Source: Pseudonocardia sp. T1-2H
Lineage (GTDB): Bacteria > Actinomycetota > Actinomycetes > Mycobacteriales > Pseudonocardiaceae
NCBI RefSeq assembly: GCF_038039215.1
Contig: NZ_JBBPCL010000001.1
Location: 5,332,001-5,396,000 of the forward strand
DNA length: 64,000 bases
Direction: 5' to 3'
How positions within the stretch are numbered: the stretch's first letter is position 1; every line of letters starts with the position of its first letter. The notes beneath the pieces are model-generated. The model ran no database searches. It saw nothing but the letters and a program-made list of their open reading frames with translations, and was not told where the DNA came from. Below are positions 1-64,000 of this stretch, one piece after another. The position numbers were made by a program, and so were the translations under genes.

Positions 1-466
1 CGACTCCCACGGTCTCGACCAGCACGACGTCGCAGCCGGCGGCGTCGAGCACGCGCAGGGCCTGCGGCGTGGACCAGGCGAGGCCACCGAGGTGGCCCCG
101 GGTGGCCATCGACCGGATGAACACGCCGTCGTCCGTCGCGTGCTCCCCCATCCGCACCCGGTCCCCGAGCAGCGCGCCGCCGGAGAAGGGCGAGGACGGG
201 TCCACCGCAAGCACCCCGACCCGCCGCCCCTCGGCGCGCAGCGCACCGACCAGCGCGGAGGTCGTCGTCGACTTGCCGACACCGGGCGAACCGGTGATGC
301 CGACGACCTGCGCCCGGCCGGTGTACGGGGCGAGCGCCGCAGCCACCTCGCGCAGCTGCGGGCTCGCCCCCTCGACCAGCGAGATCAGCCGGGCGACGGC
401 CCGGTGCTCACCCCGGCGGGCCCGTTCGACCAGATCGCCGGTGTCCTCGGTCCGTCGCCCGCCCAC
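1..466 (-). CDS. meaB: Methylmalonyl-CoA mutase-associated GTPase MeaB (3' end outside window)
   Basis: Only the N-terminal ~155 residues are inside the window; the gene runs off the left edge. The reading starts at a GTG at 464-466 preceded by an AGGTCC-type ribosome site. It contains a Walker A region of the SIMIBI class (GITGSPGVGKSTTTS-like, around residue 60) and then the stretch RDDGVFIRSMATRGHLGGLA, which is characteristic of MeaB/ArgK GTPases. These proteins protect and load adenosylcobalamin-dependent mutases. It starts 11 bp after the thiolase stop, so the two are probably cotranscribed. The context (ethylmalonyl-CoA mutase at 21 kb, adenosyltransferase at 26 kb) fits a mutase chaperone. 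Confidence 0.88.
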   Translation of the reverse strand, partial: MGGRRTEDTGDLVERARRGEHRAVARLISLVEGASPQLREVAAALAPYTGRAQVVGITGSPGVGKSTTTSALVGALRAEGRRVGVLAVDPSSPFSGGALLGDRVRMGEHATDDGVFIRSMATRGHLGGLAWSTPQALRVLDAAGCDVVLVETVGV

Positions 467-477
467 GGAAGGACCTC

Positions 478-1668
478 TCAGCTCGCCGCCGGCACGCGGA
501 TGATCAACGCGTCGCCCTGCCCACCACCGCCGCAGAGCGCGGCGGCGCCGACGCCACCGCCCCGGCGCTTCAGCTCCAGGGCGAGGTGCAGCGCGATGCG
601 CGCACCGGACATGCCGATCGGGTGGCCGATGGCGATCGCGCCACCGTTGACGTTCACCTTGTCCTCGTCGAGGCCGAGCTTGCGCGAGGAGACGACGCCG
701 ACGGCGGCGAACGCCTCGTTGATCTCCACCAGGTCGAGGTCGGCGGGCGTGATGCCCTCCTTCTCGCAGGCCTTCGCGATGGCGTTCGCGGGCTGCTCCT
801 GCAGGCTCGCGTCCGGCCCGGCGACCACACCGTGCGCGCCGATCTCCGCCAGCCAGGTCAGGCCGAGCTCCTCGGCCTTGGCCTTGCTCATCACGACCAC
901 CGCGGCGGCACCGTCGGAGATCTGCGACGAGGACGCGGCCGTGATGGTGCCGTCGGCGGAGAACGCCGGGCGGAGCTTGCCGAGCCCCTCCGCGGTGGTG
1001 TCGCCGCGGACGCCCTCGTCGGTGCTGAACACCACCGGGTCGCCCTTGCGCTGCGGGACCTCGACGGGGGTGATCTCGTCGTCGAAGACGCCGTTCTTGA
1101 TCGCGGCGGCGGCGCGCTGGTGCGAGCGGGCGGCGAACTCGTCCTGGTCCTGCCGGGTGATCTCGTACCGGCCGTTGTACTTCTCGGTAGACGCACCCAT
1201 CGCAACCTGGTCGAACGCGCAGAACAGGCCGTCGAGGGACATGTGGTCCGCCATGGTGACGTCCCCGAACTTGAAGCCCTCGCGGGACTTCGACAGCAGG
1301 TGCGGGGCCTGGGTCATGGACTCCTGGCCGCCGGCCACCACGATGTCGAACTCGCCCGCGCGGATGAGCTGGTCCGCCAGGGCGATCGCGTCGATGCCGG
1401 AGAGGCAGACCTTGTTGATCGTGAGCGCGGGGACCTCCATCGGGATGCCTGCCGCGACCGCGGCCTGCCGGGCCGGGATCTGCCCGGCGCCCGCGGTGAG
1501 CACCTGACCCATGATCACGTAGTCGACCTTCTCGGGCGCGACACCGGCGCGCTCGAGAGCGGCCTTGATCGCGACGCCGCCGAGCTGCGCACCCGAGAAG
1601 CCCTTGAGGGATCCGAGCAGGCGGCCGACGGGGGTGCGGGCTCCAGCAACGATGACGGATTCGGCCAC
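478..1668 (-). CDS. Acetyl-CoA C-acetyltransferase (thiolase)
   Basis: A 396-residue thiolase that condenses two acetyl-CoA to acetoacetyl-CoA, or runs in reverse in beta-oxidation. The acylated cysteine is C88 (NKVCLSG); the C-terminal catalytic pair is H349 ([10 protein letters not shown]) and C379 (CGGGGQGDA). Length is normal for the family. It corresponds in position and type to mycobacterial fadA4, which lies next to the methylmalonyl-CoA epimerase gene as here, although in this window the epimerase is divergent. It is followed by meaB on the same strand. It can feed acetoacetyl-CoA both to the ethylmalonyl-CoA route (with the dehydrogenase at 5.4 kb and Ccr at 2.5 kb) and to PHA synthesis (phaC at 10.9 kb). 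Confidence 0.95.
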
Positions 1669-1808
1669 GACGACCTCCAGCGACTACGGCGAGACAGGAT
1701 TGTCACGAGGACCCTACCTCCCGAAGCGGGACCGTCCGACGGGCCGAACGGACGGGTGAGCAGCCACACAAGGAGAGGACGGGGTCGTCCCCGGTTACAT
1801 TCCGCTCC

Positions 1809-2288
1809 ATGACGGCTCATTCGAAGACGCAGGACGCCGGAACCGGCGGAACCCTCGGCGCACTGGTCACGGCGGTCGACCACGTCGGCATCGCGGTGCC
1901 GGACCTCGACGCCGCGATCGCCTGGTACGCGGACACCTTCGGCCTGGTCGCGACGCACACCGAGATCAACGAGGAGCAGGGCGTCCACGAGGCGATGCTC
2001 TCCGCGCCCGGCGAGGCGGACACCCGCGTCCAGCTGCTCGCGCCGCTCCGGCCGGACTCCGCGATCGGCAAGTTCCTGGACAGGAACGGCCCCGGCATCC
2101 AACAGGTCGCGTATCGCGTCGAGGACATCGACGCCGCCAGCGCGACCTTGCGGGAGAAGGGGCTGCGCCTGCTCTACGACGCCCCGAAGCGCGGCACCGC
2201 CGGGTCACGGATCAACTTCGTGCACCCGAAGGACGCGGGCGGCGTCCTCGTCGAGCTCGTCGAGCCGCCGGCGCCCGGCGCCCACTGA
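1809..2288 (+). CDS. mce: Methylmalonyl-CoA epimerase (VOC family)
   Basis: A 159-residue VOC-fold protein that interconverts (2R)- and (2S)-methylmalonyl-CoA, linking propionyl-CoA carboxylation to the mutase. The first betaalphabetabetabeta unit begins at about residue 22 (VDHVGIAV) and the second at about 97. Metal ligands of the characterised Propionibacterium enzyme map to H25, Q75, residue 99 and E149. Residue 99 is Gln here (GIQQVAYRV) where that enzyme has His. The RINFVHP and GGVLVELVEP segments are typical. An N-terminal extension of about 20 residues is low-complexity. The gene is divergent from the thiolase and ends just before a strong inverted-repeat terminator. Confidence 0.9.
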   Translation: MTAHSKTQDAGTGGTLGALVTAVDHVGIAVPDLDAAIAWYADTFGLVATHTEINEEQGVHEAMLSAPGEADTRVQLLAPLRPDSAIGKFLDRNGPGIQQVAYRVEDIDAASATLREKGLRLLYDAPKRGTAGSRINFVHPKDAGGVLVELVEPPAPGAH

Positions 2289-2342
2289 CTCCCCCGGCGT
2301 TTTCCGCTGGGTGGAATCACCCGTTCGGGCTGGATCGATCCG

Positions 2343-2384
2343 CGACCCCTCCGGTCAGGCAGTTCACCCTGACCGGAGGGGTCG
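2343..2384 (+). terminator. Perfect 16-bp stem terminator after mce
   Basis: Arms 2343-2358 and 2369-2384 are perfect reverse complements (CGACCCCTCCGGTCAG and its complement) around a 10-nt loop. It lies 55 bp after the epimerase stop and about 150 bp before ccrA. There is no clear U-run, as is usual in high-GC actinomycetes. It would separate mce from ccrA transcription. Confidence 0.8.
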
Positions 2385-2532
2385 AGTCATCTGTGGCCTG
2401 CGCCACTATCGCTACCACGGCTCCGGCGAGCCGTCACAATCCCTGGGTACCATACTGAGCAGTAGGGTTTGAGATACCACGCAAGCTCAGCCGAGAACCG
2501 TTTACACGACTCACGCCAGCGGAGGCCCAGCC

Positions 2533-3864
2533 GTGCAGAAGATCCTCGACGCCATCCTCGCGGAACAGTTCGACGCCGTCGCCGAGCTCCCCGTGCCCGA
2601 GAGCTACCGGGCGATCACGGTCCACGAGGACGAGACCGGCATGTTCGACGGCATCGCGACGCGCGACAAGGACCCGCGCAAGAGCCTGCACCTCGACGAG
2701 GTCGCGACCCCCGAGCTCGGCCCGGGCGAGGCGCTCGTCGCCGTCATGGCCAGCGCGATCAACTACAACACGGTCTGGACGTCGATCTTCGAGCCGGTCT
2801 CGACGTTCGGTTTCCTCAAGCGCTACGGCAAGGAGTCCCCGCTGGCCAAGCGGCACGACCTGCCGTACCACGTGGTCGGCTCGGACCTCGCCGGCGTCGT
2901 CGTCCGCACCGGGGCGGGGGTGAACGCCTGGAAGCCCGGTGACCGCGTCGTCGCGCACTGCCTGTCCGTCGAGCTGGAGAGCCCGGACGGGCACAACGAC
3001 ACGATGATGGACCCGCAGCAGCGGATCTGGGGCTTCGAGACGAACTTCGGCGGGCTGGCCCACCTCGCGCTGGTGAAGTCGAACCAGCTGATGCCGAAGC
3101 CGGAGCACCTGACCTGGGAGGAGGCGGCCAGCCCCGGGCTGGTCAACTCCACCGCGTACCGCCAGCTCGTCTCGCGCAACGGCGCGGACATGAAGCAGGG
3201 CGACGTCGTCCTGATCTGGGGCGCGAGCGGTGGCCTCGGCTCCTACGCGACCCAGTTCGCGCTGAACGGCGGCGCCATCCCGGTCTGCGTCGTCTCCTCC
3301 CCGGAGAAGGCCGAGATCTGCCGGAAGATGGGCGCGGACCTCGTCATCGACCGCAACGCCGAGGGCTTCAAGTTCTGGAAGGACGAGACGACCCAGGACC
3401 CGAAGGAGTGGAAGCGGTTCGGCGCGAAGATCCGCGAGCTCACCGGCGGTGACGACCCGGACATCGTGTTCGAGCACCCGGGCCGCGAGACGTTCGGCGC
3501 CAGCGTCTACGTCGCGCGCAAGGGCGGCACGATCGTCACCTGCGCGTCGACCTCGGGCTACATGCACGAGTACGACAACCGGTACCTGTGGATGAACCTC
3601 AAGCGCATCGTCGGCTCGCACTTCGCGAACTACCGCGAGGCGTGGGAGGCGAACAAGCTGGTCGACAAGGGTCTCGTGCACCCGACGCTGTCGCGGGTCT
3701 ACCCGCTGGCGGACACCGGCCAGGCCGCCTACGACGTCCACCAGAACCTGCACCAGGGCAAGGTCGGCGTGCTGGCCCTCGCCCCGGAGGAGGGTCTCGG
3801 CGTGACGAACCCGGAGCGCCGCGCCCAGCACCTGGACGCGATCAACCGCTTCCGCGGGGTTTGA
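2533..3864 (+). CDS. ccrA: Crotonyl-CoA carboxylase/reductase
   Basis: A 443-residue medium-chain reductase family enzyme that uses NADPH and CO2 to turn crotonyl-CoA into (2S)-ethylmalonyl-CoA, the defining step of the ethylmalonyl-CoA pathway. The start is a GTG with a GGAGG site eight bases upstream. The NADPH-binding motif is at about residues 230-236 (GASGGLG). The four CO2-binding residues known from the Kitasatospora enzyme (N81, F170, E171, H365) are all present, shifted by two: N79 (INYNT), F168-E169 (GFET) and H363 (GSHFANY). The enzyme should therefore carboxylate and not only reduce. Ethylmalonyl-CoA mutase lies at 21.2 kb. Ethylmalonyl-CoA can also serve as a polyketide extender unit, but no PKS is visible here. 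Confidence 0.96.
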   Translation: MQKILDAILAEQFDAVAELPVPESYRAITVHEDETGMFDGIATRDKDPRKSLHLDEVATPELGPGEALVAVMASAINYNTVWTSIFEPVSTFGFLKRYGKESPLAKRHDLPYHVVGSDLAGVVVRTGAGVNAWKPGDRVVAHCLSVELESPDGHNDTMMDPQQRIWGFETNFGGLAHLALVKSNQLMPKPEHLTWEEAASPGLVNSTAYRQLVSRNGADMKQGDVVLIWGASGGLGSYATQFALNGGAIPVCVVSSPEKAEICRKMGADLVIDRNAEGFKFWKDETTQDPKEWKRFGAKIRELTGGDDPDIVFEHPGRETFGASVYVARKGGTIVTCASTSGYMHEYDNRYLWMNLKRIVGSHFANYREAWEANKLVDKGLVHPTLSRVYPLADTGQAAYDVHQNLHQGKVGVLALAPEEGLGVTNPERRAQHLDAINRFRGV

Positions 3865-3937
3865 CCCTCCTTTCCGGGGTGACGGCCCTCACCGGGGCGC
3901 GTGCGCATGCGCGCCCCGGACGGGGTCGCCCGGTACG

Positions 3938-5026
3938 GTGACGCGCATGGTCGGTGCCTCGGAGAACCCCCAGCCAGACGCCGCTTTCCGCATCTCCCGG
4001 CGCGGGTACGACCAGGCTGAGGTCGACTCGCATCTGCGCCGGGTGGACGCGGACGTCCGCCTGCTCGCGGCGGATCGGGATGCGGCGATCGCCCAGGTGA
4101 CCCAGCTCACCCACGAGCTCGACGACGCCCGTGGCCGCAGCGAGTCCCTGCGTCAGCAGGTCCGCAAGCTGGCCGGCTCGCCGCAGAGCGTGCAGGGCAT
4201 GAGCGAGCGGATGCGCACGATGCTGCGGCTGGCCGAGGACGAGGTCGCGGAGATGCGCGCGCTGGCCGAGCGCGAGACCACACAGCTACGGGCGGAGGCC
4301 GAGCAGCACGCGACCCGGTTGCGCACCGAGGCGGAGCAGCACGCCGCGTCGCTGCGGGACGAGGTGGACCGGCACGCGTCCGCGCAGCGCCAGGAGATCG
4401 ACGCGGAGCGCGAGCGCATCCTCGGCCAGGCCCGCGCCGAGGCCGAGCGCACGGCGGAGCGGAGCCGCCACGAGGCCGCGGAGCAGGCGAAGGCCCGGGT
4501 GGCGGCGGACGCGGCCCTGGCCGAGCGGATGGCCGTGGCGGAGGCCGAGCGCCGGGCCGCGGACGAGGCCGCCTCGGCGGAACGGGAGCGGCTGCGTGCC
4601 GAGGCGGAGGCGGAGCGCATCCGCGTCCAGGAGGACTTCGCGCTCGCCATGGACCAGCGCCGCGCCGAGGCGCTCGCCGCGATAGCGGCCCAGCGGACCA
4701 GCGCCCGGCAGGACGCGGCCCGGACCCGCTCGGACGCCGCCGAGGAGGCCCGCGTCGCCGTCGCCGCGGCCCGTCGCGAGGCGGAACGCCTGGTGGCGGA
4801 GGCCGAACGGCGCGTCGCCGAGCTGACGGACCTGCGGAACCGGATCGCCGAGCAGCTCGTCGGCACCCGTTCCCGGCTGGACCGTTCCCTCGAGGCACTC
4901 GCCCCGTTCGCGGCCGAGACGACCGGGCCGGCCGACCAGACCGCGGTGACCCCGGGCGCGTCCCACCACAGCCTCGCCTCGCCCCGTCCGAGCCCCGAAC
5001 GGCGCGCGGCCGCAGCCGGCCGCTGA
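3938..5026 (+). CDS. DivIVA-domain long coiled-coil protein
   Basis: About 360 residues. The N-terminal ~45 residues match a DivIVA domain (FRISRRGYDQAEVDSHL, residues ~17-33). The rest, to about residue 320, is an almost uninterrupted charged coiled coil rich in AEAER/RAEAE heptads. It ends in a short disordered tail. The start is the GTG at 3938 or the ATG at 3947. Such proteins act as polar or septal scaffolds in actinomycetes, but Wag31 itself is normally next to the ftsZ/sep genes, so this is a paralogue and its exact role is unknown. It lies 73 bp after ccrA and converges on the next gene with 12 bp between stops. Confidence 0.8.
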   Translation: MTRMVGASENPQPDAAFRISRRGYDQAEVDSHLRRVDADVRLLAADRDAAIAQVTQLTHELDDARGRSESLRQQVRKLAGSPQSVQGMSERMRTMLRLAEDEVAEMRALAERETTQLRAEAEQHATRLRTEAEQHAASLRDEVDRHASAQRQEIDAERERILGQARAEAERTAERSRHEAAEQAKARVAADAALAERMAVAEAERRAADEAASAERERLRAEAEAERIRVQEDFALAMDQRRAEALAAIAAQRTSARQDAARTRSDAAEEARVAVAAARREAERLVAEAERRVAELTDLRNRIAEQLVGTRSRLDRSLEALAPFAAETTGPADQTAVTPGASHHSLASPRPSPERRAAAAGR

Positions 5027-5038
5027 CGCCGAGCGGGA

Positions 5039-5353
5039 CTACCTCGGCCGGCGTATCCCCGGCCGTCGTCTCCCCCGCGCGTTCCAGCAGGGCAGGTGCC
5101 AGTGGCGTCGCTCCTCGACGGACCCGTACTCGCCGGACGGCCACGTCACGACGTGTCCGACGCCCGGCGGGATGAGCTGGTCACAGCCCGGGCATCGGTA
5201 GTCCTTGATCGACGAGCCGCCGGGGACGTGCCGGACCTGCCACTCGCCGTCCGGCCCGTACTCCGTGCGCGTGATGATCCCGGAGCTCAGCGGAGCGGAC
5301 ACGGCGCGGCCCCGCCCTCGTTCCGAGGGGCGGGGCCGGCGTGCACGTCCCAT
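5039..5353 (-). CDS. Small conserved actinobacterial protein with putative zinc site
   Basis: A 104-residue basic protein. A central block of about 60 residues contains CPGC (around residue 54) and a later RRHWHLPCW (around 84), so two Cys plus His/Cys could bind zinc. Both ends are Arg-rich and probably disordered. I recognise this as a widespread actinobacterial hypothetical family, sometimes loosely called 'ATP/GTP-binding', although no nucleotide motif is visible. It starts 10 bp after the stop of the upstream dehydrogenase gene, so it is probably the last gene of that transcript. Function unknown. Confidence 0.7.
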   Translation of the reverse strand: MGRARRPRPSERGRGRAVSAPLSSGIITRTEYGPDGEWQVRHVPGGSSIKDYRCPGCDQLIPPGVGHVVTWPSGEYGSVEERRHWHLPCWNARGRRRPGIRRPR

Positions 5354-5362
5354 GCGTCGAGG

Positions 5363-7147
5363 CTACCGAGACGTGTAGTCCCGGAATCCGTGCCCGGTCT
5401 TGCGGCCGAGCCGTCCGGCCGTCACCAGGTGCTCCAGCAGCGGCGCCGGCGCGAATCCGGCCTGCCGGAACTCCTTGTACAGCGAGCGCTCGATCGCCAG
5501 CGACACGTCCAGCCCGACGACGTCCAGCAGCTCGAACGGGCCCATCGGCAGCGCACAGCCCGTCTTCATGGCCGCGTCGATGTCGTCCGCCGTGGCGTAG
5601 TGCGCCTCGAGCATCTTGACCGCGTCGTTGAGGTACGGGAACAGCAGCGCGTTGACGATGAACCCGGCGCGGTCGCCGCAGCTGACCGGCACCTTCCCCA
5701 GCTTCTCGCACAGCGCGAGCGCGGTGGCGGAGACGTCCGGTGCCGTACCGATCGTCGAGACGACCTCGACCAGCTTCATCACCGGCGCCGGGTTGAAGAA
5801 GTGCAGGCCCACGACGTCCGCGGGCCGCGACGTGGCCGCCGCGCACTCGACGACGGGCAGTGACGACGTCGTGGTCGCCAGGATCGCGCCCGGCTTGCAG
5901 ATCTCGTCGAGCGCACCGAACACGGCCCGCTTGACCTCGAGCTCCTCGGCGATGGCCTCGACGACCAGGTCGACGTCCGCGAAGTCCTCGAGCCGCGTGG
6001 TACCGGTGATCCGGCCCAGCGTGGCGTCGCGCTTCTCCTCGGTGAGCCTGCCGCGGACGACCGCCTTCTCCAGCGACTTCTTGATGCCCGCGATCGACGC
6101 CCCGACCTTGGAGTCGCTCCGCCCGCGGACGACCACGTCGAACCCGGCCGACGCGAAGACCTGAACGATCCCGCTGGCCATGGTGCCCGTGCCGACCACG
6201 CCGACCCGCTGCACCTCGCGCACCGGAGCTTCGTCCGACACCAGGGCCCCGGGGGTCTCCGCGTCCGGAACGACCTTCGAGCTGTGCGGCTTCTCGTAGG
6301 TGTAGAAGCCGCGGCCACTCTTCCGGCCGAGCAGCCCGGCGGTGATCATCTGCTTGAACAGCGGCGTCGGGGCGTGCATCAGGTTGCGCGACTGCGCGTA
6401 CATCGTCTCGAGGATCTCGTAGGCCGTGTCCAGGCCGATGAGGTCCAGCAGGGCGAGCGGGCCCATCGGGTAGCCGCAGCCGTGGCGCATGGCCGCATCG
6501 AGGTCCTCGCGGCTCGCGTAGCGCTCCTCGTACATCCGCGCCGCGTGGTTCAGGTAGCCGAAGAGCAGGGCGTTCGCGATGAAGCCCGCGCGGTCCCCGA
6601 TGACGACCGGCACCTTGTCCAGCGTCGCGGCGAAGGCCTGCAGGTCCTCGACCACGTCCGGCTCGGTGACGACGGTGCGCACCAGCTCGACGAGCTTCTG
6701 CACCGGCGCCGGGTTGAAGAAGTGCATCCCGACGACCTTGCCGGGCCGCTGCGTGCGCACGGCCAGCTCCGTCACCGACAGGGACGAGGTGTTGGACGCC
6801 AGGATGGTGTCCGGCCCGACGTGCTTGTCCAGCTCGGCGAAGACGGACGCCTTGAGGTCGAGGCTCTCCGGCACCGCCTCGACCACCAGGTCCACGTCCG
6901 CCAGGTCGGCCATCGACGTCGTGGTCGTGATCCGACCGAGCAGCTCGCCGGCCTGCTCCTCGGTCATCTTGCCGCGGTCGATCGCGCGGCGGGTGGAGGT
7001 CTCGAGGTGCGTCCGGCCGCGCGCGACGGCCTCCTCGGTCACCTCGGCCGCGATGACCTGCAGACCGTTGCGCGCGAACACCTCCACGATGCCCGCACCC
7101 ATGGTGCCCAGGCCGACCACGCCGACCGTCCGGAACTCCCGTGCCAC
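5363..7147 (-). CDS. Tandem-duplicated 3-hydroxyacyl-CoA (3-hydroxybutyryl-CoA) dehydrogenase
   Basis: 594 residues made of two complete 3-hydroxyacyl-CoA dehydrogenase units. Unit 1 spans about residues 5-285 (NAD motif GLGTMGAGI; catalytic HFFNPAP). Unit 2 spans about 312-594 (GTGTMASGI; HFFNPAP again). Each unit has the NAD-binding and C-terminal substrate domains, and both ends carry the GRKSGRGF/GRKTGHGF signature. The start is a GTG at 7147 behind GGGAGG, chosen over a longer upstream reading. It oxidises or forms 3-hydroxybutyryl-CoA and supplies crotonyl-CoA precursors for Ccr. Fused double proteins of this size are known in actinomycetes. Both copies keep catalytic residues, so neither looks degenerate. 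Confidence 0.92.
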   Translation of the reverse strand: MAREFRTVGVVGLGTMGAGIVEVFARNGLQVIAAEVTEEAVARGRTHLETSTRRAIDRGKMTEEQAGELLGRITTTTSMADLADVDLVVEAVPESLDLKASVFAELDKHVGPDTILASNTSSLSVTELAVRTQRPGKVVGMHFFNPAPVQKLVELVRTVVTEPDVVEDLQAFAATLDKVPVVIGDRAGFIANALLFGYLNHAARMYEERYASREDLDAAMRHGCGYPMGPLALLDLIGLDTAYEILETMYAQSRNLMHAPTPLFKQMITAGLLGRKSGRGFYTYEKPHSSKVVPDAETPGALVSDEAPVREVQRVGVVGTGTMASGIVQVFASAGFDVVVRGRSDSKVGASIAGIKKSLEKAVVRGRLTEEKRDATLGRITGTTRLEDFADVDLVVEAIAEELEVKRAVFGALDEICKPGAILATTTSSLPVVECAAATSRPADVVGLHFFNPAPVMKLVEVVSTIGTAPDVSATALALCEKLGKVPVSCGDRAGFIVNALLFPYLNDAVKMLEAHYATADDIDAAMKTGCALPMGPFELLDVVGLDVSLAIERSLYKEFRQAGFAPAPLLEHLVTAGRLGRKTGHGFRDYTSR

Positions 7148-7256
7148 GCCGATACCTCCCGCTGCTTCGAGGGCAGAAACTTCCCGGTGATCCTGCCATC
7201 CCGCGCCCTCCGGAGGCCCGGGCATGAGGTCGGGAACACCTGTCCCGTCGAACGGG

Positions 7257-8735
7257 TCAGCGCCCGCGCAGCACCTTGACCAGCCCCAGCAGGGCCTTCA
7301 TCCCGCCCGAGGTCCGCCGGAAGCTCGTCACGGCGATCGGCAGCGGGAAGCGCTGGCGGGCCACGGCCTTCGGCCGGGTGAACTCGCGCAGCCCGTCCTC
7401 GCCGTGGATGCGGCCGAAACCGGAGTCGCCGACCCCGCCGAAGGGCAGCGCGGGGATGCCGGCGAACGAGATCACGCCGTTGACCGCGACCATGCCGCAG
7501 CGCAGCCGGGCCGCGATCGCGTCACCGTCCTTCGCGGAGAAGACGGTGGCGCCCAGCCCGTAGCCGGTCCCGTTGGCCCGGCGGACCGCCTCGTCGACGT
7601 CCGGGACGCGGTTGATCACGATCAGGGGCCCGAAAGTCTCCTCGGTGACGGCGCTGGAGTCCTCCGGCACGTCGACGATCACGACCGGCTCGACGAACGG
7701 CGGCTTCACCGACCCGGCGCCGCCGACGACCGCCCGGCCGCCCCTGGCCAGCGCGTCCGCGACGTGCCGGCGGACGACCTCGGTCTGCGACGACATGGTC
7801 ATCGGCCCGATCTCGGTACCGGTCCGCACGGCCCGGGCCTTCTCCACGACCTTCGCCGTGAACTCCTCCGCCACCGACTCGACGGCGTACACGCGCTCGA
7901 CGCCGACGCACGTCTGGCCGGCGTTGGACATCCCGCCCCAGACCGTCGCGTCCGCGGCGGCCTCGAGGTCCGCGTCCGCGGCGACGATCAGCGCGTCCTT
8001 GCCGCCGCACTCGATCAGCACCGGAGTCAGCGTCTCGGCACAGGCCGCCATGACCCGCTTGCCCGTGGCCGTCGAGCCGGTGAAGGCGATCTTGCCGACG
8101 CCCGGGGTGCGGCACAGCGCGGCGCCCGTCTCCCCCAGACCGGTCACGACCTCGATCAACGTGTGTCCCGGGACCGCCTCGGCCAGCATCGTCGCGAGCG
8201 CGTGGCCGACCCCCGGCGTCAGCTCGCTGGGCTTGAACACGACGGTGTTGCCGGCGGCGAGCGCATAGGCGATCGAGCCCATCGGCGTGAACACCGGGTA
8301 GTTCCACGGCCCGATGACGCCGACGACGCCGAGCGGGGGGTACGCGAGCGTCGCGGCCTGGTTGGCCATGAGCATCCCGGACGAGACGCGACGGCGGCCG
8401 AGCACCTTCTCGGCGTGCTTGGCGGCCCAGTCCACGTGGTCGATGGCGAGGACGATCTCGAGCCGGGCGTCGTCGAAGGGCTTGCCGGTCTCCGCCGAGA
8501 CGATGCCGGCGAGCTCGTCGAGGCGCGCGACCAGCACCTTCCGCCAGGCCAGCAGCCGCTCACGGCGCCCGGCGAAGCCCAGCTCGTCCCACCAGACCGC
8601 GGTGGCGGTGGCGCGGTCGACGGCCGCGCGGACGTCCGCCTCGGTGTGGACCGGGTAGCTCGCGACGACCTCCCCCGTCCGTGGGTCGAGCGAGTCGAAG
8701 GATGCTGCGGACGCGACGTCGACGCTGGTGGTCAC
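7257..8735 (-). CDS. Aldehyde dehydrogenase (succinate-semialdehyde type)
   Basis: A 492-residue NAD(P)-dependent aldehyde dehydrogenase. Motifs: GPWNYPV at about residue 141, cofactor loop FTGSTATGK at about 219, general base Glu in ECGGKD at about 242, catalytic Cys in GQTCVG at about 276. The C-terminal PFGGVGDSGFGRIHG motif is normal. The substrate cannot be read from sequence; it resembles succinic-semialdehyde and broad-specificity dehydrogenases. It lies 109 bp upstream of the hydroxyacyl-CoA dehydrogenase on the same strand. Confidence 0.9.
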   Translation of the reverse strand: MTTSVDVASAASFDSLDPRTGEVVASYPVHTEADVRAAVDRATATAVWWDELGFAGRRERLLAWRKVLVARLDELAGIVSAETGKPFDDARLEIVLAIDHVDWAAKHAEKVLGRRRVSSGMLMANQAATLAYPPLGVVGVIGPWNYPVFTPMGSIAYALAAGNTVVFKPSELTPGVGHALATMLAEAVPGHTLIEVVTGLGETGAALCRTPGVGKIAFTGSTATGKRVMAACAETLTPVLIECGGKDALIVAADADLEAAADATVWGGMSNAGQTCVGVERVYAVESVAEEFTAKVVEKARAVRTGTEIGPMTMSSQTEVVRRHVADALARGGRAVVGGAGSVKPPFVEPVVIVDVPEDSSAVTEETFGPLIVINRVPDVDEAVRRANGTGYGLGATVFSAKDGDAIAARLRCGMVAVNGVISFAGIPALPFGGVGDSGFGRIHGEDGLREFTRPKAVARQRFPLPIAVTSFRRTSGGMKALLGLVKVLRGR

Positions 8736-8780
8736 CCCGCCACCCTAGGGCTGCGGCGTGATCTCGGCGGCGGTCCGGGG

Positions 8781-8987
8781 GTGCCTGCTCCGGCCCGCCC
8801 GGACCACCCGTGCGCGGGAACCGGCTGGCTGTTCGCGTTCTTCGTGCTCACGGTCGTCGGCCCGGTCCTGGTGCCGGCCTACCTCGCGACGCTCACCCGG
8901 CTCGTCGTCGCCGTGGCCCGGACCCGGGACCGGACGCGTCAGAACAGACGCAGGTCCTTCGACTCCGTGCCCCGCAACGCGTCGTAG
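8781..8987 (+). CDS. Possible 68-residue single-pass membrane peptide
   Basis: A GTG-started reading that occupies most of the ~200-bp interval between two minus-strand genes. It has a strongly hydrophobic stretch ([20 protein letters not shown], about residues 16-35) and then an Arg-rich tail. There is no good ribosome site, and the last 49 bases overlap the 3' end of nucS. The hydrophobic pattern is the only support; it may be chance. Confidence 0.22.
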
Positions 8988-9598
8988 TCCACCGTCACGC
9001 AGCGGATCCCGCGGTCCTCGGCGAGCGTCCTCGCCTGCGGCTTGATCTGCTGCGCGGCGTAGACGCCGGCTACCGGCGCCAGCAGCGGGTCCCGGTTCAT
9101 CAGCTCGAGGTAGCGGGTCAGCTGCTCGACGCCGTCGATCTCCCCGCGCCGCTTGATCTCGACGGCGGCGTGGCCGCCCTGGCCGTCCCGGCACAGCAGG
9201 TCGACGGGACCGACGGCCGTCATGTACTCGCGGCGGACCAGCGTCCACCCTTCGCCGAAGGTCTCCGGATGGGCGGCGAGCAGCTCCTGCAGGTGCGCCT
9301 CGACGCCGTCCTTGACCAGGCCGGGATCGACGCCGAGCTCGTGGCGCGAGTCGTGCAGCACCTCGTCGATGGTGATGACGAGGGACTCGTCCGCCTTGTT
9401 CTTCACCGTCCAGACCCCGGGCTGCTCCTCGAGCCAGCACGGTGGGCTCATCCAGTTCAGCGGCTTGTAGGCGCGGTCGTCCGCGTGGATGCTCACCGAA
9501 CCGTCCGCCTTGACCAGCAACAACCGGGGCGCCATGGGCAGGTGGGCCGTCAACCGGCCGACGTAGTCCACCTGGCAACGGGCGATGACGAGGCGCAC
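8939..9598 (-). CDS. nucS: Mismatch-specific endonuclease NucS
   Basis: 219 residues. NucS (EndoMS) cuts both strands at G-T, G-G and T-T mismatches and is the basis of the non-MutSL mismatch repair of actinobacteria and archaea. The N-terminal DNA-binding half (from [15 protein letters not shown]) precedes a PD-(D/E)xK nuclease core with GPVDLLCRD and [16 protein letters not shown] (about residues 140-170). The short C-terminal DLRLF tail is the type that contacts the sliding clamp. The start is a GTG at 9598. The same gene is near murA, the epimerase and the thiolase in mycobacteria, so its presence here fits ancestral synteny. Confidence 0.95.
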
Positions 9599-9663
9599 CC
9601 GCGCCACCTTAGGGGTGCGCCCGGCACGGCCCGTCACCCGGAGGTGGCGCCCGGCCGCCGCGG

Positions 9664-10660
9664 TCAGCGGGGCGCGTTCCGTTCCGCGAGGGCCCGGCCC
9701 GCGGACGCGAGGGCCGTCCGCAGCTCCGGCGGATCGAGCGCCTCGACCTCCCCGCCCAGCCCGGTGAGCTGCCCGGCGGCGACCGCCACGGACTCCACGT
9801 CCACGGTCAGCTCCCGCCACCCGTCGACGTCCGGTGGTCCGGCCCGGGCGATCGCCGCGGTCGCCGCGTCCGGGTCGACAGCGTGCGGGAGGGCGCGCAG
9901 GCCGCGCGGGGAGAGCCGCACGGTCACCTCCTCCCGCAGCATGGACGCGGCGAACCGGGCCGCCGAACCGGCCCACCAGGGCCCGAGGTCGAAGTCGTCG
10001 GGGCGGGCGAAGGTCTCCTGCTCGAGCTCGGCATGCCGGATCCGGGAGGCGCGGTAGGTGCGGATGTCGCCGTCCCGGCCGGACAGCTCGACGCCGGCGA
10101 CGACGTACCAGACGCCGGCCTTCAGGACGAGTCCCAGCGGCGCGACGAGCCGCTCCACCGTCGTCGGGTCCCGATAGCCGCGGGCGTAGTGGATCCGGGC
10201 CCGTCGCTGCTCCCAGACGCCCTGGGCGAGCGTCGCGAGCTGCGTGACCTCGGCGGGCGCGTGGAACCAGCCGGGGGCGTCGAGCAGCACCCGTTCGGAG
10301 ACGACGCGGGCGTGCTCGCGCAGCCCCTCCGGCAGCGTGGCCAGCACCTTCGCCTGCGCCGCGACCAGCGCCGAGCTCGATGCCGAGCTCCGCGAGCACA
10401 TGCGGCGCGCCCATCGCCAGCATCGCCGCCGCCTCGGAACCGGTGAGGCCGTCGAGCCGGGTGCGCCAGCCGTCGACGAGCCGGATGCCCCCGCCCGGCC
10501 CGGGCTCGGTCCAGACCGGCACCCCGACCTCGATCAGCGCGGCGACGTCCCGGTAGATCGTCCGCTCCGAGACCTCCAGCTCGGCGGCGAGCTGCCCGGC
10601 CGTGGCCGCCCGTCGTCGCTGCAGGACGAAGAGCAGGGCCATCAGGCGGGAGGCGCGCAC
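9664..10660 (-). pseudogene. HTH/WYL-domain transcriptional regulator, frameshifted
   Basis: An N-terminal DeoR-type winged helix-turn-helix ([20 protein letters not shown], about residues 20-45 from the GTG at 10660) is in one frame to about position 10373. The rest, from [10 protein letters not shown] on, is in another frame and contains the WYL-type ligand-binding domain ([13 protein letters not shown]) and the C-terminal WCX-like region. Joining the two frames restores a normal ~330-residue YafY-type regulator. Unlike the other splits in this window, this one is not in a long homopolymer; it lies in the repetitive GAGCTCGGC region at about 10369-10385. It may be a true mutation or a base-call error. 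Regulatory target unknown. Confidence 0.7.
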
Positions 10661-10687
10661 GCAGGCATGATCCCGCAGATCCACCGC

Positions 10688-10852
10688 GACTCGCGCGGCT
10701 TCAGACCCCGACTCGCGCGGCTTCAAATCCCGACTCGCGCGGCTTCAAATCCCGACTCGCGGAGGTTCCGGGATCGCCCGCGAGTCGGGGCAAGAGAACC
10801 CGCGAGTCGCGATCTGGCGCCGCGCGAGTCGGGGGCTGGGGCCGCACGAGTC
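10688..10852. repeat. Head-to-head array of 22-bp repeats (4 + 4 units)
   Basis: The core GACTCGCG starts at 10688, 10710, 10732 and 10754, exactly 22 bp apart. The reverse complement CGCGAGTC (last copy CACGAGTC) starts at 10779, 10801, 10823 and 10845, again exactly 22 bp apart. Units 1-3 also share the flanking GCGGCTTCA. The two half-arrays are mirror images about a centre near 10770. They fill the gap between phaC and the WYL regulator, both on the minus strand. Transcription through it would give a long imperfect hairpin. A related six-unit array lies at 26783-26900. No cas genes or spacers are present. Confidence 0.85.
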
Positions 10853-10883
10853 GAGCCTCGGAGCGGGTGGGTCGGGCGGCAGG

Positions 10884-12580
10884 TCAGGCCTGGGCGAGGA
10901 CGTAGGTGCCCGGGGCGTCGCCGAGGGAGGGGTGCTCCTTGCTCCCGGGCGGGCGGGGGCGCGCTTGAGGGGACCCGAGCGCTCCCCGATCCAGCCCGCC
11001 CAGTGCTCCCACCAAGTGCCCTCGTGCCCCGTCGCCTGGTCCCGCCAGGTGGTCGCGTCGATGCCGTGTGGCTCCGGGCCCGTCCAGTACCGGGACTTCG
11101 GGTTCCCCGGCGGGCACACGAGGGTCTGGATGTGCCCGGTGTTCGTGAGCACGAACGTGGAGTCGCCGCCGAGCAGGGTCGCCGAGGCGTAGCAGCCGTT
11201 CCACGGGGTCAGGTGGTCCGTGGTGCCACCGGTGATGTAGGCCTCGACCTTCACCTGCTTGAGGTCGACGGGCGAGCCCAGCACGGTGAGCTCGCCGGGC
11301 CTCGTCATCGAGTTGCGCGCGAACACGTCGAGGAACTGCCGGTGCAGGGCCGCCGGCAGGTTCGTCCCGTCGGCGTTCCAGGCGAGGATGTCGAACGACG
11401 GGGGCTCCTTGCCGAGCAGGTAGTTGTTGACCCAGTAGTTCCACACCAGGTCGTCCGGCCGCATCCAGGTGAACACCGAGGCGAGCGAGCGGGCGTCGAG
11501 GATCCCGACCTGCCGGGACCGGAAGTCCGCGATCCCCACGATGGGCCCGGCCGCCAGCATCCCGATCGGCGCCTCCGCGCCCCAGTCCAGGAGGGTGACG
11601 CCGAAGCTGACGCTGCGCACCCGGTCCTGCCCGGTGTCCGCGAGGTGGTTGAGCACCACCGCCGTGGTGATGCCGCCTGCGCAGAGCCCGAACAGGTTGA
11701 CCTGCTCCGAGCGGGTGATCGCGGAGACGGCGTCGAGCGCGGAGAGGATCGCGCGGCCGTAGGTGTCCAGGTCCCAGTCCCGCTGGACCTTCGTCGGGTT
11801 GCGCCACGAGATCGCGAACGCCTGCTGCCCCTGGGACACCGCGTACTCGATCAACGAGCGGCCGGGGGCGAGGTCCATGAAGTAGTACTTGTTGATCTGC
11901 GGCGGTACCACCACCAGCGGGATCTCCCGGACCTGCGTCGTCGAGGGCTGGTACTGGATCAACTCCAGCACCTCGTCGCGGTAGACGACGGCGCCCGGCG
12001 TCACGGCCAGGTCCTCGCCGACGCGGAACTTCGACCGGTCGACCTGCGTGGGCAGTCCGCCGTTGCGCCGGACGTCGGAGAGGAAGTTGCGCAGCCCGCG
12101 GCGCAGGCTCCCGCCCCCGGTCTCCAGGGCCCGCTTCAGGGCGACCGGGTTGGCGAGGGTGTTGGTGGGCGACAGCGTGGACGTGATCACCGTGGCCAGG
12201 AACTTCGCCCGCTCGCGGTCCCGCCAGTCCGGCAGGTCCGCGGCCGACACGACGTCCCCGACGGCCTGGCACGTGGCCAGGTAGGCCTGCATCAGCCGGT
12301 GGTAGCCCGGGTTCTCGGTCCAGGTGGTGTCGGCGAAGCGGCGGTCCCGCTTGCCGGGCTCGATCTCGGACCGCCCGACGGCCACCCGCCCGAGCTCGCC
12401 GGCGAGACGGCCCGCGGCGCCGGCCACGGACGGCACGTTGCCGACCACCCTCGCCGCCGTGCCGAGCAGGCTGCGCACCCCCTCGAGGGCCTGGGGCTGA
12501 GCCGTCGGCTCCGGCGGCTCCTGCCCGGGTCGCAGCGGTCGTACCCGGGCCGAACTGGTTCCCGAACGCTGCGTGGTCAT
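10884..12580 (-). CDS. phaC: Class I poly(3-hydroxyalkanoate) synthase (apparent frameshift near 3' end)
   Basis: About 566 residues after correction. PhaC polymerises 3-hydroxyacyl-CoA into PHA granules. The lipase-like box is FGLCAGG with the nucleophilic Cys; the Asp and His of the triad are in GGTTDHLTPW and NTGHIQTL. The region PPQINKYYFMDLAPGRS is characteristic. The start is the ATG at 12580 with GAGGTGG upstream. The main frame continues into the repeat array as meaningless sequence. A +1 frame from about position 10944-10959 gives the expected end APGTYVLAQA and stops at 10884, so one base is probably missing in the G/C run there. Thiolase and hydroxybutyryl-CoA dehydrogenase nearby could supply substrate; no phaB is seen. 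Confidence 0.9.
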
Positions 12581-12650
12581 GTGATCCACCTCACTCCACC
12601 CGTTGGGGTGAGTCAAGTCGGAACGGCCTCGTCGCCGTGCTCCTGGCAGG

Positions 12651-13199
12651 GTGACCGGCGTGGAGCACCTCGAAACCGTGTCGACCCGCGAGGTCTACGC
12701 CAACAACTGGATGACGGTCCGCGAGGACGCCATCCGCCGCCCTGACGGCAGCGACGGCGTGTACGGCGTGGTCGACAAGCCGACCTACGCCCTGGTCATC
12801 CCCCGCGACGGGAGCCGCCTGCACCTGGTCGAGCAGTTCCGGTACCCGGTGGGCGAGCGTCGCTGGGAGTTCCCCGCCGGCACCGCCCCCGACCGCGCCG
12901 CCCAGGACCCGGCCGACCTGGCCGTGCGCGAACTCGTCGAGGAGACGGGAATGCAAGCCGGCCGGATGGAGCTGCTGGGCACCCTCGACGTCGCGCCGGG
13001 GATGTCCAGCCAGCGGGGGCACGTCTACCTCGCGACCGAGCTGACCCAGGGCGAGGCACAGCGCGAGCACACCGAGCAGGACATGCGGACGGCGTGGTTC
13101 ACGACCGCCGAGTTCGAGGCGATGGTCCGCGACGGCGAGCTGACGGACGCGCAGACCCTCGCGGCGTACACGCTGCTACGGCTCCACGACCAGCGGTAG
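12651..13199 (+). CDS. Nudix hydrolase (ADP-ribose pyrophosphatase type)
   Basis: 182 residues. The Nudix box spans about residues 80-104 (core RELVEETG), with the AGT/PAGT-type glycine upstream (WEFPAGT) typical of ADP-sugar pyrophosphatases. Such enzymes hydrolyse ADP-ribose or other nucleoside diphosphate sugars with Mg2+. The start is a GTG at 12651. It is divergent from phaC (70 bp apart) and its 3' end overlaps the convergent P450 gene by 24 bp. Confidence 0.88.
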   Translation: MTGVEHLETVSTREVYANNWMTVREDAIRRPDGSDGVYGVVDKPTYALVIPRDGSRLHLVEQFRYPVGERRWEFPAGTAPDRAAQDPADLAVRELVEETGMQAGRMELLGTLDVAPGMSSQRGHVYLATELTQGEAQREHTEQDMRTAWFTTAEFEAMVRDGELTDAQTLAAYTLLRLHDQR

Positions 13200-14411
13200 G
13201 GCGAGGACCCGCCGCATCCCCGGCGACTTCGCCCACTCCAGCTCGCCGGGCTCGACGGCGAGCCTCATGTCCGGGAAGCGCTCGAACAGCGCCCTCAACG
13301 CCACCTCGCCCTCCTGCCGGGCGAGTGCGGCACCGAGGCAGTAGTGCGGCCCGTACCCGAACCCGACGTGCCCCTCCCCGCGCTCCGACCTGCGGGTGAT
13401 GTCCAGCCGGTCCGGGTCGGCATACTCGCGCGGGTCCGAGTTCGCGGAGACCAGCACCGGCTGGATCGCGGACCCCGCCGGGACGGGCACGCCCCCGATC
13501 TCGACGTCCCGGGTCGCGTACCGCGTGGACGCGGACTGCACCGGCCCGATCCGGCGCATCAGCTCGGTGACCGCGCCCGGCCAGAGCCCGGGGTCCGCCC
13601 GGAGGAGCTCGAGCTGGTCCGGGTGGGCGAGCAGCGCGATGACGGCCCGGGAGACCAGGTGCGCGGTCGTCTCGTGCCCGGCGATCACCAGCGAGAGGAC
13701 CATGGTGACCAGCTCGTCGTCGGACAAGCGGTCCCCCTCGGCCTCCTGGACCCGGACGAGCTCGCTCAGCAGGTCGTCCGCGGGCTGCGCACGACGCCGC
13801 GCGATCACGTCCAGGACGTGCTCGACCATCTCCCGCAGCGCCGTCGGGATCCGGGTGGGGTCCATCGAGACCAGCACCCGCCCCCACTCGTGCCAGCCCG
13901 CCCGGTCCGCCTCGGGGATGCCGACCAGCTCGCAGATGACGGTGATCGGCAGCGGGTAGGCGAACGTCTCCACCAGGTCGACGGGCTGCTCGGCGGCCGC
14001 GAGCGCGTCCAGCAGGTTCGCCGTGATCTCCTCGACCCGAGGTCGCAGGTTCGCCACCCGCCGGACGGTGAAGGCCCGCGAGACCAGCTTGCGCAGCCGG
14101 GTGTGGTCCGCGCCGTCGGCGCTGATGATGCTGTCGATCAGGTAGTGCGCGAGGTCCGCCGGCACCCCCATGGCCTCCATGCCCTGCTGCCGGACGTCCA
14201 CCGCGGAGTTCCCCGGTACCGACGCCGGATCGTTGGCGAACGTCTCGGGGTCGCCCAGGACGGCGCGGACGTCCGCGTACCGGGTCACCACCCACACCGG
14301 CGTCCGGCCGAGGAACGTCCCCTGCAGGACGGGCGCCTGCTCGCGCAGCCTCCCGTAGCCCGTGTACGGGTTCGCGAGCATCTCCGGCGACATCAGGTCC
14401 GTGGCGGTCAT
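13176..14411 (-). CDS. Cytochrome P450
   Basis: A 411-residue soluble bacterial P450. The I-helix oxygen motif is AGHETT (about residue 246), ExxR is ELMR (about 289), and the haem loop is FGYGPHYCLG with the axial Cys at 358. It begins 30 bp after the TetR gene stop on the same strand, so regulator and P450 are likely one transcript controlled from the palindrome at 15156-15195. The substrate cannot be predicted. No ferredoxin gene is adjacent, so its electron supply must come from elsewhere. Confidence 0.93.
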   Translation of the reverse strand: MTATDLMSPEMLANPYTGYGRLREQAPVLQGTFLGRTPVWVVTRYADVRAVLGDPETFANDPASVPGNSAVDVRQQGMEAMGVPADLAHYLIDSIISADGADHTRLRKLVSRAFTVRRVANLRPRVEEITANLLDALAAAEQPVDLVETFAYPLPITVICELVGIPEADRAGWHEWGRVLVSMDPTRIPTALREMVEHVLDVIARRRAQPADDLLSELVRVQEAEGDRLSDDELVTMVLSLVIAGHETTAHLVSRAVIALLAHPDQLELLRADPGLWPGAVTELMRRIGPVQSASTRYATRDVEIGGVPVPAGSAIQPVLVSANSDPREYADPDRLDITRRSERGEGHVGFGYGPHYCLGAALARQEGEVALRALFERFPDMRLAVEPGELEWAKSPGMRRVLALPLVVEP

Positions 14412-14441
14412 CGGCGTCTCCCCTCGTCTGCGCGGCCGGGA

Positions 14442-15143
14442 TCACCGGACGCGGCGTTGCCATTCCTCGTCGATGTGGTCGAGCAACGAGCGGTGGAGCG
14501 CGGCGCAGTCCCGGGCGATCTCGACGTCCGGTGCGGCGCCCGGGATCTCCAGCGCGGAGGCGAGCGCGTGCTCCAGCAGGTCCGCGCGCCGGCCCGGATC
14601 GGCCGGCCCCGGCGCCGTCGCCATGCCGTCGAGGAAGAAGAAGCCCGTCGTGACGGCACTGAAGACGTGCATCTGCTCGTCGACCGTCAGGTCCGTGCGC
14701 ATCAGCCCGGCGTCGCGCAGCAGGGTGAACCAGCGCCGGCCGACCTCGACCCGCCGGGTGCCGATATCGCCGAGCGTGTCTGCCGCCTCGTGCGCGAGCC
14801 GGCCGAGGATCTCCGGGTCCCCGAGGTAGAGCGGCCGCACGACCGGGTCCTCGACGAGCTCGCGGTAGAGGGACCGGACGGACCGGCCGGGCAGCGCCTC
14901 CGCGGGGTCCCGCTCCATCCGCTCGGCCATCCGCGCGACGACGGCGTGGTGGCTGCGCAGCAGGACGGTCAGGAACAGCGCGTCCTTGGTGCGGAAGTGC
15001 AGGTAGACGGTGCCCTTGCCGATCCCGGCGTGCTTCGCGACGTCCTCGATGGTCACCCGCCGGTACCCCCAGCGGACGAGCAGCTCCGCGGCCGAGTCGA
15101 GCACGCGCTCGACCCGCGTGGCGGGCTGTTCGGGTGCGGCCAC
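14442..15143 (-). CDS. TetR-family transcriptional regulator
   Basis: 233 residues. The N-terminal DNA-binding domain spans about residues 12-58, with recognition helix region GIGKGTVYLHFRTKDALF. The C-terminal ~170 residues form the variable ligand-binding domain. The gene is first in a presumed operon with the P450 and is divergent from the enoyl-CoA hydratase. A perfect 15-bp inverted repeat starts 13 bp upstream of its start codon and is the likely operator, giving autorepression and control of the divergent gene. The ligand is probably a P450 or acyl-CoA related small molecule (inference). Confidence 0.92.
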   Translation of the reverse strand: MAAPEQPATRVERVLDSAAELLVRWGYRRVTIEDVAKHAGIGKGTVYLHFRTKDALFLTVLLRSHHAVVARMAERMERDPAEALPGRSVRSLYRELVEDPVVRPLYLGDPEILGRLAHEAADTLGDIGTRRVEVGRRWFTLLRDAGLMRTDLTVDEQMHVFSAVTTGFFFLDGMATAPGPADPGRRADLLEHALASALEIPGAAPDVEIARDCAALHRSLLDHIDEEWQRRVR

Positions 15144-15155
15144 CGAGACCCCCTC

Positions 15156-15195
15156 TGACGTCGTGACCAGGAACGCTCATCTGGTCACGACGTCA
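15156..15195. promoter_or_regulatory. Perfect 15-bp inverted repeat, probable TetR operator
   Basis: The arm TGACGTCGTGACCAG (15156-15170) and its exact reverse complement (15181-15195) flank a 10-bp spacer. It sits between the divergent TetR gene (start 15143) and enoyl-CoA hydratase gene (start 15238). Each arm contains a smaller TGACGTCGTGA pseudo-palindrome, so it could bind two dimers. The position over both promoters fits an operator; a plain RNA hairpin in a 5' leader is the alternative. Confidence 0.8.
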
Positions 15196-15237
15196 CGCTA
15201 GCCCTCGATCATGAGGCCGTCCAGCTACCGTGACCGC

Positions 15238-16011
15238 ATGGCGGACTACGAACACCTGCTGGTGAAGCAGGACGGGGACACGATCCGGATCACGATGAAC
15301 CGGCCCGAGCGGCGCAACGCCCTGTCCGAGCCGCACCTGCGCGAGCTGCTGGCCGCGTTCGAGGACGCGGGCCGCAGCGACGCGACGGGCATCGTCCTGG
15401 GTGCCGAGGGCAAGGCCTTCTCCGCGGGGCACGACTTCGCGGACGTCGCCTCGCGGGACCTCGCCGGGGTGCGTGACCTGCTGAAGCTGTGCACGAAGGT
15501 CATGGCGACCATCCAGGAGGTGCCGCAGGTCGTCATCGCCCGCGTCCAGGCGATCGCGACGGCGGCCGGGTGCCAGCTCGTCGCCACCTGCGACCTCGCC
15601 GTCGCCGCCGAGTCCGCAGCGTTCGCGCTGCCCGGCGGCAAGGGTGGCTGGTTCTGCCACACGCCCGCGGTTCCGGTGGCGCGCAACGTCGGCCGCAAGC
15701 GGCTGATGGAGCTCGCGCTCACCGGCGACCCGGTCGACGCGCGCACCGCGGCCGAGTGGGGCCTGGTCAACTACGCCGTCCCAGACGCCGAGCTGGACGC
15801 GAGGACGGACGAGCTGCTGGCCCGGGCGACCCGCGGCAGCCGGTTCGGCAAGGGCGTGGGGAAACAGACGCTGTACTCCCAGCTCGACCGGCCGGAGGCG
15901 GACGCGTACGCCGTCGCCGTCGAGGTGATGGCGTCGATGTCGCAGTCCCCCGGCGCCAAGGAGGGCATGGCGTCCTTCCTCGAGAAGCGCCCCGCCGTGT
16001 GGCCCGACTAG
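15238..16011 (+). CDS. Enoyl-CoA hydratase/isomerase family protein
   Basis: 257 residues from the ATG at 15238; an in-frame ATG at 15211 would add nine residues, but homologous proteins begin near MADYEHLL. Crotonase-fold signatures: NRPERRNALS, the first oxyanion-hole segment SAGHDF (about residue 62) and the second around LPGGKGGWFCHT (about residue 125). The classical hydratase glutamate pair is not obvious, so it could be an isomerase or other crotonase-family enzyme. It is probably controlled together with the divergent TetR/P450 operon. Confidence 0.88.
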   Translation: MADYEHLLVKQDGDTIRITMNRPERRNALSEPHLRELLAAFEDAGRSDATGIVLGAEGKAFSAGHDFADVASRDLAGVRDLLKLCTKVMATIQEVPQVVIARVQAIATAAGCQLVATCDLAVAAESAAFALPGGKGGWFCHTPAVPVARNVGRKRLMELALTGDPVDARTAAEWGLVNYAVPDAELDARTDELLARATRGSRFGKGVGKQTLYSQLDRPEADAYAVAVEVMASMSQSPGAKEGMASFLEKRPAVWPD

Positions 16012-16034
16012 GACCCCCTAGGGTCGATCGCGTC

Positions 16035-16916
16035 ATGATCGTGCTCAACCGGAGACACCTGTTCGCGCTCGCCGGCGCGGGCCTCGCCGGTGCGGCGACG
16101 GCCGGCTGCGGCTCCCGGTCCGCGTCCGCGCTGCAACGGGGCCGGGAGGACGGCGTGCTGCGCGTCGGGCTCGCCGGCGAGCGGCCCTACGGCTACTCCG
16201 CGCCGGACGGCACGGTCACCGGCGAGCAGCCGGAGGTCGCCCGCGCCGTGCTGGCGAAGCTGGGCATCGGCGGGATCGAGGCCGTGCAGGTCGGCTTCGA
16301 CGGGCTGATCAGCGGCCTGCAGCAGGGCCAGTTCGACGTCATCGCCGCGGGCATGACGATCACCCCCGGCCGGTGTGGACAGGTCGCGTTCTCCCGCCCG
16401 GACTTCCTCGCGCCGCCGGCGTTCCTCGTGCCGGACGGGAACCCGCGCGGCATCCGGACGTTCGAGGGCGTGCACCGGGCGCGGCTGCGGCTCGGCGTGC
16501 TGCGCGGCTCGGCCGAGGAGGAGTACGCCTCCGCCGCGGGTGTCGCCGCGGAGAACGTCACCGCCTTCGACGGGCAGAGCGAGCTGTTCCGCGCGGTCGC
16601 CACGGGCAAGGTGGACGCCGGCGCGCTGACCCGCATCTCCCTGCTCGACGAGCTCTCCCGCAACCCGGGGTCGGGCCTGACGGTGACCCCGGGCGTCACC
16701 GCGCTGGTGAACGGCGCCCGTGTCGTCCCGGCCGGGGCGTTCGCGTTCGCCCGGACCGAGACGGACCTGCGCGACGCGTTCGACGCCGCCCTGGCCGAGC
16801 TGCACTCGTCCGGCGAGTGGGAGAAGCTCACCGCGCCCTTCGGCTTCACCTCGGACAACCTCCCACCGAGGGACCTCACCACCCGGGCGGTCTGCTCCGG
16901 CACCGCCACCCTCTGA
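16035..16916 (+). CDS. Ectoine-type ABC transporter substrate-binding protein (second EhuB-like copy)
   Basis: A 293-residue periplasmic-binding-protein-type 3 lipoprotein. The N-terminus has a twin-arginine-like RRHLFALAGAGLAGAA followed by a lipobox-like ATAGC. The family signature IAAGMTITPGRCGQVAFS matches EhuB ectoine/hydroxyectoine binding proteins. It is very similar in layout to the EhuB encoded at 19145-20055 but lies on the opposite strand, convergent with ehuA. It may give the transporter a second substrate or be an independently expressed spare. The stop codon lies in the stem of the shared terminator. Confidence 0.88.
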   Translation: MIVLNRRHLFALAGAGLAGAATAGCGSRSASALQRGREDGVLRVGLAGERPYGYSAPDGTVTGEQPEVARAVLAKLGIGGIEAVQVGFDGLISGLQQGQFDVIAAGMTITPGRCGQVAFSRPDFLAPPAFLVPDGNPRGIRTFEGVHRARLRLGVLRGSAEEEYASAAGVAAENVTAFDGQSELFRAVATGKVDAGALTRISLLDELSRNPGSGLTVTPGVTALVNGARVVPAGAFAFARTETDLRDAFDAALAELHSSGEWEKLTAPFGFTSDNLPPRDLTTRAVCSGTATL

Positions 16917-16970
16917 CCCTCGTGCGCGGAAAACGTCGCCGGAACAACGTTATCCGCGCAGAGGGGTCAG
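16913..16970. terminator. Bidirectional hairpin terminator containing both stop codons
   Basis: A long imperfect inverted repeat: CTGACCCT..TGCGCGGA on the left pairs with TCCGCGCA..AGGGGTCAG on the right, with an inner AACGT/ACGTT pair. The TGA of the plus-strand binding protein (16914-16916) and the TGA of minus-strand ehuA (16967-16969) are both inside the outer stem. Confidence 0.75.
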
Positions 16971-17727
16971 TGGTTCAGCACGGCCTGCAGGAAGTCCTGG
17001 GTGCGCCGGTGGTCCGGGTCGCTGAAGATCTTCTCCGGCGGAGCGTCCTCGAGCACCCGGCCGCCGTCGAACATCATCACCCGGTCCGAGAAGTCCCGGG
17101 CGAAGCCCATCTCGTGCGTCACGCACAGGATGGTGATGTCCGTGCTCTCCCCGATGTCCCGCAACAGCTTCAGCACCCCCGCGACGAGCTCGGGATCCAG
17201 CGCGGACGTCACCTCGTCGAGCAGCAGGACGTCCGGCCGCATCGCCAGGGCGCGCGCGATCGCGACCCGCTGCTGCTGACCGCCCGAGAGCTGGGTGGGG
17301 TGCGCGTCGATCTTCTCCCCGAGGCCGACGAGGTCCAGCAGGTCCTGGGCCCGCGCGTTCGCCTCGTCCTTCGAGAGACCGAGCACGCGGGTCGGCGCCT
17401 CGATCAGGTTGCCCCGCACGGTCATGTTCGGGAACAGGTTGAACTGCTGGAACACCATGCCGATCCGCATGCGCACGTCCCGGCAGTACTTCTCGTCCGA
17501 CGGGACGAGCTTGCCCCCTTCACCATGTGCGAGAGGTACCGCCCGGCGACGGAGATCGTCCCGGAGTTCACCTTCTCCAGGGTCATGAGCAGCCGCAGGA
17601 TCGTCGTCTTGCCGGAGCCGGAGGGCCCGATCAGCGTGACGTGCTCGCCGGGGGCCACGTCGAAGCTCAGCTCGCGGAGGACGACGTTGTCCCCGAACCG
17701 CTTCTCGACGGCGTCGAACGTGATCAT
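16967..17727 (-). CDS. ehuA: Ectoine/hydroxyectoine ABC transporter ATP-binding protein EhuA (apparent frameshift)
   Basis: The ATPase of the Ehu importer. Walker A (GPSGSGKTT, about residue 36) is in the upstream frame. The Q-loop (FQQFNLFP), signature LSGGQQQR, Walker B LLLDEVTSALDP and H-loop CVTHEMGF are in the downstream frame. The frames meet at a run of five C (plus strand) at 17514-17518; one more base restores the family-typical HMVKGGKLVPSDEKYCRDVR. This is most simply a homopolymer miscall. The start is the ATG at 17727, 4 bp after the ehuD stop. Confidence 0.9.
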
Positions 17728-17731
17728 GGGG

Positions 17732-18403
17732 TCAGCGGACGGCGGCACGGCGCTCCAATCTCCGGACCAGCATCGAGGCCGGATAGCTCAGGACGAGGAA
17801 CAGCACGCCGGCGATCGTGTACGGCTCGGTGAACCGGAAGGTCTCCGAGCCGAGCTCGCGGCCCGCGTTGACCACCTCCACGACGCCGATCGCCAGCAGC
17901 AGCGGGACCTCCTTGAACATCGAGATCGCGTAGTTGCCCAGCGCCGGCAGCACCCGCGGGATCGCCTGCGGCAGGATCACCCCGGTCCACACCCGGGAAC
18001 GGGGCAGGCTCAGCGCCGTCGCGGCCTCCCACTGTCCCTTCGGGACCGCGTCGATACCCGCCCGGTAGACCTCCGACGTGTAGGTCGCGTAGTGCACGCC
18101 GAGTGCGGTCACCCCGACGACGAAGGCGCTGAGCGTCAGCCCGAACTGCGGCAGCACGAAGAACAGGAAGAAGATCTGGACCAGCAGCGGGGTCGAGCGG
18201 ATGACCTCCACCAGCGCCCACAGCACCTGGTCGACGACCGGGATCCGGGCCCGCCGGAGGACCGCGATCACCAGCCCCAGCACGAACGCGACGATCGAGC
18301 CGAGCACCGTGATCTCGATCGTCGTCACCAGCGCCCTGAGCAGGTCCGGAAGGATCGAGAACGCGTAGTCCCAGTCCCAGAGTGGTGCCGACCCGGTCGC
18401 CAT
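17732..18403 (-). CDS. ehuD: Ectoine/hydroxyectoine ABC transporter permease EhuD
   Basis: A 223-residue membrane protein with about five transmembrane helices of the HisMQ/GltJK family. The cytoplasmic EAA loop is EAATALSLPRSRVWTGVILPQ (around residue 127). It begins with an ATG that overlaps the ehuC stop (ATGA), so the two permeases are translationally coupled. With EhuC it forms the membrane channel through which EhuB-bound ectoines enter. Confidence 0.9.
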   Translation of the reverse strand: MATGSAPLWDWDYAFSILPDLLRALVTTIEITVLGSIVAFVLGLVIAVLRRARIPVVDQVLWALVEVIRSTPLLVQIFFLFFVLPQFGLTLSAFVVGVTALGVHYATYTSEVYRAGIDAVPKGQWEAATALSLPRSRVWTGVILPQAIPRVLPALGNYAISMFKEVPLLLAIGVVEVVNAGRELGSETFRFTEPYTIAGVLFLVLSYPASMLVRRLERRAAVR

Positions 18404-19137
18404 CAGATCCCCGCCATCCGGTCCGAGACCCCCGGGCCGGCCGCCCGGGCCGCGACCCGAGCCGCCCGCGACGGGCGCCGCCCCACCCTCCGCGACGCGA
18501 TCCGCTCGGCGAGCCGCATCAGCGCGGTGAGGATCGCCGCCAGCACGAGGTAGACGAGGAACACCAGGCCGAAGATCAGGATCGTGTCGTCGCCGTAGTT
18601 GGGGATCAGCACGTCACGGGCCTGCCGGGTCACCTCCGGCACCGTGATCAGGGCGAGGATCGCGGTGGACTTCAGGAGCTGGATGAACAGGTTGTTCATC
18701 GGCGGGAGCATCTCCACGAGGGCCTGCGGGAAGATCACCCGCCGCATCCGCTGCGCCGGGGAGAGGCTGAGCGCGATCGCCCCTTCGTACTGTGCCCGCG
18801 GCACGGACTGCACGGCGCCGCGGACGATCTCCGCTCCGTACGCGCCGTGGTTGAGTCCCAGGACCAGCACGCCGGCCCAGAGCGGCACCAGCTGGAACCC
18901 GATCAGCACCGGCAGCACGAAGTAGATCCAGAACAGCTGGACCACCTCCGACGTGCCGCGGAAGCCCTCGACGTAGATCCGTACCAGGACACGGACCCAC
19001 CGCCGCGGCGAGAGCAGCAGCAGACCGGCCGCGACGGACAGCAGGATCGTGAGCACGATCCCGCCCACCGTCGCGATCACCGTCGGCGGCAGGCCCTGCA
19101 GCAGTACCGGGACGATCCGCGACAGGTTGTCGGACAC
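18403..19137 (-). CDS. ehuC: Ectoine/hydroxyectoine ABC transporter permease EhuC
   Basis: 244 residues, about five transmembrane helices, HisMQ-type permease. The EAA loop region is around YEGAIALSLSPAQRMRRVIFP (residues ~116-136). The C-terminal 30 residues are Arg/Ala-rich and cytoplasmic. It starts 7 bp after the ehuB stop. The order B-C-D-A matches known ehu operons. Confidence 0.9.
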   Translation of the reverse strand: MSDNLSRIVPVLLQGLPPTVIATVGGIVLTILLSVAAGLLLLSPRRWVRVLVRIYVEGFRGTSEVVQLFWIYFVLPVLIGFQLVPLWAGVLVLGLNHGAYGAEIVRGAVQSVPRAQYEGAIALSLSPAQRMRRVIFPQALVEMLPPMNNLFIQLLKSTAILALITVPEVTRQARDVLIPNYGDDTILIFGLVFLVYLVLAAILTALMRLAERIASRRVGRRPSRAARVAARAAGPGVSDRMAGI

Positions 19138-19144
19138 CTTCGTG

Positions 19145-20055
19145 TCAGGCCGCGGCGCACAGCGACGCCGTGGTCACGTCCGGGCCGGGGATGTTGTCCT
19201 TGGTGAAGCCGAAGGGCTGCGCGATCGTGAGCCACTGCCCGTTGTCGTGCAGCTTCCTGAGCTCGGTGTTGAAGGCGTCCACGAAGTCGGTGTCCGCCTT
19301 GCGGAAGACGAACGCGCCCGCGGAGACGGTCGGCTTCCCGTCGACGGTCGGGAAGAAGCCGCCGGTGACCTCGACGGCCGATCCGGGGTTCTTCTTCACC
19401 ACGTCGTTCAGGGAGATGTTGGTGAGGGCGGCGGCGTCGGCCCGGCCCGTGGCGACCGCCTGCAGCAGCGTGTTCTGCGTGTCGAACACCTGGATCTGCG
19501 AGTCCGGCACCCCGGCCTTCTGCGCGTAGCCCTGCTCGACGGCCCCGCTCAGCACGGCCAGCCGGAGGTTCTTGTTCTTGACGTCGTCGAAGGTCGCGAC
19601 GCCCTTCGGGTTGCCGGTCGGGACCAGGAACGCCGTCGGCGCGGTGTAGTCCGGCTCGGAGAACGCGGCGCTGGCGCACCGGCTCGGGTTGATGAACATG
19701 CCCGCGGTGACCATGTCGAACTGGTTGGCGTTGAGGCCCGGGATCAGCGAGTCGAAGCTGACCTGGGTGGCCTGCAGGTCGTTGATGCCCAGGGCCTTCA
19801 TCACGGCCCGGCCGACCTCGACGGACTCGCCGGTGACCTTGCCGGTGTTGTCGGTGAAACCGTAGGGGGCCTCCCCGCGATCCCGACCTTGATCGTGCCG
19901 TTCTGCCTGGCCGTGGCGAGGGTGCCGCTCGCGCCGCTACCCCCGGGGTTCGTCGCGGTGCACGCGGACAGCAGCACCGGCCCACCCACGGCCACCGCCC
20001 CCGCCACGGCGGCTCGTCTGAAGAAGTCCCTGCGGCTCCACCGGTACTCGGACAT
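19145..20055 (-). CDS. ehuB: Ectoine/hydroxyectoine ABC transporter substrate-binding protein EhuB (apparent frameshift)
   Basis: First gene of the Ehu operon. The N-terminus has a clear Tat motif (SRRDFF) and lipobox (LLSAC), so it is a Tat-exported lipoprotein. The mature protein carries the EhuB signature VTAGMFINPSRCASAAFSEP. The N-terminal frame (ending GTIKVGIAG) and the remainder (EAPYGFTDNTGKV onward) meet at a run of four C at 19873-19876; one extra base joins them cleanly. The start ATG at 20055 has a GGAGGG site. Ectoines are osmoprotectants and also nutrients, so expression is probably osmotic or substrate-dependent (inference). Confidence 0.9.
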
Positions 20056-20258
20056 GGGCTCACCCTCCGGATGTCTTCGTCGACACCGGCCGTTCCGGGC
20101 ATCTGCGCCGGCAACCGGCAACGTCGATCGAACGTAGGTGGTCGATCAGGGGCCGTCAAAGGATCTCGGCGGTACTCGGCGGTCGTTACGCGACCGCAAC
20201 ACGGTGCTCCCCCGACCGTGACCATGCCGCGGGGGCACCGATAGGAGAGGATCGGCCC

Positions 20259-21197
20259 ATGCTGCGCATCGCGGGACTGCCCGTACCCGGCCCCGGGGAC
20301 CTCGTCGCCGGAGCCGTCGACGGCGTGAAGGCGCTCGCGGGCTGGACGGAGGACGCGGTCGGCGTGGCCGCCTCGCTGCCGGAGCGCGCCACCGCCCTGC
20401 TCGACGACGTGTCGGGGCTGGTCGGGCGGATCGGCGGGATCGCCGAGCGGGTCGAGACCCTGCTGGACCGGGTCGAGGGGGTCGCGGAGCGGGCCGAGGG
20501 GCTGGTCGGACGGGTCGACGTCGTCGCCGGGGAGGCCGAGACGATGGTGACGCGCATCGCCGTCGTGGCCGGTGACGCGGAGGTCATCGTCGGCGGGGCC
20601 CGCACCGTGGCCGACGGCGCCGCCACGCTCGTCGCGCGGGCGTCGCTCGTCGCGGACGAGGCGGCGGGGCTGGTCGGACGGGCCGGTCAGGTCGCGGACA
20701 GCGCGGCCGGGGTGGTCGCGGGCGCGGCCGAGGTGGCCGCCGAGGCGAGGAGCCTGGTCGGCAGCGCGGGAGGGGTCGCGGGCGAGGCGTCGGGCGTCAT
20801 CGAGAAGGCGGCCGCCGTCGCGGACCTCGCGCGCGGCGTCGTCGAGGAGGCCTCCGGGACGAGCTCGGCGGCGAGCGAGCTGCTCGACACCTACGCCCCC
20901 CTGGCCAAGCGTGCGGCGCCGCTGGCCACGAGGTTCGTCGACGAGTTCTCCGAGCAGGAGCTGCAGGCCGCGATCCGGATGGTCGACCAGCTGCCGGCGC
21001 TCACGAACCAGCTCGAGACCAGCATCATGCCGATCCTCGTGACGCTGGACCGGGTCGGCCCGGACGTCCACGAGCTCCTCGACGAGCTGCGCGGAGTCCG
21101 GATGGCGATCAACGGCATCCCGGGCTTCACGTTCTTCCGCCGCCGCGGCGAGGAGAGGGACGAGGAGAACGGCGGCCGCCAGCCGGACAGGGGGTAG
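20259..21197 (+). CDS. Protein with ten tandem 14-residue amphipathic repeats
   Basis: 312 residues. After a 57-residue lead, residues 58-197 are ten consecutive 14-residue units with consensus [AVI]xxVAxxAxxLVxR, i.e. two heptads each. A more conserved C-terminal block follows (about 205-295: TYAPLAKRAAPLA, MPILVTLDRVGPDVHELL, AINGIPGFTFF), then a charged tail. There is no signal peptide and no membrane segment. I recognise the C-terminal block from actinobacterial proteins that are sometimes mislabelled as RuBisCO large subunit; no catalytic features support that. An amphipathic helical rod could bind a lipid, membrane or PHA-granule surface, as phasins do, but this is inference. ATG start with GGAGAGG upstream. 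Confidence 0.82.
   Translation: MLRIAGLPVPGPGDLVAGAVDGVKALAGWTEDAVGVAASLPERATALLDDVSGLVGRIGGIAERVETLLDRVEGVAERAEGLVGRVDVVAGEAETMVTRIAVVAGDAEVIVGGARTVADGAATLVARASLVADEAAGLVGRAGQVADSAAGVVAGAAEVAAEARSLVGSAGGVAGEASGVIEKAAAVADLARGVVEEASGTSSAASELLDTYAPLAKRAAPLATRFVDEFSEQELQAAIRMVDQLPALTNQLETSIMPILVTLDRVGPDVHELLDELRGVRMAINGIPGFTFFRRRGEERDEENGGRQPDRG
20430..20849 (+). repeat. Ten 42-bp coding repeats (14 residues each)
   Basis: In-frame array encoding residues 58-197 of the protein above. Units begin IGGIAERVETLLDR, VEGVAERAEGLVGR, VDVVAGEAETMVTR and continue without gap or phase change to AAAVADLARGVVEE. Nucleotide identity between units has diverged although the residue pattern is kept, suggesting an old expansion under protein-level selection. 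Confidence 0.85.
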
Positions 21198-21201
21198 GAA
21201 C

Positions 21202-21227
21202 GGTGCTGAACGACGCTGTTCAGCACC
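21202..21227. terminator. Perfect 10-bp stem terminator between convergent genes
   Basis: GGTGCTGAAC (21202-21211) pairs exactly with GTTCAGCACC (21218-21227) around a 6-nt loop. It lies between the stop of the repeat protein and the stop of ethylmalonyl-CoA mutase and can serve both strands. Confidence 0.85.
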
Positions 21228-21230
21228 CTC

Positions 21231-23246
21231 CTACAGGCCGTTCGCCTCCCGGACCAGGGTCACGATCGCGTCCATCATCTCCGTGAGCCGGTAGTCCTTC
21301 GGCGTGAAGACGGCCGCGATCCCCTTGGTCTTCAGCGTCGCCGCGTCGTCGGCCGGGATGATCCCGCCGACCACGACCGGGATGTCCTCGGCGCCGGCGG
21401 CGCGAAGGCCGTCGACGACCGCCGGCACGACCTCGAGGTGCGAGCCGCTGAGCACGGACAGCCCGACGACGTGCACGCCCTCCTGCACCGCCGCGGACAC
21501 GATCTGCGCGGGCGTGAGCCGGATCCCCTGGTAGACGACCTCGAACCCGACGTCGCGGGCCCGCACCGCGACCTGCTCGGCGCCGTTGGAGTGCCCGTCC
21601 AGACCCGGCTTCCCGACGAGCATGCGGAGCCGGGTACCCAGCTCGTCGCCGGTCGCGCGGACCCGCTCCCGGACCGTCGCGATCTCGGCGGCCGCCTCCC
21701 CGGACGCGACCGCGGCGGAGACGCCCGTGGGCGCCCGGAACTCGCCGAAGACCTCCCGCAGCGCGCCGGCCCACTCGCCGGTCGTCACGCCTGCCTTGGC
21801 GCAGTCCACGGAGACCTGCATCAGGTTCTCGTCGGTCTTGGCGGCGTCGCGGAGGGCGTTCAGCGCGGCCTCGACGGCCGCGTTGTCCCGCGAGGAGCGC
21901 CACTCCTTGATGGCCGCGATCGCGGCGGCCTCGGTCTCCGGGTCCACCGTCTCGATCGACGCGGCCCCCTCGGCCTGCAGCGGGCTCGGCTCGGTGGTGT
22001 CGAACTTGTTGACGCCCACGACGATCGCCTCGCCGGTCTCCATCCGGCGGCGCCGCTCGGCCAGCGACGAGACGAGCTCGCCCTTCATGTAGCCGTTCTC
22101 GACGGCCGCGACCGCGCCGCCCATCTCCTGCACCCGGTCGATCTCCGCCTGGGCGCCCTCGACGAGCTCGGCGACCTTGGCCTCGACGACCTTCGAGCCC
22201 TCGAACAGGTCCTCGTACTCCAGCAGGTCCGTCTCGTAGGCCAGCACCTGCTGCATCCGCAGCGCCCACTGCTGGTCCCACGGGCGGGGCAGGCCGAGCG
22301 CCTCGTTCCACGCCGGCAGCTGGATCGCGCGGGCCCGGGCGTCCTTGGAGAGCGTCACGGCGAGCATCTCCAGCACGATGCGCTGGACGTTGTTCTCCGG
22401 CTGGGCCTCGGTCAGCCCGAGCGAGTTGACCTGGACGCCGTAGCGCAGGCGCCGCTGCTTGGGGTTCTCCACGCCGTAGCGCTCGAGCGTGATCCGGTCC
22501 CACATCCGGCCGAGCGCCCGGAGCTTGCACATCTCCTCGACGAACCGCAGCCCCGCGTTGACGAAGAACGAGATGCGCCCGACGACGTCGCCGAACTTCT
22601 CCGGCGGCACCTGCCCGGAGTCCCGCACGGAGTCCAGCACCGCGATCGCCGTCGACAGCGCGTAGGCGAGCTCCTGCTCGGGCGTCGCGCCGGCCTCCTG
22701 CAGGTGGTAGCTGCAGATGTTGATCGGGTTCCACTTCGGGATCTCGGTGACCGACCAGGCCACCATGTCCGTGATGAGGCGCAGGCTCGGGGCCGGCGGG
22801 AACACGTAGGTCCCGCGGGAGAGGTACTCCTTGACGATGTCGTTCTGCGTCGTCCCCGCGAGCTTGGACCGCATCTCCTCGATGTCGATCCCGGCGGCCT
22901 CGGCCTGCTCCTCCGCGACGGCGGTGTAGAGCGCGAGCAGCCACATCGCGGGCGCGTTGATGGTCATCGAGGTGTTGGCCTCGGCCATCGGGATGCCCTC
23001 GAAGAGGGTCCGCATGTCCCCGATGTGGCTCACCGGCACGCCGACCTTGCCGACCTCGCCCTTGGCCAGCTCGTCGTCCGGGTCGTAGCCGGTCTGGGTG
23101 GGCAGGTCGAACGCGATCGAGAGCCCGGTCTGGCCCTTGGCCAGGTTGCGCCGGTAGAGCGCGTTGGACTTCTCCGCCGACGAGTGGCCGGCATAGGTCC
23201 GGATCACCCACGGACGGTCGCGCTCACGATCGGTCGGGTACGGCAC
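21231..23246 (-). CDS. ecm: Ethylmalonyl-CoA mutase (MeaA-type, B12-dependent)
   Basis: 671 residues. It converts (2R)-ethylmalonyl-CoA to methylsuccinyl-CoA using adenosylcobalamin, the second dedicated enzyme of the ethylmalonyl-CoA pathway. The catalytic TIM-barrel half spans about residues 10-530 (RTYAGHSSAEKSNALYRRN, FDLPTQTGYDPD, TMTINAPAM-like MTINAPAMWLLALY). The C-terminal B12 domain (about 545-671) has the DGHSNGAEQ cobalamin-ligand motif. It is a single-chain protein, unlike the MutA/MutB methylmalonyl-CoA mutase, and the N-terminal WVIRTYAGHSSAEKSN is the MeaA/Ecm type. The GTG start at 23246 has a GGAGG eight bases upstream. MeaB, Ccr and the cobalamin adenosyltransferase are in the same window. 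Confidence 0.93.
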   Translation of the reverse strand: MPYPTDRERDRPWVIRTYAGHSSAEKSNALYRRNLAKGQTGLSIAFDLPTQTGYDPDDELAKGEVGKVGVPVSHIGDMRTLFEGIPMAEANTSMTINAPAMWLLALYTAVAEEQAEAAGIDIEEMRSKLAGTTQNDIVKEYLSRGTYVFPPAPSLRLITDMVAWSVTEIPKWNPINICSYHLQEAGATPEQELAYALSTAIAVLDSVRDSGQVPPEKFGDVVGRISFFVNAGLRFVEEMCKLRALGRMWDRITLERYGVENPKQRRLRYGVQVNSLGLTEAQPENNVQRIVLEMLAVTLSKDARARAIQLPAWNEALGLPRPWDQQWALRMQQVLAYETDLLEYEDLFEGSKVVEAKVAELVEGAQAEIDRVQEMGGAVAAVENGYMKGELVSSLAERRRRMETGEAIVVGVNKFDTTEPSPLQAEGAASIETVDPETEAAAIAAIKEWRSSRDNAAVEAALNALRDAAKTDENLMQVSVDCAKAGVTTGEWAGALREVFGEFRAPTGVSAAVASGEAAAEIATVRERVRATGDELGTRLRMLVGKPGLDGHSNGAEQVAVRARDVGFEVVYQGIRLTPAQIVSAAVQEGVHVVGLSVLSGSHLEVVPAVVDGLRAAGAEDIPVVVGGIIPADDAATLKTKGIAAVFTPKDYRLTEMMDAIVTLVREANGL

Positions 23247-23443
23247 CGGACACCTCCACGTCGAAGAACGGCCTGATCGTACTGGCCGGTAGCGACTCGC
23301 ACCCCGGGGAACGGCCGTCGTCACACCCTTCTGGGTGGAAAAGTACGCGATGTGCGCGAGAAAGTACGCGCCTGATCGATCCAGCGGCCGGCGCGAGCGG
23401 GATGAACGGGCCGGTCGGGCAGGTGGGGGCGCACACTTCACGG

Positions 23444-23764
23444 ATGGGGATTCCGTCCGGGCTCGTCGAACTCGGGGGCTCGCTGCTCGCCATCGGCCTG
23501 GTGATCGCGCTGCTGCGCTGGGCCTTCGACACGAACGCGACCCAGCCCTCCCCGCCCAGCGACGATCCCGACGACCCGATGGGCGTCGGCCTGCTGGAGC
23601 AGGTCTCGGAGGTCCCCACGGAGTCGGCGGCACAGGTCCTGGCGGGCCGGCTGCGCTCCGAGGGGGTCCGAGCGACGATCGCGAAGCCCGCGGCGGACTC
23701 CCCCGGCTACCGCGTCCTCGTCTTCCCCCAGGACGTCCCGGTCGCCCGCCTGATCCTGCACTGA
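23444..23764 (+). CDS. Membrane-anchored DUF2007-like small protein
   Basis: 106 residues from the ATG at 23444 (an ATG at 23402 would add 14 unlikely-looking residues). One transmembrane helix at about residues 8-25 (GGSLLAIGLVIALLRWAF), an acidic linker, then a ~60-residue C-terminal domain (SEVPTESAAQVLAGRLRSEG...YRVLVFPQDVPVARLIL) resembling the DUF2007 putative signal-transducing fold. Function unknown. It is divergent from the mutase gene. Confidence 0.65.
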   Translation: MGIPSGLVELGGSLLAIGLVIALLRWAFDTNATQPSPPSDDPDDPMGVGLLEQVSEVPTESAAQVLAGRLRSEGVRATIAKPAADSPGYRVLVFPQDVPVARLILH

Positions 23765-23774
23765 GGCGCCTCGG

Positions 23775-24596
23775 TCAGACCTTGTGGTACTTCGCGTCCA
23801 GGAAGCAGAAGACCCCGTAGGCCGCGATCCCGATCGCCACGGCGATCAGCAGGAACATTCCGAACGGCTGCTGCCCGAGCGTCTTCAGCGCGGAGTCCAG
23901 GCCGTTGGCCCTTTGCGGGTCGAACTTGACCGCGGCGGTGACGATCAGGATGCCCAGCACCCCGATCGCGATCCCCTTGGCGATGTAGCCGATCTGCCCG
24001 GTCCGCTCGTCGACGCGGCGGGCGTGCGGGTCGGCTCCCGTCAGGTCCTGGTCCTCGAGGAACTTCTTCTTCCAGCCCTCGTAGATCATCACCCCGCCGC
24101 CGATCAGCACGCCGATCCCCACCAGGGCCACGAGCACCCGGCCGCCCGGCAGCCCGAGCAGGCCCGCGGTCGCCTTGCTGCCGCCGGTGCCCGACGAGGC
24201 GCCGCGGACCGCCGTGGCTGCGGTGACCGCGGCCAGCACCGCGTAGATGAGGGCCTGCCCCGCATTGACCACCCTCTTCTGGAGGCGCTTCTTCTCGTCG
24301 GTGATGTAGGTGAAACCCCAGACGGCCGAAGTCGCGCGCCACAGCACCACGCAGACGAACCCGAGGAACAGCACCCAGAGGAGGACCTTCCCGAAGGGCT
24401 CCGCGGCGATGGCCGTGAGTGCCCCGCTCTGGTTCGCCTTCTGCCCTCCTCCGCCGAGCGCGACCTGGATCGCGAGCCACGCGATCAGCAGGTGCAGCAC
24501 GCCGTTCGCGGCGATGCCGACCCGCGCACCCTTCTTGACCGGCTCGCTGCGCGCGACCTGTCTGGGGCTCCGGTGGGTGGATGCGGCGTCGGACAT
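23775..24596 (-). CDS. DUF1206 integral membrane protein
   Basis: 273 residues with about six transmembrane helices arranged as three repeated two-helix units, each starting with a Gly-rich helix (GIAANGVLHLLIAW, NAGQALIYAVLAAV, GYIAKGIAIGVLGI). This triplicate layout is typical of DUF1206. The protein ends AKYHKV and the N-terminus is cytoplasmic and basic. Function unknown. Its stop is 10 bp from the convergent stop of the DUF2007-like gene. Confidence 0.85.
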   Translation of the reverse strand: MSDAASTHRSPRQVARSEPVKKGARVGIAANGVLHLLIAWLAIQVALGGGGQKANQSGALTAIAAEPFGKVLLWVLFLGFVCVVLWRATSAVWGFTYITDEKKRLQKRVVNAGQALIYAVLAAVTAATAVRGASSGTGGSKATAGLLGLPGGRVLVALVGIGVLIGGGVMIYEGWKKKFLEDQDLTGADPHARRVDERTGQIGYIAKGIAIGVLGILIVTAAVKFDPQRANGLDSALKTLGQQPFGMFLLIAVAIGIAAYGVFCFLDAKYHKV

Positions 24597-24764
24597 GGGA
24601 CCTCCTGGGACCGTCTCCCGGGGACCGCCCGGGCAGTGACCCGGACGTTCCCACGCCCGTTATGTCCCGGCATCCGCTGCTACTCCGTCCGGCCCAACGA
24701 CGTCGCGGGAGAAGCCCGGCGTCGATGTCCCGGCCTCGAGCGTCGGTGCTCCCGTCGACGCACC

Positions 24765-26033
24765 TCAGCGCTCGGGGTCGCTCGTCACCCGCGACACGTC
24801 CGCGCCCAGGGAGGCCAGGTTCTCCACGAACCGCGGGTAGCCGCGGTCGATGTGGTCGACGTCCCAGACCTCGGTCTCACCGTCCGCGCACAGCCCGGCG
24901 AGCACGAGCCCCGCGCCGGCCCGGATGTCGCTCGCCCACACCGGGGCGCTGGAGAGCCGGTCGACCCCGCGGACGACGGCGTGGTGCCCGTCCGTCCGGG
25001 CGTCCGCGCCGAGGCGCACCATCTCGTCGACGAACCGGAAGCGCGCCTCGAACACGTTCTCGGTGATCATCGAGGTGCCGTCCGCGACCGCGGAGAGCGC
25101 GATCGCCATCGGCTGCAGGTCCGTGGCGAAGCCCGGGTACGGCAGCGTCACGAAGTCCACGGCCCGCGGACGGCCGGGCATGGCGACGGTGAACGCGTCC
25201 GGCTCGATGCTCGTCTCCGCGCCCGCGGTGCGCAGCTTGTCCAGCACGAGGTCGATGTGGTGCGGGTCGACGCCGCGGACCGTCACCTCGCCCCGGGTCA
25301 TCACGGCGGCGAACGCCCAGGTCGCCCCCACGATCCGGTCCCCGATCACCCGGTGGGCGGTCGGCTGGAGCCCGGTCACGCCGTGCACGGTGAGCGTGGA
25401 CGAGCCGACGCCCTCCAGCTTGGCGCCCATCTGCTGCAGCATGAGGCAGAGGTCGACGATCTCGGGCTCGCGCGCCGCGTTGTCGATGATCGTGGTGCCC
25501 TCCGCGAGCACCGCCGCCATCAGGATGTTCTCCGTCGCGCCGACGCTGGGGAAGTCCAGCCAGATCTGCGCGCCGTGCAGGCCCTCCGCCGTCGCGACGA
25601 CACGGCCGTGCTCGATCTCGGTGGTCGCGCCCAGCTTGCGCAGGCCCGCCTGGTGCATGTCCAAGGGCCGGGAGCCGATCGCGTCCCCACCGGGCAGCGG
25701 GACGACCGCGCGCCGGCACCGGGCCACCAGCGGCCCGAGCACGCACACCGACGCCCGCAGCTTCGACACCGAGCGGTAGTCCGCCTGGTCGCCGGGCTCG
25801 GCCGGGACGTCGATGGTGACCGTGTCCCCGACGACCTCGACGGTGCAGCCGAGGCTCCGCAGCACGTCCGCCATCAGCGGGACGTCCAGGATCTCCGGAC
25901 AGTTCGTGAGCGTCGTCGTGCCCTCGGCCAGCAGCGCCGCGGCCATCAGCTTCAGCACGCTGTTCTTGGCGCCGACGACGTCGACGGTCCCGGTCAGCCG
26001 GGCCCCGCCACGCACCGCGAAATGTTCCACCAC
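24765..26033 (-). CDS. murA: UDP-N-acetylglucosamine 1-carboxyvinyltransferase MurA (Asp at catalytic Cys position)
   Basis: 422 residues counting from the first of two adjacent GTG codons (26033). First committed step of peptidoglycan synthesis: PEP plus UDP-GlcNAc. The fold begins at [21 protein letters not shown], with the catalytic Lys in GAKN. The loop that holds Cys115 in E. coli reads [15 protein letters not shown], giving Asp117 as in the fosfomycin-resistant M. tuberculosis enzyme. The rest ([21 protein letters not shown]-like [22 protein letters not shown]) is standard. It follows the adenosyltransferase on the same strand, matching mycobacterial order. Confidence 0.96.
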
Positions 26034-26109
26034 GACGCGCGACGGTAGCGGTTCCCGAGGACGGCCCCCACCGTCGCCCCCGCCCGTCCCACCCACCGCG
26101 AGGCGCGGT

Positions 26110-26133
26110 ATCCCGCTCACCGGGGCGCGGGAT
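26110..26133 (-). terminator. Short hairpin between adenosyltransferase and murA
   Basis: ATCCCGC (26110-26116) pairs with GCGGGAT (26127-26133) around a 10-nt loop, just past the adenosyltransferase stop. It is a 7-bp stem without a U-run, so it is only a possible terminator or attenuator. Confidence 0.35.
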
Positions 26134-26145
26134 TCCCCGGCGCCG

Positions 26146-26745
26146 TCACGTCGTCCCGGCCTGCGGGCCCCCCGGCTGCCACAGCACGTCGCCGTCCGGG
26201 TTCGCGGCCCGGCCGAGGATGAACAGCAGGTCCGAGAGCCGGTTGAGGTACTTGGCCGTGAGCGGGTTGGTCTGCTCGGCGTCCACCTCGAGCAGCGCCC
26301 ACACCGTCCGCTCGGCCCGCCGGGCGACCGTCCGGGCCACGTGCAGGTACGCCGCGCCGGGGGTCCCGCCGGGCAGGATGAAGGACGCGAGCTTCGGCAG
26401 GTCCTCGTTGAACTCGTCGCACCAGGCCTCGAGCCGGGTGACGTAGTCCTCGGTGATCCGCAGCGGCGGGTACTCCGGCTGTTTCGGATCATCCGGGGCG
26501 ACGATCGGGGTGCACAGGTCCGCACCGACGTCGAAGAGGTCGTTCTGCACCTGCGCGAGGGGCACGAGCAGCCGGTCGGAGAGCCCACCCACGGTGACCG
26601 CGAGCCCGACGGCGGCGTTGCACTCGTCGGTGTCCGCGTAGGCCGCGAGCCGGGTGTCCGTCTTCGGGACCCGGCTGAAGTCCCCCAGCGCGGTGGTCCC
26701 GGCGTCGCCGGTCTTCGTGTAGATCCTGGTCAGGTGCACGGCCAT
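26146..26745 (-). CDS. Cob(I)yrinic acid a,c-diamide / cob(I)alamin adenosyltransferase (PduO type)
   Basis: 199 residues. It transfers adenosyl from ATP to cob(I)alamin to make coenzyme B12. The N-terminal [14 protein letters not shown] motif binds ATP, and the central region around [36 protein letters not shown] and [14 protein letters not shown] is diagnostic for the PduO/MMAB trimeric family. Its product is needed by ethylmalonyl-CoA mutase (21.2 kb) and other mutases. The same gene sits beside murA in mycobacteria. A 22-bp repeat array lies immediately upstream of its start. Confidence 0.93.
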
Positions 26746-26782
26746 ACCCAGACCCTAACCCGGGTCGACGGCCTGAGACCCC

Positions 26783-26900
26783 GGCTCGTGCGGCTCCGAA
26801 CCGCGACTCGCCCGGCTCAAGAGCGCGACTCGCGCGGCCTGAGAGCGCGACTCGCCCGGCTCGAGAGCGCGACTCGCGCGGCCTATGAGCGCGACTCGCG
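26783..26900. repeat. Array of six 22-bp direct repeats
   Basis: GACTCGCG-type cores begin at 26783 (variant GGCTCGTG), 26805 (last base C), 26827, 26849 (last base C), 26871 and 26893, every step exactly 22 bp. Between cores the sequence alternates GCCCGGCTC and GCGCGGCCT flavours. All units point the same way, unlike the head-to-head array at 10688-10852, with which it shares core and period. It fills the gap between DUF2550 (stop at 26905) and the adenosyltransferase start (26745). Confidence 0.85.
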
Positions 26901-26904
26901 GGGT

Positions 26905-27339
26905 CTAGGAAGCTTGGCGGTAGCCGGTGGAGCGGCCGGGCGGGGCGGCCTCGAGCCAGGAGAGGAAGCCCGTGAGCACGTCCCGGGACATCGCGAACTC
27001 GATGTCCTCGCCGTGGCTGCGGCAGCGCAGGACCGCGGCCGCGTACGGGATCGCGAAGGACTCGGACGCCAGCGGTTCGCGCCGGTCCACGATCTCGACC
27101 TCGGTGCGGTCGATCGCGACGGACGCGCCGACCCGGAAGCTCGTCAGCCGGTACCAGGCGAACTGGTCACCCTGGTAGCGGCCGACGCCGAAGTGCCAGT
27201 CCTCGACAGCGAAACGGCGGCGCAGACACAGGTCCACGCCGCCGCCCCGCATGAGTCGTACCCGCCGGATCGCGAGCCAGCCCAGCAGGAGACACGCGCC
27301 CAGCAGCAGGACGCCGACGACGAGTGCCACGGTCCCCAC
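26905..27339 (-). CDS. DUF2550 family membrane protein
   Basis: 144 residues from the GTG at 27339. One N-terminal transmembrane helix (about residues 4-23) is followed by a cytoplasmic domain of about 110 residues with RRFAVEDWHFGVGRYQGDQFAWYRLTS-type sequence, typical of DUF2550. This family is regularly the last gene of the actinobacterial ATP synthase cluster (Rv1312 in M. tuberculosis). It starts 16 bp after atpC. Role unknown; linkage suggests a membrane-associated function but not necessarily in ATP synthase. Confidence 0.85.
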   Translation of the reverse strand: MGTVALVVGVLLLGACLLLGWLAIRRVRLMRGGGVDLCLRRRFAVEDWHFGVGRYQGDQFAWYRLTSFRVGASVAIDRTEVEIVDRREPLASESFAIPYAAAVLRCRSHGEDIEFAMSRDVLTGFLSWLEAAPPGRSTGYRQAS

Positions 27340-27355
27340 TGCTGTCCGGTGCCCG

Positions 27356-27745
27356 CTACTCGCTGCGCGCCGACTCGGCGGCTTTGAGGCGGGCCTCGGC
27401 CCGGCGCCGGGCCGCGATCCCCTCGGGCTCGGACGAGTCCGCACGGTCCAGCGCAGCCTGCGCCCGCCGGACGTCGATCTCGTGCGCCAGCTCGGCGAAC
27501 TCGGCCAGGATCGTCACGCCGTCGGGCGTGACCGACAGGAACCCGCCGTGCACCGCGACCGTCAGCGAGGTGCCGTCGGTCGGGTCGATGCGCACGACGC
27601 CGCCCTCCTCGAGCTGCGCCAGCGTGGCCTCGTGGCCCGGCAGCACGCCGAGCTCGCCCTCGGTGGTCTTGGCCAGGACGAAGTTCGCCTCACCCGACCA
27701 GAGCCGCCGCTCGACGGCGACGAGCTGAACCGTCATCTCTGCCAA
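27356..27745 (-). CDS. atpC: F0F1 ATP synthase subunit epsilon
   Basis: 129 residues if translation begins at the TTG at 27745 (MAEMTVQLV), as in many relatives; the internal ATG at 27736 would shorten it by three. The N-terminal beta-sandwich contains the conserved [16 protein letters not shown] segment. The C-terminal helical arm is rich in Ala, Arg and Glu. The subunit links the gamma shaft to the c ring and can restrain ATP hydrolysis. It is 3 bp downstream of atpD. Confidence 0.95.
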
Positions 27746-27748
27746 GGA

Positions 27749-30213
<2,465 letters not shown>

Positions 30214-30227
30214 CGGTTATCTACCCG

Positions 30228-31874
<1,647 letters not shown>

Positions 31875-31930
31875 GGCAGTCGTGTCGTTCCTTCTACTCG
31901 AAAGCGTGGTGTCGGCTGGCGAGGGCGGTG

Positions 31931-32761
31931 TCAGTGGGGCAGTGCTCGACGAGCGGCGGCCAGCTTGCCTGCCACGCTGCCGTCGATGACCTCGTCGCCG
32001 ACCCGGATGACCATGCCGCCGAGCAGGCTCTCGTCCAGCTCGACCTGCAGCGACATGTCACGGCCGTAGAGCCGCGTCAGCGAGCCCGTGAGCCGCTGCT
32101 CCTGGGCGTCGGACAGACCGACGGCCGTGCGCACGCGGGCGACCGAACGGTCGCGCCGGGCGGCGGCCAGGTCGGCCAGCTCCTCGGCGGTGACGTCCAG
32201 GTGCCGTCCGCGCGGGGTCCGCACGGTTTCCCGCAGCAGGGCCGCGGTGACCGGGTAGACCTTGTCGCCCAGCACCTCGTCCAGCAGGGCGACCCGCTTG
32301 TCCGCGGGGACCTCCGTGTCGGACAGCAGGCTCGCCAACGCCGGCTCGCGGTCCAGGATCCGGCCGAACCGGAACAGCTGGTCCTCGACGCCGTCGAGCG
32401 CGCGCTGCTTCTCGGCCGCGGCCAGCAGGGCCTGCCGGGCCAGCGACTCGGCGGCCTCGACCAGGTCCGCGGGGCCGGACCAGCGGGCGGACACGAGATC
32501 CCCCACCGTCTCCAGCGCCACCGACGAGATCTTGCCGTTCAGCACGCTCTCCGCGAGCCGCTTGCGCTGCTCGCTGGAGGTCGCCGGGTCCGACAGTGCC
32601 CGCCGCAGGGTGCGCTCGGCGGCCAGCAGCCGGGTGACCGCGTACAGCTGCTCACCGAGCTGCTGACGCTCCCCCGCGCTCAGCGGAGCGATGCGGCCCT
32701 CGAGCCGCTCCGCGACGCGGGCGAGGGAGTCCCGGCTGGTGGCCTGCAGGTGGAGCGCCAT
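31931..32761 (-). CDS. atpH: F0F1 ATP synthase subunit delta
   Basis: 276 residues, an OSCP-type stator subunit. The last ~110 residues carry the conserved [25 protein letters not shown] and [21 protein letters not shown]. The N-terminal ~90 residues add length relative to the ~180 of E. coli. In mycobacteria the delta protein is fused to a b-like segment; here no N-terminal membrane helix is seen, so it is a stand-alone subunit. Its start overlaps the atpF stop by one base. Confidence 0.95.
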
Positions 32762-33312
32762 CAGTTCGCCCCGGTGGGCTGGCGCGAGCCCAGGCCCTCG
32801 AGCTCCTGCAGGAAGCTGTCCACGGTCGCCGAACGGCGGGCCGGGTCGGACAGCTCGGAGCCGATGATGCGCTCGGCCAGCTGGGTGGCCAGGCTGCCGA
32901 CCTCGGCGCGGAGCGAGCGCACCGCGGCCTCGCGCTGCGCCAGGATCTGCTCCTCGGCCCGCGCACGGATGCGCTCGGCCTCGGCCTCGGCCTCGGCCCG
33001 CAGCTCGGCCTTGATCTGCTGGCCCTCCGCCCGGGCGTCGTCGCGGATGCGCGCCGCCTCGGCACGCAGGCCGGCCAGCTGCTCGTCGTACTGCTGCTTG
33101 ATCCGCTGAGCCTCGGCCTGGGCCTCCTCGGCCCGCTTCAGCCCACCCTCGATCTTGTCCGTGCGCTCTGCGTAGATCTTCTCGAACTGCGGGAAGACCG
33201 TCTTCGCGAGCACCCAGAGCAGCAGACCGAAAGCGATGAGACCGACGATGATCTCGACGGGGTGCGGCGCGAGGGGATTCACTCCCTCCGCCGCGAGCAG
33301 AGATGTGTTCAT
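32761..33312 (-). CDS. atpF: F0F1 ATP synthase subunit b
   Basis: 183 residues: a membrane helix at about residues 22-42 (EIIVGLIAFGLLLWVLAKTVFP), then a long charged coiled coil (IKQQYDEQLAGLRAEAARIRDDAR...) that forms the peripheral stalk. The C-terminal region (SLATQLAERIIGSEL) binds delta. Typical length. Confidence 0.95.
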   Translation of the reverse strand: MNTSLLAAEGVNPLAPHPVEIIVGLIAFGLLLWVLAKTVFPQFEKIYAERTDKIEGGLKRAEEAQAEAQRIKQQYDEQLAGLRAEAARIRDDARAEGQQIKAELRAEAEAEAERIRARAEEQILAQREAAVRSLRAEVGSLATQLAERIIGSELSDPARRSATVDSFLQELEGLGSRQPTGAN

Positions 33313-33352
33313 ACGAATGTGCTCCTCCGCCTACGACCGGCGTCCGGTCGGA

Positions 33353-33568
33353 TCAGGCACCCAGCGCGAACGCGAGCACCAGGCCCAGGATGGCGAGGGC
33401 CTCGGAGAGGGCGAAGCCGATGAACGCGATGCCCTGGAGCTGGCCGCGGGCCTCGGGCTGACGCGCCACGCCGTTGATGAAGGCGGCGAAGACGATGCCG
33501 ACGCCGATACCGGGGCCGATGGCCGAGAGGCCGTACCCGAGCGTGTTCAGGTTGCCGACGATGTTCAC
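33353..33568 (-). CDS. atpE: F0F1 ATP synthase subunit c
   Basis: 71 residues, two membrane helices joined by the polar loop [10 protein letters not shown]. The proton-binding acid is E56 ([11 protein letters not shown]). There is no Na+ motif, so it is a proton-driven ring. The first helix has the GxGxG packing series ([11 protein letters not shown]). This subunit is the target of bedaquiline in mycobacteria. Confidence 0.97.
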
Positions 33569-33646
33569 GGTTCGTTCTTCCTTTCGATCCGGGTCCGCGG
33601 GACGACCGCGGCTCCGTAGGGTCTCGTGTGGGGGACGGAGGAGGAC

Positions 33647-34426
33647 CTAGTGGTCGTCCGCGAGGACGGTGCCGATGTACGACGCCGTGAGCATGACGAA
33701 GATGTAGGCCTGCACGACCTGGATGAACGCCTCGAAGAACGTGAAGACGATCCCCATCAGGAAGGCGAACGGCGACAGGATCTTCAGCAGGATGGAGTCC
33801 GCCGTGAACAGCATGTACTCGCCGCCGAGGATGAACAGCAACAGCAGCAGGTGACCGGCGAACATGTTTCCGAACAGTCGCAGCGACAGCGTGACCGGCC
33901 GCAGGATGATGTTCGACAGGAACTCGATCGGCGTGAGGATGATCCGTACCCACCACGGCACGTCCGGCGGCCAGGTGGAGATGCGGAGGTATCCACCGAC
34001 ACCGTGGTGCCGGATCCCGACGGACGTGTAGATCAACCACACCACGAGCGCGAGCGCGTACGGCACGCCCGGATGCGAGAACGTCGGGAACTGGATGAAC
34101 GGGATGATCCCGAACAGGTTGTTCACCAGGATGAAGGCGAACAGCGCGGTCAGGAACGGGACGTACTTGAGGAACTCGGGCCCGATCATGTCCTTGGCGA
34201 TGCTGTTCCGGACGATGCCGTGGAACGACTCGCCGAGGAACTGCGTCTTACTGGGGACGAGCTGCGGCTTGCGCACGGCAAGGCGGAACAGCACCACGAC
34301 GATGATCGCCGCGAGAACGAGCTCGAGGACCGGCTTCGTGACAGGCCCGAAGACAGGCGGCAGTTGAAAGTCCTCTACCCCGGGGGCATCGAAGCCCGGC
34401 GCCGGGGCGGTGGCCATCGTGGTCAC
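33647..34426 (-). CDS. atpB: F0F1 ATP synthase subunit a
   Basis: 259 residues, about five to six membrane helices. The essential Arg is in SLRLFGNMFAGHLLL, and the conserved PIEFLSNIILRPVTLSLR segment precedes it. It forms the proton half-channels against the c ring. It is 78 bp upstream of atpE. Confidence 0.96.
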   Translation of the reverse strand: MTTMATAPAPGFDAPGVEDFQLPPVFGPVTKPVLELVLAAIIVVVLFRLAVRKPQLVPSKTQFLGESFHGIVRNSIAKDMIGPEFLKYVPFLTALFAFILVNNLFGIIPFIQFPTFSHPGVPYALALVVWLIYTSVGIRHHGVGGYLRISTWPPDVPWWVRIILTPIEFLSNIILRPVTLSLRLFGNMFAGHLLLLLFILGGEYMLFTADSILLKILSPFAFLMGIVFTFFEAFIQVVQAYIFVMLTASYIGTVLADDH

Positions 34427-34483
34427 CCAGTGCTCCTTCCGGTTCCGCCGGCCGGGGGACCGGAATCGGCAGAATCGTGATGA

Positions 34484-34723
34484 TCAGGACTTAACGTACC
34501 TGAGGTAGATCAAGTACATCGAGGCGGCCGCGCCGATCAGCAGACCGGCGACGACGAAACCCCGTAGGTCGAACAGCGCATCCACCGCCCATCCGATGCC
34601 TCCGAAGAGGAGGATCCCGGAGAGCAGGTGGGACAGAGCGGTCCAGGCCTCGGCCGGCGGCGGCGCGTCATCCGGCTTGCGACCGGTGGCGCCGCCTGCC
34701 TCGCGCGGCTTTTCCTGCTCCAT
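34484..34723 (-). CDS. AtpZ/AtpI-type small membrane protein
   Basis: 79 residues: a Pro/Ala-rich N-terminal arm and two membrane helices (SGILLFGGIGWAVDALF and GFVVAGLLIGAAASMYLIYLRYV), the hairpin layout of AtpZ-like proteins, with a Gly/acidic motif in helix 1. Such proteins help c-ring assembly or act as Mg2+/Ca2+ carriers. It is the gene immediately ahead of atpB, with a 57-bp gap. Confidence 0.82.
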   Translation of the reverse strand: MEQEKPREAGGATGRKPDDAPPPAEAWTALSHLLSGILLFGGIGWAVDALFDLRGFVVAGLLIGAAASMYLIYLRYVKS

Positions 34724-35084
34724 CGGGACGGACCATATCAGCCGGGTTACGCGGCACTTACCTAGGACGACCTGCCGTGACCGGCGTTCACACCTCCTTC
34801 CTTACCCTCCGACACCCCGAACATGCCCCGACGTCGCTCTATCACCTGTAGAAGTTGCGAAGGGGGTGTGACCGGGGTCGCAAGGAGGCGGCGATCACGG
34901 ACATCTCGGACACTACGGACGAGTTCCGAAGTTTCACTCGTTCAGCCTATCGAGCGGCTGCGGGGCGTCTGGTCCGGACGGTGGCCGTAGACGACCCCTG
35001 AGGCGCCGTCCTCGGCTCGACCTCACTCGACAGGAGCAACGAACCGAGCGTCGGGCACGCCGGCGCCCCTCGTCGACTCGCGGA
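34724..35084. other. Intergenic region upstream of the atp genes
   Basis: No convincing gene. On the minus strand there is a strong anti-Shine-Dalgarno match (AGGAGGTGTGA, near 34789-34799) that is not followed by a sensible reading frame and is ~70 bp from the AtpZ start. An inverted repeat TTGCGA/TCGCAA (34855-34860 and 34878-34883) lies further upstream. The region is the likely site of an atp operon promoter and leader. Confidence 0.4.
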
Positions 35085-35537
35085 TCAGACGTCGACCGAG
35101 GGTGCCTTCGCCCGAATGAATCCGACGACCTCGCCGCCGATCCAGCCGACCGTCACGGCCAGCAGGGTGAAGGCGAACGCCTCGTTGTCGAAGAGCGTGG
35201 TGCCCCGGAAGACGATCAGGAACACCAGCAGCACGATGAACTTCGCGCCGAACGACGCCATCGCGCCGATCATGACCCCGGTCGGGGACGCCTGAGCCGT
35301 TCCCTTCATGACTCCCGTGCCGACGAAACCGAGGCCCAGCCCGATCACCGCGCCGATCAGCCCGCCGATCAGCCCGCTGCTCCCGCGGAGGACCAGGGAC
35401 AGCACGACACCGATCACCGCGAGCGGCACTGCGATGACGATCGCGTTGCGCTGCATGGCCTTCGCCAGCTTCAGCACGGTCTTCACGTGCGGGGCCGGGG
35501 CGGGTGCGGCGTTCTCGGCAGGGGTCTCGTCACTCAT
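35085..35537 (-). CDS. AtpI-like membrane protein preceding the ATP synthase genes
   Basis: 150 residues with four membrane helices (AIVIAVPLAVIGVVLSLV, GLIGGLIGAVIGLGLGFVG, MASFGAKFIVLLVFLIVF, AFAFTLLAVTVGWIGGEVVGF). Its place between wecA and atpB matches Rv1303 of M. tuberculosis and the AtpI family. The N-terminal 25 residues are acidic and Pro/Ala-rich. A role in c-ring assembly is possible by position only. It starts 7 bp after wecA. Confidence 0.78.
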   Translation of the reverse strand: MSDETPAENAAPAPAPHVKTVLKLAKAMQRNAIVIAVPLAVIGVVLSLVLRGSSGLIGGLIGAVIGLGLGFVGTGVMKGTAQASPTGVMIGAMASFGAKFIVLLVFLIVFRGTTLFDNEAFAFTLLAVTVGWIGGEVVGFIRAKAPSVDV

Positions 35538-35544
35538 CGTCGTC

Positions 35545-36798
35545 TCATCTCCGGGATTCGGGTCCGGGCCCTGACAACGGACCCGGGGGCAGGGGGCTCG
35601 GGGGCAGGGGACTCGGCGGCGGCGTACGGGTCCGGTTGCGCGCCCGCGGGACCAGGGAGGCCAGCACGGCCACCCCGAGCCCCACCGCGACCGCCCAGAG
35701 CACGAAGAACGGGTCGTCGATCAGGGCCAGCGCCACCGCGCCGAACGCCAGGACCGCCGCCCACAGGTAGATCAGCAGGACCGCCCGCCGGTGGCTGTGC
35801 CCGATCTCGAGCAGCCGGTGGTGCAGGTGCATCTTGTCCGGCGCGAACGGGCTCATGCCCGCGCGCGTCCGCCGCACGACGGCCATCAGCAGGTCCAGCA
35901 GGGGCACGAACACCACCGCGGCGAGCACGATGACCGGCGCCAGCAGGGCCAGGATATCGGTGCCGTCGGTGGTGGTGGAGATGGCGAGCTTGCCCGACGC
36001 GCTGGTGGTGACCGCGGCGAGCATCAGACCGATCAGCATCGAGCCCGAGTCGCCCATGAAGATCCGGGCCGGGTTGAAGTTGTGCGGCAGGAACCCCAGG
36101 CACGCCCCGGCGAGCACGGAGGCGAGCAGCGCCGGCGGGTAGGCCGTTGCATCGTTGCCGTTCTGCTGCACCAGCCCGATCGCGAACACCCCGGTGGCGG
36201 CGGCCGAGATCAGGCCCAGGCCGGCGGCCAGCCCGTCGAGGCCGTCGACGAAGTTCATGGCGTTGACCAGGGCCACGGTGATCAGCACGGTCAGCAGGAC
36301 GCCCTGCTCCGGGCCGAGCACGAGCAGCGAGCCGGAGATGCCGCTCCCGCCGCCGCCCCACGGGATCCAGAAGACGGACCACTGCACGCCGAAGAGGATC
36401 AGCACCCCGGCCGCGGTGATCTGGCCGGCGAACTTGGTGAGCGCGTCGAGCTCGAACCGGTCGTCGAGCGCGCCGACCGCGACGATGAGCAGGGCCGCCA
36501 GGAGGACGCCCTGGACGTCGGTGGAGTAGTCGAAGGCGAGCCGCAGGGCGGGGAGCTGGGCGGCCAGGCCGATCCCGCCGAGGACGCCGCCGAGCATCGC
36601 GAGGCCGCCCCAGCGGGGCGTCGGGGTGACGTGGACGTCCCGGCCCCGGGGCCAGGCGACGGCGCCGAGCTTGAGGGCGAGCACCCGGACCAGGCCGGTG
36701 AGCAGGAACGTGACGACGGCGGCGGTCAGCCCCGCGAGGAGGTACTCGCGGATCGGCAGGCCCAGCCCGAAGGACTGTGCCGCGACGAGCGGGACCAT
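35545..36798 (-). CDS. wecA: Undecaprenyl-phosphate N-acetylglucosamine 1-phosphate transferase
   Basis: 417 residues, about eleven membrane helices (MraY/WecA family). It attaches GlcNAc-1-phosphate to the polyprenyl carrier; in mycobacteria this starts the rhamnosyl-GlcNAc linker between arabinogalactan and peptidoglycan. Motifs: DDRFELD, NAMNFVDGLDGLAAG, NPARIFMGDSGSML and the C-terminal HLHHRLL. The last ~30 residues are Pro/Arg-rich. Position between glyA and the atp genes corresponds to rfe in mycobacteria. Confidence 0.93.
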   Translation of the reverse strand: MVPLVAAQSFGLGLPIREYLLAGLTAAVVTFLLTGLVRVLALKLGAVAWPRGRDVHVTPTPRWGGLAMLGGVLGGIGLAAQLPALRLAFDYSTDVQGVLLAALLIVAVGALDDRFELDALTKFAGQITAAGVLILFGVQWSVFWIPWGGGGSGISGSLLVLGPEQGVLLTVLITVALVNAMNFVDGLDGLAAGLGLISAAATGVFAIGLVQQNGNDATAYPPALLASVLAGACLGFLPHNFNPARIFMGDSGSMLIGLMLAAVTTSASGKLAISTTTDGTDILALLAPVIVLAAVVFVPLLDLLMAVVRRTRAGMSPFAPDKMHLHHRLLEIGHSHRRAVLLIYLWAAVLAFGAVALALIDDPFFVLWAVAVGLGVAVLASLVPRARNRTRTPPPSPLPPSPLPPGPLSGPGPESRR

Positions 36799-36813
36799 CG
36801 TCGGTACGCCCGG

Positions 36814-38121
36814 TCAGCCGCGCGGGTAGGCGGGGGCCCGCGACACCAGCGTGGACACCGCCTCGGCGACGTCCGACAGCTCCCGGTCGCCCGCGGGCGT
36901 GCCGTGCTCCGCCTTGACCGCGCGGGCCAGCAGCAACCCGATCTCGGCCATGTCCTGCTCGACCATCCCCTGGGTGGTGACGCTCGGCGAGCCGACCCGG
37001 ATGCCGGACGGCTTCATCGGTGGGGCCGGGTCGTACGGGATCGCGTTCTTGTTCAGCGTGATCCGCGCGAGGTCGCAGCGCGTCTCGGCGTCCCCGCCGG
37101 TGACGCCGACGGGCCGCAGGTCGATCAGCGCGAGATGGGTGTCCGTGCCCCCGGACACCGCGCGCATGCCCTCGGCCTCGAGGCTCTTGGCCAGCGCCTG
37201 CGCGTTGGAGACGACCCGGTTGGCGTAGGCCTGGTACTCCGGCTGCGCCGCCTCCCGCATCGCGACGGCCTTGGCCGCGACCGCGTGCATCAGCGGGCCG
37301 CCCTGCGAGAAGGGGAAGACGGCCTTGTCGATCGCCTTCGCGTGCTCCTCCCGGCAGAGGATCATGCCGCCGCGCGGGCCCCGCAGGACCTTGTGCGTGG
37401 TGGCCGTGACGACGTCCGCGAACGGCACCGGCGACGGGATGGCCTGGCCGGCCACGAGGCCGATGAAGTGCGCGGCGTCGACCATCAGGACGGCGCCGAC
37501 CTCGTCCGCGATCTCCCGGAAGAGCGCGAAGTCGATGAGCCGCGGGTACGCTGTGGCCCCGGCGATGATGATCTTCGGCCGGTGCTGCAGCGCCAGGTCC
37601 CGGACCTGGTCGTAGTCGATGAGCTCCGAGTCCTCGCGCACGGTGTAGGACACGGCGTGGAACCAGCGGCCGGAGAAGTTCACCTTGCTGCCGTGGGTGA
37701 GGTGGCCGCCCTGCTTGAGGTCCATGGCCAGCACCGTGTCCCCCGGGCGCGCGAAGGCGGCATAGGCGGCGAGGTTCGCGCTCGCCCCGGAGTGCGGTTG
37801 CAGGTTGACGTGCTCGGCGCCGAAGAGCGCCTTCGTGCGGGCGTTGCCGATCTCCTCGGCCTGGTCCACGACCTGGCAGCCGCCGTAGTAGCGCCGGCCG
37901 GGATAGCCCTCGGCGTACTTGTTCGACAGCGTGGAGCCCAGGGCCGCGAGGACGGCCGGGCTCGTGAGGTTCTCGCTCGCGATGAGCTGGAGGCCGCCGC
38001 GGAGCCGCTCGAGCTCGCCGAGCACGACGCCCGCGATCTCGGGGTCCTCCCGCTGCAACGCACCGAAGTCCGGGCCCCAGAACGGTACGTCCGGGCTGGT
38101 CGTCTCGCTGGGCTGGCTCAC
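36814..38121 (-). CDS. glyA: Serine hydroxymethyltransferase
   Basis: 435 residues from the GTG at 38121. A PLP enzyme that interconverts serine and glycine with one-carbon transfer to tetrahydrofolate. The PLP lysine is in VVTATTHKVLRGPRGG (about residue 230). Other family marks are LIASENLTSPAVL, NKYAEGYPGRRYYGG and MVDAAHFIGLVAGQ. It lies 15 bp before wecA. Other high-GC actinomycetes also have glyA between tsaC and wecA; mycobacteria do not. Confidence 0.96.
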   Translation of the reverse strand: MSQPSETTSPDVPFWGPDFGALQREDPEIAGVVLGELERLRGGLQLIASENLTSPAVLAALGSTLSNKYAEGYPGRRYYGGCQVVDQAEEIGNARTKALFGAEHVNLQPHSGASANLAAYAAFARPGDTVLAMDLKQGGHLTHGSKVNFSGRWFHAVSYTVREDSELIDYDQVRDLALQHRPKIIIAGATAYPRLIDFALFREIADEVGAVLMVDAAHFIGLVAGQAIPSPVPFADVVTATTHKVLRGPRGGMILCREEHAKAIDKAVFPFSQGGPLMHAVAAKAVAMREAAQPEYQAYANRVVSNAQALAKSLEAEGMRAVSGGTDTHLALIDLRPVGVTGGDAETRCDLARITLNKNAIPYDPAPPMKPSGIRVGSPSVTTQGMVEQDMAEIGLLLARAVKAEHGTPAGDRELSDVAEAVSTLVSRAPAYPRG

Positions 38122-38223
38122 GGTGCACCAGGCTACCTGCGGCGACCCTCCGGACCGGCCGCGCGTCGTGGATCGGCGCTCTGATGCGTTGCCGCTGCTC
38201 TCGCACGGTGTCATGCTGCGACC

Positions 38224-38943
38224 GTGTCGCCGTCCGAGAGCCCTGCGCGTCCGTCCGCGCCCCGCACCGCACGGGCCCGCGTCCGGGCCCAGCTGACGGC
38301 CGAGATCGTCGACGTCGCCCGGCAGCATCTCGCGTCCTCGGGCGCCGCGGCACTGTCCCTGCGCGCCGTCGCGCGCGAGCTCGGCATGGTCTCCTCCGCG
38401 GTCTACCGCTACTTCCCCAGCCGGGACGACCTGCTCACGACGCTCATCGTCGAGGGCTACGACGCGCTGGGCGAGGCCGCCGAGCAGGCCGAGGCCGCCG
38501 TCGCGCGGGAGGACCTGCCGGGCCGGTGGCACACCGCGTGCCGGGCCGTCCGGGAATGGGCGCTGTCCCGGCCGCACGAGTACGCGCTGCTCTACGGCTC
38601 CCCCGTCCCCGGCTACACCGCCCCGCAGGCCACCATCGCCCCGGCGGGGCGGGTCGGGATGCTGCTCTGCCGGATCCTGGCCGACGGGCTGGCCTCCGGC
38701 GCCGTCGCACCGCCGGGCGACGACGCGGACGCCGCCCTGCATCCGGGTCTGCTCGCGGACCTGGGCCTGCCGGAGGGCACCGGGATCGGCAGCCGCGCGA
38801 TCCTCGCCTGGTCCGGCCTGTTCGGCGCGGTGAACTTCGAGCTCTTCGGCCACACGAACAACGTGGTGGACGACCACGAGGCCCACTTCGACCACGTGGT
38901 GACGCGCCTGGCGGCGGAGGTGGGCCTGACCCCCGACGCTTGA
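38224..38943 (+). CDS. TetR-family regulator with WHG-type C-terminal domain
   Basis: 239 residues from a GTG. The HTH is at about residues 25-70 (LSLRAVARELGMVSSAVYRYFPSRDDLL). The C-terminal part has WALSRPHEYALLYGSPVPGYTAP, typical of TetR proteins with the WHG domain. It is divergent from glyA (102 bp apart), which it may or may not regulate. It is the only plus-strand gene between 27 and 51 kb, so it looks like an insertion into the conserved block. Confidence 0.9.
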   Translation: MSPSESPARPSAPRTARARVRAQLTAEIVDVARQHLASSGAAALSLRAVARELGMVSSAVYRYFPSRDDLLTTLIVEGYDALGEAAEQAEAAVAREDLPGRWHTACRAVREWALSRPHEYALLYGSPVPGYTAPQATIAPAGRVGMLLCRILADGLASGAVAPPGDDADAALHPGLLADLGLPEGTGIGSRAILAWSGLFGAVNFELFGHTNNVVDDHEAHFDHVVTRLAAEVGLTPDA

Positions 38944-38980
38944 GTGGCTCGAGCGCCACTCTGCGCCGCTCGAGCCACTC
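38942..38980. terminator. Perfect 14-bp stem bidirectional terminator
   Basis: GAGTGGCTCGAGCG (38942-38955) and its exact reverse complement (38967-38980) flank an 11-nt loop. The stem begins inside the TGA of the TetR gene and ends 14 bp before the stop of tsaC, so it can terminate both convergent genes. A third CTCGAG copy follows at 38978-38983. Confidence 0.85.
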
Positions 38981-38994
38981 GAGCGGCGGGGGGC

Positions 38995-39657
38995 TCAGGC
39001 GACGGGGACCTCGCGCCCCAGGACCTCCGCGACCTGGGCGGCGGTGACCTCACCTTCGCGGAGGATGCGCGGGGCCGTTCCGGTCAGGTCGACGATCGTG
39101 CTCGCCACCGGCTCCCCGGACGGGCCGCCGTCGAGGTACACCGAGACGGAGGAGCCCAGCTGGTCCACGGCCTCGGCGGCGGTGGTCGCGGGCATCCTCC
39201 CGGAGATGTTCGCGCTGGACACCGCCATGGGCCCGACGTCCCGCAGCAGCTCCAGCGCCACCGGGTGCAGCGGCATCCGCAGCATCACCGTGCCCTTGGT
39301 CGAGCCCAGGTCCCAGCTCAGCGAGGGCGCGTGCGGCAGCACGATGGACAGCCCGCCCGGCCAGAACGCCTCGATCAGCGCCCGGGCCGGGGCGGGGACG
39401 CCGAGGACCAGGCCGTCGATCGTCGACCAGGAGCCGACCAGCACCGGGACCGGCATATCCGGGCCGCGGTGCTTCGCCGCCAGCAGGGCGCGCACCGCGG
39501 TGGCGGAGAAGGCGTCGCAGCCCAGGCCGTAGACCGTGTCCGTGGGCAGGACGACGAGCTGACCAGCGCGGACGGCGCGGGCAGCGGCCTCGAGGCCGGC
39601 AACGCGGGCATCGGGGTCCGCGCAGTCGAAGGTGGGCGGGGTGTCGGGCTGGGTCAC
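38995..39657 (-). CDS. tsaC: L-threonylcarbamoyladenylate synthase (Sua5/YwlC/TsaC)
   Basis: 220 residues from the GTG at 39657. It makes threonylcarbamoyl-AMP for the t6A37 modification of ANN-decoding tRNAs. Motifs: GQLVVLPTDTVYGLGCDAF near residue 35, KHRGPDMPVPVLVG, WPGGLSIVL, MAVSSANISG and the C-terminal STIVDLTG...ILREGEV. There is no C-terminal Sua5 domain, so it is the short TsaC form. It is 32 bp after prmC, in the order conserved from mycobacteria. Confidence 0.93.
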   Translation of the reverse strand: MTQPDTPPTFDCADPDARVAGLEAAARAVRAGQLVVLPTDTVYGLGCDAFSATAVRALLAAKHRGPDMPVPVLVGSWSTIDGLVLGVPAPARALIEAFWPGGLSIVLPHAPSLSWDLGSTKGTVMLRMPLHPVALELLRDVGPMAVSSANISGRMPATTAAEAVDQLGSSVSVYLDGGPSGEPVASTIVDLTGTAPRILREGEVTAAQVAEVLGREVPVA

Positions 39658-39689
39658 GGTTCCGGAGCGTACGACTGCCCCGGCCGGCG

Positions 39690-40562
39690 TCAGCGAACGG
39701 GCACCCGACGGGCCGTCGCGAACCGCGGCCGGCCGGCCAGGTCCGTGTGCTCGACGACGTCGGCCAGCACCTTCCGCCTGCGCAGGAGCTCGGGGACGGC
39801 CTCGCCGTGGGTGTCGTCGTGCTCGATCGCGAGCCCGCCGCCGTAGCGCAGCAGGCCCGCGGCCGCCGCGATCACGGCGGGGATGATCTCCAGGCCGTCC
39901 GGACCGCCGAAGACCGCGCCCGGCGGGTCCCACTCGGCCACCTCCGGAGGCACCGGCGTGTGGTCCGGGACGTAGGGCGGGTTGCAGACCACCAGGTCCA
40001 CCTTCGCCTCGAGCTCGACGAGCAGGTCGTTCCAGCGCACGTCCGCGTGGTGCAGCGTGACCGGGGTCCCGCCGGCGGCGACGTGCGCGTCGACGTTGTG
40101 GGCGGCCCAGCTCAGCGCCGCGGGGTCCGCCTCGACGGCGTGCACCCGAGCCTCCGGGCGGCTGGCCGCGAAGGCCAGCGCGAGCGCCCCTGAACCGGTG
40201 CACAGGTCCACGACCAGCGGATTCGGCACGTCCGCGATCGCCTTGAGGCCCCACTCGAGCAGCAGCTCGGTCTCCGGCCGCGGGGTGAACACCCCGGGCC
40301 CGACGGCCACCGTGACCGGCCCGAGGACGGCGGTGCCGAGCACGTGCTGCAGCGGCTCGCGCGCGGCCCGCCGGACGACGAGCCTCCGGTACGCCTCGAC
40401 GACCTCCGGCTCGACCAGCGGCTTCATCATCAGCCGCCCCCGCTCGACGCCGACCACGTGCGCCGCGAGGATCTCCGCGTCCACCCGGGGCGACTCGATC
40501 CCCGCCGCCGCGAGCATCCGCTGAGCCTCGGCGATCGCGAGCCGGAGCGGCTGCTTGGTCAC
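39690..40562 (-). CDS. prmC: Peptide chain release factor N5-glutamine methyltransferase
   Basis: 290 residues. It methylates the glutamine of the GGQ motif in release factors, so it acts on the product of prfA directly upstream. SAM motif VVDLCTGSGALALAFA (about residue 117); catalytic/substrate motif NPPYVP (about residue 188); N-terminal helical domain with RRAAREPLQHVLG and FTPRPETELL. It starts with GTG, 31 bp after prfA. Confidence 0.94.
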   Translation of the reverse strand: MTKQPLRLAIAEAQRMLAAAGIESPRVDAEILAAHVVGVERGRLMMKPLVEPEVVEAYRRLVVRRAAREPLQHVLGTAVLGPVTVAVGPGVFTPRPETELLLEWGLKAIADVPNPLVVDLCTGSGALALAFAASRPEARVHAVEADPAALSWAAHNVDAHVAAGGTPVTLHHADVRWNDLLVELEAKVDLVVCNPPYVPDHTPVPPEVAEWDPPGAVFGGPDGLEIIPAVIAAAAGLLRYGGGLAIEHDDTHGEAVPELLRRRKVLADVVEHTDLAGRPRFATARRVPVR

Positions 40563-40593
40563 GCGGCCCTCCGCAACGGCAGGGCAGCCGGGG

Positions 40594-41688
40594 TCACGAC
40601 CGCTCCTCGGCCGCCGCGATCGCCTCGGACCGCTCCGCCTTCGCGAGCGCGGCCACGAGGTCGTCGAGCTCGCCGTCGAGGACCGTGGAGAGGTTGTGCG
40701 CCTTGTAGCCGATCCGGTGGTCCGAGATCCGGTTCTCCGGGAAGTTGTACGTGCGGATCCGCTCCGACCGGTCCACGGTGCGGATCTGCGACTTCCGCTC
40801 GGCCGACGCCTGCGCGGCCAGCTCCGCCTCGTGCAGCGCCTGCAGCCGGGACCGCAGGACCTCCATCGCGCGGGCCCGGTTCTGCAGCTGCGAGCGCTCG
40901 TTCTGGCAGCTCACCACGATGCCCGTGGGGAGGTGGGTGATCCGGACCGCGGAGTCCGTGGTATTGACGCTCTGCCCGCCGTGCCCGGACGAGCGGAACA
41001 CGTCCACCCGCAGGTCGTTCTCGTCGATCTCGACGTCCGCGTCCTCCCCGGTGTCCGGGTAGACGAGGACGCCGGCGGCGGAGGTGTGGATGCGGCCCTG
41101 GGACTCGGTGACGGGCACGCGCTGGACGCGGTGCACACCGCCCTCGAACTTCAGGGCGGACCACACGCCGTCGGGGGTGGGCGTACGGGACTTCACGAGC
41201 ACCGTGACGTCCTTGTACCCGCCCAGGTCGGACTCGGTGGCGTCGAGGATCTCGGCCTTCCAGCCGCGACGTTCGGCGAAGCGCAGGTACATGCGCACGA
41301 GGTCCCCCGCGAACAGCGCGGACTCCTCGCCGCCCTCGCCGGACTTGACCTCCATGACGAGGTCGTCGCCGTCGTGCGGGTCCCGCGGGACGAGCAGCTC
41401 GGCGAGCCTCGTCTCCAGCGCGGTGATCCGCCCGGCGAGTTCCTCGGCCTCGACCGCGAATGTCGGGTCCTCGGCGGCCAGCTCACGGGCGGTCTCGATG
41501 TCCGCCCGCGACGACGCCAGCTCCCGCGCGACCGCGACGACCGGGCCGAGCTCGGCGTAGCGGCGGCCCAGCTTCCGGGCGACGGCGGGGTCGGCGTGCA
41601 CGGTGGGGTCCGCGAGCCGGTGCTCCAGCTCCGCGTGCTCGTCGACCAGCGCGTCGACGCCCGTCTGTCCGGCCGGTGCTGCCGCCAT
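40594..41688 (-). CDS. prfA: Peptide chain release factor 1
   Basis: 364 residues. The GGQ motif is in [18 protein letters not shown] (about residue 237), and the domain-3 signature [16 protein letters not shown] follows. The codon-recognition tripeptide region is in [21 protein letters not shown]. It terminates at UAA and UAG. The ATG at 41688 has a GGAAGG site; an upstream in-frame stretch of 31 codons is low-complexity and was excluded. Confidence 0.97.
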
Positions 41689-41784
41689 CGTCCTGCCTTC
41701 CTTCCGTCCCTGCCCTGCCCGACGGTCCGTCCAGCCTGACGGTCCGTCCTGCCCCTGACAGGCTCCCACCACCCCTGACACGCG

Positions 41785-41824
41785 AACGGCGCCCGGCCAC
41801 CGGTGAGGGTGGACGGGCGCCGTT
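41785..41824 (-). terminator. Perfect 11-bp stem terminator after rpmE
   Basis: AACGGCGCCCG (41785-41795) pairs with CGGGCGCCGTT (41814-41824) around an 18-nt loop, 8 bp past the rpmE stop. It separates rpmE from prfA. Just downstream a short direct repeat, GACGGTCCGTCC, occurs twice near 41719-41752. Confidence 0.8.
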
Positions 41825-41831
41825 GCGGGTG

Positions 41832-42047
41832 CTACTTGGCGGCGCGCTTGCCGTAGCGGGCCTCGAAGCGCGCGACGCGGCCACCGGAGTCCAGGATCCG
41901 CTGCTTGCCCGTGTAGAACGGGTGGCAGGCGGAGCAGGTCTCCGTGGTGATCGAGCCGCTGGCCTTGGTGCTGCGCGTGGTGAACGAGTTCCCACAGCTG
42001 CAGTTGACCTGGGTCTCGACGTACTGGGGGTGGATACCCTCACGCAT
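41832..42047 (-). CDS. rpmE: 50S ribosomal protein L31 (zinc-binding form)
   Basis: 71 residues starting [20 protein letters not shown]16, C18, C38 and C41 form the zinc ribbon (CxC...CxxC), so this is the zinc-dependent type. Under zinc limitation actinomycetes often replace it with a Cys-less paralogue, not seen here. It lies between rho and prfA. Confidence 0.97.
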
Positions 42048-42191
42048 GGTGTGTTTCCTCTCGAGATGGCCGCCGGGTCCTGCTGTCACATCGATCTAGC
42101 AGGTGAACCGGAACCAGATGCGTTGACATGTCATTCAACCATCCGGGCCCGGCGGGTGTTCCCACCGGGCCCGGAGGCTGTCACGGCCTGA

Positions 42192-44441
42192 TCAGTCGTC
42201 GTCGTTCTTGGTGTTGCCGGGGGTCGTCTTGGCCACCTGCATCAGGAACTCGATGTTCGTGCGCGTCTTGCGCAGCTGGCCGAGCACCAGGTCGATGGCC
42301 TGCTGGTGGTCCAGCGCCGAGAGCACCCGGCGGAGCTTGACGCTCACCGCGAACTCGTCCGGCGACATCAGCAGCTCCTCCTTGCGGGTGCCGGAGGCGT
42401 CGACGTCGATGGCCGGGAAGACCCGCTTGTCGGCGATCTTGCGGTCGAGCTTGAGCTCGGCGTTGCCGGTGCCCTTGAACTCCTCGAAGATCACCGTGTC
42501 CATCGTCGAGCCGGTCTCGACCAGCGCGGTGGCGAAGATGGTCAGCGAGCCGCCGTCCTCGATGTTGCGCGCCGCGCCGAGGAAGCGCTTCGGCGGGTAC
42601 AGCGCCGTCGAGTCGACACCACCGGAGAGGATCCGGCCCGACGCGGGGGCGGCCAGGTTGTAGGCGCGGCCCAGGCGGGTGATCGAGTCCAGCAGCACGA
42701 CGACGTCGTGCCCCATCTCCACCAGGCGCTTCGCCCGCTCGATGGCGAGCTCGGCGACCGCGGTGTGGTCCGACGGCGGGCGGTCGAAGGTCGAGGCGAT
42801 GACCTCGCCCTTCACCGATCGCTGCATGTCGGTGACCTCCTCGGGCCGCTCGTCGACCAGGACGACCATGAGGTGGCACTCGGGGTTGTTGGTGGTGATC
42901 GCGTTGGCGATCGACTGCAGCACCATCGTCTTGCCGGCCTTGGGCGGCGAGACGATCAGCGCGCGCTGCCCCTTGCCGATAGGCATGACCAGGTCGATCA
43001 CGCGGGTCGTGAGCTTCGTCGGCTCGGTCTCGAGCCGCAGGCGCTCGTTCGGGTACAGCGGGGTGAGCTTGGTGAACTCCGGGCGGCTGCGCCCGTCCTC
43101 CGGGCTGCCGCCGTTGAGGGTGTCGATGCGCACCAGCGGGTTGAACTTCTGCCGCGACTGCTCGCCCTCGCGGGCCTGCCGGACGGCGCCGGTGATCGCG
43201 TCACCGCGGCGCAGGCCGTACTTGCGGACCATCGACAGGGACACGTAGACGTCGTTCGGGCCGGACAGGTAGCCGGTGGTCCGGACGAACGCGTAGTTGT
43301 CCAGGATGTCCACGATGCCGGCGACGGGCAGGAGCACGTCGTCGTCGCGGACCTCGGTGTCGACGTTGTTCGCGCCGCCCTGGCCACGGCCGCCGCCGCC
43401 GTCACGGTCCCGACCGCGGCGACGGTCCCGGAAGCGGCGCCCGCGGCGGCCGCGGCCGTCACCGTCGTCGTCCGAGTCGTCCATCCGGTCGTTGTTGCGG
43501 TCATTGGTGCGGTCGTTGGTGCGGTCGTTGGTGCGGGCCGCGCGGTCGTTGCGGTTGTCACCGCGGTTGTTACCGCCGCCGCGGTTGTCGTCGCGGCCGC
43601 CGTCCCGGTCCCCGCGGTCGCCACGGTTGTCCCGGTCGCCACGGTTGTCCCGGTCGCCACGGTTGTCCGTGCGGTCGCCCCGGGCGTTGCCGTCCGTGCG
43701 CTCGCCACGGTTGTCGTTGCGGTTGCGGTTGCCGCGACCGCTCGAGTCGCGCTCGACCTTCTCCGGGGTGGCGGCCGCGGCGGCCGCGGCGATCTCCGCG
43801 CTCTCCGCGGCGCTCACCGAGCCGTTCTGCTCGCCGCCGCGACGACGGGTCTGCCGGCGACGGCCGCCCTCGTTCTCAGCGGGCGCCGCGGTCTCGGCGG
43901 GGACCCCGGAATCCGCGGGGGTGTCGTTCGACGTGCCCGCGACCTGCGGGGACTCGACGGGCGCGTTGTCGTCGGACGACGTCGCGGCCGGGGCGGCGCT
44001 CGTGGGAGCGGCCGGCTCGGGCGTCGTGGTCTGGGTGTCGGTGCCGTTCACCGTGGCCGGCGCACCGGCCGGGCGGGTCGCCGCGCGACGACGGCGCGCC
44101 GGCTTCTCGGCGGGGGCCTGCTCGACGGCCGGCGGGGTGCCGGCGTCGGCGGCAGCCGACTTGTCGGCGGGGGCGGGCTTCTCGGCGGGCGCGTCCAGGG
44201 GCAGCTGGTCCGTCGCGGCCTTGCGGCCACGGGCGGGCGCGGTGCCGCCTCCCTGACGCTCCTTGATCGCAGAGATCAGGTCGCCCTTCCGCATCCCGGC
44301 GATGTCGGGGATGTTCAGCTCGCCCGCAAGTTGACGCAGGTCCGCGAGGACCATGCCGGACAGCCCGCCACGCCGCTTGGGCGCTGGGCTGTCCTCCGCC
44401 GGTGCGGCGGTCTGGGTGCTGACGAGATCGGTCTCGCTCAC
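42192..44441 (-). CDS. rho: Transcription termination factor Rho with long disordered insert
   Basis: 749 residues from the GTG at 44441 (AGGAAGG upstream); E. coli Rho has 419. An N-terminal LADLRQLAGELNI-type Rho-N helix domain (about 30-70) is followed by ~300 residues of low-complexity sequence: first Ala/Pro-rich, then Arg/Asp/Asn/Gly-rich (NRGDRD and NDRT repeats). The RNA-binding domain follows (VAGIVDILDNYAFVRTTGY, about 360) and the ATPase has Walker A SPPKAGKTMVLQ. Such inserts are known in high-GC actinobacteria, where they strengthen RNA binding on GC-rich transcripts. Confidence 0.95.
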   Translation of the reverse strand: MSETDLVSTQTAAPAEDSPAPKRRGGLSGMVLADLRQLAGELNIPDIAGMRKGDLISAIKERQGGGTAPARGRKAATDQLPLDAPAEKPAPADKSAAADAGTPPAVEQAPAEKPARRRRAATRPAGAPATVNGTDTQTTTPEPAAPTSAAPAATSSDDNAPVESPQVAGTSNDTPADSGVPAETAAPAENEGGRRRQTRRRGGEQNGSVSAAESAEIAAAAAAATPEKVERDSSGRGNRNRNDNRGERTDGNARGDRTDNRGDRDNRGDRDNRGDRGDRDGGRDDNRGGGNNRGDNRNDRAARTNDRTNDRTNDRNNDRMDDSDDDGDGRGRRGRRFRDRRRGRDRDGGGGRGQGGANNVDTEVRDDDVLLPVAGIVDILDNYAFVRTTGYLSGPNDVYVSLSMVRKYGLRRGDAITGAVRQAREGEQSRQKFNPLVRIDTLNGGSPEDGRSRPEFTKLTPLYPNERLRLETEPTKLTTRVIDLVMPIGKGQRALIVSPPKAGKTMVLQSIANAITTNNPECHLMVVLVDERPEEVTDMQRSVKGEVIASTFDRPPSDHTAVAELAIERAKRLVEMGHDVVVLLDSITRLGRAYNLAAPASGRILSGGVDSTALYPPKRFLGAARNIEDGGSLTIFATALVETGSTMDTVIFEEFKGTGNAELKLDRKIADKRVFPAIDVDASGTRKEELLMSPDEFAVSVKLRRVLSALDHQQAIDLVLGQLRKTRTNIEFLMQVAKTTPGNTKNDDD
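43535..43700 (-). repeat. Degenerate coding repeats in the Rho insert
   Basis: On the plus strand the units TTGTCCCGGTCGCCACGG recur with an 18-bp period (about 43624-43675), encoding repeated NRGD/RD residues. A second set at about 43501-43541 repeats TCGTTGGTGCGG every 12 bp, encoding NDRT. Both keep the reading frame. This kind of short in-frame repeat is prone to length change. Confidence 0.7.
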
Positions 44442-44802
44442 GAAGATCCTTCCTGACCGGCCCGTAGCTCGTGCTCGGACCAGCGGATTCACACGTCTCG
44501 TCCGGACTCCTCTGCCGGACGACGACCGACGACGGAACGGTCCACGCGAGACCGCCAGTCGGCGATGTGCAGGGGCGGCGACCAATGCGACGGGTCGCGG
44601 GGAAGAGGCCGCTCGGTCCGAAACCAGGATCCGTCCGCAGCTCGTTTCAGAACTGTGAGGCGAGATTCCGGCTCGAGAGGCCACGCGGATGACGCGTGGT
44701 TCGCCGTGCGACGCCGAGAGTAGACGCTCCCGGGTCCGGCGGCAACAACACCCCTCCCGCGGCGCGTCGTCGACCTGCACCGATGGTGGGACCGGAGTGG
44801 TC
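44442..44802. other. rho upstream region
   Basis: 361 bp between the thrB stop and the rho start, both on the minus strand. I see no credible gene. It probably holds the rho promoter and a leader; Rho commonly regulates its own synthesis through an untranslated leader, but no defined structure is obvious by eye. Confidence 0.4.
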
Positions 44803-45708
44803 TCAGCCGATCTCGACCAGCGCGCCCGCCGTGTCGACAGGCAGGGGCATGACCGAGAATCCGTGCAGGTCGAGCGCCGCCGGAAGCTTTCCGTCCGCGG
44901 TGAGGGCCAACACCGTCGGGCCCGCGCCGGAGATGGTGGCCGGGATGCCGTGCGCACGGAGCGAACCGACGAGGTCGGCGGACTCCGGGTAGGCGGGGCG
45001 ACGATAGCCCTGGTGCAGCCGGTCCTCCGTCGCCGCCATCAGCAGCTCGGGCCGCTGGGTGAACGCCAGGACGGACAGCGCGGTCCGGCTGCCCGTGAAG
45101 GCCGCGTCGACGAGCGGCACGGATTCCGGGAGCAGACCACGGGTCGTCTTGGTGGAGGACTCGACCCCTGCGACGAGCGCGACCGGTCGAATCCCGTCGT
45201 GCACGTCAAGTCGTACAGCGTGGAAACGCCCGGAAGTATTCCCGGGCTCCTCCCAGGCCACCACGAAACCGCCCAGCAGGCTGGCCGCTGCGTTGTCCGC
45301 ATGACCCTCCATACCGGCCGTGACCTGGAGCAAGGTCTCCCGTTCCAGGCCCGGCTCGCGCCCGGCGAGGACGGCGGCGGCCACCGCGCCCGCGACGGCC
45401 GCGGCCGCCGAACTACCCAGCCCGCGCGAGTGCGGGATGGCGTTGTGGCAGCGCAGGCGCAGGCCCGCGGGGGCGTCCCCGAAGGCCGCCCAGGCCGTCC
45501 GCATGGCCTGGACCACGAGGTGCGACCCGTCGCACGGGACCTGCCCGGCGCCCTCGCCGGTGACCTCGACGTGCACCCCGTCCGCCGGAAGCGCCGTGAC
45601 CTCGATCTCGTCGTAGAGCCCGAGCGCCAGGCCGAGCGAGTCGAACCCCGGCCCGAGGTTGGCCGACGACGCCGGCACCCGGACGCGGACCTCGGTGGGC
45701 CTGCCCAT
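44803..45708 (-). CDS. thrB: Homoserine kinase
   Basis: 301 residues, GHMP kinase. It phosphorylates homoserine for threonine synthesis. The ATP motif is PHSRGLGSSAAAAVAGA (about residue 90); the N-terminal VPASSANLGPGFDSLGLAL and the C-terminal SGAGPTVLAL are standard. Its ATG overlaps the thrC stop by one base (ATGA), so the two are translationally coupled. Confidence 0.96.
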   Translation of the reverse strand: MGRPTEVRVRVPASSANLGPGFDSLGLALGLYDEIEVTALPADGVHVEVTGEGAGQVPCDGSHLVVQAMRTAWAAFGDAPAGLRLRCHNAIPHSRGLGSSAAAAVAGAVAAAVLAGREPGLERETLLQVTAGMEGHADNAAASLLGGFVVAWEEPGNTSGRFHAVRLDVHDGIRPVALVAGVESSTKTTRGLLPESVPLVDAAFTGSRTALSVLAFTQRPELLMAATEDRLHQGYRRPAYPESADLVGSLRAHGIPATISGAGPTVLALTADGKLPAALDLHGFSVMPLPVDTAGALVEIG

Positions 45709-46747
45709 CAGGCGAGGTCCAGGGCCGCGGCGACGGCCACGGGGTCGATCGGGACGACCACGGGGTCCGGCGCGGCCTGCAACGCGGTGTCCGGGTCCTT
45801 GAGCCCGTGCCCGGTGACGGTGCACACCACCAGGGAGCCGCGCGGGAGCGACCCGTTCGCGTGGGACTGCAGCAGGCCGGCGACGCTCGCCGCGGAGGCG
45901 GGCTCGACGAACACGGCCTCCTGTGTGGAGAGCAGGCGGTAGGCGGCGAGGATCTCGTCGTCCGTCACCGCCGCGAACAGGCCGTCGGACTCCTCCCGGG
46001 CCGTCGTCGCGCCCGCCCAGGACGCCGGCGCGCCGATCCGGATGGCCGTCGCGATCGTCTCCGGGTTCTTCACCGGGGCGCCGTGCACCAGGGGCGCGGC
46101 GCCGGCCGCCTGGAAACCGAACATCCGGGGAAGCTGGGGATGAGCCCGTCGGCGTGGTAGGAGCGGTAGCCCTTCCAGTACGCGGTGATGTTGCCCGCGT
46201 TGCCCACCGGGAGGCAGTGGACGTCCGGGGCGCGGCCCAGGGCGTCGCAGATCTCGTAGGCGGCGCTGGCCTGACCCGCGATGCGGGTCGGGTTCACCGA
46301 GTTGACCAGGGCGATCGCGGGGTAGTCCGCAGTGGTCTTGCGGGCGAGCTCGAGGCAGTCGTCGAAGTTGCCGTCGATCTGCAGGATCCGGGCCCCGTGC
46401 GCGACGGCCTGGGCGAGCTTGCCGAGCGCGATCTTGCCCTGCGGGACGAGGACGGCGCTGGTCATGCCCGCGCGCGCGGCGTAGGCGGCGGCCGAGGCGG
46501 ACGTGTTGCCCGTCGACGCGCACAGCACGCTCTGCTTGCCCTCGGCGAGCGCCGCCGTGACCGCCATCGTCATGCCGCGGTCCTTGAAGGAACCGGTGGG
46601 GTTGGCGCCGTCGACCTTGAGGTAGACCTCGCAGCCGGTGCGCTCGGAGAGCCGCGGGGCCGGGAGCAGCGGCGTCCCGCCCTCGCCGAGGCTGACGATC
46701 GTCCACCCCGGCTCGACGGGCATCCGGTCCCGGTAGGCCTCGATCAC
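45708..46747 (-). CDS. thrC: Threonine synthase (apparent frameshift)
   Basis: A PLP enzyme converting O-phosphohomoserine to threonine. The PLP lysine is in [33 protein letters not shown] binds the phosphate. The N-terminal frame ends near GLIPSF and the C-terminal frame resumes at [17 protein letters not shown]. They meet at a run of four G (plus strand) at 46127-46130, where one more base restores the family sequence. As threonine synthesis is normally essential and there is no other copy in view, a sequence error is likely. The GTG at 46747 is the first usable start, but RWPG-like coding sequence just upstream suggests the true start is further out. Confidence 0.92.
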
Positions 46748-46822
46748 GCCCGGCCAGCGGGCCGGGACCCGCCTGAGCTGGGGCGCTGCGAGCCGCTCAT
46801 CAGAAGTTCTTCCCGTCGTTCC

Positions 46823-48229
46823 TCATCCGGCCACGCCGAGGGCGCTGACCGTGCGGCCGAGTCCTTCGACGCGCAGCACGCTCTCCACCGCCCGCACGAC
46901 GTCCAGCTTCGCGATCGCCTCGACCGTCGCGGCCAGCGCGGAGTCCTCCGCCCCGTGTGTGACCACGACGAGCCGCGCGGACTCCTCCTCGCCCGGCGGC
47001 GTGGTGATCTCCTCGCCGGTGACCGGGGAGAACCCGTCCTGCCCGCCGGTCTGGCGGACGGCGGCGATGCTGACCCCGCGCCGGGAGAACTCCCCGGCGA
47101 TCGCGGAGAGCACGCCCGTGCGGTCCGCGACCTCGAGGCTCACGTGGTAGCGCGTCGGGACGTCCCCCATGGGGCGCACCGGCAGGCTCGCGTAGGCGCT
47201 CTCCCGGGGCCCGCGCCCGCCGCCGACCCGGTTGCGGGCCACTGCGACGAGGTCCCCGAGGATCGCGCTGGCGGTGGGGGCGCCACCGGCGCCCTGGCCG
47301 TAGAACATGAGCTGACCTGCGGCTTCGGCCTCCACGAACACGGCGTTGAACGCGCCGTCGACGCTCGCGAGCGGATGGCTCAGCGGGATCATGGCCGGGT
47401 AGACGCGCGCGGAGACGGACTCCGGGCGCAGCCCGGACGCGGGGACGCGCTCGCAGATCGCCAGCAGCTTGATGGTGCAGCCCAGGCCCGCGGCGGCCGC
47501 GATGTCCGCGGCGCTGACCCGGCGGATGCCCTCGCAGTGGACGTCCGCGGCGGTCACCCGGGTGTGGAAGGCCAGCGTCGCGAGGATCGCGGCCTTGGAG
47601 GCGGCGTCGTAGCCGTCGACGTCCGCGGTGGGATCCGCCTCCGCGTAGCCGAGGCTGGTGGCCTCTTCCAGCGCGTCCGCGTAGCCCGCGCCGGAGGAGG
47701 CCATCGCGGAGAGGATGAAGTTGGTGGTGCCGTTGACGATCCCCGCGACCCGGGTGATCGCGTCCCCGGCGAGGGACTCGCGCAGCGGGCGCAGCAGCGG
47801 GATCGCGCCGGCGACGGAGGCCTCGTAGTAGAGGTCGACGCCCGCGGCGTCCGCGGCCTCGGCCAGCGTCGCGCCGTCCTCGGCGAGGAGCGCCTTGTTG
47901 GCGGTGACGACCGACTTGCCGGACTTGATGGCCTGCAGCAGCAGCGTCCGGGCCGGCTCGATGCCGCCGATGACCTCGACGACGACGTCCACGTCGTCCC
48001 GCGCGACGAGCGCGGTCGCGTCCGTCGTCACCAGGTCCGGGTACCGCTGGATGAGGTCCGGGTGCCGGTGCGGGCGTCGCACCGCGACCCCCACCAGCTC
48101 GACCGGTGCGCCGACACGCGCCGCGAGTTCACCCGCCTGGTCCTGCAGCAGCCGGACGACCTCGCCGCCGACCGTGCCACAGCCCAGCAGCGCCACCCGG
48201 ACGGGCGCGCCCTCACCTCTCGTCACCAC
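46823..48229 (-). CDS. hom: Homoserine dehydrogenase
   Basis: 468 residues from the first of two adjacent GTG codons. NAD(P) motif LLGCGTVGGEVVRLL at about residue 15; catalytic region GIVNGTTNFILSAM and GYAEADPTADVDGYDAASKAAILA. A C-terminal ACT domain (about 385-460, RYHVSLEVADRTGVLSAIAGEF) allows feedback inhibition by threonine. First of the hom-thrC-thrB set. Confidence 0.96.
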   Translation of the reverse strand: MVTRGEGAPVRVALLGCGTVGGEVVRLLQDQAGELAARVGAPVELVGVAVRRPHRHPDLIQRYPDLVTTDATALVARDDVDVVVEVIGGIEPARTLLLQAIKSGKSVVTANKALLAEDGATLAEAADAAGVDLYYEASVAGAIPLLRPLRESLAGDAITRVAGIVNGTTNFILSAMASSGAGYADALEEATSLGYAEADPTADVDGYDAASKAAILATLAFHTRVTAADVHCEGIRRVSAADIAAAAGLGCTIKLLAICERVPASGLRPESVSARVYPAMIPLSHPLASVDGAFNAVFVEAEAAGQLMFYGQGAGGAPTASAILGDLVAVARNRVGGGRGPRESAYASLPVRPMGDVPTRYHVSLEVADRTGVLSAIAGEFSRRGVSIAAVRQTGGQDGFSPVTGEEITTPPGEEESARLVVVTHGAEDSALAATVEAIAKLDVVRAVESVLRVEGLGRTVSALGVAG

Positions 48230-48314
48230 TGGCCCCTCTTCACGTCTTCCGACCCCGTCCGGCCGCAGATCATCCCTGGTCCGGACACCGTCGCACACCC
48301 GTGGGTGGGACGGT

Positions 48315-49777
48315 TCACTCCCCGGCCCCCTCGTCGGCGACCTCGAGCCGGAACTGGTCCTCGATCGTCTCCCGGCGCAGCAGCACCCGGGCCTGCCCGT
48401 CCTTCACCGCGACGACCGCGGGCCGCGGGAGCCGGTTGTAGGAGCTGGCCATGGAGTAGCAGTACGCACCGGTGGCGGCGACGGCGAGCAGGTCCCCGGG
48501 GAGACGTCCCCCGGCAGCCAGCAGTCCCGCACGACGATGTCCCCGGACTCGCAGTGCTTGCCGACGACGCGGGACAGCGCGGCGGTCTCCTCGCCCGGCA
48601 CCGAGTCCTGCGCGGACGAGCGCGACACCAGTCGGCAGTCGTAGAGCGCGTCGTAGAGCGCGGTGCGGATGTTGTCGCTCATGCCGCCGTCGACGCTCAC
48701 GTACCGCCGGGAGATGCCCCCGAGCGGGACGTCCTTGAGCGTGCCGACCTCGTAGAGCGTGATCGTGCCCGGCCCCGCGATGGCCCGGCCCGGCTCGACG
48801 GCGATCTCCGGGACGTCCAGCTCGGCCGCGTGGCACTCCTTCTTGACGATCCCGCGCAGCTCCTCGGCCAGCGTCGGGACGGACAGCGGGGTGTCGTCCG
48901 GGGTGTAGGCGATGCCGATGCCGCCGCCGAGGTCCAGGGTGGTCAGGTCCCCCAGCGCGTCCGCCCCGTGCTCGCGGTGCAGCTGGGCGAGGAGGGTGAC
49001 GACGCGGTGTGCCGCGATCTGGAAGCCCTCGGTGTCGAAGATCTGGCTGCCGATGTGGCTGTGCAGCCCGACGAGCTTCAGGTTCGTGGACTTCAGCACG
49101 CGCCGGGCGGCCTCGGCCGCGTCCGACGTCTCGCCGCCGGCGATGGAGAACCCGAACTTCTGGTCCTCGTGCGCGGTGGCGATGAACTCGTGCGTGTGCG
49201 CCTCGACGCCGACCGTCACCCGGATCATCACCGGCTGCACGACGCCGCGCTCCCGGGCCACCGCGTCCAGCCGGACGATCTCGTGGAACGAGTCCAGCAC
49301 CACCCGGCCGACGCCGTGCTCGACGGCCGCGACCAGCTCGTCCGTGGACTTGTTGTTCCCGTGCAGCGCGATCCGGCCGGCCGGGAAGTCCGCCCGCAGC
49401 GCGACGGCGAGCTCGCCGCCGCTGCACACGTCCAGGGACAGGCCCTCCTGGGCGACCCAGCGCGCGATCTCGGTGCTCAGGAACGCCTTGGCGGCGTAGT
49501 GGACCGAGCCGGCGCCGAACGCGGCGGCGAACTCGGCCGCGCGGGAGCGGAAGTCGTCCTCGTCCAGCACGAACAGCGGCGTGCCGTACCGCTCGGCGAG
49601 GTCCCGGACGTCCACGCCCGCGACGCGCAGGACGCCGTCCTCGCCGCGCGCGGCGTTGCGCGGCCACACGGCCGGCGCCAGGTGGTCCAGCTCGGCGGCA
49701 CTGCGGGGGCGCGGGCCCGCGGTCTCCGGCGCGGCCTGCAGCGTGTTGTGCATCGGGCCTGCGGGATGGGCTCTCAT
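48315..49777 (-). CDS. lysA: Diaminopimelate decarboxylase (apparent frameshift)
   Basis: A PLP enzyme of the alanine-racemase fold that makes lysine from meso-diaminopimelate. The PLP lysine is in [10 protein letters not shown]; other marks are [38 protein letters not shown]. The main frame runs to [11 protein letters not shown] and the final 60 residues ([25 protein letters not shown]) are in another frame. They join if one base is added to the run of four C at 48494-48497. The start is the ATG at 49777 with a second in-frame ATG at 49753. It lies 8 bp after argS. Confidence 0.93.
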
Positions 49778-49785
49778 GGTGACTG

Positions 49786-51435
49786 CTACATCCGTTCCGG
49801 CGCGCTCACACCGAGCAGCGCGAGGCCGTTGCCCAGCACCACGCGGGCGGCCTCGCAGAGCGCGAGACGGGCCCGGTGCAGCTCGGAGATCTCCTCGTCA
49901 CCCATCGGCAGGACGCGGCATGCGTCATAGAACTTGTGGTACGCGCTGGCCAGGGACTCGAGGTAGCGCGCGACCCGGTGCGGCTCGCGCAGTTCCGCGG
50001 CCGAGCGGACGACCTCCGGGAACTCGCCGAGGGTCCGGATCAGGTCCCCCTCGCGCGGGTGGGCGAGCAGGCCGTACTCGGTGCCGGGTGTGAGGCCGAG
50101 GTCCGCGGCGTTGCGTCCGAGCGAGGACAGCCGGGCGTGCGCGTACTGCACGTAGAAGACCGGGTTGTCGTTGCTGCGCTTGACCAACAGGTCCAGGTCG
50201 ATGTCCAGCGAGGAGTCCACGGACGAGCGGATCAGCGAGTACCGCGCGGCGTCCACGCCGACCGCCTCGACGAGGTCGTCCATCGTGACGACGTTGCCGG
50301 CGCGCTTGCTCATCCGGACCGGCTCGCCGTTCTTGACCAGGTTCACCAGCTGCCCGATGAGCACCTCGACGACGGCCGGGTCGTCCCCGAACGCGGCCGC
50401 GGCGGCCTTGAGCCGGGCGACGTAGCCGTGGTGGTCCGCGCCGAGCATGTAGAGGCACAGGTCGAAGCCGCGGGCGCGCTTGTCCCGCAGGTAGGCGATG
50501 TCCCCGGCGATGTAGGCGGGCCGGCCGTCGCTCTTGATGACGACGCGGTCCTTGTCGTCCCCGAAGTCCGTGGACCGCAGCCACCAGGCGCCGTCCTTCT
50601 CGTACAGGGCGCCGGTGTCCTTGAGCTGCTGCACGGCCGTCTCGACGGCGCCGGAGTCGTGCAGGGACTGCTCGTGGAACCACACGTCGAAGTCCGTGCC
50701 GAAGGCGTGCAGGGACTGCTTGATCTCGGCGAACATGAGGTTGACGCCGACCCGGCGGAACACCTCGTCCCGCTCGGCGTCCGGGAGCTCCAGGGCGCCC
50801 GGCTCGGCCGCCGTGACCTTGGCGGCGATCTCGGTGATGTACGCGCCGCCGTACCCGTTCTCCGGCGCGGGCTCGCCCTTGGCCGCCGCGACCAGGGAGG
50901 CGACGAACCGGTCGATCTGGCCGCCGGCGTCGTTGAAGTAGTACTCGCGGGTGACCTGCGCGCCGCGTGCGGAGAGCACCCGGCCGAGCGCGTCGCCCAC
51001 CGCGGCCCAGCGGGTGCCGCCCAGGTGCAGCGGGCCGGTGGGGTTGGCCGAGACGAACTCGAGGTTGACGTTGCGCCCGCCCAGCTCGTCCCCGGCGCCG
51101 TAGGACCGACCGCTCGCCAGGACGTCCCCGACCAGGGCGCCCTGCGCGGCCGCGGCCAGCCGCAGGTTCAGGAAGCCGGGGCCGGCGATCTCGGCGGACT
51201 CGATGCCGTCCGTACTCGCGAGCGCCTCCGCGAGCCAGCCGGCGAGCTCCCGCGGCGGCACCCCGGCCTTCTTGGCGGTGCGCAGCGCGACGTTCGTGGC
51301 GTAGTCCCCGTGCTCGGGGTTGCGGGGACGCTCGACGCCGACGTCCGGCGGGAGCGCCGCCTCGTCCAGGCCTCGCTCGCGCAGCACGTCGAGAGCGGCG
51401 GCGCGGACGAGTTCGGCGAGGACGTCGGGAGTCAC
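49786..51435 (-). CDS. argS: Arginyl-tRNA synthetase
   Basis: 549 residues, class I. The HIGH-like motif is [14 protein letters not shown] (about residue 135) and the KMSKS equivalent is RMSKRAGN (about 370). It has the N-terminal Add1 domain (residues 1-90) and the C-terminal DALR anticodon domain with the conserved [13 protein letters not shown] start. A tRNA-Arg gene lies 1.8 kb away. Confidence 0.97.
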
Positions 51436-51592
51436 CCCACGATTCTAGGAGGTGACACGGACCGCTCCACCGGCGCTCTCCGTGCTCCGCTCACGCTCGT
51501 CTCAGGCGACCCTCCTAGACTCGTTCCCGCGGCCGCACGCCCGAGATCCTTCTGGCTGAAGTGGTCGCCTTCCCGGGAGACTTGGACGGTCG

Positions 51593-52393
51593 ATGGTCAG
51601 CGGTAAGAACAGCAAGTCAGCCAGGAACGCCCGCAGCGCGGTCGTCGCCAAGCGCTCCACCCCGTGGGGCCTGATCGCCGGGATCCTGGTGGTCGTGCTG
51701 TTCGCCGGCGGCATCTTCGGCTACGCCTTCTACAAGAACGACGAGAAGAGCGCCGCCACCGAGGCGCTCGCCCCCTTCACGCCGACGGACGCGAACAAGG
51801 ACCCGTCGGCGCAGATCCCGGGCGTGCAGACGATCTCCTACACCGCCGGTGACCACGTCACCCCGGACGTGCGGGTCGCCTACACGCACTCCCCGCCGTT
51901 CGGCGGCAAGCACGACGGCTTCTGGGCCGCCTGCAACGGCGTCGTCTACCCGACGGCGGTGCGCCAGGAGAACCTCGTGCACTCCCTCGAGCACGGCGCC
52001 GTCTGGATCGCGTACAACCCGGACCAGGTCAGCGGGGCCGCGCTGGACACGCTGAAGGCCAAGGTCCAGAACCAGCCGTACAGCGTCCTGTCCCCCTACC
52101 CGGGTCTCGACCAGCCGATCGCGCTGCAGTCCTGGGGGCACCAGCTCAAGCTGAGCGACGCGAACGACCCGCGGGTGGACCAGTTCATCACCGCGCTGCG
52201 GCTCAACCGGTTCACCTACCCCGAGGTCGGCGCCAGCTGCGACTCCCTCGGCCCGGGCCGGTTCGACCAGGACAACCCGCCGCCGTTCGTCCCGACGCCC
52301 GCGCAGTCCGAGATCAACGGCACCACGATCCTCCCCGAGACCAGCCAGACCACCGGCGTGCAGCCCGACCCGACCGGCACCGCAGGGTCATGA
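51593..52393 (+). CDS. DUF3105 membrane-anchored protein
   Basis: 266 residues. Basic N-terminus, one membrane helix at about residues 25-47 (WGLIAGILVVVLFAGGIFGYAF), then an extracellular DUF3105 domain (about 80-215) with YTHSPPFGGKHDGFWAACNG and the invariant LVHSLEHGAVWIAY. The conserved His/Cys residues could bind a metal. Function unknown. The stop overlaps the start of the DUF305 gene (ATGA), so the two are coupled, a pairing I recall as common in actinomycetes. Confidence 0.88.
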   Translation: MVSGKNSKSARNARSAVVAKRSTPWGLIAGILVVVLFAGGIFGYAFYKNDEKSAATEALAPFTPTDANKDPSAQIPGVQTISYTAGDHVTPDVRVAYTHSPPFGGKHDGFWAACNGVVYPTAVRQENLVHSLEHGAVWIAYNPDQVSGAALDTLKAKVQNQPYSVLSPYPGLDQPIALQSWGHQLKLSDANDPRVDQFITALRLNRFTYPEVGASCDSLGPGRFDQDNPPPFVPTPAQSEINGTTILPETSQTTGVQPDPTGTAGS

Positions 52394-53151
52394 TGGGTGG
52401 GGTGAGCACCTCCCCGTCACAGCAACGAACGGCGTCGCCCCCCGAGGAGCCGCCGGGTCCCGGCGGTTCCGGGGGCGGCGGCGGCCGGGAGCCGCGCTGG
52501 GTCCGGGCCTTCGTCGTGGCCCTCGCCGCGGTGGCCCTGCTGCTGCTCGGCGCCGCGGGCGGCCTGCTGATCGGCCTGCCCGGCTCGTCGTCGGACACCG
52601 TGCCGGCCGCGGACTCCGTGGACGTCGGCTTCGCGCAGGACATGTCGGTGCACCACAACCAGGCCGTGCAGATGGCGTCCTGGGAGCGGGACCACACCGC
52701 GGACCCGGCCCTGCACCAGCTCGCGTTCGACATCGAGTCCACGCAGGGCCAGCAGATCGGCCGTATGCAGGGCTGGCTGGCGCTGTGGGGCGCCGCACCG
52801 TACCCCGTCGGCGGGCACTACATGGCGTGGATGACGGACTCCTCCTCCGGCCACGCCGGCATGGGCGGCATGAGCTCGGCCGGCGTCACCCAAATGCCCG
52901 GGATGGCGTCCGAGGAGGACCTCCGGAACCTGCGGGCGGCCTCCGGCCAGCAGCTCGACGTGCTGTTCCTGCAGCTCATGCTGCGCCACCACCAGGGTGG
53001 TGCCTCGATGCTGCAGTACGCCGCGGACCACGCGACGGTGCCGGACGTACGCAACCTGGCGTCCCACATGCTCAGCTCGCAGACGTCCGAGGCGCAGTAC
53101 ATGGAGCAGCTCCTGGCCCAGCGCGGAGCCGCTCCCCTGCCGCCGAACTGA
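52390..53151 (+). CDS. DUF305 (ferritin-like four-helix) exported protein
   Basis: 253 residues. Gly/Pro-rich cytoplasmic arm, one membrane helix at about residues 38-60, then the DUF305 domain with two His-rich signatures: FAQDMSVHHNQAVQMA (about 80) and LMLRHHQGGASML (about 200), separated by a Met/Gly-rich linker (HAGMGGMS). The two HH motifs suggest a metal site; some relatives are linked to copper. Coupled to the DUF3105 gene. Confidence 0.88.
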   Translation: MMGGVSTSPSQQRTASPPEEPPGPGGSGGGGGREPRWVRAFVVALAAVALLLLGAAGGLLIGLPGSSSDTVPAADSVDVGFAQDMSVHHNQAVQMASWERDHTADPALHQLAFDIESTQGQQIGRMQGWLALWGAAPYPVGGHYMAWMTDSSSGHAGMGGMSSAGVTQMPGMASEEDLRNLRAASGQQLDVLFLQLMLRHHQGGASMLQYAADHATVPDVRNLASHMLSSQTSEAQYMEQLLAQRGAAPLPPN

Positions 53152-53152
53152 T

Positions 53153-53186
53153 CACCCGGGCCCCCGGGAACCCGGGGGCGCGGGTG
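53153..53186 (+). terminator. GC-rich hairpin terminator after the DUF305 gene
   Basis: A 16-bp inverted repeat (53153-53168 with 53171-53186) with a single mismatch and a two-base centre, starting at the last bases of the DUF305 coding region and followed by TTGT. It insulates the tRNA gene from upstream transcription. Confidence 0.75.
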
Positions 53187-53207
53187 TTGTAGTGTCATTC
53201 CTGCACG

Positions 53208-53282
53208 GCCCCCGTAGCTCAGGGGATAGAGCACCGCCCTCCGGAGGCGGGAGCGCAGGTTCGAATCCTGCCGGGGGCACCA
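53208..53282 (+). tRNA. tRNA-Arg (anticodon CCG)
   Basis: A 72-nt cloverleaf plus encoded CCA (53280-53282). Acceptor GCCCCCG pairs with CGGGGGC; D arm GCTC/GAGC; anticodon stem CCGCC/GGCGG around loop CTCCGGA, anticodon CCG (reads CGG); T arm GCAGG-TTCGAAT-CCTGC. All stems are perfect. A strong hairpin follows at 53303-53337. Confidence 0.97.
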
Positions 53283-53302
53283 CAAGTGCCAACAGCCAGA
53301 AT

Positions 53303-53337
53303 CGGCCCCTCACCTGCTGAGACAGGGTGAGGGGCCG
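53303..53337 (+). terminator. 12-bp stem terminator after tRNA-Arg
   Basis: CGGCCCCTCACC (53303-53314) pairs perfectly with GGTGAGGGGCCG (53326-53337), loop 11 nt, followed by AACTTGTTGTG. It lies 20 bp after the CCA end. Confidence 0.85.
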
Positions 53338-53566
53338 AACTTGTTGTGTCCGACTGGCGGTGGCCGTGAGCGAGCCTGGCCGGGTGGATTCTCCCAGGAT
53401 GTTCCCAAGATCGTTCCCATGCCGCATCGAGCGATAGCCACCAGACGTAGCAGCCGGAGACCGGGTGCTGTCCGTGCTGATCGGCGGTTCGCCGCTGTCC
53501 GGGTCACGCCCTTACCCACGGTCCACACCGACCCGATAATCCTCCCGAGGCCACCAAGGGAGAGCC

Positions 53567-53854
53567 ATGCCCGCTGAACCCGAGAACCCCGACGGCACCG
53601 ACCTCCGACGCCCCACACTCAAGGACCGCTACCGGCGCTACCGGCATGGGCTGCGCCGGAACCCCGCCACGGACCGGGCCTGGCGCACCGGGGTCGGGAT
53701 CGCCGGCGGCGTGGTCGTCATCGCCGGGATCATCATGATCCCCTACCCGGGCCCGGGTTGGCTCGTCGTCCTCGCCGGGCTCGCCCTGCTCGCCACCGAG
53801 TTCGAACGCGCCCAGAGGGTCCTCACCTTCGTCCGCACCCGCTACGCGCGATGA
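53567..53854 (+). CDS. TIGR02611/PGPGW-motif membrane protein
   Basis: 95 residues with two membrane helices joined by the diagnostic PYPGPGWLVV turn (about residue 60). The first helix is VGIAGGVVVIAGIIMI and the second LVVLAGLALLATEF. The basic N-terminal arm (RRYRHGLRRNPATDR) is cytoplasmic. Family of unknown function, widespread in actinobacteria. Good AGGGAGAG ribosome site before the ATG. Confidence 0.85.
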   Translation: MPAEPENPDGTDLRRPTLKDRYRRYRHGLRRNPATDRAWRTGVGIAGGVVVIAGIIMIPYPGPGWLVVLAGLALLATEFERAQRVLTFVRTRYAR

Positions 53855-54169
53855 GACGTCCTTGAGCCCACCAAGGACGAACTGCTCCACATCGTGGAAG
53901 CAGCCAGTCACTTGGAGACTTGACCGAACGGGCCCGGGCCACCACCATGCCAGCGGCGCGAGCGGCAGGAGCATCGTGGGCGAAGCGGGGCGCCGCGATT
54001 CTGGGCGAGGCGTTCGGCGGCGGAGCGGGAGTGCAGGCCCCGGTTGCTGTGCGGACTCGCGGACGGTGCCGATGCCGAGTTCTGGGAACTCCATCGGGTG
54101 CGACACGACCACTCCGCGAAGCGGACCTTCACTCGGCTGCCCGGTCGACGACCACTAGCGAGGCGCGCA
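53855..54169. other. Non-coding gap before the methyltransferase gene
   Basis: 315 bp with no gene I can support. A short plus-strand reading just after the preceding stop (DVLEPTKDELLHIVEAASHLET) looks protein-like but has no start codon; it may be a remnant. Confidence 0.35.
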
Positions 54170-54985
54170 ATGGCCACGAGCGATGATCTTCAGCTCTCTT
54201 CCCTCGGATGGCTCTTGGACCACCATGAGGCGAAGTACTTCGACAGGCGGCGGATGGTCGACGACCTCGGGTTGAAGCCGGGGGACGCCGTACTCGACCT
54301 GGGCTGTGGACCCGGCCTGTGGGCGCCGATGTTCGCCGAGAAGGTCGCGCCTGGTGGGCGCGTCACCGGGTTCGATCTTTCCAGTGAGCTGATCGGCTAT
54401 GCCGTCTCACGCCTCGCCGATCACCCCCTACACGAAAGCATGAATTTCGAGGTGGGCAATTTTGAGGCGATGTCGTTCGACGACAACCTTTTCGACGCCG
54501 TCTTCCTCGGGAACTGCTGCTGCTATGCCTCTGACCTGTCCGTGGTCCTGGGGGAGGCGATGCGTGTCTCCCGGGGGCGCGTGTTCTCGAAGGACTTCGA
54601 CGGAGGGGCAGTGATCTTCCACCCGGTCGAGGAGCACTTGGCGGCGAAGGTGATGGAAGCGGCCGCAAGGGCGTTGAAGGAGAACCCGCCGGAGCCACCG
54701 TTCGACAACTTCATCGGCCAGAAGATGCACGGGGCCTTCCGGTCTGCAGGATTCCAGGACGTGACGACGCGACCGTACGTGATCCAGATGACTTCTCCAC
54801 TCAGGAACGCGGAGAAGCGGTATCTGACGAAGAACGCGACATGGCTGGGGACTACGGCGGAGCCGTACCTGTCCGAGGACGACCGGAAGCGGTGGGAGGC
54901 CACGTTCGACCCGGCGTCCGGGATCCTGGACGACGAGAACTTCTACTTCTGCATGGTAGAGATGATCACGGTGGGAAGGGTGTAG
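54170..54985 (+). CDS. SAM-dependent methyltransferase (class I)
   Basis: 271 residues. SAM motif VLDLGCGPGLWAPMFAE at about residue 42 and motif II around GGRVTGFDLSSELIGYA; substrate region unknown. The N-terminal LDHHEAKYFDRRRMVDDL and C-terminal half are not assigned. Codon use is visibly less GC-biased than the neighbours (for example AAT TTT and TGC TGC TGC TAT codons), so recent acquisition is plausible. Natural-product or lipid methylation are both possible; no partner genes are adjacent. Confidence 0.82.
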   Translation: MATSDDLQLSSLGWLLDHHEAKYFDRRRMVDDLGLKPGDAVLDLGCGPGLWAPMFAEKVAPGGRVTGFDLSSELIGYAVSRLADHPLHESMNFEVGNFEAMSFDDNLFDAVFLGNCCCYASDLSVVLGEAMRVSRGRVFSKDFDGGAVIFHPVEEHLAAKVMEAAARALKENPPEPPFDNFIGQKMHGAFRSAGFQDVTTRPYVIQMTSPLRNAEKRYLTKNATWLGTTAEPYLSEDDRKRWEATFDPASGILDDENFYFCMVEMITVGRV

Positions 54986-55193
54986 CAGGGAGTCGAGGCA
55001 ACCCGGGCGTCATCGGTCACCTCCGTCCTCACGCAGCGGTGTCATGGCGTCGGTCGTCACGGGAGATGCAGTCACGTCGGCTTGCGGCTCCATCGCCGCA
55101 CGGAGCGAATCGGCGAGGTCCCGGATCGTCCGATCTGCGGGACCTCGCCCTGCTCGTCGTGCGGCTCGACCGCGATCCCGGTCAGGCCTTCGA

Positions 55194-56881
55194 CTACGGC
55201 CGCGACCGGTGCCCCGCCGGTGTTCGGGGCACGAAGTGGGACGGGGACGGCGACCGGGGCGCAGGTTCCGGCTGGGACTGGGACCCCGCGGCGCCCGCCC
55301 CGGTCAGGGCCCGGACCTCCATCTCCGCGAAACGCTGCGCGTCCCCCGGGTCGCGTCGCCCGTAGTGCGAACCGAGCGCGCCCAGCAGGAACGACAGCGG
55401 GATCGACACGATGCCGGGGTTGACCAGCGGGAAGAACGCGAAGTCGGCGTCGGGCAGCATCGACGTCTTCGCCCCCGAGACCGCCGGCGAGAAGATGACC
55501 AGCACGATCGCCACGGTCATGCCGCCGTACATGCTCCACAGCGCACCGGTCGTGTTGAAGCGCTTCCAGAACAGCGAGTAGACCAGCGACGGCATGTTGG
55601 CCGAGGCCCCCACGGCGAACGCGAGCGCGACCAGCACCGCGACGTTCTGCCCGATGGCCACGATGCCGCCCAGGATCCCCAGCAGTCCGACGACCAGGGC
55701 CGTCCGCCGCGCGATCCGCACCTCCTGGGCCGGCGCGGCGTCCCCCGCTTGAGGATGTTCGCGTACACGTCGTGGGCGAACGACGCCGACGCGGTGATGG
55801 TCAGGCCCGCGACGACGGCGAGGATGGTCGCGAAGGCGACGGCGGCGACGATGCCGAGCAGCAGCTCGCCCCCGAGCCGGTAGGCCAGCAGCGGGGCCGC
55901 CGAGTTCGACGCGCCGGGCGACGCCGTGATCGCCTCGGGCCCGACCAGCGCTGTGGCGGCGGTGCCGATGGTGACCACCATCAGGAAGAACCCGCCGATC
56001 AGCCAGATCGCCCACACCACCGACTGGCGGGCCTGCTTGGCGTTGGGCACGGTGTAGAAGCGCATCAGGATGTGCGGCAGGCTCGCCGGGCCGAGGATCG
56101 CGGCCAGCGACAGCGAGATGAAATCGATCTTCGAGAGGTCGGTCTTGCCGTACTGCAGACCCGGGCCGAGCAGCTTGTCACCGTGAGGGCTCGTCGCGGC
56201 AGCCTGCCCGAGGAGCGAGGAGAAGTTGAAGCCGAACCGGCCCATCACCCAGAAGGTCAGGACGAGCCCGACGACGATCAGCGCGACGGCCTTGAGGATC
56301 TGCACCCACGTGGTGCCCTTCATGCCGCCGACGAGCACGTAGACGATCATGAGGCCGCCGACGACCGCGATCACCATGGCCTGCCCGCCCTTGTCGGTGA
56401 TCCCCAGCAGCAGGGCGACGAGCCCGCCCGCGCCGGCGATCTGGGCGATCAGGTAGAGCACCGAGACCAGCAGGGTCGACGTGGCGGCGGCCGCCCGGAC
56501 CGGGCGCTGGCGCATCCGGAAGCTCAGGACGTCGCCCATCGTGTAGCGCCCGGTGTTGCGCAGCCACTCGGCCACGAGCAGCAACGCGAACAGCCACCCG
56601 ACGAACGAGCCGATGGCGTAGAGCAGGCCGTCGTACCCGAACACGGCCACCGCGCCGGCGATGCCGAGGAACCCCGCCGCCGACAGGTAGTCGCCGGCCA
56701 GCGCGACACCGTTCTGCGTCCCGGTGAACCCCCGACCTCCGGTGTAGTAATCGGATGCCGTGCGGTTGCCACGCCCGGCCCGGAACACCACGACCAGGGT
56801 CAGCAACACGAACGCACCGAACACCGTGATGTTGACGGCGGGGCTACCGACACCGTTCTGGGCAAGGGGAATCGACACCAC
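55194..56881 (-). CDS. Sodium:solute symporter (ActP/acetate permease-like; apparent frameshift)
   Basis: About 563 residues, SSS family (TC 2.A.21), thirteen or so membrane helices. N-terminal helices hold the typical SDYYTGGRGFTGTQNGVALAGDYLSAA sodium/substrate region; also DFISLSLAAILGPASLPHILMRFYTVP, typical of cation/acetate symporters. The first frame ends at DVYANILKRG and the second resumes at DAAPAQEVRIARR. They meet at a run of five C at 55742-55746, one base short. The start is a GTG at 56881 with GAGAGGAGA upstream. Acetate uptake would suit the ethylmalonyl-CoA pathway (inference). No yjcH-type DUF485 partner is seen. Confidence 0.88.
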
Positions 56882-57206
56882 TGTCTCCTCTCGGACCATG
56901 TGGCGGAGTCGCACGAGGCACGTGGTCATGCCCCGGAATGTCCGTATGGCCCTGCGGCTGCTCAACGAGAGTTCCGCCCGGAGGTCACGTTCGAGTTACC
57001 TCGGAAGTGTGGGGCGCCCCTCCCTACGGCACGGACGGCTCAGCCGAAACGTGGTTGCTGCCGGCAGCTCGTCCGTCCGGGAAGGTGCCGGCGAGGGCCA
57101 GGGACCGGAGACGGAATGGGGCGACCTCGTCACCGAAGAGGAGTACCGCGGCCGGTGGCGGAGGGCCTCGGCCACCGGCCGATCGGGCCACGGGCGGACC
57201 CGGTCC
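56882..57206. other. Symporter upstream region
   Basis: 325 bp between the NodA-like gene stop and the symporter start, both minus strand. No gene seen. It contains the terminator at 57149-57181 and presumably the symporter promoter. Confidence 0.4.
57149..57181 (-). terminator. 11-bp stem terminator after the NodA-like gene
   Basis: CGGCCGGTGGC (57149-57159) pairs perfectly with GCCACCGGCCG (57171-57181), loop 11 nt. It lies 26 bp beyond the stop of the NodA-like gene on the minus strand. Confidence 0.75.
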
Positions 57207-57764
57207 TCAGATGGGGGCGCAGTGCCAGAGCAGGTCGCCGTCCGGCCAGTCGTCGAGGCCCGCGGTGACCGGCAGGACCAACGTGTTCCTCTCGATCTCG
57301 TCCACGAACGGAGCGGCCTCGGTGGTGTCGTCGCGGGAGAAGACCGCCCGCCGCGGCGGCGAGAGCCGGTGCCAGCCCGCGCGCTGGTAGAACGCGACGC
57401 GCTCGTCCGCGCAGGTGAGGATGCCGAACGGGACCCGGAGATCCGCGAGGTAGGCGTTCACGCGCTTCATCAGGTCACCGCCGACGCCGTGCCCCTGCAG
57501 CGCCGGCCGGACCGCGACGAGCCCGACCACCCCGACCAGCTGGTCGGTCGTGCCGACCTGGATCACCCGGCGCAGCACGCCGGCCGCGGCGGCCGCCCCC
57601 TCGTCGTCGTGGCCGATCACGCGCGCCTCGGGCCGCAGGGAGGACCAGGTCCGCACGCCGGGATAGAGGCCGGGGAGGTGGGCGAAGGCGCCCCGCAGCA
57701 GCTGCCCCAGCTCCGCGTGCTGGGCCATCGTCACGTCGCCTTCGCGGATCGCGGTCCAGTCCAT
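57207..57764 (-). CDS. NodA-like N-acyltransferase (GNAT fold)
   Basis: 185 residues. The stretch RTWSSLRPEARVIGHD, then GVLRRVIQVGTTDQLVGVVGLVAVRP around residues 40-90, and the ending TLVLPVTAGLDDWPDGDLLW follow rhizobial NodA ([40 protein letters not shown], and a C-terminal LVLVFPIG..LSEWPAG as I remember them). NodA N-acylates the chitooligosaccharide backbone of Nod factors. No nodB or nodC is nearby, so the acceptor here is unknown. Acyl-CoA-binding GNAT features (GHGVGGDLM) are visible. The start is the ATG at 57764. It is divergent from the SRPBCC gene. Confidence 0.75.
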   Translation of the reverse strand: MDWTAIREGDVTMAQHAELGQLLRGAFAHLPGLYPGVRTWSSLRPEARVIGHDDEGAAAAAGVLRRVIQVGTTDQLVGVVGLVAVRPALQGHGVGGDLMKRVNAYLADLRVPFGILTCADERVAFYQRAGWHRLSPPRRAVFSRDDTTEAAPFVDEIERNTLVLPVTAGLDDWPDGDLLWHCAPI

Positions 57765-57890
57765 CACCCCACTGTCTTGCGCCCCGTCGCCCCGCGCCAC
57801 TTCTGCTCCGGAACGTGCCACCAGCCGGTTGCGCGTTCGGCTCGCACCTGCAACCGTGGAGTGGCACATCACCGGCCGACGGAGGACGTC

Positions 57891-58337
57891 ATGGAGATCG
57901 TGGACCGGATCGAGCGCGAGATCGTGATCGCCGCACCCCCGGAGCGGGTGCGGGAGCTCGTCAGCCGGCCGGGCTGGTGGATCGGGGACGGCGACCGGTC
58001 GAAGCAGGTCGTGACGTGGGAGGGAGGCGTCGCGGTCGTCGAGGCGCCGCCGTACGGCCGGTTCTCCGTGCTCCCGGTCCCGAGCGACGACCCGGATCGC
58101 ATCGCGTTCCGCGGCGCGGAGTACACCGCCGAGCCGCTCACGAAGGGCACGTCCACGCTGGTCGAGTTCGTGCTGGCCGCGCACGGGACGGGCACGCTGC
58201 TCCGCGTCGTCGAGAGCGGGTTCGCCGCGCTCTACTCCGCGGAGGAGGACAACGCGATCGCCGTGGAGGGCAACACGGTGGGCTGGCGGTTCCAGCTCGA
58301 CGTCGCGAAGCGGGAGTGCGAGCGCGCCGCGGCATGA
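57891..58337 (+). CDS. SRPBCC/AHSA1-type ligand-binding protein
   Basis: 148 residues with the START-like fold: IEREIVIAAPPERVRELVS at the N-terminus and the long C-terminal helix (GNTVGWRFQLDVAKREC). Such proteins bind hydrophobic ligands. GGAGG site five bases before the ATG. The TGA overlaps the ATG of the ArsR gene, so the pair is coupled; AHSA1-ArsR pairs are common and the SRPBCC partner may sense or modify the regulator's signal. Confidence 0.85.
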   Translation: MEIVDRIEREIVIAAPPERVRELVSRPGWWIGDGDRSKQVVTWEGGVAVVEAPPYGRFSVLPVPSDDPDRIAFRGAEYTAEPLTKGTSTLVEFVLAAHGTGTLLRVVESGFAALYSAEEDNAIAVEGNTVGWRFQLDVAKRECERAAA

Positions 58338-58666
58338 CCGAACCCGTGGCGGAGGCCGCGGTGGGCGACGTCCTGGCGGCGCTCGCGGACCCCACCCGGC
58401 GGTGGATCGTGGGGGCGCTCGGGGAGGCCGGCGGGGCCACCGCGACGACCCTGGCGGGGTCGCTGCCCGTGTCCCGGCAGGCCGTCGTCAAACACCTGCA
58501 GGTCCTCGAGGGCGCGGGGCTCGTCGAGGGGGTGCGGCGGGGGCGCGAGGTGCGCTACGAGGTGCGACCGGACCCGTTGGGCGTCGCGGCGCGCTGGCTC
58601 GTCGACCTGACCGCCGCCTGGGACCGCAGGCTGTCCGCCCTGAAGAGGGACGCCGAGGATCCGTGA
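58334..58666 (+). CDS. ArsR-family transcriptional regulator
   Basis: 110 residues. Winged helix: LAALADPTRRWIVGALGE, recognition helix LPVSRQAVVKHLQVLEGAGLV, wing RRGREVRYEV. No metal-binding Cys motif (ELCVCDL) is present, so it is the metal-free subtype that usually accompanies SRPBCC proteins. Overlaps the preceding gene by four bases. Confidence 0.9.
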   Translation: MTEPVAEAAVGDVLAALADPTRRWIVGALGEAGGATATTLAGSLPVSRQAVVKHLQVLEGAGLVEGVRRGREVRYEVRPDPLGVAARWLVDLTAAWDRRLSALKRDAEDP

Positions 58667-58697
58667 AGGGCCGGGGGTCGTGCGCCGACGGGACGGC

Positions 58698-59036
58698 TCA
58701 GGCGAGCAGGCGCCGGAGGCCACTGCGGCCGCGGCGCGACCGCGCGGGCGGCGAGACGATCGCGGCGCAGGTCCGGCAGGGCTCGCCCTCGGGCTGGACC
58801 ATCGGCGCGGCGGTGACGACACACCCGCAGACCGCGCGGTAGCGGCCGCTGCGCAGCGCGTACGGGGCGGTCAGCTCGGAGTCCGGGATCTGGTGGGCCT
58901 GACTGTCCAGAGCACAGGTGACGGTGACCGTGTCGCTGATCCCAGCGGAGTCTCCCCTGTGCTCGTCGTCCACGCCCGTGCCCCTCCGCTCCCCGACGTC
59001 CGGACGATGATCCGAACCCACCTTCTGCTCGCCCAT
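58698..59036 (-). CDS. Small hypothetical protein with C-terminal CxC and CxxC pairs
   Basis: 112 residues from the ATG at 59036; a GTG at 59087 would add 17. The middle (VTCALDSQAHQIP...RYRAVCGCVVTAAPM) and the end (GEPCRTCAAIV) contain Cys pairs that could bind zinc, then an Arg-rich tail. Small proteins of this layout are found near DUF397 and XRE genes in actinomycetes. Function unknown. Divergent from the DUF397 gene and sharing its upstream repeat region. Confidence 0.5.
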   Translation of the reverse strand: MGEQKVGSDHRPDVGERRGTGVDDEHRGDSAGISDTVTVTCALDSQAHQIPDSELTAPYALRSGRYRAVCGCVVTAAPMVQPEGEPCRTCAAIVSPPARSRRGRSGLRRLLA

Positions 59037-59057
59037 CGTCCGGGACGTAGCGTGCAC

Positions 59058-59088
59058 TTGCAAGGCCATCTGCAAGAACGTTTGCACG
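59058..59088. promoter_or_regulatory. Three TTGCA-type direct repeats at 12-bp spacing
   Basis: TTGCAAG (59058-59064), CTGCAAG (59070-59076) and TTGCACG (59082-59088) start exactly 12 bp apart. They lie 56-86 bp ahead of the DUF397 start and just upstream of the divergent small gene. The regular spacing suggests cooperative binding by one protein, possibly the XRE regulator encoded two genes downstream; that link is inference. Confidence 0.6.
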
Positions 59089-59143
59089 AACGCGACACCG
59101 CGCGGGACCCCGTTCCGCCGCCGGACCGACGGAGTCGGAGGAC

Positions 59144-59377
59144 ATGACCCACCCGAACGGCACGCCCGCCCCCGCCCTCGGCCCCGTGAGCTGGAAGAAG
59201 AGCGCGATCAGCAATCCGAGCGGGGACTGCGTGGAAGTCGCGGACCTGCCGGGCGGGAACGTCGCCCTGCGCAACTCCCGTGATCCGCAGGGCCCGACCC
59301 TCGTCTACACCCGCGCCGAGATCTCGGCGTTCCTGCGCGGCGCCAAGGCCGGGGAGTTCGACGACCTCCTCCTGTGA
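59144..59377 (+). CDS. DUF397 small protein
   Basis: 77 residues. Family signature: W followed by KSAISNPSGDCVEVADLPGGNVALRNSRDPQGP, then EISAFLRGAKAGEFDDL. DUF397 proteins are very numerous in streptomycetes and relatives and nearly always sit next to an XRE/DUF5753 regulator; several such pairs (for example around whiJ) affect development and antibiotic production, and the small protein is thought to act as partner or antagonist of the regulator. Good GGAG site. The XRE gene follows after 64 bp. Confidence 0.92.
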   Translation: MTHPNGTPAPALGPVSWKKSAISNPSGDCVEVADLPGGNVALRNSRDPQGPTLVYTRAEISAFLRGAKAGEFDDLLL

Positions 59378-59441
59378 CGCCGCCGCCGGGCCTCCTCGCC
59401 CGGACGGCTCGCCGGGGTGGGAGGCGGTAGGGTCGCCTGCC

Positions 59442-60348
59442 ATGACCAGCGACGGCTCCGACTCCCGCTCGCGGCTCGCCCGGTTCGACGCCCCGGGCCA
59501 GGGCGGCCCGACCGTCCTGCGGATCATGCTCGGCACCCAGCTCCGACGCCTGCGCGAGGAGCTCGGCATCACCCGCGAGGCCGCCGGGGACGCCATCCGC
59601 GCCTCGCACGCCAAGATCAGCCGCCTGGAAGCTCGGTCGTGTCGGCTTCAAGGAACGGGACATCGCGGACCTGCTGACCCTCTACGGCGTCGACGACGCC
59701 GAGGAGCGGGACCGCTGGCTGCAGCTGGTCCGCCAGGCCAACGAGCCGAACTGGTGGCACCGCTACACCGACGTCCTGCCCAGCTGGTTCGAGCTCTACC
59801 TGCGGCTCGAACAGGCCGCGTCGATCATCCGCAGCTACCAGGTCCAGTTCGTGCCCGGCCTGCTGCAGTCCGAGCAGTACGCCCGTGCGGTGATCATGCA
59901 GGGCCACGGCGGCGAGGACGCCGAGGAGATCGACCGCCGGGTGAACCTGCGGATGACCCGGCAGAAGCTGCTGACCGAGCCGGACGCCCCCCGTTTCTGG
60001 GCCGTGATCGACGAGGCGGCGCTGCGCCGGGCCTTCGGATCGCCCGCGGTGATGCAGGAGCAGATCGGCCACCTGCTCGAGCTCGCGGAGATACCGTCCG
60101 TGACGATCCAGGTGCTGCCGTTCAGCAGCGGCGGACACGCAGCCGGGGGCGGCCCGTTCACCGTGCTGCGGTTCGCCGAGCGAGACCTGCCGGACATCGT
60201 CTATCTCGAGCAGCTCACCAGCGCGATGTATCTGGAGAAGCGCCCCGAGGTGGAGGTCTACCTCCGGACGATGGAGCGGATCACCGTGCAGGCGGAGACG
60301 CCGAACGCCAGCAAGGACATGCTGCGGTCCCTGCTGGACGAACTCTAG
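59442..60348 (+). CDS. XRE-family regulator with DUF5753 domain (apparent frameshift)
   Basis: About 301 residues when joined. N-terminal helix-turn-helix: LGTQLRRLREELGITREAAGDAI then ASHAKISRLE. The rest, from LGRVGFKERDIADLLTLYGV through FVPGLLQSEQYARAVI to the end, is the DUF5753 ligand/partner domain in another frame. The expected SRLELGRVGF is interrupted by one extra A at 59629-59630. This is the only split in the window explained by an insertion. The regulator would control the DUF397 gene or itself. Its stop overlaps the convergent DUF574 gene by four bases. Confidence 0.85.
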
Positions 60349-61169
60349 GAACGCTTGATCCCGACCGCGCCGGCCAGCAGCGTGTGCACCGGGCTGTCGG
60401 TGGGGGTGTCCGCATCCGGGCGCCAGTCGTTCGCGTAGACCAGGCCGGGCTCGACGAGCTCGAGGCCGGCGTAGAACGGCCGCATCTCCGCCCAGGTACG
60501 GAAGCGACCCGTGCCCAGCCCGCCGTCGAGGAACGCGCGCTCCAGTGTCCGGGCGCGCGGCTCGTCGTCGTCCAGGAAGTTCGAGATGAAGACGTAGGTT
60601 CCCGCCGGCAGCCGCTCGACCAGCCGCGCGACGATGCCGGCCGGGTCCGCCTCGTCCGGGAAGTGGTGCAGCACACCGGAGATCAGGACGGCCGACGGCT
60701 GCTCCGGGTCGATCAGCCGCCCGGTCTCGGGGTCGCCGAAGATCGAGTCCGGGTCCGTGAGGTCCGCGGTGATCACGGTGCTGACCTCGCCGCTGCTGAG
60801 CAGGGCCCGCCCGTGCGCCAGCACGACGGGGTCCTTGTCCACGTAGACGACGTGGGCCGCCGGGTCCAGCGCGTGCGCGACCTCGTGGACGTTGCCCTCG
60901 CTGGGCAGCCCGGACCCGATGTCGAGGATCTGCTTGATGCCGATGTCCGCCACCAGGTACCGGACGACGCGGTGGACGAGGCTGCGGTTGTCCTGGGCGA
61001 GGACGGTGCTCTCCGGGACCGCGGTGAGCAGCGCGTTCCCGGCGCGGCGGTCGACGTCGAAGTTCTCCTTGCCGCCCAGCACGTAGTCGTACACGCGGGC
61101 GATCGAGGGGCGGTCCAGGGCCGCGCCCGGCGGCCGCGGCCACCCACCGTCGTCGTCCGCACCCGTCAC
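60345..61169 (-). CDS. DUF574 family SAM-dependent methyltransferase
   Basis: 274 residues from the GTG at 61169 (GGAGGA nine bases upstream). Marks: DRPSIARVYDYVLGGKENFDVDR at the N-terminus, SAM region QILDIGSGLPSEGNVHEVA, VVYVDKDPVVLAHG, and C-terminal PFYAGLELVEPGLVY. DUF574 methyltransferases are expanded in streptomycetes and relatives and are often beside DUF397/XRE genes. Substrate unknown. Confidence 0.9.
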   Translation of the reverse strand: MTGADDDGGWPRPPGAALDRPSIARVYDYVLGGKENFDVDRRAGNALLTAVPESTVLAQDNRSLVHRVVRYLVADIGIKQILDIGSGLPSEGNVHEVAHALDPAAHVVYVDKDPVVLAHGRALLSSGEVSTVITADLTDPDSIFGDPETGRLIDPEQPSAVLISGVLHHFPDEADPAGIVARLVERLPAGTYVFISNFLDDDEPRARTLERAFLDGGLGTGRFRTWAEMRPFYAGLELVEPGLVYANDWRPDADTPTDSPVHTLLAGAVGIKRS

Positions 61170-61342
61170 CGCGCCCACTCCTCCGCCCGCCGCGTTAATC
61201 GACTTCCAGCGTAGTGGGACAGGCCCTGCAGGCCCCCGGTGGTTCGCCGCGCACGCCCGGGCGAAACAGCGTCAGCCGAATCTGATTGAACTTTCAGCTA
61301 TATTGGCCGGGGACAGATCCTCCGTCACCCCCTGGAGCCGTC

Positions 61343-61861
61343 ATGACCACGCCGATCCCGGCGGTCCGCCTCAACCACGCCGTCCTGTTCGTCACCGACC
61401 TCGAGCGCGCCGTCACCTTCTGGACCACCGCGTTCGGGATGGAGGTGGCCGCCCGCGAGCCGCGCGCGAACGCCGCCTTCCTGCGCCTGACCCGGTCCGG
61501 CAACCACCACGACCTGGGACTGTTCGGCCTCGGGGCGGGCGCGGCGCCGAAGCGGCCGGGCGCGGTGGGCCTGTACCACCTGGCGTGGCAGGTCGACACC
61601 ATCGACGAGCTCGAGGCCGCCCGCACGACACTCGCCGAGCTGGGTGCCTACACCGGCGAGTCCAGCCACGGCGCGACGAAGAGCATCTACGGCGCGGACC
61701 CGGACGGGAACGATTTCGAGGTGATGTGGATGCTGCCGCGCGAGGACTGGGGCGTGCACGAGAACGCCGCACCCGTCGAACGACTGAACCTGAGCGGCGA
61801 GGTCGAGCGGTGGAGCGGCGTCGGCACGTCCGCCACCGTCGGAACCGGGACCCGTTCGTGA
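61343..61861 (+). CDS. VOC-family dioxygenase-like protein
   Basis: 172 residues, two betaalphabetabetabeta units. Ligands of the extradiol-dioxygenase type are present: His in RLNHAVLFV (about residue 11), His in GLYHLAWQV (about 80) and Glu in DFEVMWM (about 130). The C-terminal 40 residues extend beyond the fold. The stop overlaps the start of an esterase-type hydrolase (GTGA). This pairing resembles MhqO/MhqD-like quinone or hydroquinone detoxification pairs. An AT-rich patch (GATTGAACTTTCAGCTATATT, 61284-61304) upstream is the likely promoter or operator. Confidence 0.82.
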   Translation: MTTPIPAVRLNHAVLFVTDLERAVTFWTTAFGMEVAAREPRANAAFLRLTRSGNHHDLGLFGLGAGAAPKRPGAVGLYHLAWQVDTIDELEAARTTLAELGAYTGESSHGATKSIYGADPDGNDFEVMWMLPREDWGVHENAAPVERLNLSGEVERWSGVGTSATVGTGTRS

Positions 61862-62493
61862 GCGCGCCGGACACCTTCGAGGCACCCACCGTCGTCACGC
61901 GCGGTGACGCTGACGCGGAGGCGCCGCTGGTCGTCCTGCTGCACGGCCGCGGGTCGCACGAGCGGGAGATCATCGGCCTCGTCGACCTCCTCCCCGAGGG
62001 CCCGGCCTACGCCGCCGTGCGCGCCCCGATCGCCGAGGGCGGCGGGTACGCCTGGTTCGCGAACCGGGGGATCGGGCGGCCGGTACCGGAGTCGCTGCGG
62101 TGCACGATGGACTGGTTCCGGGACTGGCTCGACGCGGTCGCCCCGGCCGGGCGCCCGGTCGTCCTCATCGGGTTCAGCGGTGGCGCCGCGTTCGCCGGCG
62201 GGCTGCTCCTCGACGAGCCCGCCCGCTTCGCCGGCGCGGCCCTCCTCGCAGGCACGCTGCCCTTCGACGGCGGGGTCCCCGCCACCCCCGGACGACTGGC
62301 GGGGCGCCCGGTCTTCGTCGCGCAGGGTGACGACGACGCGGTGATCCCGCGCGAGCTGCTGGACCGCACCTGGGAGTACCTGACGGGTGAATCCGGGGCC
62401 ACGACCGTCGCGCGGCGGGACCCCGTCGGCCACGAGATCGCCCGCGAGGCGGCGATCGAGCTCGGGAAATGGCTGGGCGACGTGGTGGCGTGA
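61858..62493 (+). CDS. Alpha/beta hydrolase (phospholipase/carboxylesterase, MhqD-like)
   Basis: 211 residues from a GTG. LLHGRGSHE near residue 24, nucleophile Ser in GFSGGAAFAG (about 105), Asp in QGDDDAVIP (about 160) and His in VGHEIARE (about 192) complete the triad. A small soluble esterase of the PF02230 type. Translationally coupled to the VOC gene; a joint role in aromatic ring-cleavage product handling is inferred from that linkage only. Confidence 0.85.
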   Translation: MSAPDTFEAPTVVTRGDADAEAPLVVLLHGRGSHEREIIGLVDLLPEGPAYAAVRAPIAEGGGYAWFANRGIGRPVPESLRCTMDWFRDWLDAVAPAGRPVVLIGFSGGAAFAGGLLLDEPARFAGAALLAGTLPFDGGVPATPGRLAGRPVFVAQGDDDAVIPRELLDRTWEYLTGESGATTVARRDPVGHEIAREAAIELGKWLGDVVA

Positions 62494-62702
62494 CCCCCGG
62501 TGCGGCGGGGCCGATCGGCACGGGAACGCCCAGACGGCGCAGCTGCGCCGTGGTTCGATCGGCGGATGTTCCAGCCGTCGTCCGGCCTGCACGGCTCCCG
62601 CCCCGGGACTACGGAGAGTTCACCGAGGTGTCCTCACCCCGGCTTCCGCCGAACGGAGCAGGCCCACTAGCGTCGCCGCCACATTCCTGGAGGTGACAGT
62701 CA

Positions 62703-62927
62703 GTGGCGCTCGCGTCCATCTTGTCCAGCATGCCCGACCTGCTGCAGCGCACACTCGCCCAGCACACTCCCGATGCGCACGGCTACTGCCGTGAGTGCAG
62801 GGAGTCGTCCGGCGTTGCGGCCGGTTGGCCGTGCGTCACGCGGGAGCTGGCCGAGGAAGCGGAGTACATCCACCGTGGGGGCCTGCCCGGCACCCTCGGC
62901 GGGCGGCACCGCTCCGGCCGGGCCTGA
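62703..62927 (+). CDS. Small Cys-containing hypothetical protein
   Basis: 74 residues from a GTG with a perfect GGAGGTGA ribosome site nine bases upstream, which is the main reason to accept it. HTPDAHGYCRECRESSG...WPCVTRELAEEAEYI has CxxC plus a third Cys. Similar small proteins in streptomycetes share the 'HxPDxxGxCxxC...WPC' pattern. Function unknown; it may bind zinc. Confidence 0.6.
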   Translation: MALASILSSMPDLLQRTLAQHTPDAHGYCRECRESSGVAAGWPCVTRELAEEAEYIHRGGLPGTLGGRHRSGRA

Positions 62928-63463
62928 CCCCGGCCCCGCGGCGCCCCGACCGTCGAGCGTCGGGGTGTCGCGCCCGCCCGGAGGCCGAGCGGCCCGGGTG
63001 CCGGGCGTCGTCCTCCGGTCAGCAGGTGGACCGGGCCCGCCGCACTCTGTGATGACGATCACTCCCGACTCCGGGAGCATGCCGCGCCACCGTGTCCGCC
63101 ACTGCGCCGAACGGCCCGCCCCTTGAAGGGCTCGTTACGCTTTCCGGAGCAACTAATGACCGTTCATCGCGATCGCCGTCGGTCGCCGGTGCCGGATTCC
63201 GGACGAACGGCAACGTTGCCGCGGCGATGACCAGGCGGACGGCTGCTCACCTTCGGTGACACCGTTCGGCTCGCCGTAGATCACGATCGGCGCAGCCGAG
63301 ACAACCGGACGCGGTACGCGCCGAGGCAACCCCCTACGTTCGGTCGCGGGTCGATGACGGCCGCATCACGAACGGGAAACGGACCGCCCCCGGGTCCGCC
63401 GGTCCCCCCGACCGGAACCCGTTGCGACCGTCGACCCGTAGGGAACCGAAAGGTTGCAGGTAA
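62928..63463. other. Non-coding region
   Basis: 536 bp without a credible gene. It is unusually rich in short hairpins (for example TCACCTTCGGTGA near 63249) and ends with GGGAACCGAAAGGTTGCAGGT just before a GTG. A structured leader is possible, but I could not match it to a known riboswitch. Confidence 0.35.
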
Positions 63464-63721
63464 GTGGCACGGCACCGCTCCCCACGAGGCCGCTCCGCGA
63501 TCCCCCACCCGCGTTCGCCGCATCCCCAGCCGGCGAGAAGGGTGGGGGACGCGGTCCGGTCCGCTCCCCAGGACGACCCTCCGGAAGGTCGCCGGTCATG
63601 GTGGATCGGGCGACCGGGGACTCCCTCGCCGCCTGCGCCGTGCAGCACCGGGAACCACTTCGACCACGTCCACGTGTCCTTCGAGAAGAGCGCGCCGAGC
63701 GGCACGCCCGTCACCTGCTGA
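63464..63721 (+). pseudogene. Possible remnant of a secreted cell-wall hydrolase
   Basis: One 85-codon frame starts GTG with MARHRSPRGRS, typical of the cytoplasmic end of actinomycete secreted NlpC/Rpf-type proteins. It ends with NHFDHVHVSFEK, which is typical of the C-terminus of several cell-wall hydrolases. The middle is low-complexity Pro/Arg-rich sequence with no signal peptide or catalytic domain. It looks like a gene with its centre deleted. It could also be chance. Confidence 0.35.
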
Positions 63722-63776
63722 CGCTGTCTGGTCACGAACCCACCGCCGAACCGCCCGGAGGCGGTAGAAACGTCGG

Positions 63777-64000
63777 ATGGGCGTCGAGATGCGGGTCGAG
63801 AGGCAGGTCGAGCTGCACTTCGGCGGGGACACGGTCCGCACCGGGAACCACGTCAACCTCTCGGCCGTGTACGTCGAGGGCTCCTCGCTGTGGCTGGCCG
63901 GGGACGAGACCGCGACCGTCGAACGCCTCGAGCTGGACTCGCCCCACACGCCCTCCGTCGCGGACCGGGCGACGACGTTCTCCCTCGCCGAGCTCGTCGA
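63777..64000 (+). CDS. DUF3616 family protein (3' end outside window)
   Basis: The first ~75 residues: MGVEMRVERQVELHFGG, then HVNLSAVYVEGSSLWLAGDETATVERL, resembling the first blade of DUF3616 beta-propeller proteins. The start may be the ATG at 63777 or 63789; a GGAGG lies at 63757-63761. The gene continues past the right edge. Function unknown. Confidence 0.7.
   Translation, partial: MGVEMRVERQVELHFGGDTVRTGNHVNLSAVYVEGSSLWLAGDETATVERLELDSPHTPSVADRATTFSLAELV

What the first reader, a model, noticed from the sequence alone, without database searches (positions are those of the whole stretch)
10688..10852. Mirror-image array of 22-bp GACTCGCG repeats
Four cores at 10688, 10710, 10732, 10754 and four inverted cores at 10779, 10801, 10823, 10845 are each spaced by exactly 22 bp, two turns of B-DNA. 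All sites within each half therefore face the same side of the helix. The mirror symmetry about 10770 suggests a protein assembly site or an RNA hairpin ladder and not random GC-rich sequence. It sits between phaC and a WYL regulator. I know of no named actinobacterial element with this design.
Basis: partly seen in the sequence, partly recalled or inferred. Interest (0 to 1): 0.7.

Follow-up and report, generated by a model that had tools for sequence, protein, structure and literature searches.

The report
Phased DNA repeats at gene ends
Some soil bacteria related to Pseudonocardia carry many short arrays in which one 8-letter DNA word recurs about every 22 letters just after genes end; the word and its spacing are kept while the letters in between change fast, so the arrays look like landing strips for a protein that has yet to be identified.

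Summary
The mirrored array is real (7 of 8 cores exact) and belongs to a dispersed repeat family. GACTCGCG pairs at exactly 22 bp occur 128 times in this genome (control 0) and in 39 of 62 same-genus genomes; three-core arrays occur in 30 of 297 genomes of a family sample and 2 of 394 of a class sample (counts include the window's genome). Arrays sit just after stop codons (47 of 58 nearest a 3' end) and in 16 of 29 convergent, 24 of 130 tandem and 0 of 48 divergent gaps examined. Facing cores in relatives are 22-27 or 33-38 bp end to end (123 of 131), one helical turn apart; 28-32 is nearly empty. Against a relative with 96% identical flanks, core is kept while unit number and spacers turn over. 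No REP transposase accounts for them. The RNA hairpin is very stable, but its halves pair no better than permuted halves. Best reading: helically phased, iteron-like binding arrays for an unidentified DNA-binding protein at gene ends, perhaps a boundary. Binder and function are inferred. The papers listed in my searches do not describe it.

The parts
10688..10761 (+). Plus half of the array: four exact GACTCGCG cores (10688, 10710, 10732, 10754), period 22
10779..10852 (-). Minus half: CGCGAGTC at 10779, 10801, 10823 and one-mismatch CACGAGTC at 10845, period 22
10754..10786 (.). Dyad centre: innermost facing cores, 33 bp end to end, within the 33-38 bp mode seen in relatives
10884..12478 (-). 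phaC (PHA synthase). The conserved C-terminus ending at 10884 lies in a shifted frame; the array begins 31 bp after that stop codon
9664..10401 (-). WYL/WCX-domain gene on the other side; its N-terminal part appears to read from about 10662 in another frame
26783..26900 (+). Second array of the family in the window: six units (three exact cores), 4 bp from the stop of the DUF2550 gene
26905..27339 (-). DUF2550 gene whose 3' end abuts the second array
26146..26745 (-). PduO-type cobalamin adenosyltransferase gene on the other side of the second array

Best explanation
The array is one of many chromosomal, iteron-like binding arrays. Each 22-bp unit holds a nearly invariant octamer GACTCGCG recognised on duplex DNA by an unidentified protein. 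Units repeat head-to-tail about every two helical turns and often face a second array head-to-head across a dyad whose length steps by one helical turn, so that bound subunits can touch and load cooperatively. The arrays lie just after stop codons, mostly between convergent or tandem genes; the bound assembly would act there as a boundary, for example a roadblock to read-through transcription or a barrier to transcription-driven supercoils. Shown: the family, the spacing, 3' placement, core constraint, stepwise dyad lengths. Inferred: that a protein binds, its identity, cooperativity and the boundary role.
For: Core constraint: between two exact cores 44 bp apart the unconditioned middle octamer is 97.5% (G000, n=64) and 98.7% (named loci, n=152) conserved per site, against 78% between neighbouring spacers. 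Direct spacing is exactly 22 in 106 of 108 (G000) and 312 of 346 (named loci) pairs 18-23 bp apart. Facing-core lengths, n=131: 65 at 22-27, 5 at 28-32, 58 at 33-38, 3 at 46-47 (from rows listed; 19 outer, nested pairs dropped); binomial P 1.6e-13 against a uniform 22-38 distribution, not corrected for shared ancestry. Arrays in 16 of 29 convergent, 24 of 130 tandem, 0 of 48 divergent gaps (G000); named loci 37 of 87, 60 of 297, 7 of 131; 20 G309 dyads: 14 convergent, 6 tandem, 0 divergent. Between G000 and G342 (flanks 95.9% identical) matched units keep 93.5% of core but 72% of spacer letters. The same core and period recur in other genera.
Against: No binding protein was identified. Ten sampled neighbouring genes are unrelated. 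Arrays turn over: the closest relative examined lacks the phaC array, and 0 of 20 G309 loci and 6 of 120 named loci share an array-bearing site with G000, so no single site looks essential. 23 of 62 genus genomes have no exact match, and 9 of 14 genomes searched with three mismatches allowed had none. In the named loci 13 of 49 neighbouring array pairs have the same orientation. Dyad centres in G309 are somewhat alike, so dyads of one length may partly share descent. identities are biased upward: arrays were called by their cores, and units were matched for best fit. Spacing of 21 bp occurs 26 times in the named loci. Dyad rows come from lists that stop early.
Confidence: 0.5

Rival explanations
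1. REP/BIME-like interspersed repeats without host function: units spread and expand by slippage, unequal crossing-over and conversion between arrays, and survive mainly where insertion is harmless, that is after genes.
For: Patchy occurrence (39 of 62 genus genomes; 9 of 46 genera in the family sample); genome-specific spacer types; 44-bp higher-order repeats in some arrays; unit numbers differ between orthologous arrays; an empty site in the closest relative examined; absence or rarity in divergent gaps.
Against: Neutral spread does not easily keep the octamer at 97-99% per site beside 78% spacers, nor step dyad length by a helical turn. The REP mobiliser family Y1_Tnp is in 5 of 62 genomes and absent from G000. 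No sequence common to array flanks was found; only short pieces of 28-78 bp shared by a few loci.
Confidence: 0.27
2. RNA-level element: transcripts of facing arrays fold into a long hairpin that ends transcription in both directions or protects mRNA 3' ends.
For: Window array RNA folds at -142 kcal/mol (z -9.5) and -139 on the other strand (z -8.0); placement after stop codons and between convergent genes; neighbouring arrays nearly always inverted in G000 (21 of 22 pairs within 1200 bp; 36 of 49 in named loci). One terminator-like site was found in the region, 0.1 expected.
Against: Real halves pair no better than permuted halves: minus-then-plus pairs n=8 of 10, P 0.50; plus-then-minus pairs in G309 n=20, P 0.50, and in G000 n=7, P 0.56. 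39 of 40 strand ends in G309 lack a T-rich tail. 19 of 62 arrays have no opposite array within 1200 bp. A hairpin loop gives no evident reason for the 28-32 bp gap in dyad length.
Confidence: 0.18
3. Operator array for the neighbouring WYL regulator or phaC, a local regulatory site.
For: The array lies in the phaC-WYL gap and is also present there in G343.
Against: 62 arrays in the examined parts of this genome and sampled neighbours such as ileS, panB, an acyl-CoA synthetase and an HU-like gene; the closest relative examined lacks this array.
Confidence: 0.03

Closest known systems
REP / BIME elements and their RAYT transposases (PMC2817692: abstract seen; PMC3733652: passages seen)
   Same: Short repeats in high copy, outside genes, in clusters with inverted partners, species-specific; described there as protein-binding sites with suggested roles in chromosome organisation and transcription termination.
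   Different: The unit here is a 22-bp head-to-tail repeat with one nearly invariant octamer and variable spacer, helically phased; no RAYT-type gene in this genome. In the main text of PMC3733652 the words Pseudonocardia and Actinobacteria do not occur.
Plasmid iterons (recalled; one search gave listings only)
   Same: Direct repeats of about 17-22 bp with a conserved core and period near two helical turns, bound by one protein, with inverted half-sites bound as dimers (recalled).
   Different: Dispersed over a chromosome at gene ends; no plasmid match. A Rep gene was not searched for.
MIRU/VNTR-type bacterial minisatellites (recalled)
   Same: Tandem units whose number varies between relatives at fixed loci.
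   Different: Here mainly the octamer and period are kept, spacers vary within an array, and neighbouring arrays are mostly inverted.
Intrinsic transcription terminators (recalled definition)
   Same: Inverted repeats after stop codons.
   Different: No T-tract in 39 of 40 strand ends, halves not co-adapted.

Membership tests
REP/BIME with RAYT | Cognate RAYT (Y1_Tnp) gene in genomes rich in the repeat | tested here: not met
   PF01797 in 5 of 62 genus genomes, none in G000; 3 of the 39 array-positive genomes have it (G301, G304, G338)
REP/BIME with RAYT | High-copy repeats outside genes, near gene 3' ends, with inverted partners | tested here: met
REP/BIME with RAYT | 20-40 bp palindromic unit with GTAG or CGTC tag | not tested
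   Units seen are 22-bp direct repeats; no systematic tag search was made
Iteron array | Direct repeats with conserved core spaced by about whole helical turns | tested here: met
   dyads
Iteron array | Located at a replication origin | tested here: not met
   Arrays dispersed over contig C1 at gene 3' ends; no plasmid match. The origin itself was not located
Iteron array | Linked Rep gene whose product binds the repeats | not tested
   No Rep search; flanking-protein clusters were not annotated
Intrinsic terminator | GC stem followed by T-tract | tested here: not met
   G309: 1 of 40 strand ends with 5 or more T in 8; window region: one terminator-like site, inside the array, 0.1 expected
Intrinsic terminator | Transcript 3' ends map to it | not testable with these tools
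   no RNA-seq or Term-seq available
Known structured RNA | Match to an Rfam family | tested here: not met
   five matches, all below their gathering scores

The most novel reading that the evidence does not exclude
A chromosome-wide bacterial boundary system: an unknown protein assembles head-to-tail and head-to-head on helically phased octamer arrays placed at gene 3' ends, insulating neighbouring and especially convergent transcription units, with the core co-evolving with the protein (one relative, G314, mostly uses GACTCGCC in the listed matches) while spacers are free to turn over.
Probability: 0.3. Interest if true: 0.85.

Novelty: new variant of a known kind. Interest (0 to 1): 0.66.

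Why it matters
It ties a simple, testable DNA grammar (octamer, 22-bp period, dyads that step by one turn, gene 3' ends) to an unknown binding protein in actinomycetes. If bound as predicted it would be an iteron-like assembly used at gene ends and not at an origin, and a direct way to study how bacteria separate convergent genes. The fast turnover around a fixed core is also a natural experiment on how repeat arrays evolve under selection for binding sites.

Tried and rejected
RAYT-mobilised REPs: rejected. Phage or plasmid origin: six stretches with one match each in viral contigs, not inspected further; no blastn hit in plasmids or phages (BLAST's low-complexity filter may hide repeats). 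Larger mobile element: no sequence common to array flanks, only short pieces (28-78 bp) shared by a few loci. A linked gene family: flanking proteins of 158 sources were clustered (largest cluster 16 proteins in 15 loci) but not annotated, so this stays open. Octamer as a genome-wide word: not supported, outside arrays it is near expectation (G000 21 seen, 20.8 expected; named loci 67 and 62.5; G342+G343 36 and 26.3). A fixed regulon: not supported. RNA pairing under selection: not supported. Rfam: nothing over threshold. A palindrome of about 64 bp found between some array pairs was not pursued.

Errors of mine: one search searched with a protein read in the wrong, overlapping frame of phaC; it still found orthologous loci in close relatives, and I used only their DNA. 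One search masked every core by mistake, so its zero counts are void; one search replaces it. In one search the second count (opposite core within 60 bp) is void, because a core is nearly its own complement in this genome; only the first count is used. The paper search looked for the two octamers inside any text; I saw only its list of 20 of 470 papers, whose titles are unrelated, and opened none. The representative units for the cross-genus consensus were picked by eye. Overlapping stretches (four pairs of neighbours) may count a few background gaps twice. The named loci include contigs of G343 (L044, L055, L058), so these two sets overlap.

Full report
What is there. The window region 10683-10853 holds four direct GACTCGCG cores and four inverted ones, each at exactly 22 bp; seven of the eight are exact, the last (10845) has one mismatch. 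A second array lies at 26783-26900. The window is C1:5332001-5396000 of a 6,998,239-base genome, G000. There the pattern GACTCGCG-N12-16-GACTCGCG has 62 forward and 67 reverse matches and none for the control read backwards; with exactly 14 spacer bases it is 62 and 66.

Distribution (counts include G000). The two-core pattern is in 39 of 62 genomes of the genus and 8 of 298 of an order sample. The three-core pattern is in 30 of 297 genomes and 9 of 46 genera of a family sample and 2 of 394 of a class sample, the other being G638 of another family. Eleven genus members without an exact match, searched with up to three mismatches, gave 0 in nine, 1 in G322 (control 2) and 7 in G323 (control 0); G314, with 3 exact three-core hits, gave 182 (control 1), and its listed matches mostly carry GACTCGCC. 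So occurrence is patchy, and one species seems to have shifted the core.

Place. With a simple codon-usage gene finder of my own G000 has 62 arrays in the stretches read. Arrays are in 16 of 29 convergent, 24 of 130 tandem and 0 of 48 divergent gaps; the nearest gene end is a 3' end for 47 of 58 arrays outside genes, 37 of these 47 within 40 bp; 4 were called inside genes. In 120 named loci the figures are 37 of 87, 60 of 297 and 7 of 131, with 140 of 172 nearest a 3' end and 8 inside genes. Twenty facing-core sites fetched from G309 are 14 convergent, 6 tandem, 0 divergent; one of them (L279) falls inside a called gene. Ten sampled neighbouring genes are varied: ileS, panB, an acyl-CoA synthetase, a histidine kinase, an asparagine synthase, an HU-like gene, and two without any family. 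In G000 21 of 22 neighbouring array pairs within 1200 bp are in opposite orientation; in the named loci 36 of 49. 19 of 62 G000 arrays have no opposite array within 1200 bp. Facing pairs come as plus then minus, close together (10-21 bp apart in six of seven G000 cases, one overlapping), or minus then plus, 36-399 bp apart in ten cases.

What is constrained. Taking pairs of exact cores 44 bp apart and looking at the octamer between them without conditions, 51 of 64 are exact in G000 and 140 of 152 in the named loci; per site 97.5% and 98.7%, against 78% identity between the adjoining spacers in both sets. Direct spacing is 22 in 106 of 108 and 312 of 346 pairs at 18-23 bp; 21 occurs 26 times in the named set, 23 once. 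Outside arrays the octamer is near its expected rate (G000 21 seen, 20.8 expected; G342+G343 36 and 26.3). Over 28 hand-picked units, one per genome, a second weaker box GAACG appears at positions 14-18 (61-82% per position).

Helical phasing. Facing cores (GACTCGCG then CGCGAGTC) have total lengths, over 131 innermost pairs in eleven genomes, of 22-27 (65), 28-32 (5), 33-38 (58) and 46-47 (3). These are the rows listed after dropping 19 outer, nested pairs; the lists stop early for G309, G312, G320 and G331, other genomes are not listed, and two G320 rows (C56, C207) are identical and may be one site. The seven dyads of G000 are 33-37. The sequence between the cores varies but is somewhat alike: mean identity 0.39-0.41 against 0.27-0.32 after shuffling, among G309 dyads of equal length. 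The opposite close arrangement, CGCGAGTC then GACTCGCG within 32 bases, is absent from five of eight genomes and has 7, 8 and 2 cases in the others, against 7 to 89 facing pairs in the same genomes. A one-turn step in dyad length is expected if proteins on duplex DNA must face each other; I see no reason for it in an RNA loop. Shared ancestry was not removed, so the P value is too small.

Evolution. Of 33 array loci of the relative G342, 23 match G000 array loci; of 28 of G343, 9 by the same protein rule. Unmatched ones may lie in parts of G000 that I did not read. Flanks are 95.9% and 86.6% identical. In G000-G342, 39 array pairs were matched, 27 in the same orientation (some of the rest may be the other member of an inverted pair); matched units are 93.5% identical in the core and 72% in the spacer, while random spacers of different arrays agree at 51% between these genomes. 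Both identities are optimistic, since arrays were called by their cores and units matched for best fit. Unit numbers differ, for example 13 against 3. One non-array stretch between two arrays aligned at 82%. So position and core tend to be held, spacers and copy number turn over. At the window locus G343 has a mirrored array, G342 has none, and G300 has one exact core with a degenerate neighbour. Farther away positions are mostly not kept: 0 of 20 G309 loci and 6 of 120 named loci match a G000 array locus; I did not test whether 6 exceeds chance.

RNA or DNA. The window array folds into a very stable hairpin on either strand. But real halves pair no better than permuted ones in three tests (eight of ten minus-plus pairs, twenty and seven plus-minus pairs), and 1 of 40 strand ends in G309 has five or more T in eight bases. 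One terminator-like site in the window region lies inside the array, 0.1 expected. I therefore prefer a DNA-bound protein, and treat the hairpin as a by-product of inverted copies of one consensus; it could still add to termination.

Mobility. Y1_Tnp (RAYT-type) is in 5 of 62 genomes and not in G000. No sequence common to array flanks, six single matches in viral contigs, no plasmid or phage hit.

Literature. The papers listed do not, by title and abstract start, describe this family; the lists are capped and the library is open-access only. Beyond listings I saw the abstract of PMC2817692 and passages of PMC3733652. Statements on iterons, VNTRs, terminators and the helical repeat are recalled.

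Limits. G000 seems to carry small indels against G342: phaC and the WYL gene are each frameshifted, which may be assembly error. Gene calls are mine. No binding, transcript or phenotype data exist here.

Noticed in passing
window 10884-11000 and 10380-10410: phaC and the WYL gene each appear frameshifted by one base against relative G342; assembly error or real decay.
   Followed up: partly
window 26783-26900: Second array of the same family between a PduO-type adenosyltransferase gene and a DUF2550 gene.
   Followed up: yes
L176:4281, L191:4214, L193:4247, L177:3876, L175:730: Imperfect palindrome of about 64 bp with arms like TGATCACGATCTCGGGAGC, in or near several arrays of this genome; only four weak, three-mismatch arm hits in 120 named loci.
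   Followed up: partly
genome G314: Same 22-bp architecture with core changed to GACTCGCC in most listed units, suggesting co-evolution with a binder.
   Followed up: no
L190:4077-4709: A HU/IHF-like gene has an array 2 bp after its stop; the orthologous array in G342 (L210) is mainly in the other orientation.
   Followed up: partly
window 8939-9637: Endonuclease NucS gene close to the WYL gene.
   Followed up: no
window 20414-20794 and 43383-43668: Other tandem repeats (42-bp and 18-bp periods among them) of a different kind.
   Followed up: no
G342 arrays: Two spacer types (GGTCTCAGA-like and GACCGGAAGTGCC-like), at C19:15116-15211 mixed within one array, as if units are exchanged between arrays or lineages.
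   Followed up: no
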